Source: Streptomyces sp. SCL15-4
Lineage (GTDB): Bacteria > Actinomycetota > Actinomycetes > Streptomycetales > Streptomycetaceae
DNA length: 64,000 bases
Assembly: GCF_033366695.1 (NCBI RefSeq)
Contig: NZ_JAOBTQ010000001.1
Coordinates: forward strand, 6,076,001-6,140,000
Direction of reading: 5' to 3'
Shown here: positions 1 to 64,000 of the stretch, in pieces
How positions within the stretch are numbered: position 1 is the stretch's first letter
Layout of the letters: every line of letters starts with the position of its first letter
Translations under genes and position numbers: made by a program
Notes under the pieces: generated by a model
The model's input: the letters and a program-made list of their open reading frames with translations, nothing else
Told to the model about the DNA's origin: nothing
Database searches by the model: none

Positions 1-654
1 GAGGCGTCGCCGGAGGTCCGGGCGAAGGTCCACGCGGACTTCCGCCAGGGTGCCGCGGAGTCCGGCTTCGGCCGCCGCAAGCTGATCCGCACCACCATGT
101 TCGGCGCGATGGCGCTGGTGCCGCTCTCCGGCGTGATGCTGCTCGGCGGACTCGGACCGGCACCGGGCACCACGCTGCGCCACACCCTGTGGGCCAAGGG
201 CAAGCGGCTGGTCGACATGAACACCGACCAGCCGCTGCGTCCCGAGGACGTGGTCGTCGGCTCGCTGACCTTCGCCAAGCCCGACGGCCTGGCGGAACGC
301 GCCGAGGACTTCCAGGACGAGATCGCCAAGGCGGCCCTGATGATCGTCCGGCTCCAGCCGGCCGACATCAAGGACAAGCGCGAACTCGACTGGTCGCACC
401 AGGGCATCGTCGCCTACTCGAAGATCTGCACCCACGTGGGCTGCCCGATCTCGCTGTACGAACAGCAGACGCACCACGTGCTGTGCCCCTGCCACCAGTC
501 CACCTTCGACCTCACCGACGGCGCCCGAGTGATCTTCGGCCCCGCCGGCCACGCCCTGCCGCAATTGCGCATCGGCGTGGACAGTGAGGGTTACCTCCAG
601 GCGCTCGGCGACTTCGAGGAGCCCGTCGGTCCTGCTTTCTGGGAGCGCGGATGA
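1..654 (+). CDS. qcrA: Rieske iron-sulfur subunit of cytochrome bc1, 5' end missing
   Basis: This is the C-terminal part of the Rieske protein of the respiratory cytochrome bc1 (menaquinol:cytochrome c) complex; its reading frame is open through the window's left edge. The [2Fe-2S] motifs CTHVGC (from base 427) and CPCHQS (from base 484) are both intact, so all four cluster ligands are present. Near base 70-160 an RRK motif directly precedes a hydrophobic segment. In actinobacteria the last of three membrane spans of QcrA is preceded by a twin-arginine signal and the folded cluster domain is exported by Tat; the motif seen here fits that. The stop overlaps the qcrB start by four bases (ATGA), so the two are translationally coupled. 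The N-terminal membrane segments and the start codon lie outside the window. Confidence 0.96.
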   Translation, partial: EASPEVRAKVHADFRQGAAESGFGRRKLIRTTMFGAMALVPLSGVMLLGGLGPAPGTTLRHTLWAKGKRLVDMNTDQPLRPEDVVVGSLTFAKPDGLAERAEDFQDEIAKAALMIVRLQPADIKDKRELDWSHQGIVAYSKICTHVGCPISLYEQQTHHVLCPCHQSTFDLTDGARVIFGPAGHALPQLRIGVDSEGYLQALGDFEEPVGPAFWERG

Positions 655-2306
655 GTACTGCACCGACCGAAAACCCTCGCCCCGGCGCGGCCGGCCGTCC
701 TCGCGGGACGGCACCGGCCGGCGAGCGCCTGGCCGACTGGGCCGACGGGCGGCTGGGGCTCTACACCCTGGCCAAGGCCAACCTGCGCAAGATCTTCCCC
801 GACCACTGGTCGTTCATGCTGGGCGAGATCTGCCTCTACTCCTTTCTGATCATCATCCTGACGGGTGTCTTCCTGACGCTGTTCTTCCATCCGTCGATGA
901 ACGAGGTGACGTACCACGGCAGCTACGTCCCGCTCCAGGGACAGCTGATGTCCGAGGCGTTCAGCTCGACCCTGCACCTCTCCTTCGACGTGCGCGGCGG
1001 CCTGCTCATGCGGCAGATCCACCACTGGGGCGCGGTCGTGTTCATCGCCGGGATGTTCGTGCACATGATGCGCGTGTTCTTCTCCGGCGCGTTCCGCAAG
1101 CCGCGTGAACTGAACTGGCTGTTCGGCTTCCTGCTGCTCGTCCTCGGCATGTTCACCGGCTTCACCGGCTACTCGCTCCCGGACGACCTGCTCTCCGGCA
1201 CCGGTGTCCGCTTCATGGAGGGCGCGATCCTGTCCGTGCCGATCGTCGGCACGTACCTGTCGTTCTTCCTCTTCGGCGGCCAGTTCCCCGGCCACGAGTT
1301 CGTGGCCCGCTTCTACACCATCCACATCCTGCTGCTGCCGGGCATCATGCTGGGACTCGTGGTGGCCCACCTGATCCTGGTCTTCTACCACAAGCACACC
1401 CAGTTCACGGGCCCCGGCAAGACCGAGAAGAACGTCGTCGGCATGCCGCTGATGCCCGTCTACATGGCCAAGGCCGGAGGCTTCTTCTTCCTGGTCTTCG
1501 GCGTCCTCGCGGCCCTCGCCGCCGTCGCGCAGATCAACCCGATCTGGGCGATCGGCCCCTACCGTGCGGACCAGGTGTCCACCGGCGCCCAGCCCGACTG
1601 GTACATGGGCATGGCCGAGGGACTGATCCGCGCCATGCCGGGCTGGGAGATCCGCTTCTGGGGCCACACCCTCGTCATGGGCGTGTTCGTCCCGCTGGTC
1701 GTGTTCGGCCTGATGCTCGCGGCCATCGCGGTCTACCCGTTCGTCGAGGCGTGGATCACCGGGGACAGGCGCGAGCACCACATCCTGGACCGCCCGCGCA
1801 ACGCGGCCACCCGCACCGCGTTCGGCGTCGCCTGGCTCACCGTGTACTTCGTGATGCTGATCGGCGGCGGCAACGACATCTTCGCCACCCACTTCCACCT
1901 GTCGATCAACGCCGTCACCTGGTTCGTCCGGATCGCCTACTTCGTCGGCCCGGTCATCGCCTTCCTCGTCACCAAGCGGATCTGCCTGGGTCTCCAGCGC
2001 CGGGACCGCGACAAGGTGCTGCACGGCCGCGAGACCGGCATCGTCAAGCGGCTCCCGCACGGCGAGTACATCGAGGTGCACGAACCGCTCAGCCAGGAGC
2101 AGCTGCACACGCTCACCTCGCACAAGCAGTACACGCCGGCCGAGATCGGCCCGACCGTCGACGAGAACGGCGTCGAGCGCAAGGTGCCGGCCTCGGAGAA
2201 GCTGCGCGTGAAACTGTCCCACGCCTACTACGGCGAGGAGAGCCAGATCCCCAAGCCGACCGTCGACGAGTACAAGGAGATCGCGAGCGGCCACGGCCAC
2301 CACTGA
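651..2306 (+). CDS. qcrB: Cytochrome b subunit of cytochrome bc1 complex
   Basis: Membrane cytochrome b of the bc1 complex, 551 residues, which oxidises menaquinol and carries the two b hemes. Visible family features are the histidine-bearing helices (around [11 protein letters not shown] and [12 protein letters not shown], the latter followed by [13 protein letters not shown]), multiple hydrophobic spans, and a PDWY tetrapeptide in the quinol-oxidation loop where mitochondrial proteins have PEWY. The long hydrophilic C-terminal extension after about residue 430 is typical of actinobacterial QcrB, which is longer than the mitochondrial protein. The ATG overlaps the qcrA stop. A strong hairpin directly follows the gene, so this is the last gene of the qcr operon. 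Confidence 0.97.
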
Positions 2307-2313
2307 TCCCCGT

Positions 2314-2360
2314 CACGCCGAGGGGCCCCGTCCGGGTCGCGGACGGGGCCCCTCGGCGTG
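2314..2360 (+). terminator. Terminator after qcrAB
   Basis: A perfect 20-bp inverted repeat (2314-2333 with 2341-2360) with a 7-base loop begins 8 bases after the qcrB stop. There is no T tract, which is common for Streptomyces terminators. It separates the respiratory operon from trpD. Confidence 0.85.
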
Positions 2361-2415
2361 CGTCCGGCTGGATAGGGTGGGGACGACGAGCAGGCATCTG
2401 GACAAGGAGCGGCTG

Positions 2416-3480
2416 ATGAGCGCTGTGACCCCCGCTGGAGGCGACACCGCGGCGGGCCGCTCCTGGCCCGTCCTGCTGAACGGTCTGCTGGAGGGCCGGG
2501 ACCTGGCGGCCGACGACACCGCCTGGGCGATGGACAAGATCATGCGCGGTGAGGCGACCGACGCGCAGATCGCCGGGTTCGCCGTCGCGCTGCGCGCGAA
2601 GGGGCAGACGGTCGAGGAGATCACCGGCCTGGTCCGCACGATGTACCGGCACGCGAACGTGATCGAGGTGCCCGGCCGCACCGTCGACATCGTCGGCACC
2701 GGCGGCGACGGGGCCAAGACGGTGAACATCTCCACGATGGCCTCGCTCGTCGTCGCCGGCACGGGCGCGAAGGTCGTCAAACACGGCAACCGGGCCGCGT
2801 CCTCGGCGTCCGGCTCCTCCGACGTGCTGGAGAAGCTCGGCGTCAACCTCGACCTGACGCCCCGCCGGGTGGCCGAGGTCGCGGAGGAGGCCGGCATCAC
2901 CTTCTGCTTCGCCGTGAAGTTCCATCCGGCGCTGCGCCATGTCGGTGCCGCGCGCGGGCAGTTGGGCATCCGCACGGTGTTCAACCTGCTCGGTCCGCTG
3001 ACCAACCCGGCGCAGGTGCGGGCCCAGGCGGTCGGCGTGGCCGTCGCCCGCGAGGCCCCGATCGTCGCGGGCGTGCTCGCCGAACGCGGCAACTCCTCGC
3101 TGGTCTTCCGCGGCGACGACGGGCTGGACGAGCTGACCACGACGGCCACGTCCCGGGTCTGGGTGGTGCGCGACGGCAAGGCCGCCGAGGAGCCCTTCGA
3201 CCCCCGGGACGTCGGCATCGACCTGGTCCCGGTGGAGGCCCTGCGCGGCGGCGACCCGGAGTACAACGCCCAGGTCGCGCGCAGGCTGCTGGACGGCGAG
3301 CGGGGCGCCGTACGGGACGCCGTGCTGCTGAACTCCGCGGCGGCGCTGGTGGCCCTGGACCCGACGGACGAGCCGCTCGCCGACCAGATCCGCGCGGGGC
3401 TCGTGAAGGCCGCCGAGTCCGTCGACTCCGGCGCGGCGGGCCGCGTGCTGGAGCGCTGGGTGGCGGCCAGCAACGCCTGA
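2416..3480 (+). CDS. trpD: Anthranilate phosphoribosyltransferase
   Basis: Second step of tryptophan synthesis: transfers the phosphoribosyl group of PRPP to anthranilate, in the cytoplasm. The 354-residue protein has the family's glycine-rich PRPP loop GTGGDGAKT, the KHGNRA motif and the following [11 protein letters not shown] segment. I chose the ATG at 2416 because AAGGAG lies six bases before it; an upstream in-frame GTG at 2377 has no ribosome binding site. The gene stands alone between two hairpins and is not in a trp operon; the fused anthranilate synthase that makes its substrate lies 25 kb away in this window. Streptomyces often carry a second trpD in antibiotic clusters, but the context here is the housekeeping locus next to qcr, as in mycobacteria. 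Confidence 0.95.
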
Positions 3481-3497
3481 CCCGGCGCGGCCGGGGA

Positions 3498-3532
3498 CCG
3501 TCCCGCGATCCGGACACCGGGTTGCGGGACGG
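3498..3532 (+). terminator. Hairpin after trpD
   Basis: A 9-bp inverted repeat (3498-3506 with 3524-3532) encloses a second small CCGG repeat. It lies 18 bases after the trpD stop and before the SAM-IV riboswitch, so it probably ends trpD transcription. Confidence 0.6.
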
Positions 3533-3560
3533 CGATCACTTCACGTACGTTCCTGTACCA

Positions 3561-3678
3561 GGTCATGAGTGACAGTCATGAGGCCCCGGCCGACTGTCCG
3601 GCAACCCTCCGTCCGTGGCGGGGTGCCCCGGGTGAAGACCAGGCCGTGGACAGCAAGGTCCACGGCAAGCGCGGATCC
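3561..3678 (+). promoter_or_regulatory. SAM-IV riboswitch aptamer
   Basis: The stretch carries the characteristic SAM-IV order of segments: GGTCATGAGTG at the 5' side, then CCGGCAACCCTCC, then GGGGTGCCCCGGGTGAAGACC, and finally GGCAAGCGCGG at the 3' side. SAM-IV aptamers bind S-adenosylmethionine, share a core with SAM-I and are known mainly from Actinomycetales, usually before sulfur amino acid genes. Here the aptamer precedes a class V aminotransferase. Immediately downstream a second hairpin (3673-3680 with 3690-3697) overlaps the aptamer's 3' edge, and bases 3678-3682 could alternatively pair with 3705-3709, which lie in the ribosome binding site of the six-codon ORF. This suggests translational control, which is my inference. 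Confidence 0.88.
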
Positions 3679-3717
3679 CTCGCACCACCAGGGATCCTGG
3701 TCGTCGAGGAGTCTTCC

Positions 3718-3738
3718 GTGAGCAAGCGAATGCGTTAG
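3718..3738 (+). CDS. Candidate six-codon leader ORF after SAM-IV
   Basis: A GTG at 3718 with a good ribosome binding site (GAGGAG, 3706-3711, six-base spacing) opens a six-codon frame (MSKRMR) that stops at TAG 3736-3738. It is the first translation start after the aptamer; the aminotransferase begins 76 bases later with its own weaker site. It could be a regulatory leader peptide or part of the expression platform. Nothing proves that it is translated. Confidence 0.35.
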   Translation: MSKRMR

Positions 3739-3814
3739 GGCCGCAGAGCCCCGCCTCCGCACACCCTTTTCCCTGCTTGTTTCCCTTCCTCGTATTCCTT
3801 CACGGGAGTCCGCC

Positions 3815-5176
3815 ATGTCTGTCTCCACCGCTGCCGCCGACCAGTCGCTTTGCACCCCTCTGCCCGTTCTGGGGCGAGATGTCACCGTCCCGCTGGTCAC
3901 CGGCGGAGAAGTCACCTACGCGGCCCTGGACTACGCGGCCAGCGCCCCCGCCCTCCAGCGCGTCTGGGACGACGTCGCCGCCTACGCCCCGTACTACGGC
4001 AGCGTCCACCGCGGGGCCGGCTACCTCTCCCAGCTCTCCACCGACCTGTTCGAGAACGCCCGCGGGACCGTCGCCGAGTTCCTCGACTGCCGGGCCGGCG
4101 ACCAGGTGGTCTTCACCCGCTCCACCACCGACTCCCTGAACCTGCTGGCCCGGGTGGTCCCGGCCGGCTGCCAGGTCTTCGTCTTCGAGACCGAGCACCA
4201 CGCCTCCCTGCTGCCCTGGCAGCACGCCGAGGTCACCTACCTCGACGCCCCGCGCACCCCCGGCCAGGCCGTGCAGATCCTGGAGCGGGCCCTCGCCGAC
4301 CGCGACCCGTACGGCCCCGCCCTGGTCTGCGTCACCGGCGCCTCCAACGTCACCGGCGAGCTGTGGCCGGTGCGCGAACTGGCCGCCGCCGCGCACGCGC
4401 ACGGCGCCCGGATCGTCCTGGACGCCGCCCAGCTCGCCCCGCACCACCCGGTGTCCGTCGCGGACCTCGACGTCGACTGGATCGCCTTCTCCGGCCACAA
4501 GCTGTACGCCCCCTTCGGCTCCGGCGTCCTCGCCGGCCGCGCCGACTGGCTCCGGGCGGCCGAGCCGTACCTCGCGGGCGGCGGCGCCAGCCGCCGGGTG
4601 ACCCGGCGCGAGGACGGCGGGGTGGACGTCGAGTGGCACGAGAGCGCGGCCCGCCACGAGGCCGGCTCCCCGAACGTCATCGGCGCCTACGCCATCGCCT
4701 CCGCCTGCAAGGCCCTCGCCGAGGCCGGCTGGGACACCCTCGTCGCCCGCGAGCGGCACCTGATCGACAAGGTCCGCGCGGGCCTGGCCGAGGTTCCCGA
4801 GGTGCGGGTGCTGTCCCTGTTCGGCGACGACGCCCCGCGTGTCGGCGTCCTCTCCTTCGTCGTCCAGGGCTGGAACAGCTCCCACTTCGCCGCCGCGCTC
4901 TCCGCCGAGTACGGCATCGGCGTCCGCGACGGCCTCTTCTGCGCCCACCCGCTGGTGCGCACCCTGCTCGGCACCGACCCGGGGACCCAGGGCGAGTGCG
5001 GCGCACCGGAGGCGGCGCCCGGCGAGAAGTCCCTCAACGCCATCCGCGTCAGCTTCGGCGCGGGCACTCCCGACGAGCACGTGGAGCGCTTCGTGAACGC
5101 CGTCAGGGAACTGGTCCGGGACGGCGCGAAGTGGCGGTACCGCACGGAGGAGGGCCGCTGCGTGCCGGCGGTCTGA
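3815..5176 (+). CDS. Class V aminotransferase, cysteine desulfurase-like
   Basis: A pyridoxal-phosphate enzyme of 453 residues in the class V aminotransferase family. The Schiff-base lysine is Lys229 in SGHKLYAPFGSG. The segment RDGLFCAHP places Cys376 where SufS-type cysteine desulfurases carry their persulfide cysteine, so a cysteine desulfurase or related C-S lyase is the best reading. The family's histidine before the lysine is also present (SGHK). It is longer than SufS by about 45 residues, partly through a C-terminal tail. The ATG at 3815 follows GGGAG. A SAM-IV riboswitch upstream ties its expression to S-adenosylmethionine, supporting a role in sulfur metabolism. It is not next to suf genes, so its sulfur acceptor is unknown. 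Confidence 0.82.
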   Translation: MSVSTAAADQSLCTPLPVLGRDVTVPLVTGGEVTYAALDYAASAPALQRVWDDVAAYAPYYGSVHRGAGYLSQLSTDLFENARGTVAEFLDCRAGDQVVFTRSTTDSLNLLARVVPAGCQVFVFETEHHASLLPWQHAEVTYLDAPRTPGQAVQILERALADRDPYGPALVCVTGASNVTGELWPVRELAAAAHAHGARIVLDAAQLAPHHPVSVADLDVDWIAFSGHKLYAPFGSGVLAGRADWLRAAEPYLAGGGASRRVTRREDGGVDVEWHESAARHEAGSPNVIGAYAIASACKALAEAGWDTLVARERHLIDKVRAGLAEVPEVRVLSLFGDDAPRVGVLSFVVQGWNSSHFAAALSAEYGIGVRDGLFCAHPLVRTLLGTDPGTQGECGAPEAAPGEKSLNAIRVSFGAGTPDEHVERFVNAVRELVRDGAKWRYRTEEGRCVPAV

Positions 5177-5194
5177 GAAGCCCTCCGAAGGAGC

Positions 5195-5240
5195 ACGGGG
5201 CCGTACCGGTGAGCGCGGGGCCGTACCGGTACGGCCCCGT
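5195..5240. terminator. Terminator between convergent genes
   Basis: A direct repeat of GGGGCCGTACCGGT is followed by its inverse, giving two alternative stems ending at 5240 (5195-5207 or 5217-5226 pairing with the 3' arm). It sits between the convergent aminotransferase and RAM-domain genes and could terminate both. Confidence 0.7.
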
Positions 5241-5260
5241 CGGCATGGCCGTGCCGGGAC

Positions 5261-5542
5261 CTAGCTGTCCAGGCCGATCGCGAACGCGGCTTCCAGGTCG
5301 TGCTGGGAGTAGGTGCGGAACGCCACGTGCGTGTCCGTGGCCTGCACGCCGGGGATCTTGCTGATGCGGCCGGGGATGACCTCGGCGAGGTCCTCGTGCC
5401 GGGCGACCCGGACCATGGCGATCAGGTCGTAGGTGCCGGTGACCGAGAAGACCTCGCTCACGCTGTCCAGCGCGGCGATCCGCTCCGCGATCTCGGGGAT
5501 CCGGTCCACGCTGGTCTTGATCAGAACGATCGCGGTGATCAC
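5261..5542 (-). CDS. Stand-alone Lrp/AsnC ligand-binding (RAM) domain protein
   Basis: A 93-residue protein made almost entirely of the dimeric alpha-beta ligand-binding domain of Lrp/AsnC regulators (RAM domain): it starts with the MITAIVLIKT strand and carries the VTGTYDLIAMVRV segment typical of the fold. It lacks the N-terminal helix-turn-helix, so it cannot bind DNA in the usual Lrp manner; small stand-alone RAM proteins bind amino acids or modulate full-length partners. Its GTG start overlaps the stop of the upstream rhomboid gene (GTGA), so the two are co-translated. The ligand cannot be deduced. Confidence 0.85.
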   Translation of the reverse strand: MITAIVLIKTSVDRIPEIAERIAALDSVSEVFSVTGTYDLIAMVRVARHEDLAEVIPGRISKIPGVQATDTHVAFRTYSQHDLEAAFAIGLDS

Positions 5543-6282
5543 GGTTGTCTCTCTCCCTCGGTGACCGGAGCCGGTGCGTCCTTCACTCTAGTGGTACGCC
5601 CGTAGCGCACCCACGCGTAGCCGAAGCCGAGGCCGAAGCCCACCAGGTGGGCGAGGTAGGCCACCCCCGGCCCGTCGGAGGCGCGCCCGGCCGCCAGCCA
5701 CTGCAGGGCCGCCCAGCAGGGCAGCACCACCCAGGCCGGGAAGCGCAGCGGCAGGAAGAACAGGAACGGCAGCAGACTGGTCACCCGTGCGCGGGGGAAC
5801 AGGTACAGAAAGGCTCCGAGGACCGCAGAGACCGCTCCGGAGGCGCCGACCAGCGACTGCCCGGAGGCGGCGTTGGCCACCGCGTAGCCGAGCAGGGCGC
5901 CGCAGCCGCAGCCGACGTAGAAGAGAGCGAACTCCACCCGGCCCATCCGTTCCTCGGTCATCGCTCCGAAGACGAAGAGGAAGAGCATGTTGCCGAGCAG
6001 GTGCACCCAGCTGCCGTGCACGAACAGCGCGGTGGCCGGGGTCAGCGCGGCCCCGGCCGGCCCGTCGAACAGCTCGGCCGGGACCACGCCCCAGCGCCGG
6101 AAGTACGCCCGCTGCGCGGCGAGCAGGGCGTCCCCCGTGCCGTACCCCGGCACCAGCCCGGAGGCCGGGCCGAGGACGAAGAGCACACAGCACAGGGCGA
6201 TGAGGGCGTACGTCACCGGCGCCGAGGTGTCCCGGACCGCCCTGAAGGTCCTGCCGGCCGCCGTGCTCCTGGAGCTGATCAT
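5539..6282 (-). CDS. Rhomboid family intramembrane serine protease
   Basis: A polytopic membrane protein of 247 residues with the rhomboid catalytic pair: Ser148 in GASG and His212 in AHLVGFGLGFG. The HGSWVHLLGNMLFLFVFG segment is the conserved rhomboid helix with the oxyanion-associated His and Asn. Six hydrophobic spans can be counted. Rhomboids cut transmembrane helices of other proteins within the membrane; no substrate is evident here. I chose the ATG at 6282 because it gives a normal short cytoplasmic N-terminus; longer in-frame extensions run into the opposite-strand gene's promoter. It is coupled to the RAM-domain gene downstream by a 4-base overlap. Confidence 0.88.
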   Translation of the reverse strand: MISSRSTAAGRTFRAVRDTSAPVTYALIALCCVLFVLGPASGLVPGYGTGDALLAAQRAYFRRWGVVPAELFDGPAGAALTPATALFVHGSWVHLLGNMLFLFVFGAMTEERMGRVEFALFYVGCGCGALLGYAVANAASGQSLVGASGAVSAVLGAFLYLFPRARVTSLLPFLFFLPLRFPAWVVLPCWAALQWLAAGRASDGPGVAYLAHLVGFGLGFGYAWVRYGRTTRVKDAPAPVTEGERQP

Positions 6283-6435
6283 GACTACAGAGCATGACGT
6301 AACGGGACGCAACCCGACAGACCGCCTCGCCGCCGTGAACGGACGGGCGGCGAGCGCCCGGCAGGCCGTAGGGTTACGAGCCACACGCGTCGGGGAGCGG
6401 CGCGGACCGACCCGAGAAGGAAGCGAACCAGCGCG

Positions 6436-6675
6436 ATGACGGTTCCCCTGCCGACCGCCACGACCCGGTGGCGCTGCGCCCTCTGCGGCAACCTCACCCG
6501 TTTCGACGTGACCCGCTCGTCGAAGGTCGTCGAGTACGTTCACCTCGATCTGGCCGGCGAGCCGACGGTGGAGGAGCGCGAGGTGGTCAGTGAGACCATC
6601 GAGTCGGTGCGCTGTCGCTGGTGCAACGCGGTGGACCAGGTGGAACTCGTGGACAGGCCGGGCGCCGGCTCCTGA
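6436..6675 (+). CDS. Small zinc-ribbon-like hypothetical protein
   Basis: A 79-residue protein with two CxxC knuckles, CALC near residue 14 and CRWC near residue 60, spaced as in a zinc ribbon. Between them is a predicted beta-rich stretch with conserved acidic residues. Homologues are found in actinobacteria at this position, but I know of no assigned function. The ATG follows AGAAGGAAG by 13 bases. It is divergent from the rhomboid gene and lies 50 bases before the NYN-domain gene, so the two may be co-transcribed. Confidence 0.75.
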   Translation: MTVPLPTATTRWRCALCGNLTRFDVTRSSKVVEYVHLDLAGEPTVEEREVVSETIESVRCRWCNAVDQVELVDRPGAGS

Positions 6676-6724
6676 GCGGAGCGGCCCCCGGAGAGGCTTC
6701 TTCCGGTATTGGGGTGTGTGACGG

Positions 6725-8068
6725 ATGGTGGAGACCGCAGGCGGGGGGCCGGGCGACGGCACCGCCGAGGTGCTTGACCGTCCGCTGCCCGACGGCGTGC
6801 GCCGGCGGGTCGTGCAGATCGTCTCGGACGGCTTCGGCGGACTGACCCTGGCGGAGCTGCCCGCCCAGCTGAGGCAGTACGCCCGCTTCGCCCCGAATCG
6901 CCGGGCCAAGTTCGCCGGGAACGCGATGGCGGCGGCGCTGGAGACCGACGCGCTGTTCCGGCAGCGGATCGGCGAGCGGTTCCGTGAGGCCCAGTCGGAA
7001 CTGGCCGCGGCCCTCGACTCCGGCTCCCCGCCCCCCGCCGCCGACCCGCTCGACGTGGCGGCGGCGGCCTATGTGCTGCGCCCGGCGGGCTGGGTGAAGC
7101 TGGTCACGGCGGCCGGCGAGGAGGCGCAGCGCGCGGACGCCGAGCGGGCCGACGAGGAGAACCGGGCCGAGCTGGAGCGGCTGCGCGCGGAGCTGGCGCA
7201 GGCCCGCGACCACACCCGCGCCGAGACCGAACGGCTGCGCGCGGAGCTGGAGACGGCCCGCAGGGAGGCGGAGTCGCTGCACCGCAAGCTGCGGGCCGCG
7301 CTCAGCGACGTCAAGCGGGGCGAGGCCGCGCTGCGCAAGGCGTACGGCGAGGTCGACGCCGCGCGCGCCGAGGCGCAGGCGCAGGTGTCGGCGGCGGAGA
7401 GCGAGTCCCGGCGGCTCAAGGGCCGCCTGGGCGAGGCCGAGGCGGCGCTGGAGGCCACCCGCCGGGCGGCCCGGGAGGGCCGGAGCGTGGAGGACATGCG
7501 GGTGCGGCTGCTGCTCGACACCCTGCTGGACGCCACCCAGGGGCTCAGGCGCGAGCTGGCCCTGCCGCCGGTCTCGGTGCGCCCGGCCGAGACGGTCGAC
7601 GCGGTGGAGCCGGGCCGGATGACCCCGAAGGACATCGCGGCGCGCGCCCTGTCGGAGAACGACCCGGCCATTCTCGACCAGTTGCTGGCGCTGCCGCAGG
7701 TGCATCTGGTCGTCGACGGCTACAACGTGACCAAGACCGGTTATCCCCAGATGCCGCTGGAGAAGCAGCGGCTCAGGCTGCTGGGCCAGCTCTCGGCGCT
7801 CGCCGCGCAGACCGGGGCCGAGGTCACCTGTGTCTTCGACGGCGCCGAACTGGCCGCGCCGGTGCTGCTCGCGCCGCCGCGCGGGGTGCGGGTGCTGTTC
7901 TCCAAGCCGGGTGTCACCGCCGACGAGCTGATCCGGCAGCTGGTGCGCGCGGAGCCGCCGGGGCGTCCGGTCATCGTCGCCTCCACCGACCGGGAGGTCG
8001 CCGACGGGATCGCCAAGGCGGGAGCCCGGCCGGTCGCTTCCGCGGTGCTCCTGAAGCGGCTGTCCTGA
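6725..8068 (+). CDS. NYN-domain (YacP-like) RNA-binding/ribonuclease-like protein with coiled coil
   Basis: A 447-residue protein. Residues about 130-260 form a long, strongly charged coiled coil. The C-terminal third is a NYN/PIN-like domain of the YacP type, recognisable by LVVDGYNVTKTGYP, TCVFDGAE and the late STDREVAD segment, whose aspartates form the expected metal site. Bacterial YacP/Rae1 relatives are ribosome-associated ribonucleases, so an RNA-processing role is plausible, but the N-terminal coiled coil is not part of those short proteins. The ATG at 6725 is the first convenient start; no strong ribosome binding site precedes it. The gene ends 40 bases before a structured element. 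Confidence 0.8.
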   Translation: MVETAGGGPGDGTAEVLDRPLPDGVRRRVVQIVSDGFGGLTLAELPAQLRQYARFAPNRRAKFAGNAMAAALETDALFRQRIGERFREAQSELAAALDSGSPPPAADPLDVAAAAYVLRPAGWVKLVTAAGEEAQRADAERADEENRAELERLRAELAQARDHTRAETERLRAELETARREAESLHRKLRAALSDVKRGEAALRKAYGEVDAARAEAQAQVSAAESESRRLKGRLGEAEAALEATRRAAREGRSVEDMRVRLLLDTLLDATQGLRRELALPPVSVRPAETVDAVEPGRMTPKDIAARALSENDPAILDQLLALPQVHLVVDGYNVTKTGYPQMPLEKQRLRLLGQLSALAAQTGAEVTCVFDGAELAAPVLLAPPRGVRVLFSKPGVTADELIRQLVRAEPPGRPVIVASTDREVADGIAKAGARPVASAVLLKRLS

Positions 8069-8108
8069 ACGCCCAACGGACGTAGCCGTTGCCCGAATTG
8101 GCGGCATT

Positions 8109-8186
8109 GTCAGGCGACGTAGGGTCAACCCGATCTCACTACCCGTGAGTTATGTGCAAAGAATGCACGGCCTGACGCGTTTTTTT
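8109..8186 (+). ncRNA. Candidate branched RNA structure ending in seven T residues
   Basis: Seven base pairs join 8109-8115 to 8170-8176 and enclose three small hairpins (8122-8124 with 8129-8131; 8135-8139 with 8145-8149; 8154-8158 with 8164-8168). A run of seven T residues, rare in this GC-rich genome, follows at 8180-8186. It may be the terminator of the NYN gene or a small structured RNA. It does not match a tRNA or the cyclic di-AMP riboswitch consensus that I know before Streptomyces cell-wall hydrolase genes. Confidence 0.4.
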
Positions 8187-8197
8187 GCTGTGAGGAT

Positions 8198-8227
8198 TTG
8201 AACTGATCACAACTGGGTCACTAGGGT
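8198..8227 (+). promoter_or_regulatory. Probable promoter of the first NlpC/P60 gene
   Basis: TTGAAC (8198-8203) and TAGGGT (8222-8227) are separated by 18 bases, a good match to the principal vegetative sigma factor. Transcription would start near 8234, giving an untranslated leader of about 45 bases before the GTG at 8280. Confidence 0.55.
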
Positions 8228-8279
8228 CTGGCTCGAACCTCCGAACGGGTGATCACTCTCAAGAAGGAGTTCTCCCTCC

Positions 8280-9347
8280 GTGGCGTCCCACCGTCGACCC
8301 AAGCAGCCGAGTCGCACCCGCGTGACCGTGCTGACCACCGCAGCCGCCGCTGCCGTCGCGCTCAGCGCGAACGCCGCCAACGCCGCCCCCAGCGAGAAGC
8401 TGAGCAAGGACGAGGTGAAGGCGAAGGTCGACAAGCTCTACGAGCAGGCCGAGCAGGCGACCGAGAAGTACAACGGCGCCAAGGAGAAGCAGCAGAAGCT
8501 GCAGAAGGAAATCTCCACCATCCAGGACAACGTCGCCCGCGGCCAGGAGGAGCTCAACAAGCTGCGCGACGGCCTCGGTTCGCTGGCCACCGCCCAGTAC
8601 CGCTCCGGCGGCATCGACGCCTCGGTCCAGCTGTTCCTGTCCTCCGACCCGGACGACTACCTCGACAAGGCGTCCACGCTGGACCAGTTGAGCAGCCAGC
8701 AGGTCGACGCGCTGAAGAAGATCCAGGACAAGCAGCGCGAACTGGCCCAGGAGCGGGCCGAGGCCACCGAGAAGCTCAAGGACCTCTCCGCCACCCGCAC
8801 CGAACTGGGCAACAAGAAGAAGGAAGTCCAGGGCAAGCTCGGCGAGGCCCAGCGGCTGCTGAACACCCTGACCGCCAAGGAGAAGCAGCAGCTCGCCGAG
8901 GAGGAGCAGAAGCGCGCCAAGGCAGGGCAGGAGCGCGCCAACCGCTCCACCGGCAGCGAGCGTCCCGACCTCGGCGACGCCCCGCCCGCCTCCGGCCGGG
9001 CCCAGGCGGCCTTCTCCGCCGCCCAGACCAGGCTCGGCTCGCCGTACGTCTACGGCGCCACCGGCCCGTCCTCCTTCGACTGCTCGGGCCTGACCTCCTG
9101 GGCCTACGCCCAGGCCGGCGTCTCCATCCCGCGCACCTCCGAGGCCCAGTCCCAGATCGGCACGAGGATCACCTCGGTCAACGATCTGAAGGTCGGCGAC
9201 CTGGTCTTCTTCTTCAACGACCTGCACCACGTCGGCCTGTACGCGGGCAACGGCCAGGTCCTGCACGCCCCGCGCACCGGCACGGTCGTGCGGTACGAGT
9301 CCATGAGCACCATCGGCGGCCCGTTCATGTGGGGCGTCCGCGTCTGA
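8280..9347 (+). CDS. Secreted NlpC/P60 peptidoglycan hydrolase with coiled coil
   Basis: A 355-residue exported cell-wall endopeptidase. Residues 1-35 are a signal peptide (basic start, alanine-rich core, ANA before the cut). Residues about 40-230 form a long coiled coil, and the C-terminal 120 residues are an NlpC/P60 domain with Cys268 in FDCSGLTSWAY and His317 in DLHHVGLYAG. Such enzymes cleave gamma-D-glutamyl-diaminopimelate links; the coiled coil probably restrains the active site, as in RipA-like proteins. The start is GTG, preceded by AAGAAGGAG. A paralogue follows directly. Mycobacteria carry an NlpC/P60 gene (Rv2190c) at the same place near trpD and qcr. Confidence 0.93.
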   Translation: MASHRRPKQPSRTRVTVLTTAAAAAVALSANAANAAPSEKLSKDEVKAKVDKLYEQAEQATEKYNGAKEKQQKLQKEISTIQDNVARGQEELNKLRDGLGSLATAQYRSGGIDASVQLFLSSDPDDYLDKASTLDQLSSQQVDALKKIQDKQRELAQERAEATEKLKDLSATRTELGNKKKEVQGKLGEAQRLLNTLTAKEKQQLAEEEQKRAKAGQERANRSTGSERPDLGDAPPASGRAQAAFSAAQTRLGSPYVYGATGPSSFDCSGLTSWAYAQAGVSIPRTSEAQSQIGTRITSVNDLKVGDLVFFFNDLHHVGLYAGNGQVLHAPRTGTVVRYESMSTIGGPFMWGVRV

Positions 9348-9414
9348 CATCCCGCGGCACACGGACACGGTGGCGCCCGAACGGGCGAATCACCGGAACC
9401 GGAACTGACCCCGT

Positions 9415-9446
9415 GCCCCGCCGCTGACCTGCGTCAGCGGCGGGGC
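9415..9446 (+). terminator. Terminator between the two NlpC/P60 genes
   Basis: A perfect 14-bp stem (9415-9428 with 9433-9446) with the tetraloop CTGC lies 68 bases after the first hydrolase gene. It indicates that the two paralogues are separate transcription units. Confidence 0.8.
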
Positions 9447-9584
9447 GTCAGCATGTCTTGACGCCGAGGTCTTTGGTCCGGGCCCCCGCGCGCGGCTACT
9501 GTCTGCCGCGTTTCCCCGCCGCCGGGGCCTCCCCGTCCCCGGCGTCGGGGAGACGGTCCGACGTCCGCCAGCCAAAGGACTGCC

Positions 9585-10580
9585 GTGGGGTCCCATCGCC
9601 GCCTTGCCCTGTCCGGATTCGACCGGGGTGCCGCCGCCCTGTGCGTGCTGTCGGCCGCGCTCGGCGCCGTACCGGCACACGCCGCGCCCGGGGCCGGTGA
9701 CCGCGCCGAGGTGGACCGGCTGTACGCGGAGGCCGAGAAGGCGACCCAGGCCTACGACAAGGCCGAGGAGCGCGCCGGTGAGCTGCGCCGGCGGCTCGGC
9801 GCCACCCAGGACCACCTGGCCCGGCAGCAGCAGCGCGTCAACGACCTGCGCGAACAGCTCGGTTCGCTGGCCGGCGCCCAGTACCGGTCCGGCGGCATCG
9901 ACCCGGCCGTCGCCCTGCTGTTCTCCGCCGAGCCCGAGGAGTACCTGGAGAAGGCGGCCACGCTCGACCGCATCGGCGCCCGGCAGGCCGGACGCCTCAC
10001 GGAGCTGCGGGCCGTGCTGCGCGAACTCGCCCAGGAGCGCGCGGAGGCCGCCGGGACCCTCGCCGAACTGGAGCGCAGCCGCCGGGCCGTGGCCGCCCAC
10101 AAGCGGACCGTGGAACGCAAGCTCGCCCGGGCCCGGCAGCTGCTCAAGGCCATGCCCGCCCGGGAACGCGCCGCCTACGACCGGGCCTCCCGCGGCACCC
10201 GCGCGGACCTGCCCGTCCCGGCCGCCGCCGCCGACGGCCGGGCCGCCGCCGCCCTGGCCGCCGCCCGCACCGCCCTCGGCCGCCCCTATGTGTGGGGCGC
10301 CAACGGCCCCGCCGGCTTCGACTGTTCGGGCCTGACGCAGTGGGCGTACGCGCACGCCGGCATCCAGCTGCCGCGCACCTCCCAGGAGCAGCGCTTCGCC
10401 GGCCGCCGGGTCCCGCTCTCCCAGGCCCGCCCCGGCGACCTGGTCGTCTACCGCTCCGACGCCAGCCACGTGGCGCTGTACGCGGGCCACGGCCAGGTCA
10501 TCCACGCCCCCTATCCCGGCGCTCCGGTGCGCTACGACCCGGTCGGCATGATGCCGGTCTCCTCGGTCACCCGGCCCTGA
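9585..10580 (+). CDS. Secreted NlpC/P60 peptidoglycan hydrolase, paralogue of the preceding gene
   Basis: A 331-residue protein with the same architecture as its upstream neighbour: signal peptide ending near PAHA, a coiled coil from about residue 45 to 195, and an NlpC/P60 domain with FDCSGLTQWAY and a later SHVALYAGHGQ histidine segment. The two proteins share long similar blocks in the coiled coil (AQYRSGGID, then ELAQERAEA) and in the catalytic domain, so they arose by tandem duplication, but this copy is richer in Arg and Ala and clearly diverged. Start GTG with AAAGGA upstream. Expected role: cutting stem peptides of peptidoglycan outside the membrane. Confidence 0.9.
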   Translation: MGSHRRLALSGFDRGAAALCVLSAALGAVPAHAAPGAGDRAEVDRLYAEAEKATQAYDKAEERAGELRRRLGATQDHLARQQQRVNDLREQLGSLAGAQYRSGGIDPAVALLFSAEPEEYLEKAATLDRIGARQAGRLTELRAVLRELAQERAEAAGTLAELERSRRAVAAHKRTVERKLARARQLLKAMPARERAAYDRASRGTRADLPVPAAAADGRAAAALAAARTALGRPYVWGANGPAGFDCSGLTQWAYAHAGIQLPRTSQEQRFAGRRVPLSQARPGDLVVYRSDASHVALYAGHGQVIHAPYPGAPVRYDPVGMMPVSSVTRP

Positions 10581-10607
10581 CCGCGCCGCGCGCCGTACGA
10601 TCGGCGA

Positions 10608-11792
10608 ATGGCTGGTCGCGGGCGGACGTGGAGCATCGGAGCCGTAGGGCTCGCTCTGCTGCTGCCGCTCACCGGGTGCGACGGGCAGCGGACGGGCGAT
10701 CCGGTGCGCACCGAGGTGCAGCGGATGCTCGACCGGCGCTCGGCCGCCGTGCTCGGTCACGACGAGCGGGCGTACGGCGAGACGGGCACCCGCAACCAGT
10801 ACACCCGGCTGCGCGCCCTGCCGCTGGCCTCCTTCGGCTACCGGGTCACCGCCGTGCGCCGCACCGCCTCCGGCGCCACCGCCGACGCCGAACTGAGCTA
10901 CCGCATCGCCGGTTACGACAAGGCCCCGGTCGACGCCCGCCGCACCCTCAGCCTGGGCCGCACCGCCGACGGCCACTGGTACGTCACCGCGGAACGGCCC
11001 GCCCGCCAGGCCGGGCAGGAGTTGTGGGACCAGGGCACGGTGAGCGCCGTGGCGGGCGGCCACAGCCTGGTGCTCGGCACCGCCGACCCGGCCGCCCTGT
11101 CCGGCTTCGCCCGGCTCGCCGACCGGGCGGTCCCGGCCGTCTCCGGGGCGTGGGGCACGCGCTGGAGCCGCCGGGTCGTCGTCCTCGTCCCGAAGTCGCT
11201 GGCGGGCATGGCGGCCCTCCTCGGCGCGCCGGCCGATGACTACCGGGGCATCGCGGCGGTCACCACGGGCGAGGCGGGCGGCTCGGGCCGGGCGCCGGCG
11301 GACCGGGTGGTGATCAACCCGGAGGCGTACGCGCTGCTCGGCGACGCCGGCCGGCAGATCGTCCTCACCCATGAGACGGCCCACGTGGCCACCCGGGCGG
11401 ACACCACGGCCGCCACCCCGCTGTGGCTGTCGGAGGGCTACGCCGACTGGATCGGCTACCTCGGCACCGGCCGCGCTCCGGCCGAGGCCGCTCCCGAACT
11501 CGCCCGGGCCGTCCGGGAGGGCGAGACGCCCGAGGCGCTGCCCACCGACAAGGACTTCGGCTTCACCAGCGACCCCGTGAAGCTGGCACGGGCCTACGAG
11601 AGCGGCTGGCTGGCCTGCCGGATGATCGCCGAGAAGTGGGGCGCGGCCCGGCTCGGCGCCTTCTACCGGGCCGTCGGCGCCCACGGCGAACGGACGGGCG
11701 CGGTCGAGGAGGCGCTGCGCACGGTGCTCGGCACGACGGCGCGGGATTTCACCGCCGACTGGCACGCCTACGTCACGTCCCGCCTCCGCTGA
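10608..11792 (+). CDS. Lipoprotein with HExxH metallopeptidase-like motif
   Basis: A 394-residue predicted lipoprotein; LPLTGC forms a lipobox with Cys24 as the lipidated residue. The C-terminal half holds HETAH (His255, Glu256, His259), and Glu276 in LSEGYADWIGY lies 17 residues later, as in gluzincin metallopeptidases. An N-terminal domain of about 150 residues precedes it. I infer a membrane-anchored extracellular metalloprotease-like protein; the family and substrate are not known to me. There is no ribosome binding site: TACGAT ends seven bases before the ATG, so a leaderless mRNA is likely. It is convergent with the GT87 gene. Confidence 0.8.
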   Translation: MAGRGRTWSIGAVGLALLLPLTGCDGQRTGDPVRTEVQRMLDRRSAAVLGHDERAYGETGTRNQYTRLRALPLASFGYRVTAVRRTASGATADAELSYRIAGYDKAPVDARRTLSLGRTADGHWYVTAERPARQAGQELWDQGTVSAVAGGHSLVLGTADPAALSGFARLADRAVPAVSGAWGTRWSRRVVVLVPKSLAGMAALLGAPADDYRGIAAVTTGEAGGSGRAPADRVVINPEAYALLGDAGRQIVLTHETAHVATRADTTAATPLWLSEGYADWIGYLGTGRAPAEAAPELARAVREGETPEALPTDKDFGFTSDPVKLARAYESGWLACRMIAEKWGAARLGAFYRAVGAHGERTGAVEEALRTVLGTTARDFTADWHAYVTSRLR

Positions 11793-11853
11793 CAGAGCCG
11801 GTCCGGTGGCCGCCGTTCCGTTCGCCGTCCCTGTCGCCGGGCCGGGCCCCGGG

Positions 11854-13089
11854 TCAGGAGGAGACCCGGGCCCGCGTGGTGCGGGCCGGCCGAGGCGGGA
11901 ACGGGGCGGCCGGTCCGGGCGGGACGGTCGCGCGCCACAGCCGGCGGGCGGCGGTGAGCGTGGCCGCGACCAGCAGGCCGTTGCGCAGCACCAGCAGCGT
12001 GACACCGTAGCCGTCGCTCAGCACCACGTGCGAGAAGCCGAGCGGGAACTCCAGGACCGTCAGGAACGACGCCGCTACGACCATCAGCGCGGGCGGCCCC
12101 ATCCGGGTCGCCCGGTGCGTCAGGCAGACGGCGGCCAGGCCCACCAGCCACACCAGGTACTGCGGGCTGATCACCCGGCTGGTCACCGTGAACAGCAGCA
12201 CCGCCGTCAGGGCCGCGTCGGCGAGGGCGGGCCCCTCCAGGCGCCTCGCGCGCAGCCGCCACAGCAGCAGCCAGCCGAACGCGGCCCCGGTCAGCGCCAG
12301 CGCGGCCGTGCTCACCACGTTCACCCACGGGCCCAGGAACTCGATCGAGCCGTAGTTCAGCAGCACCTCGCCCCGCCAGCCGAAGTGCCGGGCCACATGG
12401 AAGACCAGGGCGCCCAGCGACTCCACCTCGGTGCCCCGGTCCCGCTGGAAGGTCAGGAACGCGAAGGCGCCCGGCATCGACACCGTGAACAGCAGCGCGA
12501 CGCCCGCCCCGGTCACCGCCGCCGACACCCACGCCCGCCGCCCGGCGGCGCCGACCAGCAGCAGCGCCGGCCACACCTTCACCAGCGCCCCGAGCGCCGC
12601 CAGCGCGCCCAGCGCCCGCGGGTGCCGGGCCCCCGCCAGCAGCGCCGCCACGGCCACCGCGGTCACCATCAGGTCGTAGCGCGCGTACACCGTCGGCCCG
12701 AGCAGCGGTACGCCCGCCACCCACACCCACGCCCCGCGCGCGGACCGGCCGGACCGCCGGCCCGCGTACAGCAGCAGCGCCAGCACCACGGCGTCGCACA
12801 GGCACGCCAGCACGAAGAAGGCGTGCGCGTACGACAGGAAGGGCAGGGCGGCGGGGGAGAGGATCGCGAGGGCGGCGGCGGGCGGGTACTGCCAGGTCAC
12901 GTCGTCCAGCGGAAACGTTCCTTGGCGCAGCACCTCGTACCAGCCGCGGTAGATCACCGACACGTCCGAGGTGACGTCCGGGCCCGGGAAGACGTACACC
13001 CGGAACACGAACAGCAGCAGCGCCGCGCGGCCGGCGCCCCAGACCGCGAGCGGCCACCACGGGGACCGTCCGGCACCCTTCGTCTCCAC
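11854..13089 (-). CDS. GT87-type polyprenol-phosphate mannosyltransferase, integral membrane
   Basis: A 411-residue protein with roughly ten membrane spans, resembling the GT-C family GT87 (DUF2029) alpha-mannosyltransferases of actinobacteria, which use polyprenyl-phospho-mannose outside the membrane. The first extracytoplasmic loop has the acidic pair expected for catalysis (VTSDVSVIYRGWY), followed by TWQYPPAAA. The divergent neighbour is a PimB-like mannosyltransferase, and mycobacteria also have a GT87 gene (Rv2181) in the equivalent neighbourhood, so a role in phosphatidylinositol mannoside or lipoglycan synthesis is a reasonable inference. GTG start at 13089 preceded by AGGGGAT. A GC-rich hairpin around 11844-11873 overlaps the stop codon. 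Confidence 0.82.
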   Translation of the reverse strand: METKGAGRSPWWPLAVWGAGRAALLLFVFRVYVFPGPDVTSDVSVIYRGWYEVLRQGTFPLDDVTWQYPPAAALAILSPAALPFLSYAHAFFVLACLCDAVVLALLLYAGRRSGRSARGAWVWVAGVPLLGPTVYARYDLMVTAVAVAALLAGARHPRALGALAALGALVKVWPALLLVGAAGRRAWVSAAVTGAGVALLFTVSMPGAFAFLTFQRDRGTEVESLGALVFHVARHFGWRGEVLLNYGSIEFLGPWVNVVSTAALALTGAAFGWLLLWRLRARRLEGPALADAALTAVLLFTVTSRVISPQYLVWLVGLAAVCLTHRATRMGPPALMVVAASFLTVLEFPLGFSHVVLSDGYGVTLLVLRNGLLVAATLTAARRLWRATVPPGPAAPFPPRPARTTRARVSS

Positions 13090-13207
13090 GTGATCCCCTG
13101 CCGTTCGAATCCGTTTCGAGCGACCATGATGTCCCGGGAGCCGGTGCGCGTGCCACAGACTCGGCCGCGTCCGGCCGGGGACGGCCCGTTCGGTAGGGTC
13201 GGCGGCG

Positions 13208-14353
13208 ATGCGAAAGACCCTGATCGTCACCAACGACTTCCCGCCCCGGCCGGGCGGCATCCAGGCCTTCCTGCACAACATGGCCCTGCGCCTGGACCCG
13301 GACCGGCTGGTCGTCTACGCCTCCACCTGGAAGCGCGGCCGGGAGGGCGCGGAGGCCACCGCCGCCTTCGACGCCGAGCAGCCCTTCACCGTCGTCCGCG
13401 ACCGCGCCACCATGCTGCTGCCGACCCCGGGGGCCACCCGGCGGGCGGCCGGGCTGCTGCGCGAGCACGGCTGCACCGCGGTGTGGTTCGGCGCGGCGGC
13501 CCCGCTCGGCCTCATGGCGCCCGCGCTGCGCGGGGCCGGCGCCGAGCGGCTGGTGGCCACCACCCACGGACACGAGGCCGGCTGGGCCCAGCTGCCCGCC
13601 GCCCGGCGGCTGCTGCGCCGGATCGGACAGTCCACGGACACGCTCACCTACCTCGGCGAGTACACCCGCTCCCGGATCGCCGCCGCCCTCACCCCGGATG
13701 CCGCCGCGCGGATGGTGCGACTGCCGCCGGGGGTCGACGAGAAGACCTTCCATCCCGGCTCCGGCGGCGACGAGGTCCGCGCGCGGCTCGGCCTCGCCGA
13801 CCGGCCGGTCGTGGTCTGCGTCTCCCGGCTGGTGCCGCGCAAGGGGCAGGACACCCTGATCCGGGCCATGCCGCGGATCCTCGCCGCCGAACCGGACACC
13901 GCCTTGCTGATCGTCGGCGGCGGTCCCTACGAACGGGACCTGCGCCGCCTCGCCGAGGAGACCGGCGTGGCCGGCTCGGTCCGCTTCACCGGCGCCGTGC
14001 CCTGGTCGGAGCTGCCCGCGCACTACGGCGCCGGCGACGTGTTCGCCATGCCCTGCCGCACCCGGCGCGGCGGCCTGGACGTGGAGGGCCTCGGCATCGT
14101 CTACCTGGAGGCCTCCGCGACCGGACTGCCGGTCGTCGCGGGCGACTCGGGCGGCGCGCCCGACGCGGTCCTGGACGGCGAGACCGGCTGGGTGGTCAGG
14201 GGCGGCGAGCCCGCCGAGACCGCCGACCGCGTCGTGACCCTCCTCCAGGACCCCGGGCTGCGACGGCGGATGGGCGAGCGGGGCCGCCGGTGGGTGGAGG
14301 AGAAGTGGCGCTGGGACCTGCTGGCGGAGAACTTGAGGACACTGCTGGAGTGA
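13208..14353 (+). CDS. pimB: GT4 mannosyltransferase, PimB-like
   Basis: A 381-residue GT-B glycosyltransferase of family GT4. The N-terminal VTNDFPPRPGGIQ loop, the VSRLVPRKGQDTLI start of the nucleotide domain, and EGLGIVYLEASA with its two glutamates are all present. It closely resembles PimB', which adds the second mannose of GDP-mannose to phosphatidylinositol monomannoside on the cytoplasmic face. In mycobacteria pimB (Rv2188c) also lies next to fadD15, as fadD does here. TAGGGT ends nine bases before the ATG and there is no Shine-Dalgarno sequence, suggesting a leaderless transcript. Its stop lies 15 bases from the convergent fadD stop. Confidence 0.9.
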   Translation: MRKTLIVTNDFPPRPGGIQAFLHNMALRLDPDRLVVYASTWKRGREGAEATAAFDAEQPFTVVRDRATMLLPTPGATRRAAGLLREHGCTAVWFGAAAPLGLMAPALRGAGAERLVATTHGHEAGWAQLPAARRLLRRIGQSTDTLTYLGEYTRSRIAAALTPDAAARMVRLPPGVDEKTFHPGSGGDEVRARLGLADRPVVVCVSRLVPRKGQDTLIRAMPRILAAEPDTALLIVGGGPYERDLRRLAEETGVAGSVRFTGAVPWSELPAHYGAGDVFAMPCRTRRGGLDVEGLGIVYLEASATGLPVVAGDSGGAPDAVLDGETGWVVRGGEPAETADRVVTLLQDPGLRRRMGERGRRWVEEKWRWDLLAENLRTLLE

Positions 14354-14368
14354 AGCGCTCCGCGCGCC

Positions 14369-16165
14369 TCACTTGGCGTAGATCGCCTCGATCTCGGCCG
14401 CGTAGTCCTTCGCCACCACGTTCCGCTTCAGCTTCAGCGACGGCGTCAGGTGCCCCGACTCCTCCGAGAACTGGGCGGACAGCACCCGGAACTTGCGCAC
14501 CGACTCCGCCTTGGACACCGCGGCGTTGCCGTCGTCCACGGCCGCCTGGATCGCCGCGAGCAGGTCCGGGTCGTCCTTCAGGGACGCCGCCGTGGAGCCC
14601 GCCGGCTTGCCGTGCTCGGCGGCCCAACGGCCCAGGAACTCCTCGTCGACGGTGACCAGCGCGCCCACGAACGGCCGCCCGTCGCCCACCACCATGCACT
14701 CCGCGACCAGCGCGTGCGCCCGGATCCGGTCCTCGATCACGGCCGGCGCCACGTTCTTGCCGCCCGCCGTGACGATGATCTCCTTCTTCCGGCCGGTGAT
14801 CCGCAGATAGCCGTCCTCGTCCAGGGTGCCGATGTCACCGGTGTGGAACCAGCCGTCGGCCAGCGCCTCCGCCGTGGCGCCCGGGTTGTTCCAGTACTCC
14901 TTGAACAGGTGCTCGCCGTGCAGCAGCACCTCGCCGTCGTCCGCGATCCGCACCACCGAGCCGGGCAGCGGCTGCCCGACCGTGCCGATCTTCTGCCGGT
15001 CCCACGGGTTGAACGCGGTCGCCGCACAGGACTCGGTCAGGCCGTACCCCTCCAGCACCGTGAAGCCGATGCCCCGGAAGAAGTGGCCGAGCCGCTCGCC
15101 GAGCGGGGCCCCGCCGGAGATGGCGTACTCGCCCCGGCCGCCGAGGACCGCGCGCAGCTTGCCGTAGACCAGCTTGTCGAAGAGCTTGTGCCGGAGCTTC
15201 AGGCCGAGCGACGGTCCGGAGGCGGTGTCCAGCGCCTTGCTGTAGGCGATCGCGGTGTCCGCCGCCCTGTCGAAGATCTTCCCCTTGCCGTCCGCCTGCG
15301 CCTTGGCGCGCGCCGCGTTGTACACCTTCTCGAAGACCCGCGGCACACCGAGGATCAGCGTAGGCCGGAACGCGGCGAGTTCGTCGGTGAGGTTCTTGAT
15401 GTCCGGGACGCAGCCGAGCTTGATCGGCGCCATCATCGGCGCCACCTGCACCAGCCGCCCGAAGACATGGGCGAGGGGCAGGAAGAGCAGCACGGAGCAC
15501 TCGCCGGTGCGGAACAGCGGACGCAGCCGCTCCACCACGTTCCCGCACTCGGCGAAGAAGCTGCGGTGGGTCAGCACACAGCCCTTCGGCCGCCCGGTGG
15601 TGCCGCTCGTGTACACGATGGTCGCCGGGTCGTCGGCCCGGGCGAGCGAGCCGCGCTCCTCCACCGTCTCGTCGGACACGCCCTGTCCGAGCCGGCCCAG
15701 CTCCGCCACGCCCCCGGCCTCGATCTGCCAGACGTGCTTCAGCGCGGGCAGCGACTCGCGCACCGACTCCACGGCCGCCGCGTGATTGTCCAGCTCCACC
15801 ACGCAGGCCGTCGCGCCCGAGTCGGACAGGATCCAGCGCACCTGCTCCGGGGAACTCGTCTCGTACACCGGCACGGTGACGGCGCCCGCGCTCCAGATCG
15901 CGAAGTCCAGCAGCGTCCACTCGTAGCGGGTCCGGGACATCAGGCCCACCCGGTCGCCCGGCTGCACCCCGGCGGCGATCAGACCCTTGGCGGCGGTGCG
16001 CACCTCGGCCAGGAACTCCCGTGCGGTCACGTCCTGCCAGACACCGTCCGACTTGCGGGCGATGACGGCGACGTCGGGGTGCTGCGCGGCGTTTCTGCGA
16101 ACGATATCGGTCAGATTTCCGTCCGCGGGGACCTCGTACAAAGCCGGAAGGCTGAACTCGCGCAA
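14369..16165 (-). CDS. Long-chain fatty-acid-CoA ligase (AMP-forming), FadD15-like
   Basis: A 598-residue member of the adenylate-forming superfamily that activates fatty acids to acyl-CoA. The P-loop-like signature YTSGTTGRPKG, the GYGLTES motif, HTGDIG and the late lysine region LTPSLKLKRN are all present. Length and the synteny with pimB match the long-chain ligase FadD15 of mycobacteria. The only sensible start is TTG at 16165, eight bases after GAGGAG (16174-16179); the nearby ATG is in another frame. Convergent with pimB with a 15-base gap. Confidence 0.93.
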   Translation of the reverse strand: MREFSLPALYEVPADGNLTDIVRRNAAQHPDVAVIARKSDGVWQDVTAREFLAEVRTAAKGLIAAGVQPGDRVGLMSRTRYEWTLLDFAIWSAGAVTVPVYETSSPEQVRWILSDSGATACVVELDNHAAAVESVRESLPALKHVWQIEAGGVAELGRLGQGVSDETVEERGSLARADDPATIVYTSGTTGRPKGCVLTHRSFFAECGNVVERLRPLFRTGECSVLLFLPLAHVFGRLVQVAPMMAPIKLGCVPDIKNLTDELAAFRPTLILGVPRVFEKVYNAARAKAQADGKGKIFDRAADTAIAYSKALDTASGPSLGLKLRHKLFDKLVYGKLRAVLGGRGEYAISGGAPLGERLGHFFRGIGFTVLEGYGLTESCAATAFNPWDRQKIGTVGQPLPGSVVRIADDGEVLLHGEHLFKEYWNNPGATAEALADGWFHTGDIGTLDEDGYLRITGRKKEIIVTAGGKNVAPAVIEDRIRAHALVAECMVVGDGRPFVGALVTVDEEFLGRWAAEHGKPAGSTAASLKDDPDLLAAIQAAVDDGNAAVSKAESVRKFRVLSAQFSEESGHLTPSLKLKRNVVAKDYAAEIEAIYAK

Positions 16166-16462
16166 GACTGCTGCTCCTCATAGGGCGCCGGCGCCACGAC
16201 ATTGTGCGATGCGACGGTGCGGTCCAAGGCTCGGGCAGGTGCTCGGGTACTTCGGTGGCTGAAAACCTGAGCACGACTGGACTGCCCGGACGTTACCCGC
16301 CGGTATGGCGTCTACGACAGGGGGTCCCGGCGAGATGTTCGCTGCGTCACACACGCGGGCGTTCCTTCGCGCACAGTAGTCCACGGCCCAACCGACCGGC
16401 GAGTAACCGCAGGCCGGACCGGCACTGTTCACGTACACCCCACACGCCTACCCTTGATCACC
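16166..16462. other. Intergenic region between divergent fadD and phosphoesterase genes
   Basis: Two divergent promoters must lie here. On the plus side TTCACG (16428-16433) and TACCCT (16449-16454) are a plausible promoter whose start point would coincide with the ATG at 16463. The fadD promoter is not obvious. I see no coding sequence or strong repeat. Confidence 0.5.
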
Positions 16463-17260
16463 ATGGCTTCCACACGCACCGGCAACCGGCGGACCCGGGT
16501 CCATGTGGTCAGCGATGTGCACGGCAACGCCCGTGACCTGGCCCGGGCCGGTGACGGCGCCGACGCCCTCGTCTGCCTGGGCGACCTCGTCCTCTTCCTC
16601 GACTACGCCGACCACTCGCGCGGCATCTTCCCCGACCTGTTCGGCAAGGAGAACGCCGACCGCATCGTCGAGCTGCGCACCGCCCGCCGGTTCGCCGAGG
16701 CCCGCGCGTTCGGCGCCCGGCTGTGGGCCGGCATCGGCACCGACCGGGCCGCCGCCATCGAGAAGGCGGTGCGCCGGCAGTACGACGAGCTGTTCGCCGC
16801 GTTCCCCACCCCGACGTACGCCACCTACGGCAATGTCGACATGCCGCAGCTCTGGCAGGAGTACGCCCGGCCCGGCACCACGGTCCTCGACGGCCAGCGG
16901 GTGGAGATCGGCGGGTGGACCTTCGGCTTCGTCGGCGGCGGCCTGCGCACCCCGATGCGCACTCCGTACGAGATCGACGACGAGGAGTACGCGGCGAAGA
17001 TCGAGGCCGTCGGCGAGGTCGACGTGCTGTGCACCCACATCCCGCCGGAGGTGCCCGAACTGGTCTACGACACCGTGGCCCGCCGCTTCGAACGGGGCAG
17101 CCGGGCCCTGCTGGACGCCATCCGCCGCACCCGGCCCCGGTACGCGCTTTTCGGCCATGTGCACCAGCCGCTCGCGCGCCGGATGCGGATCGGCGCCACC
17201 GAGTGCGTGAACGTGGGGCACTTCGCCGGCTCCGGCACCCCCTGGGTGCTTCAGTGGTGA
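16463..17260 (+). CDS. Calcineurin-like metallophosphoesterase
   Basis: A 265-residue metallophosphoesterase with the family's metal motifs in order: VVSDVHGN near the N-terminus, CLGDLV, YGNVD in place of GNHD, CTHIPPE, and FGHVHQP near the C-terminus. It probably hydrolyses a phosphodiester or phosphomonoester in the cytoplasm; no signal peptide is seen. The ATG at 16463 has no ribosome binding site, but TACCCT ends nine bases upstream, so translation is probably leaderless; an in-frame TTG three codons earlier is a poorer choice. Confidence 0.85.
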   Translation: MASTRTGNRRTRVHVVSDVHGNARDLARAGDGADALVCLGDLVLFLDYADHSRGIFPDLFGKENADRIVELRTARRFAEARAFGARLWAGIGTDRAAAIEKAVRRQYDELFAAFPTPTYATYGNVDMPQLWQEYARPGTTVLDGQRVEIGGWTFGFVGGGLRTPMRTPYEIDDEEYAAKIEAVGEVDVLCTHIPPEVPELVYDTVARRFERGSRALLDAIRRTRPRYALFGHVHQPLARRMRIGATECVNVGHFAGSGTPWVLQW

Positions 17261-17384
17261 GGCACGTCAGGTGGGGTGAAGGCGGCAGGTCGGCGGCGCG
17301 GTAGCCTTCACGCTGCACACACGTGCGCGGCCCGGCGCACAGACGACCTCTCCCACACGGCGCGCATCCGGAGGAGCCACGGCG

Positions 17385-17828
17385 ATGGCGGAACACACCA
17401 GTTCGAGCATCACGATCGAGGCGGCTCCCGCCGACGTCATGGCGGTGATCGCCGACTTCGCGCGCTACCCGGACTGGACCGGCGAGGTGAAGGAGGCCGA
17501 GGTCCTCTCCGCCGACGAGCACGGCCGCGCCGAGCAGGTCCGCCTCGTCATGGACGCCGGCGCCATCAAGGACGACCAGACCCTCGCCTACACCTGGCAC
17601 GGCGGCCACGAGGTCTCCTGGAGCCTGGTGAAGTCCCAGATGCTCCGCTCCCTGGACGGCTCCTACCTGCTGAAGCCGGCCGGCGCGAACGCCACCGAGG
17701 TCACCTACCGGCTCACCGTCGACGTCAAGATCCCCATGCTGGGCATGATCAAGCGCAAGGCGGAGAAGGTCGTCATCGACCGCGCGCTGGCGGGCCTGAA
17801 GGAGCGGGTCGAGTCGCTGGGGAAGTAG
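17385..17828 (+). CDS. SRPBCC (START-like) small-molecule binding protein
   Basis: A 147-residue protein of the SRPBCC/polyketide cyclase-dehydrase fold: the opening SSITIEAAPADVMAVIADFARYPDW is the typical first strand and helices, followed by strands forming a lipid-binding cavity. Mycobacterium tuberculosis has an SRPBCC protein (Rv2185c) at the equivalent position beside an ArsA-like ATPase and fadD15, so the pair is conserved. A lipid-carrier role is plausible from the envelope-lipid setting but unproven. GGAGGAG lies nine bases before the ATG. Confidence 0.85.
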   Translation: MAEHTSSSITIEAAPADVMAVIADFARYPDWTGEVKEAEVLSADEHGRAEQVRLVMDAGAIKDDQTLAYTWHGGHEVSWSLVKSQMLRSLDGSYLLKPAGANATEVTYRLTVDVKIPMLGMIKRKAEKVVIDRALAGLKERVESLGK

Positions 17829-17920
17829 CCTCCCGGAGTCCCGGCGAAGGAGCCTTGCCGAGTTCCCGGGAAGGGCGCCGCACCGGCCCGCCCGCGCGCA
17901 CGGCGGTACGGTTCAGCCTC

Positions 17921-19093
17921 ATGCGCACCCTCCTGATCACGGGCCCGGGCGGCAGCGGCCGGACCACCGTCGCCGCGGCCACCGCGCTCGCCTCCGCCCG
18001 TGCGGGCCACCGCACCCTCCTGCTGAGCGCCGACCGCACCGACACCCCGGGCGCGGCACTGGGCACCCCGACGGGACCGGCCCCGGTCGAGGCCGCGCCG
18101 CGCCTGACCGTCTGGCGTCCGGACGCCACGGAGGGCTTCCGGCGGGACCTCACCGCCTTCCAGACCCGCGCCGAGAGCGTCCTCGACCTGCTCGGTGCCG
18201 CCCGCCTCGACGCCGAGGAGGTCACCCCGCTGCCCGGCGCCGAGGAACTGTCCTTCCTGCGCGCCCTGCGGGACGCGGCCCTCTCCGACCGCCACGACCT
18301 GCTCGTCGTCGACCTCCCGCCGCTCCCGCGCGCCCTTGCCCTGCTCGGCCTGCCCGAGGAGCTGCGCCGCTATCTGCGCCGCCTGCTGCCGCCCGAACGG
18401 CAGGCCGCCCGCGCCCTGCGCCCGGTCCTCGGCCGGCTGGCCGGCGTCCCCATGCCCGCCGAGTGGCTGTACGAGACGGCGGCCCGCTGGGACGTCGAAC
18501 TGGCCGCCGTCGAAGCCGTCCTCGCCGACCGGGACACCGCCGTCCGCCTGGTCGCCGAGCCCGGCCCGGCCGGCGCCGACGCCCTGCGCACCGCCTCCCT
18601 CGGCCTCGCCCTGCGCGGCCTGGGCACCGAGGCACTGATCGCCAACCGCGTCCTGCCCGAGACCGCCTCCGGCGACTGGCTCTGCGGGCTGATCGCCCAG
18701 CAGCACAAGACGCTCGCCGAGTGGCGGGAGCCCTACGACGTCCACCTCGTCCCGCACCTCGGCCGCGACCCGCAGGGCGGCGACGACCTCGCCGCGCTCG
18801 CCGTGCCCGCCGTCGATCCGGCGTCCGCACCGGTCGAGTGGCCCGTCACCGACCGGATCGCCGAGGACGGCGTGCTCGTCTGGCACCTGCCGCTGCCCGG
18901 CGCGATACGGGACGAACTCGACCTCGTCCGGCGCGGCGACGAACTCCTGATCACCACGGGCCCCTTCCGCCGGATCGTTCCGCTGCCCTCCGCGCTGCGC
19001 CGCTGCACCGTCGCCGGCGCCGGACTGCGGGACGGCGAGCTGCGCATCCGGTTCGCCCCGGACCCCGGCCTGTGGCCCGCCGGCGGACGGTGA
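17921..19093 (+). CDS. ArsA-like ATPase with altered P-loop
   Basis: A 390-residue protein resembling ArsA/GET3-type ATPases of the SIMIBI class. The N-terminal loop reads GPGGSGRTT, where the deviant Walker A consensus is KGGxGKT: both the signature lysine and the invariant P-loop lysine are replaced (Pro and Arg). VVDLPPLPRAL is the Walker B region. The last 80 residues (from DELDLVRRGDELLI) look like the HSP20-like domain found at the end of actinobacterial ArsA proteins. Mycobacterial Rv2184c is the positional equivalent. Loss of both lysines may mean weak or no ATPase activity. TACGGT nine bases before the ATG and no Shine-Dalgarno sequence suggest a leaderless transcript. Confidence 0.75.
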   Translation: MRTLLITGPGGSGRTTVAAATALASARAGHRTLLLSADRTDTPGAALGTPTGPAPVEAAPRLTVWRPDATEGFRRDLTAFQTRAESVLDLLGAARLDAEEVTPLPGAEELSFLRALRDAALSDRHDLLVVDLPPLPRALALLGLPEELRRYLRRLLPPERQAARALRPVLGRLAGVPMPAEWLYETAARWDVELAAVEAVLADRDTAVRLVAEPGPAGADALRTASLGLALRGLGTEALIANRVLPETASGDWLCGLIAQQHKTLAEWREPYDVHLVPHLGRDPQGGDDLAALAVPAVDPASAPVEWPVTDRIAEDGVLVWHLPLPGAIRDELDLVRRGDELLITTGPFRRIVPLPSALRRCTVAGAGLRDGELRIRFAPDPGLWPAGGR

Positions 19094-19150
19094 ACAGGGC
19101 ACGGCCGTTCGGGTAACGTCGTAAAGGCGAACCGTAGTCAGGAGTCCGCC

Positions 19151-19630
19151 ATGAGCGAAGAGCGCCCCGCATCCCAGCCGCCGCCGGAGCGGGCGACCGA
19201 CGCCGACGCCTGGGCCACGGCCTGTGCCGAGGACCTCGCCGCCGAGCAGGCCCGCCGCCGCACCGAGCACGGCCCGCCCCCGGGCTCGGCCGCCGAGGAG
19301 CTGAAGAAGCTGGTCGACGCGGTCGCCGACAAGCTCTCCGGCCTGCAGGCGCCGCTGCTCGGCGGCCTCGCCGGACCGGCCGCCCAGCAGGCCGTGCGCC
19401 AGGTCGTCCAGCAGGCCAAGGCCGCCGTGGAACCCGTCATAGAGCGCAACCCCGATGTCTTCGATCACCTCGCCGCGGCCGGCGGGGAACTGCTCGCCGC
19501 CTACCGCTCCGCCGTCCAGGGCCAGGAGCGGCGCTGGACCGCGCGCACGTCCGACCCCGCGTCCGACCGGCCGGACCGGGACGACGGCGGCGCGGGCGCC
19601 GGCCCGGGGGAGCGCATCGACCTGGACTGA
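19151..19630 (+). CDS. Hypothetical protein, DUF5304-like
   Basis: A 159-residue cytoplasmic protein with no membrane span. The middle (residues about 45-120) is predicted helical and amphipathic; both ends are rich in Pro, Glu and Arg and probably disordered. It resembles the uncharacterised actinobacterial DUF5304 family, found next to the ArsA-like and glucokinase genes in Streptomyces. Mycobacteria have a short gene of unknown function in the same neighbourhood. AGGAG lies seven bases before the ATG. It lies 67 bases upstream of glkA and may share its transcript. Confidence 0.7.
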   Translation: MSEERPASQPPPERATDADAWATACAEDLAAEQARRRTEHGPPPGSAAEELKKLVDAVADKLSGLQAPLLGGLAGPAAQQAVRQVVQQAKAAVEPVIERNPDVFDHLAAAGGELLAAYRSAVQGQERRWTARTSDPASDRPDRDDGGAGAGPGERIDLD

Positions 19631-19697
19631 CGCCCTGCCCCGGCGGGGCCTCGGGTACGGTTGGCCGTAGCGGGGCTCGACCGAAACTGAGGGATTC

Positions 19698-20651
19698 ATG
19701 GGACTCACCATCGGCGTCGACATCGGCGGCACGAAGATCGCGGCCGGCGTGGTCGACGAGGAAGGCAACATCCTCTCGACCTTCAAGGTGCCGACCCCCA
19801 CCACACCCGAGGCCATCGTGGACGCCATCGCCTCGGCGGTGGAGGGCGCGCGGGCCGGGCACGAGATCGTCGGCGTGGGCATCGGCGCGGCCGGTTACGT
19901 CAACCGCCAGCGCTCCACGGTGTACTTCGCGCCGAACATCGACTGGCGCAACGAACCGCTCAAGGAAAAGGTCGAGGCCCGCACGGACCTGCCGGTCGTG
20001 GTCGAGAACGACGCCAACGCCGCCGCCTGGGGCGAGTACAGGTTCGGCGCGGGCAAGGGCCACCGCAACGTCATCTGCATCACGCTCGGCACCGGCCTCG
20101 GCGGCGGCATCATCATCGGCAACAAGCTGCGCCGCGGCCACTTCGGCGTGGCCGCGGAATTCGGCCACATCCGGATGGTCCCGGACGGCCTGCTGTGCGG
20201 CTGCGGCTCGCAGGGCTGCTGGGAGCAGTACGCCTCCGGCCGCGCCCTGGTCCGCTACGCCAAGCAGCGCGCCAACGCCACCCCCGAGCGCGCCGAGGTC
20301 CTCCTCGCGCTCGGCGACGGCACTCCCGACGGCATCGAGGGCAAGCACATCTCCATGGCCGCCCGGCAGGGCTGCCCGGTCGCCGTCGACTCCTACCGCG
20401 AGCTGGCCCGCTGGGCCGGCGCCGGCCTCGCCGACCTGGCCTCGCTCTTCGACCCGTCCGCGTTCATCGTCGGCGGCGGCCTCTCCGACGAGGGCGACCT
20501 GGTCCTCGACCCGATCCGCAAGTCGTACAAGCGCTGGCTGGTGGGCGGCAACTGGCGCCCGGTGGCCGACGTGATCGCCGCCCAGCTCGGCAACAAGGCC
20601 GGCATGGTGGGCGCGGCGGACCTGGCCCGGGAGCCCGACCCCGTCATGTGA
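19698..20651 (+). CDS. glkA: Glucokinase, ROK family
   Basis: A 317-residue ROK-family kinase that phosphorylates glucose with ATP in the cytoplasm. Motifs: GVDIGGTKIA at the N-terminus (phosphate loop), ENDANAAAWGE with the catalytic Asp, LGTGLGGGII, and the ROK zinc signature CGCGSQGCWEQYASG. Length and sequence match GlkA of Streptomyces coelicolor, which is needed both for glucose use and for carbon catabolite repression. GAGGGA precedes the ATG. A long inverted repeat follows the gene. Glycolytic pfkA lies 5 kb downstream. Confidence 0.96.
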   Translation: MGLTIGVDIGGTKIAAGVVDEEGNILSTFKVPTPTTPEAIVDAIASAVEGARAGHEIVGVGIGAAGYVNRQRSTVYFAPNIDWRNEPLKEKVEARTDLPVVVENDANAAAWGEYRFGAGKGHRNVICITLGTGLGGGIIIGNKLRRGHFGVAAEFGHIRMVPDGLLCGCGSQGCWEQYASGRALVRYAKQRANATPERAEVLLALGDGTPDGIEGKHISMAARQGCPVAVDSYRELARWAGAGLADLASLFDPSAFIVGGGLSDEGDLVLDPIRKSYKRWLVGGNWRPVADVIAAQLGNKAGMVGAADLAREPDPVM

Positions 20652-20657
20652 CGAACC

Positions 20658-20740
20658 GCCCACGCCGAGGGGCGCGGGGAGCGGTGCGACCAGCCACGAC
20701 ACCGGTGGTCGCCCGCTCGCCGCGCCCCTCCGCCGTGGGC
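20658..20740. repeat. Intergenic inverted repeat, Streptomyces dispersed type
   Basis: Arms 20658-20677 and 20720-20740 pair along about 20 bases with one bulge, enclosing GACCAGCCACGAC (20688-20700). The core GGGGCGCGGGGA...GCGACCAGCC is the form of a hairpin that I recognise as widely repeated between Streptomyces genes. The same 13-mer recurs at 39612. It probably terminates glkA. Confidence 0.6.
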
Positions 20741-20754
20741 GTACATTGATCCAC

Positions 20755-21501
20755 ATGGCGCTGCTCCCCAACTCCGCAACAGAGCCCGACGGTTCGGCCA
20801 CCCTCCGCGTCCTGAGTTACAACATCCGCTCGATGCGCGATGACACCACCGCGCTCGCCCGGGTGATCACCGCCTGCGCCCCCGACCTCGTCCTCCTCCA
20901 GGAGGCGCCCCGCTTCTTCCGCTGGCGCAAGAAGCTGGCGCGGCTCGCGGCGGCCTCCGGCCAGGTCGTCCTCACCGGGGGCGCCACGGCCGCGGGCCCG
21001 GCCGTCCTGTGCGGACTGCGCGCCACCGTCGAGCGCACGGAGGACCTGCTGCTGCCCCTCACACCGGGCCTGCACCGGCGCGGCTTCGCCACGGCGGTGG
21101 TCCGCTTCGGCGCCGCCCGCCTCGGGGTGCTCAGCTGCCATCTGTCCCTCCAGCAGGACGAGCGCTACGAGCAGGGCGGGATGCTCCTGGACCGGCTCGC
21201 CGCCCTGGGCGTGGAGCACGCCGTCGCCGGCGGCGACCTGAACGAAGGACCCGACGGCCGCACCTTCCGCCGCCTGGCCGCCGGCCTCCGGGACTGCCGT
21301 ACGGCCGCGCCCTGGGGCGGCGAGTTCACCTCCACCCCCGCCGACCCGCACCAGCGCATCGACGCGATCTTCGCGACCAAGGGCATCGAGGTGCTGGGCT
21401 GCGGGGTGCCCCTGGACCAGCCGGGCGTGCGCGAGGCGGACCTGCGGGCGGCCTCGGACCACCTCCCGGTGCTGGCCGCCCTCCGCGTCCCGGCGGCGTA
21501 G
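20755..21501 (+). CDS. Endonuclease/exonuclease/phosphatase family protein
   Basis: A 248-residue member of the DNase I-like fold. The order of motifs is right: VLSYNIRSM near the N-terminus, LLQEAPRFF with the metal-binding Glu, GGDLNEGPDG, and ASDHLPVLA at the C-terminus. No signal peptide or membrane span is seen, so the enzyme is probably cytoplasmic; nucleic acid, phospholipid and sugar phosphate substrates are all possible in this family. TACATT ends eight bases before the ATG with no Shine-Dalgarno sequence, which points to a leaderless mRNA. Confidence 0.85.
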   Translation: MALLPNSATEPDGSATLRVLSYNIRSMRDDTTALARVITACAPDLVLLQEAPRFFRWRKKLARLAAASGQVVLTGGATAAGPAVLCGLRATVERTEDLLLPLTPGLHRRGFATAVVRFGAARLGVLSCHLSLQQDERYEQGGMLLDRLAALGVEHAVAGGDLNEGPDGRTFRRLAAGLRDCRTAAPWGGEFTSTPADPHQRIDAIFATKGIEVLGCGVPLDQPGVREADLRAASDHLPVLAALRVPAA

Positions 21502-21505
21502 GCCC

Positions 21506-22147
21506 TCAGACGACCGCCCCGCGGCCGGGGTCGTCGTCCTCCTCGTCGTCCGTCCGCATCCGCGCCACCAGCGTCACGAAGCCGCCGAGGAAGCCGCCGA
21601 TGCCGAGGGTCGTCAGCCACCAGGTCATCTGCCAGCCGAGCAGCACCGCCAGCAGCAGCAGGACGGGCCCGCCGAGCACACCCAGCCAGGCGAACCGGGC
21701 GGTGGTGTCGGCGGTCGGCAGCGGCGGCGGTTCCGGCGGGACGAAGTGGCCCTCGTCGTCCTCGTCGAAGTCGTCGTCGGACGGCTCGGCCACCGCGTAG
21801 TCGCGCGGGCCGACCCGCGGGCCGACGCCGGGCGCGAAGGACACCGAGGCGCCCAGCGGACGCGGAGGCGGCTCCTCGCCCCCGGCGTCCTTGCCGGTGT
21901 CCGGCGCGGCGTTCTTCTCCAGCAGCGCCAGGTCCTCCACCGGCTTGAACGGCCGGGCGCCGGGCGGGTCCGGCGGCTCGTCGCCGTACCCGGCGACGAT
22001 GGCCCGCCAGGCGGCGTCCTCGTCGAACGGCACTTCCTGCCGGTCCGGCTCGCGGACCTCCTGGCCGTCGCGGGCCTCGCGGGCCTCGCGGGCCTCCTGG
22101 CCCTCGCGGTCCTCACGGCCGTCACGGTCGGAGTCGTGCTCAGCCAA
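21506..22147 (-). CDS. Membrane protein with acidic N-terminal domain
   Basis: A 213-residue protein of unknown function. The first 40 residues are a run of alternating Arg, Glu and Asp in short repeats (REGQEAREAREARDG), the middle is acidic and Pro-rich, and two membrane spans lie near the C-terminus (about residues 145-195), followed by a short acidic tail. I chose TTG at 22147 because AAGGAAGGGA lies before it; a GTG at 22174 is possible but lacks such a site. The start overlaps the stop of the upstream esterase gene by eight bases. No family is recognised. Confidence 0.65.
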   Translation of the reverse strand: MAEHDSDRDGREDREGQEAREAREARDGQEVREPDRQEVPFDEDAAWRAIVAGYGDEPPDPPGARPFKPVEDLALLEKNAAPDTGKDAGGEEPPPRPLGASVSFAPGVGPRVGPRDYAVAEPSDDDFDEDDEGHFVPPEPPPLPTADTTARFAWLGVLGGPVLLLLAVLLGWQMTWWLTTLGIGGFLGGFVTLVARMRTDDEEDDDPGRGAVV

Positions 22148-22919
22148 CTGCGGCCGTCCCTTCCTTGCCGACACCGGGTGCGAGCCGGCCGATGAAGTCG
22201 AGGCTCTCCTCGAAGATCCGGTCCGCGTCCACGTCCAACGTCGCCACGTGGTAGCTGTGTTCCAGCACGATCTCCGTGACGTCCCGCGACGACACCCGGC
22301 TGAGCACCCGCGCCGAGTCGGCCGCCGGTACGACATGGTCCTCGGCGCTGCGCAGCAGCAGCAGCGGCTGGGTGACCTGGGGCAGCTCGGCGTCCACCCG
22401 GCGCAGCAGGTGCCGCAGCGAGTGCGCCGCGTGCAGCGGCACCCGGTCGTAGCCCAGCTCCGCCGCGTCCCGCTTGGCGATGTCGCTGGCGATGCCCTTC
22501 GTCGAGCGCACCAGGTGCCGGGCCACCGGAAGGGCGTACGCCGACAGGCCGTGCACCTTGTTCGCCGGGTTCACCACCACCGCGCCCGCGACCCGCGCGC
22601 CGTGCCGGGCCGCGAGCCGCAGGGCCAGCGCCCCGCCCATCGACAGCCCCGCCACGAACACCCGGGAGCAGCGGGCGGAGAGCACGCGCAGCTCGCGGTC
22701 CACCTCCGCGTACCAGTCCTGCCAGGTGGTGAGCTGCATGTCGGTCCAGCGGGTGCCGTGGCCGGGCAGCAGCGGCAGGGACACGGACAGGCCACGGGCC
22801 GCGTGGTGCTCCGCCCAGGGGCGCAGCGACTGGGGCGAGCCGGTGAAGCCATGACAGAACAGAACGCCCACCTCACCGCCCTCGTGGCGGTACGGCTCGG
22901 CTCCGGGGAGAACTGGCAT
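22140..22919 (-). CDS. Alpha/beta hydrolase, carboxylesterase or monoacylglycerol lipase type
   Basis: A 259-residue alpha/beta hydrolase. The HGFTGSP oxyanion segment, the nucleophile elbow GLSMGG, an acidic residue in SAEDHVVP and His in HSYHVATLD complete a catalytic triad in the usual order, most like Est30-type carboxylesterases and monoglyceride lipases. It lies beside plsC, so acyl-glycerol turnover is a plausible role. The ATG at 22919 has no ribosome binding site but TACGGT ends eight bases upstream (minus strand), indicating a leaderless transcript. The downstream membrane-protein gene overlaps its 3' end. Confidence 0.88.
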   Translation of the reverse strand: MPVLPGAEPYRHEGGEVGVLFCHGFTGSPQSLRPWAEHHAARGLSVSLPLLPGHGTRWTDMQLTTWQDWYAEVDRELRVLSARCSRVFVAGLSMGGALALRLAARHGARVAGAVVVNPANKVHGLSAYALPVARHLVRSTKGIASDIAKRDAAELGYDRVPLHAAHSLRHLLRRVDAELPQVTQPLLLLRSAEDHVVPAADSARVLSRVSSRDVTEIVLEHSYHVATLDVDADRIFEESLDFIGRLAPGVGKEGTAAVG

Positions 22920-23021
22920 GTGCTTCACCGTACGCGACCGCACGGACACCGACCAGGGTCGTCGGGCTCATTGACGGTACTCCGGGTTAAGGTCTTGCCG
23001 ACGGAAACAGGAGGCACACGG

Positions 23022-23768
23022 GTGTTGTACGGCACGATGAAGGTCGCCATCGGCGGGCCGCTCAAGGTCGCCTTCAGGCCCTGGGTGGAGGGTCTGGAGA
23101 ACATCCCGGCCACCGGTCCCGCCATCCTGGCGAGCAACCACCTGTCCTTCTCGGACTCGTTCTTCCTGCCGGCGGTGCTGGACCGCAAGGTCACGTTCAT
23201 CGCCAAGGCCGAGTACTTCACCACCCCGGGTGTGAAGGGACGGCTCACCGCGGCCTTCTTCAAGGGCGTGGGCCAGCTCCCGGTGGACCGCTCCGGGGCG
23301 CGCGGCGCCGGTGAGGCGGCCGTCCGCAGCGGCATCGAGGTGCTGGAGCGCGGCGAGCTGTTCGGCATCTATCCGGAGGGCACCCGCTCGCCCGACGGGC
23401 GGCTGTACCGGGGCAAGCCCGGCGGCCTCGCCCGGGTGGCGCTGGCCACCGGCGCGCCCGTCATCCCGGTCGCCATGATCGACACGGAGAAGATCCAGCC
23501 GCCCGGCCAGGTCGTGCCGAAGCTGATGCGGCCCGGCATCCGGATCGGCAAGCCGCTGGACTTCGGCCGCTACCAGGGCATGGAGCACGACCGGTTCGTG
23601 CTGCGCGCCCTGACCGACGAGGTCATGTACGAGATCATGAAGCTGTCCGGCCAGGAGTACGTCGACATGTACGCCACCGCCGCCAAACGGCAGATAGCCG
23701 ACGCGGCCAAGGCCGCGAAGGCGGCGAAGGAGGCGGAGAAGGCGGGGAAGAGGCAGGCCGAGCAGTAG
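23022..23768 (+). CDS. plsC: 1-acyl-glycerol-3-phosphate acyltransferase (PlsC family)
   Basis: A 248-residue acyltransferase that transfers an acyl chain to lysophosphatidate or a similar acceptor at the inner membrane face. The HX4D catalytic motif is NHLSFSD, and YPEGTRSPDG and the GAPVIPVAM strand follow in order. The C-terminal 30 residues are a Lys/Ala-rich helix. GTG at 23022 follows AGGAGG by seven bases. Mycobacterial Rv2182c is the positional equivalent. Transcribed divergently from the esterase gene and just upstream of macS. Confidence 0.9.
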   Translation: MLYGTMKVAIGGPLKVAFRPWVEGLENIPATGPAILASNHLSFSDSFFLPAVLDRKVTFIAKAEYFTTPGVKGRLTAAFFKGVGQLPVDRSGARGAGEAAVRSGIEVLERGELFGIYPEGTRSPDGRLYRGKPGGLARVALATGAPVIPVAMIDTEKIQPPGQVVPKLMRPGIRIGKPLDFGRYQGMEHDRFVLRALTDEVMYEIMKLSGQEYVDMYATAAKRQIADAAKAAKAAKEAEKAGKRQAEQ

Positions 23769-23795
23769 CCGGGGGAATCGGGGGGTTTCGGGGGC

Positions 23796-25019
23796 ATGCC
23801 CAAGCGGGAACGCGTCATGCGGATGTCGGTCGAGCTGCCGCTCTGGCGGGCACTCGCCGGCTACCGCGTCCTGACCATGCTGTACGCCATCGGTCTGTGC
23901 GCCACCGCGTACGACCAGTTCGCGCGGCCCTGGATCGCGGTGGCCTACTACGCCGTCCTGGTCGTGTGGACCCTCGCGACCCTGCCCCGGGTGTCCGGCG
24001 CGGCGCGCTGCACCGGGCGCTTCCTGGCCGCCGACCTGGCCATCGCCCTCGCCGGCATCCTGCTCACCCCGTTCGCCGACAGCCACCAGCGGATCGCGGG
24101 CGGCGGCCCCACGCTGCCGTCGATCTGGACCGCCGGCGCGGTGCTGGCCTTCGCCGTCAAGGGCGGCTGGCGCTGGGCGGCCCTCGCCTCCACGGCCGTG
24201 GCCGCCGTGAACCTGGTCGAGCGCGGCCGCCCCGCCCGGGACACCGTGCACAACGTGATCCTGGTCTGGGTGGCGGCCATCGCCATCGGCTACGTCGTGG
24301 AGGTGGCCCGCGCCTCCGAGCGCACCCTCGCCCGCGCGCTGGAGATCGAGGCCGCCACCCGGGAGCGGGAGCGGCTGGCCCGGGACATCCACGACGGCGT
24401 GCTCCAGGTGCTGGCCATGGTGAAGCGCCGGGGCGCGGCCCTGGGCGGCGAGGCGGCCGAGCTGGGCCGGCTGGCCGGGGAGCAGGAGGTGGCCCTGCGC
24501 ACGCTGGTGTCGGGCGGCCTGGTCCCGGTCTCCCGGGTCTCGGAGGACCTGGCGGAGGGCGCCGTCGTGCGCGCGGTGGAGGAACCGGACGACGACGGCC
24601 CGCTCGATCTGCGCGCCCTGTTCGCGCCGTACGCGGGCGCCCGGGTCAGCCTGGCCGAGCCCGGCGCACCGGTGCCGCTGCCGCCCGGCGCGGCCCGCGA
24701 GGTGGCCGCCGCGGTCGGGGCCGCCCTGGACAACGTACGGGCGCACGCCGGCGACGGGGCCCGGGCCTGGATCCTGGTGGAGGACGAGCCGGACGAGATC
24801 GTCGTCACCGTCCGGGACGACGGCCCCGGCATCCCCGAGGGCCGGCTCGCGCAGGCCGAGGGCGAGGGCCGGCTCGGGGTGGCCCTGTCGATCCGGGGCC
24901 GGCTGCGCGACCTCGGCGGCGGCGCCCGGATCTACTCCGTGCCCGGGCAGGGCACGGAGGTCGAACTGAAGGTACCCAAGGGCGCCGTGCGGGCGCGGGG
25001 ACAGAAGGCGGAACGGTGA
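23796..25019 (+). CDS. macS: Sensor histidine kinase, MacS-like
   Basis: A 407-residue NarL-type (HisKA_3) membrane sensor kinase. About five hydrophobic spans fill residues 15-170; the dimerisation helix holds His199 in LARDIHDGVLQ; an HATPase domain follows with the N-box around ALDNVRAHA and the G-box DDGPGIPEG. It is coupled to the response regulator by an overlap at the stop codon. Position between plsC and pfkA matches MacS of the Streptomyces coelicolor MacRS system, reported to control membrane proteins that affect development and actinorhodin. The signal sensed is unknown; the short loops suggest a membrane-related cue. Confidence 0.85.
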   Translation: MPKRERVMRMSVELPLWRALAGYRVLTMLYAIGLCATAYDQFARPWIAVAYYAVLVVWTLATLPRVSGAARCTGRFLAADLAIALAGILLTPFADSHQRIAGGGPTLPSIWTAGAVLAFAVKGGWRWAALASTAVAAVNLVERGRPARDTVHNVILVWVAAIAIGYVVEVARASERTLARALEIEAATRERERLARDIHDGVLQVLAMVKRRGAALGGEAAELGRLAGEQEVALRTLVSGGLVPVSRVSEDLAEGAVVRAVEEPDDDGPLDLRALFAPYAGARVSLAEPGAPVPLPPGAAREVAAAVGAALDNVRAHAGDGARAWILVEDEPDEIVVTVRDDGPGIPEGRLAQAEGEGRLGVALSIRGRLRDLGGGARIYSVPGQGTEVELKVPKGAVRARGQKAER

Positions 25020-25696
25020 TGACGCAGCGGCAGGACCCGATCAAGGTCATGGTGGTCGACGACCACCCCATGTGGCGGGACGCGGTCGCCCGGGACCTTT
25101 CCGAGTCCGGTTTCGAGGTGGTCGCCACCGCCGGCGACGGCGAACAGGCGGTCCGCCGCGCCAGGGCCGCCGCCCCGGACGTGCTGGTGCTGGACCTCAA
25201 CCTGCCGGCGAAGCCCGGCGTCCAGGTGTGCAAGGAACTGGTCGGCCACAACCCGGCGTTGCGGGTCCTGGTGCTGTCGGCGAGCGGCGAGCACGCGGAC
25301 GTGCTGGAGGCCGTGAAGTCCGGTGCGACCGGCTATCTGCTGAAGTCCGCCTCCACCGAGGAGCTGCTGGACGCGGTGCGCCGCACCGCCGTCGGCGACC
25401 CGGTGTTCACCCCGGGCCTGGCCGGGCTGGTTCTCGGCGAGTACCGGCGGCTGGCCGCCGAGCCCGCGCCCGCCGCCGACGCCGGCCGGCCGGGCGCGCC
25501 CCGGCTGACCGACCGCGAGACGGAGGTGCTGCGGCTGGTGGCGAAGGGCCTGAGCTACAAGCAGATCGCCGAACGCCTCGTCATCTCCCACCGCACGGTG
25601 CAGAACCACGTCCAGAACACCCTCGGCAAGCTCCAGCTGCACAACCGCGTGGAGCTGGTCCGGTACGCCATAGAGCGCGGACTCGACGGGGAATAG
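25019..25696 (+). CDS. macR: NarL/LuxR-type response regulator, MacR-like
   Basis: A 225-residue response regulator: an N-terminal receiver domain with Asp59 as the phosphorylation site (VLVLDLNLP) and the acidic pair VVDDH, then a C-terminal LuxR-type helix-turn-helix (LTDRETEVLRLVAKG and SHRTVQNHVQN). The ATG shares its first base with the kinase stop; GTG at 25016 is an alternative start. Streptomyces coelicolor MacR binds, as I recall from the published work, TGAGTACnnGTACTCA; one exact copy lies at 45337 in this window. A terminator-like hairpin follows. Confidence 0.87.
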   Translation: MTQRQDPIKVMVVDDHPMWRDAVARDLSESGFEVVATAGDGEQAVRRARAAAPDVLVLDLNLPAKPGVQVCKELVGHNPALRVLVLSASGEHADVLEAVKSGATGYLLKSASTEELLDAVRRTAVGDPVFTPGLAGLVLGEYRRLAAEPAPAADAGRPGAPRLTDRETEVLRLVAKGLSYKQIAERLVISHRTVQNHVQNTLGKLQLHNRVELVRYAIERGLDGE

Positions 25697-25703
25697 GGCG
25701 CAC

Positions 25704-25726
25704 GGGGCGTATCCGCCGTACGCCCC
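25704..25726 (+). terminator. Hairpin after macR
   Basis: An 8-bp stem (25704-25711 with 25719-25726) and a 7-base loop begin eight bases after the macR stop, ending the macSR transcript before pfkA. Confidence 0.6.
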
Positions 25727-25814
25727 GGAATCACCCTTCTCGCCTATCCCGGTGTGACCTGAATCACCATTAACGTGACCAGGCGTCAGGTAACCGCGGT
25801 GAAGGGACATTTCC

Positions 25815-26843
25815 ATGCGGGTCGCAGTACTGACCGGAGGCGGCGACTGCCCCGGGCTCAATGCCGTCATCCGGGGCATCGTCCGCAAGGGCGCGCAGGA
25901 GTACGGCCATGACTTCGTCGGCTTCCGGGACGGCTGGCGCGGTCCCCTGGAGAACGACACCGTCCGTCTCGACATCCCCGCCGTGCGCGGCATCCTGCCC
26001 CGCGGCGGGACCATCCTCGGCTCCTCCCGGACCAATCCGCTCAAGGTGCGCGACGGCATCCGCAGGATCAAGGACAATCTGGCCAAGCAGGAGATCCAGG
26101 CGCTCGTCGCGATCGGCGGCGAGGACACCCTCGGGGTCGCGGCACGGCTGTACGACGAGTACGGCGTGCCCTGCGTCGGCGTGCCGAAGACCATCGACAA
26201 CGACCTGTCCGCCACCGACTACACCTTCGGCTTCGACACCGCCGTCAACATCGCCACCGAGGCCATCGACCGGCTGCACACCACCGCCGAGTCCCACATG
26301 CGGGTGCTGGTGGTGGAGGTGATGGGCCGGCACGCCGGCTGGATCGCGCTGCACTCGGGCCTCGCCGGCGGCGCCAACGTCATCCTCATCCCCGAGCAGC
26401 GCTTCGACGTCGACCAGGTCTGCGACTGGGTGACCTCCCGGTTCCAGGCGTCCTACGCGCCGATCGTCGTCATCGCCGAGGGCGCCATGCCGAAGGACGG
26501 CGAGGTGGTGCTCAAGGACGACTCGCGGGACTCCTTCGGGCACGTCCGGCTGTCCGGCGTGGGCGAGTGGCTGGGCAGGGAGATCGAGAAGCGCACCGGC
26601 AAGGAGGCGCGCACCACGGTCCTCGGGCACGTCCAGCGCGGCGGCACGCCCAGCGCCTTCGACCGCTGGCTCGCCACCCGCTTCGGCCTGCACGCCATCG
26701 ACTGCGTGCACGAGGGGGACTTCGGACGCATGGTCGCCCTGCGCGGCACCGACATCGTCCGCGTCCCCCTCACCGAGGCCACGGCCCGGCTGAAGACCGT
26801 CGACCCGGAGCTGTACCAGGAGGCCGGCGTCTTCTTCGGCTGA
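25815..26843 (+). CDS. pfkA: 6-phosphofructokinase, group III; possibly pyrophosphate-dependent
   Basis: A 342-residue phosphofructokinase that converts fructose 6-phosphate to fructose 1,6-bisphosphate. TGGGDCPGLNA, PKTIDNDL with the catalytic aspartates, and MGRHAGWIA are intact. The donor-specificity site reads GGEDT: residue 104 is Asp, and the pair is completed by Lys125 in PKTIDND. In this family Gly104 goes with ATP, while Asp104 plus Lys124 (Escherichia coli numbering) is the pyrophosphate signature, as in the Amycolatopsis enzyme. Streptomyces coelicolor has three pfkA genes; this one is in the pfkA2 position. AAGGGA lies before the ATG. Convergent with the anthranilate synthase gene with a 24-base gap. 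Confidence 0.93.
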   Translation: MRVAVLTGGGDCPGLNAVIRGIVRKGAQEYGHDFVGFRDGWRGPLENDTVRLDIPAVRGILPRGGTILGSSRTNPLKVRDGIRRIKDNLAKQEIQALVAIGGEDTLGVAARLYDEYGVPCVGVPKTIDNDLSATDYTFGFDTAVNIATEAIDRLHTTAESHMRVLVVEVMGRHAGWIALHSGLAGGANVILIPEQRFDVDQVCDWVTSRFQASYAPIVVIAEGAMPKDGEVVLKDDSRDSFGHVRLSGVGEWLGREIEKRTGKEARTTVLGHVQRGGTPSAFDRWLATRFGLHAIDCVHEGDFGRMVALRGTDIVRVPLTEATARLKTVDPELYQEAGVFFG

Positions 26844-26867
26844 CGGCCGCCGGCCGGACCACCCGGG

Positions 26868-30339
<3,472 letters not shown>

Positions 30340-30420
30340 CCGGCGGCCGATGAGCCATCCTGGGGCGCGGATCACACCGGATCCGCGCCCCACCCGCTTT
30401 TCCGGGCGCCGGGGCATGGG

Positions 30421-30439
30421 TAAGGTTAGGTTTGCCTCA
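30421..30439 (+). promoter_or_regulatory. Iron box (DmdR1/IdeR-type operator) before bfd
   Basis: TAAGGTTAGGTTTGCCTCA agrees with the actinobacterial iron box TTAGGTTAGGCTCACCTAA at 14 of 19 positions, including the key TTAGG and CCT blocks. It lies 52 bases before the bfd start, where an iron-loaded DmdR1/IdeR repressor would block transcription. Confidence 0.72.
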
Positions 30440-30490
30440 CCGGAACGGGGAGAGCACCGAACAGCGAACCCCTCGGGGAGGTGAACCCGC

Positions 30491-30715
30491 GTGTACGTCT
30501 GCAGTTGCTTCGGCATCACCGAGGACCAGGTCAAGCAGCACGCGGAGAACGGCGCCTGCACCCCGCGCCAGATCGCCTCCGCCTGCAAGGCCGGCACCGA
30601 CTGCGGCGGCTGCGTCCGGCGCATCCAGGCCCTGCTCGGCCGCGGTGCCTGCCCGCGCCGGGAGCTGATCGAGCAGCACGCCCCGGCCCTCGCGCGACTG
30701 GACGACGCGGCCTAA
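30491..30715 (+). CDS. bfd: Bacterioferritin-associated ferredoxin, [2Fe-2S]
   Basis: A 74-residue BFD-like protein. The [2Fe-2S] cluster cysteines are in CSC at residues 4 and 6 and in the later CGGC pair, with the usual helical spacer between. Bfd proteins donate electrons to bacterioferritin so that stored ferric iron is released. It faces the bacterioferritin gene, and the two stop codons overlap by two bases. An iron box upstream suggests induction in iron starvation, when mobilisation is needed. GTG start with GGGGAGGTG upstream. Confidence 0.9.
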   Translation: MYVCSCFGITEDQVKQHAENGACTPRQIASACKAGTDCGGCVRRIQALLGRGACPRRELIEQHAPALARLDDAA

Positions 30716-31218
30716 CCGGCCGTGCCCGGGCCGGAGGAGTCCGGCTGGCTCTGCTCGACGACGGTCGACAGATAGAGCGCCTCGCCCAGCTTGTCCACCA
30801 GCTCCAGCTGGGTGTCCAGGTAGTCGATGTGGTGCTCCTCGTCGGCGAGGATCGCCTCGAAGACGTTGGCCGACGTGATGTCGTCCTTCTCCCGCATCAG
30901 CTGCACGCCCCGGCGCAGCCGGTCGATGGCCTCGATCTCGACCTGCCGGTCGGCCTGGAACATCTCGGTCACCGTCTGTCCGACCCGCACGTGGAACAGC
31001 CGCTGGTAGTTGGGCAGCCCGTCGAGGAGCAGGATGCGGTCGGTGAGGATCTCGGCGTGCCGCATCTCGTCGAACGACTCGGCCCGGGTGTACCGGGCGA
31101 GCTTGGTCCAGCCCTTGTGGTCCTGGAGCTTGGCGTGCAGGAAGTACTGGTTGATCGCGGTCAGCTCGGCGGTCAGCTGTTCGTTCAGTAGTTCGATGAC
31201 CTCGGGGTCGCCTTGCAT
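30712..31218 (-). CDS. bfr: Bacterioferritin
   Basis: A 168-residue heme-containing ferritin that oxidises and stores iron in a 24-subunit shell. All di-iron ferroxidase ligands are present (Glu18, Glu51, His54, Glu94, Glu127, His130), and Met52 is the heme ligand that distinguishes bacterioferritin from ferritin. The ATG at 31218 follows AAGGAG. Convergent with bfd, sharing bases of the stop codons, so no terminator can separate them. Confidence 0.96.
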   Translation of the reverse strand: MQGDPEVIELLNEQLTAELTAINQYFLHAKLQDHKGWTKLARYTRAESFDEMRHAEILTDRILLLDGLPNYQRLFHVRVGQTVTEMFQADRQVEIEAIDRLRRGVQLMREKDDITSANVFEAILADEEHHIDYLDTQLELVDKLGEALYLSTVVEQSQPDSSGPGTAG

Positions 31219-31291
31219 GCTGTGGACTCCTTCCGGGTGGGCCGGGCCGATAGGGCCGCATGATTGCACCGGCGAGGAAGATCGTCCAGTA

Positions 31292-31316
31292 AGTGCGTAC
31301 TTAGTAAGTTCGCACT
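31292..31316. promoter_or_regulatory. Near-perfect 25-bp palindrome, probable operator
   Basis: Arms AGTGCG and ACTTA pair with TAAGT and CGCACT around a central base; 11 of 12 pairs match. It lies between divergent bfr and the molybdopterin oxidoreductase gene. The same bases also form two direct copies of AGTAAGTkCG 14 bases apart. It looks like the binding site of a dimeric repressor, but no regulator gene adjoins it. Confidence 0.6.
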
Positions 31317-31387
31317 GAGTTGTAGGCAATTGTCCCATTCAGGGGTGGGTGGTCAGGGCAGTGCCCGGGGTCTGTCAGGATGGATAC

Positions 31388-32020
31388 ATGGGTCATCCGG
31401 TGGAGCGAGAGTCTGGGGCAGCGGCAGGGTCCGAGCTTCCGCCGGGTCAGCGGCTCCAGCGGGGCTGGCCGGTCACGCACTACGGGCCCGTGCCGAAGTT
31501 CCGGCCCGAACGCTGGGAGTTCCGGGTCTTCGGTGCCACCGCCGACGGCGGCAAGCACACCTGGACCCACGAGGAGTTCACGGCCCTGCCGTACACCACC
31601 GTGGTGGCCGATCTGCACTGCGTGACGAAGTACAGCATGCTCGGCGCGGAGTGGGGCGGGGTCCCGGCGAGCGCCGTCCTCGGCCTCGCGCCGCCGGCGC
31701 CGGACGTCACCCATGTGATGGTCTGGGCGGAGTACGGCTTCAGCTCGAACCTGCGCCTCGCGGACTTCTGCTCCGAGCGGACCATCTTCGCCACCCACAA
31801 GGACGGCGAGCTGCTCACCGCCGAGCACGGCTTCCCGGTCCGCCTGATCGTTCCCCATCTGTACGCCTGGAAGGGCCCGAAGTGGGTCCGGGGCGTGGAG
31901 TACATGACCGCCGACCGCCGCGGCTTCTGGGAGGAGCGCGGCTACCACAACATCGGCGACCCCTGGAAGGAGCAGCGCTACTCCTACCAGGAAGAGCCCG
32001 GGGACGGCCCCGAGCTCTGA
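31388..32020 (+). CDS. Molybdopterin-dependent oxidoreductase, sulfite-oxidase-like
   Basis: A 210-residue single-domain protein of the sulfite oxidase/MsrP fold. The cofactor cysteine is Cys78 in DLHCVTKYS, followed by the typical WGGVP; RLIVPHLYAWKGPKWV is the conserved cofactor-binding loop and GYHNIGDPWKEQRY the family's C-terminal signature. There is no signal peptide, unlike periplasmic MsrP, so it probably acts in the cytoplasm. Start ATG 31388 with a weak AGGA upstream. Substrate unknown. It is divergent from bfr across a palindromic operator. Confidence 0.87.
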   Translation: MGHPVERESGAAAGSELPPGQRLQRGWPVTHYGPVPKFRPERWEFRVFGATADGGKHTWTHEEFTALPYTTVVADLHCVTKYSMLGAEWGGVPASAVLGLAPPAPDVTHVMVWAEYGFSSNLRLADFCSERTIFATHKDGELLTAEHGFPVRLIVPHLYAWKGPKWVRGVEYMTADRRGFWEERGYHNIGDPWKEQRYSYQEEPGDGPEL

Positions 32021-32039
32021 GTCCTGGTGTCCGCGCGGC

Positions 32040-32573
32040 TCAGTGGTGGTACTGGTGCACCACCGCGTGGCCCTTGCCCCGGCCGATCGTCCACTTGTTG
32101 ACCGGCGTGGTCACCACGAAGGCGATCACCAGCGAGACGGCGAGCGAGACCCAGAACAGCGCGTCGCCCAGCATGGCGTCCATCGCCGACGGCCAGACCA
32201 GGATCACCCCGTTGTCGATCAGCTCCATCACCGCGATGGACAGCGTGTCCGCCGCCAGCGCCACCCGGAAGGCCGTACGGAGGTCGACACCGGCCCGCAG
32301 TACCCCGCGCAGGGTGAGCGAGTAGCCGAAGAAGAAGGCCAGCACGATCGCGAGCAGCATGGTCGGCAGATTGCCCCAGCCGAGTGCCGTGCCGAGGATC
32401 ATGCCCAGCACCTCGCCGACGGCGCACCCGGTCAGGCAGTGCAGGGTGGCCTGGGCGGCCGTGGACCAGGTGGCGGCGGGAGCGTGGTGGTGCCCGTGCT
32501 CGCCGTGGTGGTGTCCGTGTCCGGCGTGCTCGCCGTGCCGGTGTTCGTGTCCGGCCTGTGCCTCGTGCCGCAT
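32040..32573 (-). CDS. DUF4396 His-rich membrane protein, probably copper-responsive
   Basis: A 177-residue membrane protein. The first 33 residues are packed with His (HEHRHGEH, HGHHHGEHGHHH) and look like a metal-binding tail; four or five hydrophobic spans of the DUF4396 family follow, with a Cys pair in LHCLTGCAVGE in the first span. The C-terminus again ends in His residues. A CsoR-type copper box lies 48 bases before the ATG, so copper induction is expected. A role in copper handling is an inference from that box and the His tail. A start four codons earlier is also possible. Confidence 0.8.
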   Translation of the reverse strand: MRHEAQAGHEHRHGEHAGHGHHHGEHGHHHAPAATWSTAAQATLHCLTGCAVGEVLGMILGTALGWGNLPTMLLAIVLAFFFGYSLTLRGVLRAGVDLRTAFRVALAADTLSIAVMELIDNGVILVWPSAMDAMLGDALFWVSLAVSLVIAFVVTTPVNKWTIGRGKGHAVVHQYHH

Positions 32574-32620
32574 GACTGCCCCCATGTCAGGTAGTGGTTC
32601 CCGCACTCGGCAGGAATCAT

Positions 32621-32637
32621 ATACCCCCCAGGGGTAT
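32621..32637 (-). promoter_or_regulatory. CsoR-type copper operator
   Basis: ATACCCCCCAGGGGTAT has 7-base arms (ATACCCC and GGGGTAT) around a 3-base centre, matching the CsoR operator form TACCCC...GGGGTA. It lies between the nfo stop and the DUF4396 start, at the expected promoter position. CsoR repressors leave such sites when they bind Cu(I). Confidence 0.8.
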
Positions 32638-32641
32638 TCCG

Positions 32642-33520
32642 TCAGTCGTGGCGAAGTTTCTTCAGCCGCTCCACGTCCGCCGCGTGCCCCTCCTTGCCGC
32701 CCGGTGTCTCGATGACCAGCGGAACGCCCTCCGTCGCCGGGTGGGTCATGAGCGCCCGGAAGGGGTCCTCGCCGATGTGGCCGGCGCCGATGTTCGCGTG
32801 CCGGTCCTTGTGCGCGCCCACCACGTCCTTGGAGTCGTTGGCGTGGATCAGCTTCAGCCGGCCGGCGCCGACGGTCTCCACCAGCAGGTCCAGCGTCCGG
32901 TGCATCCCGCTCGGCCCGGTCAGGTCGTGCCCGGCGGCGAAGACGTGGCAGGTGTCCAGGCACACGCCGAGCTTCGGGTGGGAGTCCAGGGCCTCGAAGT
33001 ACGGCCCGAGGTCCCAGGTGCGCGAGCACAGCGAGGCGCCCTGCCCGGCCGTCGACTCCAGCAGCAGGAAGGGATCGTCGTCGTGGGTCAGCTCGTCCAG
33101 CAGCGGCAGCAGGTGCTCGCGCACCTGCTTCAGCGCCACCTCCCGGGCCCGGCCGCCGGTCGCGCTGCCGGTGTGCACCACCACACCGAGCGCGCCGATC
33201 TCCCGCCCGCGCCGCAGCGAGTGCCGCAGCGACTCCACCGACCGCTCCACGGTCGCCTCGGTGTGCGAGCCGAAGTTGATCAGGTACGGCGCGTGCACAT
33301 AGGCCGGGATCGACTCCTCGGCGCACGCCTGCCGGAACGCCTCGTCCTGCCGCGGATTGCCGGCGGGCGTGGCCCAGCCGCGCGGGTTGGCGACGAAGAC
33401 CTGCACGGTCTCCGCCTTCAGGTCGCGGGCGTAGGACAGCCCGACGGAGTGCAGGCCGCCGGCCACGGGGACATGGCTGCCGACGGGGTTGCGGGGGAGG
33501 GGGGACTGAACGGGACTCAC
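32642..33520 (-). CDS. nfo: Deoxyribonuclease IV (endonuclease IV)
   Basis: A 292-residue AP endonuclease that nicks DNA 5' to abasic sites in base excision repair. The TIM-barrel metal ligands appear in order: SHVPVAGG, HAPYLIN, VVVHTG, LLLEST, CLDTCHVFAAGHD, HANDSKD, DRHANIGAGHIG and VIETPGGKEG. Its GTG start at 33520 has only a weak purine-rich site before it. It lies between the copper-responsive membrane gene and the kinase gene in the same direction, with a regulatory box at its 3' side, so it is probably a separate unit. Confidence 0.92.
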   Translation of the reverse strand: MSPVQSPLPRNPVGSHVPVAGGLHSVGLSYARDLKAETVQVFVANPRGWATPAGNPRQDEAFRQACAEESIPAYVHAPYLINFGSHTEATVERSVESLRHSLRRGREIGALGVVVHTGSATGGRAREVALKQVREHLLPLLDELTHDDDPFLLLESTAGQGASLCSRTWDLGPYFEALDSHPKLGVCLDTCHVFAAGHDLTGPSGMHRTLDLLVETVGAGRLKLIHANDSKDVVGAHKDRHANIGAGHIGEDPFRALMTHPATEGVPLVIETPGGKEGHAADVERLKKLRHD

Positions 33521-33577
33521 CCGTTCAGGGTGTCACGTCCGTCCCCGCCCCCGGACCGCGCTCCGCGGTGAGACCGG

Positions 33578-35518
33578 TCACCGGATGGTGATCTTGATGG
33601 TGGAGCCCTTGGGCGCCGTGTCGCCGCCGTCCACCGACTGCTTCTTCACGGTGTCGCCGAACAGCCCGAGCAGCCCGCGGTCCTCGTCCACGTCGAAGCC
33701 CGCGTCCTCCAGCGCCTCGTGGGCGTCGTCCACGCTGTCGCCGACCACGTCCGGGACCTCGACCATCTCCGGCCCCTTGGACAGCGTCAGCGTCACCGTG
33801 TCGCCCTCGGCGGCCTCGCCGCCCTCGTCCGGGCTCTGCGCGGCGACGGTGTCCTCGTCGAACTCGGAGGAGTGGATCCGCTCGGCGGCGACCCTCACCT
33901 TCAGCCCGGCGTCCGCCAGCTCCTCCCGCGCGCTGTCCAGGTCGTCGCCGGTGACGTCCGGCACGTCGACCGGGCCGCCCTTGCTGACGGTCAGCGCGAT
34001 GGCCGAGCCCGCGTGCCGCTTCGTGCCCGCGTCCGGCGTCGTACGGACCACCGACCCTCTCGGCACGTCCTCGCTGAACTCGCGGGTGACCATGCCCGGC
34101 TCCAGGCCGTCCGCCTTCAGCCGCGCCCGCGCCTTCGCCAGGGACTGCCCCTCCACGTTCGGCACGTTCACCGTCTCCGGGCCGAGCGACACGGTCAGCG
34201 TGACCTTGCCGTGGTCCCGTATCCGGGCGCCGGGCGCCGGGTCGGAGCCGATCACCGTGCCCCGGTCGACGGTGTCGCTGTAGGCCCGCTTGACCTGGCC
34301 GACGTCCAGCCCGGCCGACTCCAGCCGGTCCCGGGCCTGCGCCTCGGTCTTCGCCAGCAGCGGCGGCACCTCGGTGAACTGGCCCGAGTTGATGTACCAG
34401 ACCCCGGCGCCCACGCCGAGCACCAGCAGCACGGCCACGACCAGCGCCAGCACCGTGCGCGGGGGCCGCGCCAGGCGCCGGCGGGGCGGCACGGGCGGGG
34501 CCTGCAGCCGGGCGGTGAGGCCGGCGCCGTCCGCGCCGGGGCCCGCGGAGGCGTCCTCGTCGGCCGGCCGGGGCCGCGGCACGGTCAGCGCGCGCGGGAT
34601 CACGCTCGTACGGTCCTCGGCGTTGTCGTGCCCGGCGGTCAGCGCCTGCGGCGGCAGCGCGTCCAGCTGCTCGTCGGTCAGCGTCAGCCGGGCCGCGCGC
34701 GTCAGGGCGAGCAGCGCCACCGCGTCCTCGGGGCGCGGCTCCGGGGTGCGCGCGGTGGCCGACGCCACCAGCTCGTCCAGCGCGCCGGGCAGGCCCGGCA
34801 CCAGCGCGGAGGGCGGGGGCACGTCGGCGTGCAGGTGCTGGTAGAGCACCTGGGCCGGGGACTGTCCGGAGAACGGCTTCGCGCCGGTCAGCATCTCGTA
34901 CAGGACCACCCCGCACGCGTACACGTCGACGCGCGGGTCGGTGGTGCCGTTCTCGATCTGCTCGGGCGCGAGGTAGGAGACGGTGCCGAGCACGGCGCCC
35001 GTCGTGCTGGTCACCGTGTCCACGGAGCGCACCAGCCCGAAGTCGGCCACCTTGACCCGGCCGTCGTCGCCGATCAGCACGTTCTCCGGCTTCATGTCCC
35101 GGTGCACGAACCCGGCCCGGTGCGCGGCGCCGAGCGCGGCGAGTACCGGCTCCAGGATGTCCAGCGCGGCCCGCGGCTGCACGGCCCCGCGCTCGCGCAG
35201 CACGTCCCGCAGGGTGCAGCCGGCGATGTACTCCATCGCCAGATAGACGTACGACCCGTCGGTGCCCTGGTCGAAGACCTGCACCACGTTCGGGTGGTCC
35301 AGCCGGGCGACCGACTTGGCCTCCCGGATGAACCGCTCGACGAAGGCCCCGTCGGCCGCGAGCGCCGGGTGCATCACCTTCAGCGCGAGCACACGGTCCA
35401 GGCGGGTGTCCAGGGCCCGGTAGACCGTGGCCATCCCGCCCGCCGCGATCCGCGCGTCGACGCGGTACCGGCCGTCGAGCACCTGCCCGACGAGGGGGTC
35501 CTGAAGGGTCGTATCCAC
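33578..35518 (-). CDS. PASTA-domain Ser/Thr protein kinase (PknB/PknL type)
   Basis: A 646-residue membrane receptor kinase. Residues about 17-280 are the kinase domain: Lys47, HRD at 139-141 and DFG from Asp159 are intact, and the activation loop is rich in Thr and Ser. A Pro/Arg-rich juxtamembrane region, one membrane span (TVLALVVAVLLVLGVGAGVWY) and four extracellular PASTA repeats follow; PASTA domains sense muropeptides or lipid II. PASTA kinases control growth and division. TAGACT ends eight bases before the GTG and there is no ribosome binding site, so it is probably leaderless. An Rv2175c-like protein, whose homologue is a substrate of PknL in mycobacteria, lies 4 kb away. Confidence 0.93.
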   Translation of the reverse strand: MDTTLQDPLVGQVLDGRYRVDARIAAGGMATVYRALDTRLDRVLALKVMHPALAADGAFVERFIREAKSVARLDHPNVVQVFDQGTDGSYVYLAMEYIAGCTLRDVLRERGAVQPRAALDILEPVLAALGAAHRAGFVHRDMKPENVLIGDDGRVKVADFGLVRSVDTVTSTTGAVLGTVSYLAPEQIENGTTDPRVDVYACGVVLYEMLTGAKPFSGQSPAQVLYQHLHADVPPPSALVPGLPGALDELVASATARTPEPRPEDAVALLALTRAARLTLTDEQLDALPPQALTAGHDNAEDRTSVIPRALTVPRPRPADEDASAGPGADGAGLTARLQAPPVPPRRRLARPPRTVLALVVAVLLVLGVGAGVWYINSGQFTEVPPLLAKTEAQARDRLESAGLDVGQVKRAYSDTVDRGTVIGSDPAPGARIRDHGKVTLTVSLGPETVNVPNVEGQSLAKARARLKADGLEPGMVTREFSEDVPRGSVVRTTPDAGTKRHAGSAIALTVSKGGPVDVPDVTGDDLDSAREELADAGLKVRVAAERIHSSEFDEDTVAAQSPDEGGEAAEGDTVTLTLSKGPEMVEVPDVVGDSVDDAHEALEDAGFDVDEDRGLLGLFGDTVKKQSVDGGDTAPKGSTIKITIR

Positions 35519-35632
35519 GCAGGCGAGTCTACGAGGACCGACCGGCGGACCCGCCCGCCCGTCGCGGACCGCACCGGTACTGAAGCCGACCTGTGACGCG
35601 ACACACGCGAGCGACGGGGGTCGCGGCACCGG

Positions 35633-36430
<798 letters not shown>

Positions 36431-36643
36431 TCAGCCTCCCTGTACGGCGGTGAGGACCTCGACGCGGTCGCCCTCGGCGAGCGCGGTCGTCGCCCACCGG
36501 GTGCGCGGGACGACGGTCTCGTTGACGGCGGCGGCCACCCCGCGCGGCGCCTCCGTGAGGGTGCCGACCAGCGCGTCCAGCGCGGTGCCGGGAGCGACGC
36601 GGCGGGGTTCGCCGTTGACGGAGATGGTGACGGAGTTGCTCAT
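36431..36643 (-). CDS. thiS: Sulfur carrier protein ThiS
   Basis: A 70-residue ubiquitin-like protein beginning with TISVNGEPRRV and ending in the obligatory Gly-Gly, which is adenylated and turned into a thiocarboxylate that delivers sulfur to thiazole. Its start overlaps the thiO stop (ATGA) and its stop lies three bases before thiG, so all three are co-translated. Confidence 0.96.
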   Translation of the reverse strand: MSNSVTISVNGEPRRVAPGTALDALVGTLTEAPRGVAAAVNETVVPRTRWATTALAEGDRVEVLTAVQGG

Positions 36644-37809
36644 ACGGGCTGCTCCAGCTGTTCCGTGGGTGCGGCGCCGAAGCGCCGGGGAGTGAACGGA
36701 CGTGCCTCTTCCGGAAGCTCGCCGGTGACCAGGGTGTGCGCCAGTACGTCCCCGGTGACCGGAGTGAGCAGCACCCCGTTGCGGTAGTGCCCGGTGGCCA
36801 GCAGCAGTCCGGCCAGGGCGGACGGGCCGAGCAGCGGCGCGTTGTCCGGGGAGCCGGGGCGCAGTCCGGCCCGGGTCTCGGTGAGCGGCAGCTCGGTGAT
36901 GCCGGGCACCAGCTCGTGGGCGTCGCGCAGCAGCTCGTACACGCCGCCGGCGGTGACCGTGGTGTCCCAGCCCAGCTCCTCGCTGGTGGCGCCGACGACC
37001 AGCTCGCCGTTCTCCCGGGGCACCAGGTAGACCTGGCCGCCGCGCACCACGGCCCGCACGGTCCGGCTCAGGAACGGTGCGTACCGGGGCGGCACGGTCA
37101 GCCGCAGCACCTGCCCCTTGACCGGCCGCACCGGAGGCAGCGCCTCGGCCGGCACGCCCGCGAGGCAGCCGCTCAGGCTGCCCGCCGCGAGCACCACCTG
37201 CCCCGCGTGGAGCGCGGTCCCGTCGGCCGTGGTGACTCCGGCGGCCCGGTCCCCGGCCACGTCCAGGCGCTCGGCCCGGACGCGGTGGAACGCCACACCG
37301 GACCGCTCGCAGGCGACGACCAGGGCCGCGGCCAGCCGGCGCGGATCGATCTGGTGGTCGCCGTCGACCCGCAGCCCGCCGCGCACCCCCGGCGCGAGCA
37401 TCGGCTCCAGACGCCGGCACTCCCGCCCGGTCAGCCACTCCGACTCCAGGCCGTGGCGCTGCTGGAGGGCGTGCAGTTCGCGCAGGTGGGCGCGGTCGTC
37501 GGCGTCCAGCGCGACGGCGAGGGTGCCGCAGCGGCGGTAGCCGAGGTCGTGGCCGGTCAGCTCGGTCAGCTCGGCCGCGAACTGCGGATAGCGGTGCGCG
37601 GACGCCAGGTTCAGGCCGAGCAGGGTCTCCTCGCCGTAGTGCAGCTCGGTGACCGCGGCCAGCATCCCGGCCGCCACCCGGGCGGCCCCGCCCCCGGGTC
37701 CGGGGTCCACGACGGCCGTGGCGAGCCCGCGCTGCGCGGCACGCCAGGCCGTGACCAGGCCGATGATCCCGCCCCCGATGACGAGGACGTCGGACGTACG
37801 TGACGACAT
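36640..37809 (-). CDS. thiO: Glycine oxidase
   Basis: A 389-residue FAD enzyme that oxidises glycine to dehydroglycine for thiazole formation. The N-terminal Rossmann motif is VIGGGIIGLVTAWRAA, and the late GLRPGSPDNAPLLGPS and TGHYRNGVLLTP segments are typical of DAO-family glycine oxidases. It is the first gene of the thiOSG operon, which starts after a TPP riboswitch. Start ATG 37809 is preceded by GAAGGGAGGGG. Confidence 0.94.
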   Translation of the reverse strand: MSSRTSDVLVIGGGIIGLVTAWRAAQRGLATAVVDPGPGGGAARVAAGMLAAVTELHYGEETLLGLNLASAHRYPQFAAELTELTGHDLGYRRCGTLAVALDADDRAHLRELHALQQRHGLESEWLTGRECRRLEPMLAPGVRGGLRVDGDHQIDPRRLAAALVVACERSGVAFHRVRAERLDVAGDRAAGVTTADGTALHAGQVVLAAGSLSGCLAGVPAEALPPVRPVKGQVLRLTVPPRYAPFLSRTVRAVVRGGQVYLVPRENGELVVGATSEELGWDTTVTAGGVYELLRDAHELVPGITELPLTETRAGLRPGSPDNAPLLGPSALAGLLLATGHYRNGVLLTPVTGDVLAHTLVTGELPEEARPFTPRRFGAAPTEQLEQPV

Positions 37810-37823
37810 GGGCGGTAAGCCCC

Positions 37824-37915
37824 TCCCTTCGCCGGCATGACCCGGATCAGGTTCGTACGGTCGGAGGCCGCGAGCCTCCCTCTCAGCCCGGTCGTCCGGG
37901 CTCCCGCGAGTGCTT
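37824..37915 (-). promoter_or_regulatory. TPP riboswitch (THI element)
   Basis: On the minus strand the element shows CTCGCGGGAGCC, then GGGCTGAGAGGG, and further on CCTGATCCGGGTCATGCCGG followed by CGAAGGGA, the conserved order of the thiamine pyrophosphate aptamer. The final AAGGGA is part of, or adjoins, the thiO ribosome binding site, so repression is probably at translation initiation. Confidence 0.95.
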
Positions 37916-37970
37916 GTACGGTGGCCACCCTAGCCCGCCGTCCTCCTCACCCGTAAGGGAGCCCCGTTTC

Positions 37971-38321
37971 ATGGCCCGTTCGCTCGACGGACTGTTCTTC
38001 GCCCCCGTGTCGGACCAGGCCCCGGGCCAGGTGGGCACCCGCACCCGGTTCGCCTACCACGAGAAGGACGGCGAGATCTGGGCCGACTACGCGGGCGGCG
38101 ATGTCGTGCGCGGCCATCTGGTCGGCACCCGTGAGGGGGACCGGCTGGACTTCCGGTACGTGCAGCTCAGGACCGACGGGACGACCGCCTCCGGGCACTG
38201 CGTGTCCATGGTCGAGGAACTGGCGGACGGGCGGCTGCGGCTGGCGGAGACCTGGGAGTGGGAGTCCGCGCCGGGCCGTGGCACCAGCGTTGTGGAGCAG
38301 GTCACCGAGCACACCCGCTGA
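37971..38321 (+). CDS. Conserved hypothetical protein, beta-rich
   Basis: A 116-residue soluble protein with alternating short strands (TRTRFAYHEKDGEIWADYAGGDVVRGHLVG) and the ending RLAETWEWESAPGRGTSVVEQV. I recognise it as a conserved small bacterial family, sometimes called an N-acetylglutamate synthase in databases without evidence; I assign no function. AAGGGA lies ten bases before the ATG. It is divergent from thiO and 32 bases upstream of the FAD oxidoreductase. Confidence 0.75.
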   Translation: MARSLDGLFFAPVSDQAPGQVGTRTRFAYHEKDGEIWADYAGGDVVRGHLVGTREGDRLDFRYVQLRTDGTTASGHCVSMVEELADGRLRLAETWEWESAPGRGTSVVEQVTEHTR

Positions 38322-38353
38322 CTGACGTTCCGTCATGTGTCTAAGGTGATCGC

Positions 38354-39586
38354 GTGAGCGAGCAGACACCGCACGAGGGCACGGCACAGGAGCGGCGCGT
38401 GGTCGTCGTCGGCGCGGGCATGGCCGGGGTGCAGACCGCGGTCGCCCTGCGGGAACAGGGCTTCAAGGGCCCGGTGACCGTCATCGGCGCCGAACCGCAC
38501 CAGCCGTACGACCGGCCGCCGCTGTCGAAGGCGGTGCTGCTCGGCACGGCCGAGGGCTCCGCCTTCGACGTGGACTTCGAGTCCCTCGGCGTCGAACTGC
38601 GGCTCGGCTGCGAGGTGCGCGCCCTCAGGCCCGCCGCGCGCGAGCTGGACACCGAGCACGGCGTGGTGACCTACGACGTGTTGGTCCTCGCCACCGGCGC
38701 CGAACCGGTCACGCTGCCCGGCGCCGAGGGCGTGCCCGGCGTGCACCTGCTGCGCACCCTCGACGACGCCGCACGGCTGCGCCCCGTGCTCGCCCGGCAG
38801 CACGACATCGTGGTCGTGGGCGCCGGCTGGATCGGCGCCGAGTTCGCCACCGCCGCCCGCGAGGCCGGCTGCGCGGTCACCGTCGTGGAGGCCGCCGACC
38901 ACCCGCTGGCCGGCGCCCTGCCCGCCGAGGTCACCGCGCCCATGGCCGGCTGGTACGCCGACGCGGGCATCGCGCTGCGCACCCGCGCGCGCGTGGACCG
39001 CGTCGAGCCCGGCGCGGTGCTGCTCGCCGACGGCACCCGGCTGCCCGCGGGCGCCGTCGTCGTCGGCATCGGCGCCCGCCCCGCCACCGCCTGGCTGGCC
39101 GGCTCCGGCGTCGGGCTGGGCGCGCACGGCGAGGTTCTCGCCGACGACCGGCTGCGCACCTCGGTACCGGATGTGTACGCCGTCGGCGACTGCGCGTCCT
39201 TCCCCTCGGCCCGCTACGGCGAACGGCTCCTGGTGCACCACTGGGACAACGCCCTGCAGGGCCCGCGCACGGTCGCCGCGGACATCCTCGGCGAGACCCC
39301 GGCGGTCTACGACCCGGTGCCCTACTTCTGGTCGGAGCAGTTCGGCCGGTTCGTGCAGTACGCCGGCCACCACACCGCGGCCGACCGCCCGGTGTGGCGC
39401 GGCGACCCGGCGGGCCCGTCCTGGACGGTGTGCTGGCTCGGCGAGGGCCGCCTGGTCGCCCTGCTGGCCGTGGGCCGCCCGCGCGACCTGGCCCAGGGCC
39501 GCCGCCTGATCGAGGCGGGCCGGATCATGGACGCCGAGGCGCTGGCGGACCCGTCCCGGCCGCTGAAGAACGCCACCGCCGACTGA
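38354..39586 (+). CDS. FAD/NAD(P)-dependent oxidoreductase, ferredoxin-reductase type
   Basis: A 410-residue enzyme of the pyridine nucleotide-disulfide family, rubredoxin or ferredoxin reductase branch. The first dinucleotide fold is VVVVGAGMAGVQTA, the second VVVGAGWIGAEFATAA, and DVYAVGDCASFP binds FAD; PYDRPPLSK is also typical of this group. It presumably passes electrons from NAD(P)H to an iron-sulfur protein; no partner ferredoxin adjoins. TAAGGT ends seven bases before the GTG and there is no Shine-Dalgarno sequence. Confidence 0.88.
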   Translation: MSEQTPHEGTAQERRVVVVGAGMAGVQTAVALREQGFKGPVTVIGAEPHQPYDRPPLSKAVLLGTAEGSAFDVDFESLGVELRLGCEVRALRPAARELDTEHGVVTYDVLVLATGAEPVTLPGAEGVPGVHLLRTLDDAARLRPVLARQHDIVVVGAGWIGAEFATAAREAGCAVTVVEAADHPLAGALPAEVTAPMAGWYADAGIALRTRARVDRVEPGAVLLADGTRLPAGAVVVGIGARPATAWLAGSGVGLGAHGEVLADDRLRTSVPDVYAVGDCASFPSARYGERLLVHHWDNALQGPRTVAADILGETPAVYDPVPYFWSEQFGRFVQYAGHHTAADRPVWRGDPAGPSWTVCWLGEGRLVALLAVGRPRDLAQGRRLIEAGRIMDAEALADPSRPLKNATAD

Positions 39587-39597
39587 CGGCGTCACGG

Positions 39598-39657
39598 GGT
39601 CGCGGGGGCCCGACCAGCCACGACGGCGCCGCGGACGGCCGACGACCTTTCGCGACC
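39598..39657. repeat. Intergenic dispersed repeat with GACCAGCCACGAC core
   Basis: A 7-bp stem (39598-39604 with 39651-39657) encloses GACCAGCCACGAC (39612-39624), identical to the 13-mer after glkA at 20688. Both lie directly after a gene's stop. It probably acts as a terminator. Confidence 0.5.
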
Positions 39658-39686
39658 GCACCCGCCGAGCGCCTACCCTAGGTGCT

Positions 39687-40052
39687 GTGACCGAGATTGA
39701 CGCAAAGATCGATGCTCTCGTCCCCGCCTGGCTCACCCTCCCCGACATCGCCGAGATGCTCGGCGTCGAGGTGACGCGCGTCCGGCAGCTGGTCAAGGAG
39801 GGCCAGCTCATCGCCGTACGCCGGGGTGAGAACAGGGCGCTGCACGTGCCCGCCGCCTTCATCGACGGGGACAAGGTGGTCAAGGGCCTGTCCGGGACGC
39901 TGACGCTCCTGCGGGACGACGGCTTCACGGTCGAAGAGATGATCGAGTGGCTCTTCACCCCCGACCCGTCCCTGCCCGGCACTCCCGCGCAGGCCCTGAG
40001 CGAGAATCGCGGCACGGAGGTGAAGCGCCGCGCCCAGGCGCTCGCCGTCTGA
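39687..40052 (+). CDS. Rv2175c-like DNA-binding protein
   Basis: A 121-residue protein resembling Rv2175c of Mycobacterium tuberculosis. The N-terminal WLTLPDIAEMLGVEVTRVRQL is a winged helix-turn-helix, followed by a wing with RRGENRALHVP, and the remainder is the family's helical domain. Rv2175c binds DNA weakly and is phosphorylated on an N-terminal Thr by PknL; here Thr2 lies in MTEID, and a PASTA kinase gene is 4 kb upstream. TACCCT ends eight bases before the GTG, so the mRNA is probably leaderless. A hairpin follows. Confidence 0.85.
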   Translation: MTEIDAKIDALVPAWLTLPDIAEMLGVEVTRVRQLVKEGQLIAVRRGENRALHVPAAFIDGDKVVKGLSGTLTLLRDDGFTVEEMIEWLFTPDPSLPGTPAQALSENRGTEVKRRAQALAV

Positions 40053-40070
40053 GCGACCCGCACCCGGCGC

Positions 40071-40097
40071 GGTGTGCGGGCCGCCCGCCCGCACACC
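40071..40097 (+). terminator. Hairpin after the Rv2175c-like gene
   Basis: A 10-bp stem (40071-40080 with 40088-40097) with a 7-base loop begins 18 bases after the stop codon. Confidence 0.65.
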
Positions 40098-40113
40098 GCC
40101 ACCGGCGGCCGAC

Positions 40114-40405
40114 CGTGCCCGGACACCGGCCCGGGGCCGCCAGACCGGACACCGGCCCGGGCGCCACGCCGGACACCGGCACGGGGCGCCATGCCGAACG
40201 CCGGCACCAGGCACACCACGCCGAACACCGGCGCCTGGCACAGCGCCGTATACCGGCGCACCAAGCACCACGCCGCACACCGGCACCACCAAGCACCACG
40301 CCGTAAGCCGACGGCACCAGGCACCACGCCGCACACCGCCGGCGCCGAGCACCACGCCGTACGCCCGCGGCGCCGAGCACCACGCCGCGCACCGCACCGC
40401 ACCGC
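40114..40405. repeat. Tandem repeat array, unit 24-28 bp
   Basis: About eleven imperfect units fill the gap before thiE. The unit core CACCACGCCG recurs at exactly 28-base steps at 40266, 40294, 40322, 40350 and 40378; degenerate units at 40138, 40162, 40187, 40214 and 40239 step by 24-27 bases. A typical unit continues with CACACCGGC and ends CACCAAG or GCCGAG. The period is not a multiple of three, so this is not a peptide repeat, although frames happen to stay open. There are no spacers, so it is not CRISPR. Confidence 0.85.
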
Positions 40406-40445
40406 CGAAAACCGCCACGGACACCGACCACGGGGGGACCCACGC

Positions 40446-41093
40446 ATGTCCGACACCGCCCGCGCCGCGCTCGCCGACGCCCGCCTGTACCTCTGCACGG
40501 ACGCCCGCAAGCGCCAGGGCGACCTGCCCGAGTTCCTGGACGCGGTGCTGGCCGGCGGCGTCGACATCGTGCAGCTGCGCGACAAGGGCATGGAGGCCGC
40601 CGAGGAACTGGAGCACCTGGCGGTCTTCGCCGACGCTTGCGCCCGGCACGGCAAGCTGCTCGCGGTCAACGACCGGGCCGACGTCGCCCACGCGGCCCGC
40701 GCCGGGGTGCTGCACCTCGGCCAGGGCGACCTGCCGGTCCCCGCGGCCCGCGCGATCCTCGGCGACGGGGTGCTGATCGGCCGCTCCACGCACGCCGAGG
40801 ACGAGGCCGCCGCGGCCGCCGTCCAGGACGGCGTGGACTACTTCTGCACCGGCCCGTGCTGGCCCACCCCCACCAAGCCCGGCCGCCACGCCCCGGGCCT
40901 CGGCCTGGTCCGCTACGCGGCGGGCCTGCGCACCGACCGCCCCTGGTTCGCCATCGGCGGCATCGACCTGGGCAACCTGGACCAGGTGCTGGACGCCGGC
41001 GCCCGCCGGGTGGTCGTGGTCCGCGCGATCACCGGGGCGGACGACCCCGGCGCGGCGGCGGCGGAGTTCGCCGGGCGGCTGCGGCAGGCGTAG
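40446..41093 (+). CDS. thiE: Thiamine phosphate synthase
   Basis: A 215-residue TIM-barrel enzyme that joins the pyrimidine and thiazole halves of thiamine. [24 protein letters not shown], the [11 protein letters not shown] loop and FAIGGI are the family's substrate-binding motifs. The ATG at 40446 is a few bases after GGGGGG. It is not under its own TPP riboswitch; instead a tandem repeat array lies directly upstream, while the other thiamine genes are 3 kb to the left on the opposite strand. Confidence 0.94.
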
Positions 41094-41202
41094 CACCCCG
41101 GCGGACCGCCGACGTCCGGGATCATGTCCAAGGGATGGACAGCGGCCCGACAATTCGGGCAATTTCCGAGGTCCGGTTGGGGGACCGTCCGCCCCTGGCT
41201 AA

Positions 41203-42135
<933 letters not shown>

Positions 42136-42207
42136 ACCGGCCGCACCGCGATAGGACACACTGCGTAGCGGTCACGGGGAGTAGCGGGCACTGGGAGAGG
42201 GGCGTAC

Positions 42208-43092
42208 ATGGGCTGGACGGTCCTCTACATCGCGTTCGGCGGCGTCGCGCTGTGGTTGCTGGGCGAGGTGCTGCTGCAGTACAAGGCGCGGCTGCGCTGG
42301 CGGCTCCTGGCCTTCGCCGGCTTCCTCGGCGTCGTGATCGGTGTGCTGTTGCCCTCCGTGATCGTGATCGCGCTGGGCGCGATCGCCTTCGCGGTCGGCC
42401 AGACCTTCGTCACGCTGTCGTTCCGCCGCGGCTTCGCCTCCGGCTGGGCGGTCCGCCGGCCCGGCCCGCAGGCCGGCGGCGCCAGCAAGCGCCGTCGCGG
42501 CCGCGCCGACCGCAAGGACCCGGCCCCCGCGTCCCCCGGAGTCCCCGACACGTCCGGCATCGCCCCGGAGCCCTACGACTCCGCCCAGGCGCCCGGCGGC
42601 TTCGACGACGACTACGACCGCGACGACGTCTTCACCCCGGCCGCCACCCGTCCGGCCGAGCCCACCGCCGCCGAGTCCACCGCCGTCCACGCACCCCAGT
42701 CCGCCGGGAACACCGGCGGCTACGGCGCCTACGACGACCCCGCCTACCCGGCCCCCGACCCGCAGGCCCCCGTCTACTACCCCGGCTACGGCCAGCAGGA
42801 CTACGGCTACGACCCCGCGGCCGGACAGCAGGGGTACGCCAACTACTCCGACCCCTACATCGGCAGCCGGCCCTACGCCTCCTACGACCAGGGCTACACC
42901 GAGCAGTACGGACAGCAGCCGGGCTACGCCCAGGACCCGTACGCCCCCGCCGGTCACGCCGAGACCCCGCCCGGCGGGGTGTGGGTGCCGCAGCAGCGCA
43001 GCGACGACAGCCACGGCGGCGAACTCCCGCCGGAGCAGCCGTACCCGCGGCAGCCGGACGGGGCCGGCTACGACGAGCAGTACCGCTTCTGA
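42208..43092 (+). CDS. Membrane protein with Tyr/Gln/Pro-rich disordered tail
   Basis: A 294-residue protein. Residues 1-75 carry two or three membrane spans with a short basic loop; after the strongly basic KRRRGRADRK stretch the remaining 190 residues are low complexity, dominated by Tyr, Gly, Gln, Pro, Asp and Ala, with repeated YGQQ, GYAQ and PYA motifs. Such tails are disordered and can self-associate. No enzyme motif is seen and no function is known to me. GGGAGAGGGG precedes the ATG. Convergent with the FAD oxidoreductase gene, 16 bases apart. Confidence 0.75.
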   Translation: MGWTVLYIAFGGVALWLLGEVLLQYKARLRWRLLAFAGFLGVVIGVLLPSVIVIALGAIAFAVGQTFVTLSFRRGFASGWAVRRPGPQAGGASKRRRGRADRKDPAPASPGVPDTSGIAPEPYDSAQAPGGFDDDYDRDDVFTPAATRPAEPTAAESTAVHAPQSAGNTGGYGAYDDPAYPAPDPQAPVYYPGYGQQDYGYDPAAGQQGYANYSDPYIGSRPYASYDQGYTEQYGQQPGYAQDPYAPAGHAETPPGGVWVPQQRSDDSHGGELPPEQPYPRQPDGAGYDEQYRF

Positions 43093-43108
43093 GCCGCCCG
43101 GCCGGGCG

Positions 43109-44620
43109 TCACTGGGAGCCGCGGAACCGCGGCCCCTCCACGATCAGCCCGGCCACCAGGGCGCCCGACATGCCGGCGTGCGCCAGTCCGCCGCCCGGGT
43201 GGGCCCAGCCGCCGGCCCGGTACAGCCCCGGCAGCCGCGTGGTGTTCGCCGGATGCAGGAAGCGTCCCCGGCCGGCGGCGAGCGCGGGCGCGGGCACGGA
43301 CCCGGCGCGGGCGCCCGTCTCCTCCTCGGTGGCGCCCGGCGTCCGCACCTCGTGCCACAGCAGCCGGTCCCGCAGGCCCGGTATCGCCCGCCCGGCGGCC
43401 TCCAGCAGCAGGTCCGTGTACCGGGCGACCACGCGCGCGTCGTCCCAGGCGGCCCGCGTCGGCACCACGGCGGACAGCACCGCCGACTCGTGCCCGTCGT
43501 CCGGCCGCAGCGCCGGATCGCCGGGACGCAGCACGGTCACCGTCGGCGACGGCGGTTCGTCACCGCCCGGCGAGGCCAGGAAGTCCCACTCCCGCTCCGG
43601 GTCCGCCGGATGCACGACCGTGCGGTGCGCGGCACCGGACTCCGGGGCGCCGCGCAGGGCGAGCAGCACGGTGAACCGGCCGGGCGGCGCGGCCTCGGGA
43701 TCGGCCCGCACCTCGTCCTCGCCGTCCAGCGGACGGTCCGTCAGTGCCCGCAGCCGCGCCGGATGGACGTCGGCCACGACATGGTCCGCCTCCGCCACCG
43801 CGCCTCCGGCCAGCTCCACGCCCGCCGCCCGGCCGTCCTTCTCCACGATCCGGGTGACCTCGGCGCCGAAGACGAACTCCACCCGCCGCTTCAGGCACCG
43901 CTCGTACACCGCGCGCGCCAGCTCCCGGATGCCGCCGCGCACATACCAGGTGCCGAAGGCGTGCTCCATGTACGCCAGCACCGCCGCGCTCGCCGGAGCG
44001 GTCCGCGGGTCCAGGCCGTGGGCGAGCGCATGACTGGTCAGCAGGGCCGACAGACGCTCGTCCCGCAGCTCCCAGGCGCCGACCTCGGCCAGTGTCGCGG
44101 CCCGGCGCGTGCGCAGCAGCCGCTTGTGCGGCACCGCCGGATACGGCTCCTTCTCGGCCAGCACCCGCCAGTTCGGCCACAGCGGCTCTTCCAGCAGCGG
44201 CCGGCGGGTGCGGTCCCACGCCTCGCGGGCCCGCACCAGGAACTCGCCCCAGCGCTCGCCCGCGCCCGCTCCCAGCGCCTCGTCCAGGGCCGCGACGACC
44301 CCCGCGCGCGTGGCGTTGGCCAGCGCCACCTCGCTGCCGTCCGCGAAGACGTGCCGCGACGACGGGTCGACCTGGACCAGCTCGACGCAGTCCTCCAGCG
44401 GCTCCTTGCCGGTCTTCACGAACAGGTCGCGGTAGACCGCGGGCAGCGTGAGCAGTCCCGGGCCCGTGTCGAAGCCGAAGCCGTCCCGCTCGAACCGGCG
44501 CACCGCACCGCCGTACGTCTCCGTACGCTCGTACACCACCACCCGGTGGCCCGCGACGGCCAGCCGGGCGGCGGCCGCCATCGCGCCCGTCCCGGCGCCG
44601 ATCACCGCAATCCGTGCCAT
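43109..44620 (-). CDS. Phytoene desaturase-like FAD oxidoreductase
   Basis: A 503-residue flavoprotein of the CrtI/amine-oxidase superfamily. The N-terminal dinucleotide fold is VIGAGTGAMAAAARLA, followed by VVVYERTETYGGAVRRF, GFDTGPGLLTLP, and the C-terminal GLYRAGGWAHPGGGLAHAGMSG that closes over FAD in phytoene desaturases. No carotenoid genes adjoin it, so the substrate is unknown. TAAAGT ends eight bases before the ATG (minus strand) with no Shine-Dalgarno sequence, so the transcript is likely leaderless. Confidence 0.85.
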   Translation of the reverse strand: MARIAVIGAGTGAMAAAARLAVAGHRVVVYERTETYGGAVRRFERDGFGFDTGPGLLTLPAVYRDLFVKTGKEPLEDCVELVQVDPSSRHVFADGSEVALANATRAGVVAALDEALGAGAGERWGEFLVRAREAWDRTRRPLLEEPLWPNWRVLAEKEPYPAVPHKRLLRTRRAATLAEVGAWELRDERLSALLTSHALAHGLDPRTAPASAAVLAYMEHAFGTWYVRGGIRELARAVYERCLKRRVEFVFGAEVTRIVEKDGRAAGVELAGGAVAEADHVVADVHPARLRALTDRPLDGEDEVRADPEAAPPGRFTVLLALRGAPESGAAHRTVVHPADPEREWDFLASPGGDEPPSPTVTVLRPGDPALRPDDGHESAVLSAVVPTRAAWDDARVVARYTDLLLEAAGRAIPGLRDRLLWHEVRTPGATEEETGARAGSVPAPALAAGRGRFLHPANTTRLPGLYRAGGWAHPGGGLAHAGMSGALVAGLIVEGPRFRGSQ

Positions 44621-44678
44621 GCCCGCGACTTTATCGACCGCCACCGACAATCCGGCCGCCGGGCGGCCCCGGCGCAGG

Positions 44679-45281
44679 TCAGCGGGGTCGTGAGGAGGCC
44701 CGTCGCGCCTCGCGCCCACGGGCCCGGCGGCGCAGGAAACGACGGATGCGCGAGAACAGGAACACCAGCGCCAGCAGCCCGCCGGCCAGCAGGACGCCGG
44801 CGATCACCGCGGCCGCCACCGGATGGAACACCGCGAACGCCAGCACGCCCCCGGCCCCGAGGTCCTCGGCCACGCTCAGCACGATGTTGCTGAACGGCTC
44901 GGGCGAGGCGTTGACCGCCATCCGCGTCCCCGCCTTGACGGCATGGCTGGCCAGCGCGGTGGAGCCGCCGAGCAGCCCGGCCGCCACGTCGGACACCGAC
45001 CCGCTCTGCCCGGCGAGCAGCGCCCCCACCCAGGCCCCGGCGAGCGGACGGACCACCGTGTGCACGGAGTCCCACAGCGAGTCCACGTACGGGATCTTGT
45101 CGGCGACGGCCTCGCACAGGAACAGCACGCCCGCGACGATCAGCACCTCCGGGCGCTGCAATGTCTGCGGCACGTCCGCGCCGATCCCCGTCACGCCGAA
45201 CAGGCCGAGCAGCAGCACCACCGCGTAGGCGTTGACACCGCTGGCCCAGCCGCTGGTGAAGACCAGAGGGAGTACGGACAC
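44679..45281 (-). CDS. DUF4126 membrane protein
   Basis: A 200-residue membrane protein with about five spans. The start SVLPLVFTSGWASGVNAYAV, the VPYVDSLWDSVHTVVRP loop and LLGGSTALASHAVKAGTR are typical of DUF4126, whose function is unknown. The C-terminus is a short Arg-rich cytoplasmic tail. I chose GTG 45281: TACGAT ends eight bases before it, indicating a leaderless mRNA; a start 14 codons upstream is possible. An exact MacR box lies about 45 bases upstream of the inferred start point. Confidence 0.8.
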   Translation of the reverse strand: MSVLPLVFTSGWASGVNAYAVVLLLGLFGVTGIGADVPQTLQRPEVLIVAGVLFLCEAVADKIPYVDSLWDSVHTVVRPLAGAWVGALLAGQSGSVSDVAAGLLGGSTALASHAVKAGTRMAVNASPEPFSNIVLSVAEDLGAGGVLAFAVFHPVAAAVIAGVLLAGGLLALVFLFSRIRRFLRRRARGREARRASSRPR

Positions 45282-45336
45282 GGAGGCGATCGTAGCCAGT
45301 CGGCGGGCCGGCGGCCTGGGCACGCGGGCGGAGGTC

Positions 45337-45352
45337 TGAGTACACGTACTCA
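45337..45352 (-). promoter_or_regulatory. MacR box upstream of the DUF4126 gene
   Basis: TGAGTACACGTACTCA fits the consensus TGAGTACnnGTACTCA that I recall for the Streptomyces coelicolor response regulator MacR. The palindrome extends outward to 45333-45356. Another half-site TGAGTAC is at 45363-45369. Relative to the DUF4126 start it is at an activator position. Confidence 0.7.
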
Positions 45353-45593
45353 GACCGCCGGATGAGTACCCGTGCGGATGGGGCGCCGGCCGCCGGGACG
45401 GGAGAGTGGAGGCACGGCAGGGGGACGGCCCGGCACCGCCGACACGGGGCGGCGGAGCGGGGCCCGGACCGTCGCCGCTCCTTCCGCCGATCCGTCGGCG
45501 GAAGCGAGACGGGGGCCTCGGGGGACGATCGCCACGGGGGCCGGACAGGGGGAGCCCGTACGGGGGAGTACGGGGGGATCACGGGGGAGACGG

Positions 45594-45627
45594 GAAGGCG
45601 CCGGACCGGCAACGGTCCGGCGCCTTC
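45594..45627. terminator. Terminator after the TetR gene
   Basis: A perfect 14-bp stem (45594-45607 with 45614-45627) and 6-base loop lie 49 bases past the TetR stop. On the plus strand it is followed by TCTCTTT, so it could end transcription in either direction. Confidence 0.75.
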
Positions 45628-45675
45628 TCTTTCCGCCCTCCTCGGCCCCGCGGCATCCGCTGGGAACCGGATGCC

Positions 45676-46305
45676 TCAGATCCGGCCGCTGACCCGCCCC
45701 TGGAGCAGCCGGGACAGGGCCGCGTGGACGTCGTCAAGGGACCGCTCCGGCTGGAAGGACTTCCAGTCCAGCGCGGCCACCAGCACCATGCCGACCAGCG
45801 CCGCCGCCGTCAGCGGCACATCGATCTCGTCGCTGAACTCGCCGGCCGCCACGCCCTCGCGCAGCACCCCCTCCACCACCGCGACCGCCTGCTGCCGCAC
45901 CACCATCAAGGTGGACTGCCAGGCCCGGTTGGTGCGCCACAGCTCCGCCACGTACAGCTGGGTGAAGGCCGGATAGCGGTCGATGAAGACCAGTCCCGCG
46001 CGGACCATCGCGTCCAGCGCGTCCACCTTGCCGCCCCCGGCGCGCGCCGTCCCCTCGGCGGCCTCCTTCAAGGACGCGGTGAGCAGGCCGACACCGTGCC
46101 GCAGCAGTTCCTCGAAGAGCACGGACTTGCTGGCGAAGTTGTAGTAGACCGTGCCCTTGGCGACCCCGGCCCGCTCGGCGATCTCGTCCACCGTGGTCGC
46201 GGAGAAGCCCTGCTCGGCGATGAGCGTGACGGCCGCCTCGTAGAGCTTCTGCCGGGTGGCCTCGCGGCGCGTGCTCCCGCCGGCCCTAACGCTGGTGCTT
46301 TCCAT
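45676..46305 (-). CDS. TetR family transcriptional regulator
   Basis: A 209-residue TetR-type regulator. The helix-turn-helix is SATTVDEIAERAGVAKGTVYYNFASKSVLFEELL at about residues 35-70; the rest is an all-helical ligand-binding and dimer domain. I chose the ATG at 46305 because it gives a normal short N-terminal arm. It is divergent from the HEPN-domain gene across a 127-base gap containing a palindrome, which may be its operator. Ligand and targets are unknown. Confidence 0.88.
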   Translation of the reverse strand: MESTSVRAGGSTRREATRQKLYEAAVTLIAEQGFSATTVDEIAERAGVAKGTVYYNFASKSVLFEELLRHGVGLLTASLKEAAEGTARAGGGKVDALDAMVRAGLVFIDRYPAFTQLYVAELWRTNRAWQSTLMVVRQQAVAVVEGVLREGVAAGEFSDEIDVPLTAAALVGMVLVAALDWKSFQPERSLDDVHAALSRLLQGRVSGRI

Positions 46306-46392
46306 GGCCCCGATTCTCACAGGTGCCCTCGCCCGGCGGTGAAAGCCCAGCTCGGAACGGATTGTCAGTGGCATAGCTCACGATGGGTACAT

Positions 46393-46408
46393 ACGGCATT
46401 CGTGCCGT
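46393..46408. promoter_or_regulatory. Inverted repeat in the tetR-HEPN intergenic gap
   Basis: ACGGCA and TGCCGT are separated by TTCG. The element could be a TetR operator or, if transcribed, a stable TTCG tetraloop hairpin. It lies 12 bases before the AGGAGG of the HEPN gene. Confidence 0.4.
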
Positions 46409-46432
46409 CACCCAGACGACAGGAGGTTCGTC

Positions 46433-46975
46433 ATGGCCCACTCGTCCGCAGCCGCCGCCCGCCGGCGCCGCGCCACCGGCCCTGCCCCCTCACTGACCGG
46501 CCCGGCGAGCGACGTGCACCCCGTGCTCCGCCGGGCCACGGCCCCGCCCGCCGCTCTCGACCTGCTCGCCAAGGCCCGGGCCGGACTGGAGGAGGCCACG
46601 CTCCTGGACACCCCGAACGAGCGGTACGCCACGGCCCACCTCGCCGCCCTGCGCACCGCCGCCGCCGTGCTCGCGGCCCGCGGCCGGCCCGAGACCTCCC
46701 CGCGCCGCCGGGCCCGCATCCGCAGCGCCTGGGAGGTGCTGCCCGAGATCGCGCCGGAGCTGACCGAGTGGAGCGCGCTGTTCGCCTCCGGCGCCGCGCG
46801 CCGCGCCCGCGCCGAGGCGGGCATCCGGGGCGCGGCCGGCCGGCGGGACGCCGACGACCTGATACGCGACGTGGCGATGTTCCTGCGCATCGTCGAGCGG
46901 ATGCTCCACCTCCATCCGGTCCTGCCCCAGCCCCGCCAGGACGCCGACGCACCAGGGCGGACGCCGACGCGATGA
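46433..46975 (+). CDS. HEPN-domain protein, SAV_6107 type
   Basis: A 180-residue protein of the actinobacterial SAV_6107-like HEPN group. The region from about residue 40 to 160 is all-helical: LDLLAKARAGLEEATLLDTPNERYATAHLAALRTAAAVLA and later DLIRDVAMFLRIVERML. HEPN folds often occur in RNases and nucleotide-binding proteins, but the typical RxxxxH catalytic motif is not evident to me. A strong AGGAGG lies before the ATG. It is followed by the methyltransferase gene, 71 bases away, perhaps in one transcript. Confidence 0.78.
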   Translation: MAHSSAAAARRRRATGPAPSLTGPASDVHPVLRRATAPPAALDLLAKARAGLEEATLLDTPNERYATAHLAALRTAAAVLAARGRPETSPRRRARIRSAWEVLPEIAPELTEWSALFASGAARRARAEAGIRGAAGRRDADDLIRDVAMFLRIVERMLHLHPVLPQPRQDADAPGRTPTR

Positions 46976-47046
46976 CCTGCCGCGGGGCCGGAGGCAATAG
47001 GGTGGAGTCGCCTGAAGCCCGCAGACCCGCCGAGGAGTCAACTGCC

Positions 47047-47817
47047 GTGTCGGACCCGTCGCGCCCCCGCGCCTCCCTGCGTACCGCCGTGGTCTGGGAC
47101 GTCCTGCGGGACGCCCTCGACCGCCGGGTCAAGGCCACGGGCCGGGACTCGCTGGACGTCCTCGACACTGGGGGCGGCAGCGGGAACTTCGCCGTGCCCC
47201 TCGCCCGCCTCGGCCACCGGGTCACCGTGGTCGACCCCAGCCCCAACGCCCTCTTCGCCCTGGAGCGCCGCGCCGCCGAGGCCGGCGTCGCCGACCGGGT
47301 CCGGGGCGTCCAGGGCGACGTGCACGGCCTGTTCGACGTGGTCGAGCGCGGCGGTCACGACGCCGTCCTGTGCCACGGCGTCCTGGAGTACGTGGACGAC
47401 CCGGCCGAGGGCGTCCGCAACGCCGTCGCCGCGCTGCGCCCCGAGGGCGTCCTCAGCCTGCTCGCCGCCGGCCTCGGCGGCGCCGTGCTCGCCCGCGCCC
47501 TCGCCGGCCACTTCTCCGAGGCCCACCAGGCGCTCCAGGACCCCGACGGCCGCTGGGGCGGCGGCGACCCGATGCCCCGCCGGTTCACCGCCGAGCAGCT
47601 CACGGCGCTGGTCGAGGGCGCCGGCCTGCGGGTCGGCGCGGTGCACGGCGTGCGCGTCTTCGCCGACCTGGTGCCCGGCGTCCTGGTGGACACCGAGCCC
47701 GGTGCCGTGGACGCGCTGCTGAGGCTGGAGGCCGCGGCGGCCGAACTGCCCGCGTTCCACTCCGTCGCCACGCAGCTCCATGTGCTCGGCGAGACGCCGG
47801 GTGCCGCCGGAAGCTGA
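47047..47817 (+). CDS. Class I SAM-dependent methyltransferase
   Basis: A 256-residue methyltransferase. Motif I is VLDTGGGSGNFAVPLA, the acidic strand 2 end is VTVVDPSPN, and HGVLEYVDDPAEG corresponds to motif IV and the post-motif loop. The C-terminal part resembles tRNA cmoM/Coq3-like small-molecule methyltransferases, but the substrate is not identified. GTG at 47047 follows GAGGAG by nine bases. It lies downstream of the HEPN gene on the same strand. Confidence 0.88.
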   Translation: MSDPSRPRASLRTAVVWDVLRDALDRRVKATGRDSLDVLDTGGGSGNFAVPLARLGHRVTVVDPSPNALFALERRAAEAGVADRVRGVQGDVHGLFDVVERGGHDAVLCHGVLEYVDDPAEGVRNAVAALRPEGVLSLLAAGLGGAVLARALAGHFSEAHQALQDPDGRWGGGDPMPRRFTAEQLTALVEGAGLRVGAVHGVRVFADLVPGVLVDTEPGAVDALLRLEAAAAELPAFHSVATQLHVLGETPGAAGS

Positions 47818-48120
47818 GTGCCATGGGGGCCTCGAGCGTCCTGAGCGCACCATCGGGAACAGCCGCTGATCAGCGCCTCGGCCGCGCATGGAGTACACCA
47901 CAGGCCCCCCGATCGAGCGGTTTGCGCCGTATGATCGAGGTACACCGCTCGGCATGACGAGTCGGCCGCCGGGGAATGGAAGCCTCAGCGAGCCGGACGG
48001 CCATGACGGAATCCGGTTGGCCAATTGGCGTAGAGGGGCGGGTTTCACGGGGGCGATTCCCTGCCTATCCTGAAGGGACCCCCCGGGTCGCCCCGGCGAC
48101 TGCACGATGAGGAGGACTCC
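47818..48120. other. Intergenic region before the DUF3040 gene
   Basis: This 303-base gap contains a possible promoter (TTTCAC near 48045 and TATCCT near 48064). A 61-codon open frame at 47888-48073 exists but has no ribosome binding site and Streptomyces-atypical codon use, so I do not call it. Confidence 0.4.
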
Positions 48121-48504
48121 GTGCCGCTCTCAGAGCACGAGCAGCGCATGCTCGAGCAGATGGAGCGAGCGTTGTACGCCGAAGATCCCAAGTTCGCGTC
48201 GGCGCTTGAGGGAAGTGGGCTGCGGACGTACACCCGTCGGCGGGTCTACCAGGCGGTCGCGGGTTTTCTCATCGGTATCGCGCTCCTCATGACCGGAATG
48301 GTCATGCAGCTGATCTGGGTCAGCGTGGTGGGTTTCCTCGTCATGTTGGGCTGCGCCGTGCTGGCCGTCACCGGCTGGCGCAAGACCCCGAAACCGGGCG
48401 AGCAGCCGCCGGCCGCCGGCCGTCGGCAGGTGCGGCCCAGACGCTCCATGATGGACCGCATCGAGCAGCGCTGGCAGCGCCGCCGGGACGAACAGGGCCG
48501 CTGA
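48121..48504 (+). CDS. DUF3040 membrane protein
   Basis: A 127-residue protein with the DUF3040 opening PLSEHEQRMLEQMERALYAEDPKFA, two membrane spans (about residues 42-85), and a basic C-terminal tail ending in KxxRR clusters. The family is actinobacterial and usually sits upstream of the division and cell-wall cluster (Rv2169c in mycobacteria). Function unknown. GTG with GAGGAGGA upstream. Confidence 0.88.
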   Translation: MPLSEHEQRMLEQMERALYAEDPKFASALEGSGLRTYTRRRVYQAVAGFLIGIALLMTGMVMQLIWVSVVGFLVMLGCAVLAVTGWRKTPKPGEQPPAAGRRQVRPRRSMMDRIEQRWQRRRDEQGR

Positions 48505-48519
48505 CCCGGCAGACACACG

Positions 48520-48553
48520 TGAGGGGCGGCCACCGCGAGGTGGCCGCCCCTCA
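48520..48553. terminator. Bidirectional terminator
   Basis: A perfect 15-bp stem (48520-48534 with 48539-48553) is closed by the GNRA tetraloop GCGA. It lies between the convergent DUF3040 and transglutaminase genes and can serve both. Confidence 0.88.
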
Positions 48554-48575
48554 GCCGTGTCCTCGGCCCGCGGGC

Positions 48576-50960
48576 TCAGCTCTGCTGCCCGGACGGCCGG
48601 CGCAGCGCCGGCCGGGCCGCCACGGCCCGCGCCCGCAGCGCCGAGCAGCGGGCCGTCACCGCCCACCACGCCCGGACCGACGAGCGGGGCAGGAACAGTG
48701 CCCGCAGCCGCCTCCCGGCGCCCCCCACGCCGCCCAGCGCCTCGATCACCCGGCGCACGTCCTGCGCCGTGCCCGCCGCCGGCCGCGGCCGGGGCGCGTA
48801 CAGCGCCTGTTCCACCGCGTCCGCCACCCGGTGCACCGCGGCCCCGGCCGCCGGGTCCAGCCGCCCGAGCCGGACGATCCGCTCGGCGGCCTTGCGCGGG
48901 GTCAGCGACTCGTCCGGCGTGACGCCGTGGTCCCAGGCGCTGTCCGCCAGCTCCTGCCAGGCGGCCAGGATGTGCGCCGCCGTGCCCTGCGCGGTCCGGG
49001 CATGCCCGCCCAGCCGCAGCGCGCGCATCCGCTGCCGCCACAGCAGCGGCGCCAGCAGCACCGCCAGGACCACCAGCGAACCCACCCCGATCAGCAGCCA
49101 CGCCCACCAGTCCGTGCCGTCGTGGCCGTGGTGCGCGGCCACCGCCGCGGACGGGCTGTCGCAGGCCTCGAGCCGGCGCAGCCCGCCGGCGCAGCTCTCG
49201 CTCGGCGAGGCCGGCACCGACGGCGCCGAGGACGCGCCCCTGGACGGCAGCGCCTCCTCGGGCAGCGAACTGCCCGCGGTGTCCGACTGGGTGTACGACG
49301 GTGTGGTGCCCCGGGTCGGGGTCGGCTCGAACCGGGTCCAGCCCACGCCCTCGAAGTACAGCTCGGGCCAGGCGTGCGCGTCCCGCTGGTTGACCGCCAC
49401 CGTGCCGTCGGCCTGCGGAGTGCCCGGCGCGAAGCCCACCGCCACCCGGGCCGGGATGCCCAGCGTCCGGGCCATCGCCGCCATCGCGAAGGAGAAGTGG
49501 ACGCAGAAGCCCTGCTTCTTCTCCAGGAAGGTCGCGATGGCGCCCGACCCCCGGCCGACCTCCACCTGGGTGTCGTACTGGAAGCCTCCGGTGACGGCGA
49601 AGTAGTCCTGGAGCTTGACCGCCTCCTCGTAGTGACTGCGCGTGCCCTCGGTGATCTCCTTGGCGGTGCGGGCCACCACCTTCGGCAGCGAGGACGGCAC
49701 CTTGGTGTACTCGTCCCGCAGGGCGGCCGGCGGCCGGGGCGCGGCGGCCAGCTGCTCCGCGGTCGGCTCCACGTCCAGGCTGGTCACCTGGTAGGTCTCG
49801 CCCCGCGTGGTCTGGCCGTGGTCGCCGACCAGGGTCATCCCGTCCGGCTCGTACCGCCACCGGCCGCTGATCTGCACCTTGCTCGGCGGATACGGCATCG
49901 GCAGCCAGTCCTGGGCGTAGGAGTCCGAGGCCGTGATCGTCGTCCGTATCGCGCCGCGCCGGACGTCGTCCTCCAGGCCGGCGGGTGCGGGCAGCCGGTC
50001 CGGTACGTCGACGACATGCCGCTGGGCCGGCTTCCAGGTGGTGCCGTCGAACTCGTCCAGGGAGACGATCCGCAGATACAGGTCGGAGAGGTCGTTGGTG
50101 CTGGTCCGCAGGGACAGCACCTGGCGGTCGTCGTCGGTGTTCAGGCTGTCGCGCAGCGACACCAGCGGGTTGACCGCCGAGATCGTGCCCCCGTCGCCGC
50201 CGCCCGCCCTCATGCCGTCGCGGGCGCTGTCCAGCAGGCCGCCGTCCAGCGAGGGCAGCGCGAGCGGCACGACCAGGGCCACGCCGAGCGCGACCGCGCC
50301 GATCCGGCGGCCGGTGCGCACCGGCGCCGGCGGACCCGCCTCCGGGGCGCCCGGCGCGCGGGCCGGGCCGCCGAAGACCCGGCCCCACTGGGCGAGCCGG
50401 TCCCGGCCCTCGGCGAGCAGCAGCATCAGATAGCCGGCCGCCGCCACCAGGAACCACAGCCAGTCGGCGCCGCCGTCGGACAGGCCCGCCGCCACCGAGT
50501 ACAGCGCGAGCAGCGGCAGCCCGGCCGGGGCCGCGCTGCGGAACGTCACCGCGAGCGTGTCCACCAGCAGCCCGATCAGCAGCACACCGCCGATCAGCAT
50601 CAGCCTGATGCCGTCGGTGACCGGCGCCGGTATCGCGTACCGGCTGATGTCGTCCGTGCCCTCGCCGAGCAGCTCGGCGAAGTACCGGAAGGTGTCCGGG
50701 CCCGGGATCAGCCCGGCGATCGCGTGCTGCCGGGCGCACACCAGGGTGAGCAGCACCAGGGTGACCAGGAGCTGCGCCGCCAGGGTCAGCGACCGGCCCA
50801 GCGGCACCCGCCGGGCCGCCGCGCCCACCCCGGTCTGCACGGCCACCAGCGGCACCAGTTGCAGCAGCCAGGTCGGCTTGGCGACCAGCGGCAGCAGCGC
50901 GCAGGACGCCATCAGCGTGGCCGCCGCCGCGCACAGCGCCAGTCGTGCCCGTCCGCTCAT
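48576..50960 (-). CDS. Transglutaminase-like membrane protein (TgpA type)
   Basis: A 794-residue membrane protein. About six spans fill residues 1-230; a large extracytoplasmic part holds a transglutaminase-like core with Cys486 in QGFCVHFSFAMAAMAR and His529 in DAHAWPELYFEGVGW, then a low-complexity Ser/Pro stretch, another span near residue 610 and a C-terminal helical DUF4129-like domain. Together with the neighbouring moxR and DUF58 genes it forms a conserved three-gene operon, sometimes proposed to act in protein cross-linking or peptidase chemistry outside the membrane. The ATG overlaps the DUF58 stop (ATGA). Confidence 0.88.
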   Translation of the reverse strand: MSGRARLALCAAAATLMASCALLPLVAKPTWLLQLVPLVAVQTGVGAAARRVPLGRSLTLAAQLLVTLVLLTLVCARQHAIAGLIPGPDTFRYFAELLGEGTDDISRYAIPAPVTDGIRLMLIGGVLLIGLLVDTLAVTFRSAAPAGLPLLALYSVAAGLSDGGADWLWFLVAAAGYLMLLLAEGRDRLAQWGRVFGGPARAPGAPEAGPPAPVRTGRRIGAVALGVALVVPLALPSLDGGLLDSARDGMRAGGGDGGTISAVNPLVSLRDSLNTDDDRQVLSLRTSTNDLSDLYLRIVSLDEFDGTTWKPAQRHVVDVPDRLPAPAGLEDDVRRGAIRTTITASDSYAQDWLPMPYPPSKVQISGRWRYEPDGMTLVGDHGQTTRGETYQVTSLDVEPTAEQLAAAPRPPAALRDEYTKVPSSLPKVVARTAKEITEGTRSHYEEAVKLQDYFAVTGGFQYDTQVEVGRGSGAIATFLEKKQGFCVHFSFAMAAMARTLGIPARVAVGFAPGTPQADGTVAVNQRDAHAWPELYFEGVGWTRFEPTPTRGTTPSYTQSDTAGSSLPEEALPSRGASSAPSVPASPSESCAGGLRRLEACDSPSAAVAAHHGHDGTDWWAWLLIGVGSLVVLAVLLAPLLWRQRMRALRLGGHARTAQGTAAHILAAWQELADSAWDHGVTPDESLTPRKAAERIVRLGRLDPAAGAAVHRVADAVEQALYAPRPRPAAGTAQDVRRVIEALGGVGGAGRRLRALFLPRSSVRAWWAVTARCSALRARAVAARPALRRPSGQQS

Positions 50961-52317
50961 CCCCGTGCCTCCCCGCTCAGCGACGCCAGAGCCGAGCGCT
51001 CCCGGTCCGCCTGCCGCCACAGTCCGTCCAGCGCCGCGCCGCGCGGCACGCTCAGCGCCGTCCAGCCCGCCTCGCGCAGCAGCCGCAGCCGCTCCGTGTG
51101 CCGGTGGCCGGGCCGGGGCACGTCGGTCGCCTCCCGCGTCCAGGTGTCGGGGTCCAGCACGAAGGCGACGGCGCCGCCGCTGCGCCGGCTCATCTTGGCG
51201 ACCGTGGTGGCCTGGTCCTCGTCCAGGTCGCCGAGGAAGGCGATCAGCAGCCCCTCGTTTCCGGCGCGCAGCACGTCGTAGGCGCGGGACAGGCCGGTGC
51301 CGTCGGAGTAGTCGATCACCGCGAGGGTGTCCAGCAGCAGGCCGGCCGCCTCCGCAACCTCCTGGCCGGAGCCCGCGAAGCCGTCGCCGCCCTCGCCCGG
51401 CACCGTGCTGCCGCCGTCGGTCAGCAGCCGTACCGAGAAGCCGCGCTCCAGCATGTGCGCGAGCACCGAGGCGGCGGCGGAGACGGCCCACTCGAAGGCC
51501 GAGTCCGGGCCCGCGCCCTCGTAGGCACCGCCGCGGGTGTCCAGCAGCACGGTGCACCGGGAGCGCCGGGGCTGCTCCTCGCGGCGCACCATCAGCTCGC
51601 CGTAGCGCGCGGTGGAGCGCCAGTGCACCCGGCGCAGGTCGTCGCCGTAGCGGTAGCCGCGCGGGATCACGTCGTCCTCGCCCGCGAGGGCCGGCGAGCG
51701 CTGCCGCCCGTCGCCGTACCCCTTGGCCTCGCCGGCGAAGCGGACCGGGGCCAGCGGCACCACGCGCGGGATGACCGTCAGGGTGTCCTGGGCCGAGAAG
51801 GACCGGGTCAGCTCGCACATGCCGAAGGGGTCCGTCAGCCGCAGCTGGAGCGGGCCCAGCGGATAGCGGCCGCGCAGGTCCGAGCGGACCCGGTAGGACA
51901 CCTCGCGGTGGCCGCCCGGCTCCATCCGGTCCAGCACGAACCGGGGGCGCGGCCCGAGGACGTAGGGCACCCGGTCCTGGAGCATCAGCAGACCGGTGGG
52001 CAGCCGGGAGACGTTGTCCATGCGCAGATGGACCCGTGCCTCGCTGCCGGCCGGCACGCGCGCGGGAGCGAGCAGGCGGCTGCCGGCGACCCGGTGGCGC
52101 GTGCGGTACAGCACGGTGGCGCAGATCAGGGGCAGCACGGCGAGCAGCAGGCCGACCCGCAGCAGATCGCTCTGGCCCAGCAGGAACGCGCACACCGCGG
52201 CGGCGACGCCGGCCGCGAGGAAGGAACGGCCGCGGGTGGTCAGCCCCGCGAGGGCCGTGCGGACACCGCCCGGCTGCCCGCCGTCCGCCTCCGCCGGCCC
52301 GGTCCCCCCGAAGCTCA

Positions 52318-52318
<1 letters not shown>
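50957..52318 (-). CDS. DUF58 domain membrane protein
   Basis: A 453-residue protein with two membrane spans near residues 28-75, a beta-rich region, and the DUF58 signature EDDVIPRGYRYGDDLRRVHWRSTARYGELMVRREEQP in the middle, followed by a von Willebrand A-like domain (VLLDTRGGAYEG). It is always found with MoxR ATPases, which probably insert metal or remodel it. The start ATG overlaps the moxR stop and its own stop overlaps the transglutaminase start, so translation is coupled. Confidence 0.87.
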
Positions 52319-53358
<1,040 letters not shown>

Positions 53359-53502
53359 CCGGCCCTCCTCGGCCCGTTCTTTGCCGGGCCGACGCTGTCA
53401 CTGCGCAACCGGCCCACCCCGAAACACGGGCACCACGCGGGAAAGGTTCCGCGTGCTGCCACCCCCGCATTCTTCCTGCCGTTACCGATTCGTGTCACCG
53501 CC

Positions 53503-53511
53503 TGTGGACAA
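53503..53511. promoter_or_regulatory. Single DnaA-box match
   Basis: TGTGGACAA is the complement of TTGTCCACA, the preferred DnaA box in Streptomyces. It lies alone in the 248-base gap between moxR and the carbonic anhydrase gene. No cluster of boxes is present, so this is not an origin; it could be a titration or regulatory site, or chance. Confidence 0.35.
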
Positions 53512-53606
53512 CTGCCCCGGCGATGCCGGTCATACGACTTGTTCGACCGCGTTTTCGACACGGTCGGCGGGACGCGTCCCGGGGCGGCCGGCCGGTACGT
53601 TCCGGG

Positions 53607-54155
53607 TCAGGCCGGGTCGACCTCGCGCAGCAGACCGGTGCGCACGTCGAAGACGAAACCGCGGACGTCGTCGGTGTGCAGCAGGAAGGGCGAGGTGCGC
53701 ACCCGCTGCATGGACTGACGCACGTCCTGGTCGACGTCCCGGAAGGACTCCACCGCCCAGGCCGGCCGCTGCCCGACCTCCATCTCCAGCTCGGAGCGGA
53801 AGTCCTCGGTCAGGGCCTCCAGGCCGCAGTTGGTGTGGTGGATCAGCACGACGCTGCGGGTGCCGAGCTTGCGCTGGCTGATGGTCAGCGACCGGATCAC
53901 GTCGTCGGTGACGACGCCGCCCGCGTTGCGGATGGTGTGACAGTCGCCGAGCTGGAGACCGAGGGCCTGGTGCAGGTCGAGCCGGGCGTCCATGCAGGCG
54001 ACCACGGCGACGCGCAGAACGGGGCTGGCGTCCATGCCCGGATCGGTGAAGGCCTCGGCGTACTTGCGGTTGGCCGACACGAGGACGTCGGTCACACGGC
54101 CGCCGGCCGTTATGGCGCCTTCGGATCCAGTGGGTACCGCTGCGGAAGTCGTCAT
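53607..54155 (-). CDS. Beta-type carbonic anhydrase
   Basis: A 182-residue beta-carbonic anhydrase that interconverts carbon dioxide and bicarbonate. Zinc ligands are Cys54, His107 and Cys110 (CMDARLD and HHTNCG), with Asp56 paired to Arg58. The RNAGG motif follows. The short form lacks the C-terminal extension of plant enzymes. On the minus strand TAACGT ends eight bases before the ATG and no ribosome binding site is seen, suggesting leaderless translation. It is divergent from the dcw cluster. Confidence 0.9.
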   Translation of the reverse strand: MTTSAAVPTGSEGAITAGGRVTDVLVSANRKYAEAFTDPGMDASPVLRVAVVACMDARLDLHQALGLQLGDCHTIRNAGGVVTDDVIRSLTISQRKLGTRSVVLIHHTNCGLEALTEDFRSELEMEVGQRPAWAVESFRDVDQDVRQSMQRVRTSPFLLHTDDVRGFVFDVRTGLLREVDPA

Positions 54156-54330
54156 ACCGCCGACGTTACTGGTCACGGGGTGTCCCGGCCCGCTGTGAGA
54201 GGGGACAAAGAAGGCCATCGCGGCTTGTTGTGAGCGAACCCACAGAGCGGGCGGAGGTCGGCCGAACGGGTGGGCCGGCGCGGATCGGGGTGCCCGCCGC
54301 GTCGCGGTGCGCGACGCGCAGGCCGGTTGA

Positions 54331-54358
54331 TTGACCCGGGGACGGCGTGGACTAAAGT
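54331..54358 (+). promoter_or_regulatory. Promoter of the dcw cluster
   Basis: TTGACC (54331-54336) and TAAAGT (54353-54358) are 16 bases apart, a good match to the vegetative sigma factor. Transcription from here leaves a leader of about 140 bases before rsmH, containing a stem of 7 bp (54367-54373 with 54385-54391). In the 352 bases between the carbonic anhydrase and rsmH there is no mraZ gene. Confidence 0.7.
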
Positions 54359-54507
54359 GACGCGAAAGCGGGGGACGAGTCTCTCCCCGCTGGTGAGACC
54401 CCCGGAGACCCCGGCACCGTCCGGACCCGTCTCCCCGCGCGCGCGGCGCGTACGTACGGCTCGGGGGACCGACGGTGCGTACGGCCCGCCGGAACTGAGA
54501 GGCCCCC

Positions 54508-55464
54508 TTGAGCCAGAGTCGACACGTCCCGGTGATGCTCCAGCGGTGCCTGGACCTGCTGGCGCCCGCCCTGGAGCGCCCCGGAGCGGTGGTCGTCGAC
54601 TGCACCCTGGGCCTCGGCGGCCACAGCGAGGCGCTGCTGACCCGGTTCCCCGGCGCGCGGCTGATCGGCCTGGACCGGGACAGGGAGGCGCTGCGGCTGT
54701 CCGGCGAGCGGCTGGCGCCCTTCGGCGACCGCGCCACCCTGGTGCACGCCGTGTACGACGAGCTGCCCGACGTCCTCGACCGGCTCGGCACGGCGCGCGT
54801 GCAGGGCGTGCTGTTCGACCTCGGGGTGTCCTCCATGCAGCTCGACGAGGCCGGCCGCGGCTTCGCCTACGCGCAGGACGCGCCGCTGGACATGCGCATG
54901 GACCAGACGACCGGCATCAGCGCCGCCGAGGTCCTCAACACCTACCCGCCCGGCGAACTCGTCCGCATCCTGCGCGCGTACGGCGAGGAGAAGCAGGCCA
55001 AGCGGATCGTCGCGGCGGTCGTCCGGGAGCGCGAGAAGGAGCCGTTCAGCACCAGCGCGCGGCTCGTGGAACTGATCCGGGACGCCCTGCCGCAGGCCGC
55101 CAAGCGCACCGGTGGCAACCCGGCCAAGCGCACCTTCCAGGCGCTGCGCATCGAGGTCAACGGCGAGCTGTCCGTGCTGGAGCGGGCGGTCCCGGCGGCC
55201 GTGAAGGCGCTGGACGTCGGCGGACGCATCGCCGTGCTGTCGTACCACTCGCTTGAAGACCGGCTGGTGAAGCACGTGTTCGCGGCCGGGGCGGCCTCCA
55301 CCGCGCCGCCCGGGCTGCCGGTCGTGCCCGAGCGGTACCAGCCGCGGCTCAAGCTGCTCACCCGTGGTGCCGAACTTCCCACCGAGGAGGAGATCGCCGA
55401 GAACCGCCGGGCCGCGCCGGCCAGGCTGCGCGGTGCCGAACGCATCAGGGAGGACGTGGAGTGA
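54508..55464 (+). CDS. rsmH: 16S rRNA (cytosine1402-N4)-methyltransferase
   Basis: A 318-residue methyltransferase (MraW) that methylates C1402 of 16S r[16 protein letters not shown], the [14 protein letters not shown] motif I and [19 protein letters not shown] are diagnostic. The start is TTG at 54508, five bases after GAGAGG; no earlier alternative exists and the next ATG is inside the conserved region. It is the first gene of the division and cell-wall cluster. Its stop overlaps a tiny 23-codon frame that links it to ftsL. Confidence 0.95.
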
Positions 55465-55532
55465 GCGAGACGGGTCGAAGGGTCTCCTTCGCGCACCGGG
55501 GGAGCGGCATCCCCGTACCGGGGGAGCGGTGA
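55461..55532 (+). CDS. Candidate 23-codon linking ORF between rsmH and ftsL
   Basis: GTG at 55461 overlaps the rsmH stop as GTGA, and the frame ends at TGA 55530-55532, which overlaps the ftsL GTG in the same way. It encodes 23 residues. Its most likely role is to carry terminating ribosomes from rsmH to ftsL rather than to make a product. Confidence 0.35.
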
Positions 55533-56095
55533 GCAGGGCACCCGCGCTGAAGGGGAGGGCCGCCCGGCTGGCCCGGCTCTTCCCGGCGGGCCGCGCCCAG
55601 GCGGCCCGCACCCCGTTCGTGCTCCTCGTCGTCGTGCTCCTCGGCGGCGGCCTCATCGGGCTGCTGGTGCTGAACTCCGCGCTCAGCGAAGGCTCGTTCG
55701 AACTCGCCGACCTGCAGAAGCGGACGAAGACCCTCACCGACGAGGAGCAGGCCCTCCAGCGGGACATCGACGCCTACTCGGCCCCCGACGCCCTCCAGCG
55801 GCGCGCCCGCGAACTCGGCATGGTCCCCGGCGGCGACCCCGCCTTCCTCGGCCCCGACGGCACCGTCAAGGGCGTCCCCGGCCCGGCACCCGGGACCGCG
55901 GCCCTCACCGGCCCGGCCGCCGCCCCCGGCACCACCGCCCTCTCCGGCCCGGCCGCCGCCCCGCAGACCCAGCTCCCACCCGGCGCCCCCGCCACCGTCC
56001 CGGCCCCCGCGCCGCCCCCCGCCGACCCGGCCCCCCGCGGCCCCGCCCGCCGTCCCCCCGTCCGTGTCCATCTTGACCCCCGGCAGGTGACGGAA
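55529..56095 (+). CDS. ftsL: Cell division protein FtsL (no own stop codon; runs in frame into ftsI)
   Basis: A bitopic division protein that acts with DivIC/FtsB at the septum. After a basic start there is one membrane span (TPFVLLVVVLLGGGLIGLLVLN), then an extracellular coiled coil (FELADLQKRTKTLTDEEQALQRDIDAY) and a Pro/Ala-rich tail. The GTG at 55529 follows GGGGGAG. The frame has no stop: it continues through the Pro-rich tail into the ftsI start at 56096. As a fusion the penicillin-binding domain would end up on the wrong side of the membrane, so separate translation or a missing stop is more likely. A TGA at 56074-56076 in another frame would end FtsL if one frameshift had occurred. 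I set the end at the ftsI start. Confidence 0.75.
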
Positions 56096-58060
56096 GTGTC
56101 CGACAGGCAACCGCCGCGCCGTCGTGTGCCCGCGCCCGCCAAGCCGCCGCGCCCCAGGGGACCCGTCCGGCGGCAGCCCGGTCCCGGGGCGCGTCCGGTG
56201 CGCCGGCCCGGCGGGGCCCGGCCCATGCCGCCCGCCCCGCTCCGGCTCGGCAGCCCCCGGCCCCGGCTCCGCCTGGTCGGCCTCGCCCTGACGCTGGTGC
56301 TGCTCGTCTTCGTCGTACGGCTGCTCCAGGTGCAGGCCGTCGACGCGAGCGCGTACGCGGCACGCGCCGAGGAGAACCGGTACGTGGTGCACACCCTGGC
56401 CGCCGAGCGCGGCGAGATCACCGACCGCAGCGGCGTCGCCCTCGCCGTGAGCGAGGACGCGTATGACATCACGGCCGACCCGACCATGTTCGGCGCCAAG
56501 CAGCTGAAGATCACCGACGGGCCGGAGCGGGCCGCCGCGCTGCTCGCCCCGATCCTCGGCCAGGACCAGGCCGCGCTCGCCGGGAAACTGCGGCCCGCGA
56601 ACAAGAACTCCCGCTACACCCGCCTGGCCACCCGGCAGACCCCGCAGGTCTGGAAGCAGATCAGGGACCTGAAGACCGCGCTCGCCAACAAGTCCGGCAC
56701 CGACCACACCACCGTCAACGTGCTGGCCGGCGTCTTCGCGGACCCCAGCAGCCAGCGCGTGTACCCCAACGGCGACCTGGCCGCCGGGATACTGGGCTGG
56801 GTCAACGCCGACGGCAAGGGCGGCGGCGGCATCGAGCAGCAGCTCGACAAGCAGCTCACCGGCAAGGACGGCAAGGTCCGCTATGCCCAGGCCGGCGGAC
56901 GCGAGGTGCCCACGGTCGGGTCGACGGAGACCCCCGCCGTGCCCGGCGCCGACGTCGAGCTGACCATCGACCGGGACATCCAGTGGGCCGCGCAGAACGC
57001 CATCAGCGAGCAGGTGCGCGCCTCCAGGGCCGACCGCGGCTACGTCATCGTCCAGGACACCCGCACCGGCCAGATCCTGGCCATGGCCAACTCGCCCGGC
57101 TTCGACCCCAACGACCTGTCGAAGGCCGACGGCGACGCCATGGGCAACGCGGCCCTCCAGGACGCCTACGAACCCGGCTCCACCGCCAAGGTGATGTCGA
57201 TGGCGGCCGTGCTGGAGCGGAACGCCGCGACCCCCCTCACCCACGTCGTCGTGCCCAACCGGCTGCACCGCGGCGACCGGCTCTTCCAGGACGACATCGA
57301 CCACGCCACCTGGTACCTCACGCTCAACGGCGTGCTCGCCAAGTCCAGCAACATCGGCACCATCCTGGCCACCGGCGAACTCGCCAAGAGCCAGCCCGAG
57401 GCCAACAAGATCCTCTATTCCTATCTGCGCAAGTTCGGCATCGGCGGCTACACCGGCCTCGGCTTCCCCGGCGAGACCCCCGGCATCCTCGCAGCGCCGC
57501 AGAAGTGGTCCACCTCGCAGCAGTACACGATCCCTTTCGGCCAGGGCTTCTCCATCAACGCCATGCAGGCCGCCTCCGTGTACTCGACCATCGCCAACGG
57601 CGGCGTCCGCGTGGAGCCGACCCTGGTGCGCGGTACCAAGGGCGCCGACGGGCGTTTCACCCCGGCGCCGAAGCCCAAGAAGACGCGGGTGGTCAGCGAG
57701 AAGACCGCCAAGAGCCTCGCCCGGATGCTGGAGTCGGTGGTCGACGACGAGCAGGGCACCGGCATCAAGGCCCGCATCCCCGGGTACCGGGTGGCGGGCA
57801 AGACCGGTACGGCCAACCGTGTGGATCCGGCCACCGGCCGCTACCGCGGCTACACCTCGTCCTTCGCCGGTTTCGCGCCCGCCGACAACCCGCGGATCAC
57901 CGTCTACTGCGCCATCCAGAACGCCACCTCCGGCAACTACTTCGGCGGCCAGATCTGCGGTCCCATCTACAAGCAGGTGATGGAGTTCGCCCTCAAGACC
58001 CTCCAGGTCCCGCCGACCGGGGCGAAGCCCGCCAGCCTGCCCGTCGAGTACAAGCCCTGA
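56096..58060 (+). CDS. ftsI: Septal peptidoglycan transpeptidase FtsI (PBP3)
   Basis: A 654-residue class B penicillin-binding protein for septal cross-linking. After a basic cytoplasmic tail (PPRRRVPAPAKPPRP) comes one membrane span (RLVGLALTLVLLVFVVRLLQ), a dimerisation domain and the transpeptidase with SxxK at Ser362 (GSTAKV), SSN in LAKSSNIG, and KTG at Lys569 (AGKTGTANR). I chose GTG 56096 because AGGTGA precedes it by five bases; GTG 56087 is three codons upstream. The upstream FtsL frame enters it without a stop. Confidence 0.93.
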   Translation: MSDRQPPRRRVPAPAKPPRPRGPVRRQPGPGARPVRRPGGARPMPPAPLRLGSPRPRLRLVGLALTLVLLVFVVRLLQVQAVDASAYAARAEENRYVVHTLAAERGEITDRSGVALAVSEDAYDITADPTMFGAKQLKITDGPERAAALLAPILGQDQAALAGKLRPANKNSRYTRLATRQTPQVWKQIRDLKTALANKSGTDHTTVNVLAGVFADPSSQRVYPNGDLAAGILGWVNADGKGGGGIEQQLDKQLTGKDGKVRYAQAGGREVPTVGSTETPAVPGADVELTIDRDIQWAAQNAISEQVRASRADRGYVIVQDTRTGQILAMANSPGFDPNDLSKADGDAMGNAALQDAYEPGSTAKVMSMAAVLERNAATPLTHVVVPNRLHRGDRLFQDDIDHATWYLTLNGVLAKSSNIGTILATGELAKSQPEANKILYSYLRKFGIGGYTGLGFPGETPGILAAPQKWSTSQQYTIPFGQGFSINAMQAASVYSTIANGGVRVEPTLVRGTKGADGRFTPAPKPKKTRVVSEKTAKSLARMLESVVDDEQGTGIKARIPGYRVAGKTGTANRVDPATGRYRGYTSSFAGFAPADNPRITVYCAIQNATSGNYFGGQICGPIYKQVMEFALKTLQVPPTGAKPASLPVEYKP

Positions 58061-58103
58061 TCAGCACCCCACTGGTCAGCACGGAAACACCAGGAACGAA
58101 CTC

Positions 58104-59759
58104 GTGACAACGATCACTCCCGACGCCGGGAACCACGAGGCCGACAGGCCCTCGCTTCGCTCCGGAGCCGGTACGCCCGGTACGCTCACCGCCGTGCCAC
58201 ACGCTGATCAGTCCCAAACCACCCAGAAGGGCGCTTCCGTGACATATCCGGGACCGCCGCGACCGGTTCAGGTCTCCGCCACACCCCTCGCGGAACTGGC
58301 CGATCAGCTGGGTACCGCCGCTCCGGACAGCGCCGCCGAGGTCACGGGGATCACCCACGACTCGCGCGCCGTCCGCCCCGGCGACCTGTACGCCGCCCTG
58401 CCGGGCGCCCGGCTGCACGGCGCCGACTTCGCCACCCAGGCCGCCGGCCTCGGCGCGGTCGCCGTGCTCACCGACGCCGACGGCGCCGGACGCGCCGCCG
58501 CCACCGGCCTGCCCGTCCTCGTCGTGGACGACCCGCGCGGCCGGATGGGCGAGCTGGCGGCCCGGATCTACGGCCGGCCCGGCCGCGATCTGCTCCAGAT
58601 CGGCATCACCGGCACCTCCGGCAAGACCACCACCGCCTACCTGGTGGAGGGCGGCCTGCGGACCGCCCGCGCCACCGGTCTGGTGGGCACCGTCGAGACG
58701 CGCATCGGCGACGAGCGGATCAAGTCCGAGCGCACCACCCCCGAGGCCACCGACCTCCAGGCCCTGTTCGCCGTCATGCGCGAACGCGGCGTCGAGGCGG
58801 TCGCCATGGAGGTCTCCAGCCACGCCCTGGTCCTCGGCCGGGTCGACGGCTGCGTCTTCGACATCGCCGTCTTCACCAACCTCAGCCCGGAACACATGGA
58901 GTTCCACTCCGACATGGAGGACTACTTCCGGGCCAAGGCGCAGCTGTTCACACCGGAGCGCAGCAGGCTCGGCGTGGTCAACGCCGACGACGAGTACGGC
59001 CGCCGGCTCGCCGAGGAGGCGACCGTGCCGGTCGTCACCTACTCCGCCGAGGGCCACCCGGACGCCGACTGGCGCGCCCAGGGCGTCCAGATCGGCCCCA
59101 TGGACTCGACGTTCACCGTCCTCGGCCCCGGCGGCGAGCGGATCCACGCCAGGTCGCCGATCGCCGGTCCCTTCAACGTGGCGAACACCCTCGCCGCCGT
59201 CGTCGCCCTCGCCGCCGCCGGCCTCGACCCGCAGACCGCCGCCGACGGCATCGCCGCCGTAGCCGGCGTACCGGGCCGCCTGGAGCGCGTCGACGCCGGG
59301 CAGCCCTACCTCGCCGTCGTCGACTACGCCCACAAGACGGACGCGGTCGAGTCGGTGCTCAAGGCGCTGCGCAAGGTCACCAAGGGCCGGCTGCACGTCG
59401 TCCTCGGCTGCGGCGGCGACCGCGACCGGACCAAGCGCGCCCCGATGGGCGCCGCCGCGGCCCGGCTCGCCGACACGGCCGTACTGACCTCCGACAACCC
59501 CCGTTCCGAGGACCCCCTCGCGATCCTCGCGACCATGCTCCAGGGCGCCGCCTCGGTGCCCGCGCACGAGCGCGGCGAGGTGCTCCTCTTCGAGGACCGG
59601 GCCGCCGCCGTCGCCGCCGCCGTGGGCCGCGCCCAGGCCGGCGACACGGTGCTGGTCGCGGGCAAGGGTCACGAGCAGGGCCAGGACATCGCCGGCGTGA
59701 TCCGTCCCTTCGACGACCGCCAGGTGCTTCGCGAAGCTATCCAGAAGACCCAGGGATGA
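58104..59759 (+). CDS. murE: UDP-MurNAc-dipeptide ligase MurE
   Basis: Adds the third amino acid, diaminopimelate, to the peptidoglycan precursor. The ATP loop GITGTSGKTTTAYLV, SERTTPEATDL, and the diaminopimelate-specific DNPRSEDP loop are all present. With GTG 58104 the protein has 551 residues and a 45-residue low-complexity N-terminus absent from other MurE proteins; GTG 58239, after GAAGGG, gives a normal length and may be the true start, and a TACGCT nine bases before GTG 58194 is a further possibility. Streptomyces uses LL-diaminopimelate. Confidence 0.92.
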   Translation: MTTITPDAGNHEADRPSLRSGAGTPGTLTAVPHADQSQTTQKGASVTYPGPPRPVQVSATPLAELADQLGTAAPDSAAEVTGITHDSRAVRPGDLYAALPGARLHGADFATQAAGLGAVAVLTDADGAGRAAATGLPVLVVDDPRGRMGELAARIYGRPGRDLLQIGITGTSGKTTTAYLVEGGLRTARATGLVGTVETRIGDERIKSERTTPEATDLQALFAVMRERGVEAVAMEVSSHALVLGRVDGCVFDIAVFTNLSPEHMEFHSDMEDYFRAKAQLFTPERSRLGVVNADDEYGRRLAEEATVPVVTYSAEGHPDADWRAQGVQIGPMDSTFTVLGPGGERIHARSPIAGPFNVANTLAAVVALAAAGLDPQTAADGIAAVAGVPGRLERVDAGQPYLAVVDYAHKTDAVESVLKALRKVTKGRLHVVLGCGGDRDRTKRAPMGAAAARLADTAVLTSDNPRSEDPLAILATMLQGAASVPAHERGEVLLFEDRAAAVAAAVGRAQAGDTVLVAGKGHEQGQDIAGVIRPFDDRQVLREAIQKTQG

Positions 59760-59763
59760 ACTT

Positions 59764-61179
59764 GTGATCGCCCTCTCCCTCGCCGAGATCGCAGCAGTCG
59801 TCGGCGGGCAGACGCACGACATACCGGATCCGTCCGCGCAGGTCACGGGACCGGTCGTCCGGGACTCCCGGGAGGTGGTGCCCGGCAGCCTGTTCGCCGC
59901 CTTCGTCGGCGAGCGGGTGGACGGCCACGACTACGCCCGGCAGGTCGTCGAGGCCGGCGCGGTCGCCGTGCTGGCCACCCGGCCGGTCGGCGTCCCCGCC
60001 GTCGTGGTGGACGACGTCCAGAGCGCCCTCGGCGCCCTCGCCCGGCACGTCGTGGGCCGGCTCGGCACCACCCTCGTGGCCCTGACCGGCTCGGCCGGCA
60101 AGACCAGCACCAAGGACCTGATCGCCCAGGTGCTCGCGCGCAAGGCGCCGACGGTGTTCACGCCCGGCTCGCTCAACAACGAGATCGGGCTGCCGCTGAC
60201 CGCCCTGTCCGCCACCGAGGAGACGCGGTTCCTCGTGCTGGAGATGGGCGCCCGGGGCATCGGGCACATCCGCTACCTCACCGGCCTCACCCCGCCGAGG
60301 ATCGGCCTGGTGCTCAACGTCGGCTCCGCGCACATCGGCGAGTTCGGCGGACGCGAGCAGATCGCCCAGGCCAAGGGCGAACTGGTGGAGGCGCTGCCGC
60401 CGGCCGGCGAGGGCGGCGCGGCGATCCTCAACGCCGACGACCCGCTGGTGCGGGCCATGGCCTCCCGTACCAAGGCGAAGGTGGTCCTTTTCGGAGAGTC
60501 GGCCGAAGCGGACGTACGCGCCGAGAACGTACGACTCACGGACAGCGGACAGCCCGCCTTCAGGCTTCACACACCCTCCGGTGCAAGCGATGTGACGATG
60601 CGCCTGTACGGTGAGCACCACGTGTCGAACGCGCTCGCCGCGGCCGCCGTCGCCCATGAGCTGGGCATGTCCGCGGAAGAGATCGCCCTCGCGCTCTCCG
60701 AGGCGGGCTCCCTCTCCCGATGGCGCATGGAGGTCACCGAGCGCCCGGACGGCGTGACCATCGTCAACGACGCCTACAACGCCAACCCCGAGTCCATGCG
60801 GGCCGCCCTCAGGGCGCTCGCGGCCATGGGCAAGGGGCGCCGCACGTGGGCGGTGCTCGGCAAGATGGCCGAGCTGGGGGACGAGGCGCTCGCCGAGCAC
60901 GACGCCGTCGGACGGCTCGCCGTCCGGCTCAACGTCAGCAAGCTCGTCGCCGTCGGGGGGATTGAGGCCTCCTGGCTGCAATTGGGCGCATATAACGAGG
61001 GTTCGTGGGGTGAGGAGTCGGTGCACGTGTCCGACGCACAGGCGGCGATCGACCTGTTGCGCAGCGAGTTGCGCCCGGGGGACGTCGTGCTCGTGAAGGC
61101 GTCCCGGTCGGTGGGGCTGGAGAGCGTCGCCCAGGCGCTCGTCGAGGCCGGTGCCGAGGGTGAGGTTGCCGCCCGATGA
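59764..61179 (+). CDS. murF: UDP-MurNAc-tripeptide D-Ala-D-Ala ligase MurF
   Basis: A 471-residue Mur ligase that adds D-Ala-D-Ala to complete the pentapeptide. LTGSAGKTSTKDLI is the ATP loop, NNEIGLPLT, EMGARGIGHI and VNDAYNANPESM are the family's substrate motifs. GTG at 59764 lies four bases after the murE stop. Its stop overlaps the mraY start (ATGA). Confidence 0.95.
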   Translation: MIALSLAEIAAVVGGQTHDIPDPSAQVTGPVVRDSREVVPGSLFAAFVGERVDGHDYARQVVEAGAVAVLATRPVGVPAVVVDDVQSALGALARHVVGRLGTTLVALTGSAGKTSTKDLIAQVLARKAPTVFTPGSLNNEIGLPLTALSATEETRFLVLEMGARGIGHIRYLTGLTPPRIGLVLNVGSAHIGEFGGREQIAQAKGELVEALPPAGEGGAAILNADDPLVRAMASRTKAKVVLFGESAEADVRAENVRLTDSGQPAFRLHTPSGASDVTMRLYGEHHVSNALAAAAVAHELGMSAEEIALALSEAGSLSRWRMEVTERPDGVTIVNDAYNANPESMRAALRALAAMGKGRRTWAVLGKMAELGDEALAEHDAVGRLAVRLNVSKLVAVGGIEASWLQLGAYNEGSWGEESVHVSDAQAAIDLLRSELRPGDVVLVKASRSVGLESVAQALVEAGAEGEVAAR

Positions 61180-62249
61180 TGAAGCAGATCCTGTTCTCGG
61201 GAGTCATTGGCCTCTTCCTGACGCTGGTCGGCACCCCGCTGCTGATCAAGCTGCTGGCCCGCAAGGGCTACGGCCAGTACATCCGTGACGACGGCCCGCG
61301 CGAGCACGCCAGCAAGCGCGGTACGCCGACCATGGGCGGTATCGCCTTCATCCTCGCGACCATCGCCGCGTACTTCCTGAGCAAGCTCATCACCGGCTAC
61401 GCGCCGACCTACTCCGGTCTGCTGGTCCTCGGCCTGATGTTCGGCATGGGCCTGGTCGGCTTCCTCGACGACTACATCAAGATCGTCAAGCGGCGGTCGC
61501 TGGGTCTGCGGGCCAAGGCGAAGATGGCCGGCCAGCTGATCGTCGGCATCGCCTTCGCCGTGCTGTCGCTGCAGTTCTCCGACTCCCGCGGCAACACCCC
61601 GGCCTCCACCAAGCTGTCGTTCATCACCGACTTCGGCTGGTCGATCGGCCCGGTGCTGTTCGTCGTCTGGGCGCTGTTCATGATCCTCGCGATGTCGAAC
61701 GGCGTGAACCTCACCGACGGTCTGGACGGTCTGGCCACCGGCGCCTCCGTGCTCGTCTTCGGCGCCTACACCTTCATCGGCGTCTGGCAGTTCCAGGAGT
61801 CCTGCGCCAACGCGCAGACCCTGACCAACCCGGGCGCCTGTTACGAGGTGCGCGACCCGCTCGACCTCGCGGTCGTCGCCTCCGCGCTGATGGGTGCCTG
61901 CCTCGGCTTCCTGTGGTGGAACACCTCGCCGGCGAAGATCTTCATGGGCGACACCGGCTCGCTCGCCCTCGGCGGTGTCCTCACCGGCCTGGCCATCCTC
62001 TCCCGCACGGAGCTGCTGGTGGCCATCATGGGCGGCCTGTTCGTCCTCATCACCATGTCGGTCGTCATCCAGGTCGGCTCCTTCCGGCTCACCGGCAAGC
62101 GCGTCTTCCGGATGGCACCGCTCCAGCACCACTTCGAACTCAAGGGCTGGTCCGAGGTCCTGGTGGTGGTCCGCTTCTGGATCATCCAAGGCATCTGTGT
62201 GATCGTCGGACTGGGCCTCTTCTACGCGGGATGGGCAGCGGACAAGTGA
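61176..62249 (+). CDS. mraY: Phospho-MurNAc-pentapeptide transferase
   Basis: A 357-residue membrane enzyme with about ten spans that transfers phospho-MurNAc-pentapeptide to undecaprenyl phosphate, giving lipid I. GTPTMGG, the Asp pair in LDDYIKIVKRRSLGL, NLTDGLDGLATG and MGDTGSLALGG are all present. It starts inside the murF stop and its own stop is overlapped by the murD GTG. Confidence 0.96.
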   Translation: MMKQILFSGVIGLFLTLVGTPLLIKLLARKGYGQYIRDDGPREHASKRGTPTMGGIAFILATIAAYFLSKLITGYAPTYSGLLVLGLMFGMGLVGFLDDYIKIVKRRSLGLRAKAKMAGQLIVGIAFAVLSLQFSDSRGNTPASTKLSFITDFGWSIGPVLFVVWALFMILAMSNGVNLTDGLDGLATGASVLVFGAYTFIGVWQFQESCANAQTLTNPGACYEVRDPLDLAVVASALMGACLGFLWWNTSPAKIFMGDTGSLALGGVLTGLAILSRTELLVAIMGGLFVLITMSVVIQVGSFRLTGKRVFRMAPLQHHFELKGWSEVLVVVRFWIIQGICVIVGLGLFYAGWAADK

Positions 62250-63667
62250 CCTCCACCTCGGGGCCCTTCGACTTCCAGGGCAAGCACGTCACCGTCGCCG
62301 GGCTCGGTGTCTCCGGCGTCCCGGCGGCGAAGGCGCTGCACGCGCGCGGAGCCGTCGTCACGGTCGTCAACGACGGCGACGACGCCCGCGCGCGGGAACA
62401 GGCCGCGGAGCTGGAGGCGCTCGGCATCACCGTGCGCCTCGGCGACGGCGCCCTGCTGCCCGAGGGCACCGAGCTGATCGTCACCGCGCCCGGCTGGCAG
62501 CCCGGCAAGCCGCTGTTCCTCGCCGCCGAGAAGGCCGGTGTGCCGGTCTGGGGCGACGTGGAGCTGGCCTGGCGGCTGCGCGGCCCCGACGCGGCCCCCT
62601 GGCTCGCCGTCACGGGCACCAACGGCAAGACCACCACCGTGCAGATGCTCGCCTCCATCCTCAAGGCGGCGGGCCTGCGCACGGCCGCCGTCGGCAACAT
62701 CGGCGTCTCCCTGCTGGACGCGGTCCTCGGCGACGAGGAGTACGACGTGCTCGCCGTGGAGCTGTCCAGCTACCAGCTGCACTGGGCGCCCTCGCTGCGC
62801 GCCCACTCGGCCGCCGTCCTCAACCTCGCGCCGGACCACCTGGACTGGCACGGCTCCATGGAGGCGTACGCGCGCGACAAGGGCCGCATCTACGAGGGCA
62901 ACAAGGTCGCCTGCGTCTACAACGTCGCCGACAAGGCCACCGAGGACCTGGTGCGCGAGGCCGACGTCGAAGAGGGCTGCCGGGCCGTCGGGTTCACCCT
63001 CGGCACCCCGGGACCGTCCCAACTCGGCGTCGTGGACGGCATCCTGGTCGACCGCGCCTTCGTCGAGAACCGGCAGAAGAACGCGCAGGAGCTGGCCGAG
63101 GTCTCCGACATCCACCCGCCGGCCCCGCACAACATCGCCAACGCCCTTGCGGCGGCGGCCCTCGCACGCGCCTTCGGCGTGCCCGCCGGCGCCGTACGGG
63201 ACGGTCTGCGGGCCTTCCGCCCGGACGCCCACCGCATCGCGCACGTGGCCGACATCGACGGGGTCGCGTACGTGGACGACTCCAAGGCCACCAACACCCA
63301 TGCCGCCGAAGCCTCGTTGGCGGCATATGAACCGATCGTATGGATTGCGGGCGGACTGGCGAAGGGCGCCACCTTCGACGAACTGGTCGCCAAGTCGGCG
63401 AAACGGCTGCGCGGCGCCGTCCTGATCGGCGCCGACCGGGCCCTGATCCGCGACGCCCTCGCGCGACACGCGCCGGAAGTACCCGTGGTCGACCTCGACC
63501 GGACCGACACTGGGGCGATGCTCCAGGCGGTGACGGAGGCGAAGCGGCTGGCTCGGCCCGGCGACACGGTGCTGCTGGCCCCGGCCTGCGCCTCCATGGA
63601 CATGTTCACCAACTACAACCAGCGCGGCGACGCGTTCGCGGCGGCGGTCCGCGAACTCGGCGCCTGA
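62246..63667 (+). CDS. murD: UDP-MurNAc-L-alanine D-glutamate ligase
   Basis: A 473-residue Mur ligase that adds D-glutamate. AGLGVSGVPAAKAL is the N-terminal nucleotide-like fold, VTGTNGKTTTVQML the ATP loop, and VDDSKATNTHA the later conserved loop. I chose GTG 62246 (GTGA overlap with mraY stop); an in-frame ATG at 62231 is an alternative. Located after mraY as in other dcw clusters. Confidence 0.95.
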   Translation: MTSTSGPFDFQGKHVTVAGLGVSGVPAAKALHARGAVVTVVNDGDDARAREQAAELEALGITVRLGDGALLPEGTELIVTAPGWQPGKPLFLAAEKAGVPVWGDVELAWRLRGPDAAPWLAVTGTNGKTTTVQMLASILKAAGLRTAAVGNIGVSLLDAVLGDEEYDVLAVELSSYQLHWAPSLRAHSAAVLNLAPDHLDWHGSMEAYARDKGRIYEGNKVACVYNVADKATEDLVREADVEEGCRAVGFTLGTPGPSQLGVVDGILVDRAFVENRQKNAQELAEVSDIHPPAPHNIANALAAAALARAFGVPAGAVRDGLRAFRPDAHRIAHVADIDGVAYVDDSKATNTHAAEASLAAYEPIVWIAGGLAKGATFDELVAKSAKRLRGAVLIGADRALIRDALARHAPEVPVVDLDRTDTGAMLQAVTEAKRLARPGDTVLLAPACASMDMFTNYNQRGDAFAAAVRELGA

Positions 63668-63735
63668 ACCCGGCCGCCTGCCGGGCGGATCTTGGGAGGG
63701 ACGCGTGGGACGGTCGACGTTCAGCGGAGGCACCG

Positions 63736-64000
63736 ATGCCCGGTAGCCGCACCGGCCGGCCGCCCGTACAGCGGGCGTCCCGCCGTCCCGCCTCCCCCCG
63801 TATCCCGCGCGAGAACCCCGTACAGCGGTTCTACACCCGCGCGCGCAAGGCCTGGGACCGGCCGCTGACCGCCTACTACCTGATCCTCGGCGGCAGCGTG
63901 CTGATCACCGTGCTGGGCCTGGTGATGGTCTACTCGGCCTCCCAGATCACCGCGCTCCAGCTGTCGCTGCCCGGGTCCTACTTCTTCCGCAAGCAGTTCC
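63736..64000 (+). CDS. ftsW: Lipid-II-linked septal glycosyltransferase FtsW, 3' end missing
   Basis: The first 88 codons of an SEDS-family protein. A 45-residue basic cytoplasmic tail leads into the first span (AYYLILGGSVLITVLGLVMVYSAS), which is the FtsW/RodA signature, and the SYFFRKQF motif follows. SEDS proteins polymerise septal peptidoglycan with FtsI. GGAGG lies five bases before the ATG. The window ends in the gene. Confidence 0.93.
   Translation, partial: MPGSRTGRPPVQRASRRPASPRIPRENPVQRFYTRARKAWDRPLTAYYLILGGSVLITVLGLVMVYSASQITALQLSLPGSYFFRKQF

Follow-up and report, generated by a model that had tools for sequence, protein, structure and literature searches.

An apparent ftsL–ftsI fusion in a Streptomyces genome most probably reflects a residual one-base error in a GC-rich ftsL tail

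RESULTS

Layout of the ftsL–ftsI locus

The stretch of DNA analysed here (the window; 64,000 nucleotides) belongs to a Streptomyces-like chromosome (8.42 Mb, 2 contigs), the nearest named relatives of which are Streptomyces. At the locus under study lie the following features:

54508–55464, + strand: rsmH (mraW), the upstream neighbour, intact (PF01795, 372.1 bits)
55529–56090, + strand: ftsL, its frame apparently broken in the tail, with the body in frame 0 and the last residues and TGA 56088–56090 in frame +1 (relatives' homologous TGA; frame +1 end match; PF04977)
55971–56083, + strand: C-rich, Pro/Ala-coding stretch that very probably contains the frame shift (outer limits set by aligning the frame 0 and frame +1 proteins to 8 close relatives; DNA alignments to L039, L040 and L010)
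56015–56020, 56031–56036 and 56054–56059, + strand: C6 runs in the ftsL tail (run count)
56085–56098, + strand: conserved junction, comprising AGGTGA (presumed ribosome site, which includes the ftsL stop) and the ftsI GTG at 56096 (87 of 94 readable loci carry TGACGGAAGTG at their ftsL stop)
56096–58060, + strand: ftsI, septal transpeptidase, intact, 654 codons (PF03717, PF00905; listed FtsI matches)
58104–59759 and 59764–61179: open frames downstream of ftsI, which we take to resemble murE and murF

Beginning at GTG 55529, a single frame remains open for 843 codons as far as TGA 58058–58060, spanning FtsL, a Pro/Ala tail and the whole of FtsI; the initial annotation, in stating that ftsL lacks a stop and runs in frame into ftsI, thus described the given sequence correctly. 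From stop to stop the frame measures 929 aa, the next longest among the matches listed from other genomes of the genus being 636 aa (392 genomes searched, with a match in 382). Pfam places PF04977 (residues 57–105), PF03717 and PF00905 in the long chain; PF04977 scores 28.8 bits there, slightly below its cut-off of 28.9, and 31.8 bits for positions 55364–55858 of the window. The hydropathy profile has two membrane-like spans, with peaks at residues 30–48 and 250–268. The first of these is N-terminal and is followed by the PF04977 segment, as expected of FtsL; the second is preceded by a stretch (residues 190–249) with a net charge of +16, in keeping with a basic FtsI N-terminus, and the PBP dimerisation (PF03717, 63.8 bits) and transpeptidase (PF00905, 242.5 bits) domains of FtsI are both present. 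The long frame is made up of two real, adjacent genes that share one frame, and is not a product of chance.

FtsI itself is ordinary: its start region is intact and it runs from GTG 56096 for 654 codons. The best 120 of 4802 FtsI matches are 611–691 aa in length, none being longer, and 85–92% identical; clustering of the database at 90% means that strains closer than the best listed match (92%) may be hidden.

The ftsL–ftsI junction in relatives

We compared 110 loci (L009–L118), comprising 30 from one search, the window's own among them, and 80 from another; by title nearly all are Streptomyces, with one Kitasatospora. Ninety-four are readable, in that the ftsL frame meets a stop inside the locus, the remainder being the window's own locus and 15 with an earlier contig end. 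In 90 of the 94, ftsL has a stop of its own at the homologous TGA, just ahead of the ftsI start; L040 and L010 (93% identical DNA) and L039 (90%) are amongst them. In 87 loci, at least 10 of which duplicate another locus, this stop is the TGA of TGACGGAAGTG; in L025, L054 and L105 a TGA stands at the homologous position with small changes alongside. The window carries the same junction (TGA 56088–56090, GTG 56096), with the TGA lying in frame +1; there this stop and an FtsL end in GR are present, whereas frame 0 of the given sequence lacks them.

The four exceptions (L034, L047, L049 and L102) are all disturbed at the ftsL end, the same place as in the window: L049 has a run of Ns within ftsL; the ftsL tail of L047 (Streptomyces tricolor NRRL B-16925) is joined straight to another gene, glycoside hydrolase-like by eye, on a contig that is perhaps chimeric; and, again by eye, L102 lacks a stretch and L034 has a shift in the ftsL tail together with a second one in ftsI. 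A clean shift of the window's kind is found in none of the 94 readable loci, nor is a fusion kept in these relatives. Separately, L022 (G363) has a normal ftsL stop and an FtsI match at about 2073–2218 that is off the frame of the junction GTG, as if its ftsI were shifted in the Pro/Arg-rich start.

Searching long proteins with the FtsL part (scored on the 7995 candidates sharing most words) gave seven matches, P0002–P0008. FtsI domains are also found in P0002, P0003 and P0005, the other four appearing partial or scrambled by eye. In P0005 (Streptomyces venezuelae), FtsL is fused right ahead of the FtsI span and the usual FtsI N-terminus is missing.

Which frame encodes the end of FtsL

The best 120 of 3307 matches to FtsL-size proteins include 107 that end in GR (103 in PGR), and it was against these 107 that we scored the last 22 residues of each frame, leaving out the 13 with other endings. 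The median score is 50 for frame +1 (maximum 83) and 24 for frame 0 (maximum 33); for frame +2, closed by TGA 56074–56076, it is 34 (maximum 52). The initial annotation had put forward TGA 56074–56076 as the normal end of FtsL; we reject it as the natural stop on the strength of these medians (34 versus 50) and of the relatives' stops, which fall at the homologue of 56088. The conserved stop is instead TGA 56088–56090, overlapping the presumed ftsI ribosome site.

Frame 0 aligns with close relatives up to 56059 (7 of 8) or 56083 (P0014), and frame +1 aligns with 8 close relatives from starting points between 55971 and 55983. Since the end of frame +1 matches the FtsL ends of relatives and the junction lies one frame off, the tail very probably contains a net one-base shift, located roughly between 55970 and 56083 in a repetitive overlap of the two frames. 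The length and sequence of the FtsL tail are variable among relatives; the window's tail DNA, aligned to L039, L040 and L010, differs from theirs in length in several places.

Sequence quality at and around the locus

The ftsL tail (55860–56060) is 89% GC and holds the window's highest-GC 200-mer. In 21 of the 80 related loci the contig ends 318–838 nt past the match start (the ftsL start), the full 3000 nt being present upstream in all 80. Comparing G/C runs over 400 kb each of G181 (L119–L138) and of the window's genome (G000; L139–L158), and requiring a flank of 10, we find 148 of 151 runs of five and 16 of 18 runs of six concordant; the 5 discordant runs are, every one, a base shorter here than in G181. 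With conserved G/C runs mostly equal in length between the two genomes, a generally error-ridden assembly is not supported. Runs of six or more number 62 in the window's genome and 126 in G181.

Frameshifts were surveyed across 400 kb of the window's genome against G181. A first survey flagged 4 orthologues among 246 and 3 among 236, and missed ftsL itself; a second, with 59 of 251 genes flagged in a single direction and many of the flags falling at gene starts, was set aside; a third flagged 10 genes of 251 in one direction and 10 of 240 in the opposite one, with ftsL–ftsI and an amine oxidase gene in both lists. Taken alone, the third survey gives no excess of breaks in the window's genome. 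We searched relatives for the amine oxidase and for a cobS-like gene, and viewed four further flagged genes by eye. The flavin amine oxidase gene (G000:C1:6015494-6016911; family from Pfam) is split between two frames and, judged by equal open-frame lengths, single-frame in 9 of 9 relatives; the cobS-like gene (named by eye; G000:C1:6031879-6032702) is likewise split, being unsplit in 8 of 9 relatives and split in 1, with an unexplained TAA in the matches from 5 of the 9. Both genes lie outside the window, within about 60 kb upstream.

DISCUSSION

The window shares with the rsmH–ftsL–ftsI row of the Streptomyces dcw cluster its gene order, the FtsL body, FtsI and the junction GGCAGGTGACGGAAGTG; it differs in the net one-base shift of the FtsL tail, which brings both genes into one frame. 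We consider that ftsL, of about 186 codons, and ftsI, of 654 codons, are two ordinary separate genes that probably look fused only because the sequence as given has a net one-base shift within the 89% GC tail of ftsL, the most probable source of which is an error left over from sequencing or assembly. The second of two readings offered in the initial annotation, that the GC-rich run has a base too few or too many, is supported, as is an FtsI start at GTG 56096. The annotation had proposed looking for close relatives in which ftsL stops normally and the tail can be aligned; such relatives exist, and their stops, together with the frame +1 match, favour this reading. The four exceptional loci and P0002–P0008 are likewise disturbed in or close to the GC-rich ftsL end, or are overlong proteins that contain FtsL-type segments, but differ in kind (an N run, a join to another gene, a missing stretch, several shifts).

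We take an error, rather than a mutation of the strain, to be the most likely source of the shift, in view of the separate stops of relatives, the GC content of the tail, the contig ends soon after the ftsL start in related loci, the four disturbed loci, the two other split genes and the discordant G/C runs, all shorter here than in G181. Some observations point the other way: in other respects the assembly is of good quality (2 contigs, completeness 99.97%), its G/C runs mostly agree with those of G181, the third survey gave no excess of breaks, an unexplained TAA stands in five of the cobS-like matches, and the discordant G/C runs are shorter, whereas ftsL has a net shift of +1 (or −2).

A genuine, recent slippage mutation is the less likely but still credible alternative; here the ftsL stop would have been lost, with read-through giving some FtsL–FtsI chain and FtsI still being made from GTG 56096. 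Runs of C are prone to slippage, and the ftsI start region is intact. Since Streptomyces needs neither ftsL nor ftsI for growth, a private mutation, if present, would probably be survivable. Mutants of ftsL and divIC are reported to have their defect chiefly in sporulation septation (PMC4255298), so that such a mutation would be tolerated. Against a mutation stand the 94 readable loci, none of which has such a clean shift (L034 is similar, but with its second shift in ftsI), the trouble that this place gives in other assemblies, and the other genes nearby that are split too.

Programmed frameshifting or slippage at C runs, yielding FtsL plus a fusion, seems to us very improbable: the tail does offer several C5–C6 runs, but in relatives a single frame with its own stop encodes FtsL and no shift is needed, and the length and sequence of the tail vary. 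Least probable of all, to the point of being scarcely tenable, is a true functional FtsL–FtsI fusion protein, for which the open frame exists and P0003 (803 aa) and P0005 (755 aa) are also fused, with an FtsI part that looks clean by eye, but against which the frame 0 end is unlike FtsL ends, all seven long-protein matches are singletons and P0002 carries further FtsI shifts by eye. The initial annotation had objected to a fusion on topological grounds: the two spans and the charge of +16 between them are consistent with this, and that charge predicts, for a fused chain, a transpeptidase domain misplaced to the opposite side of the membrane.

The apparent fusion is thus very probably not a real feature, and the ftsL tail of Streptomyces, with its very high GC content, is a spot where assemblies break or slip; annotations of fused or cut ftsL and ftsI there should be checked before being read biologically. 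Were a mutation nonetheless to be the true cause, the strain would show, as an experiment of nature, to what extent Streptomyces can manage without a proper FtsL end, and would be one further sign of the dispensability of FtsL for growth already shown by gene deletions.
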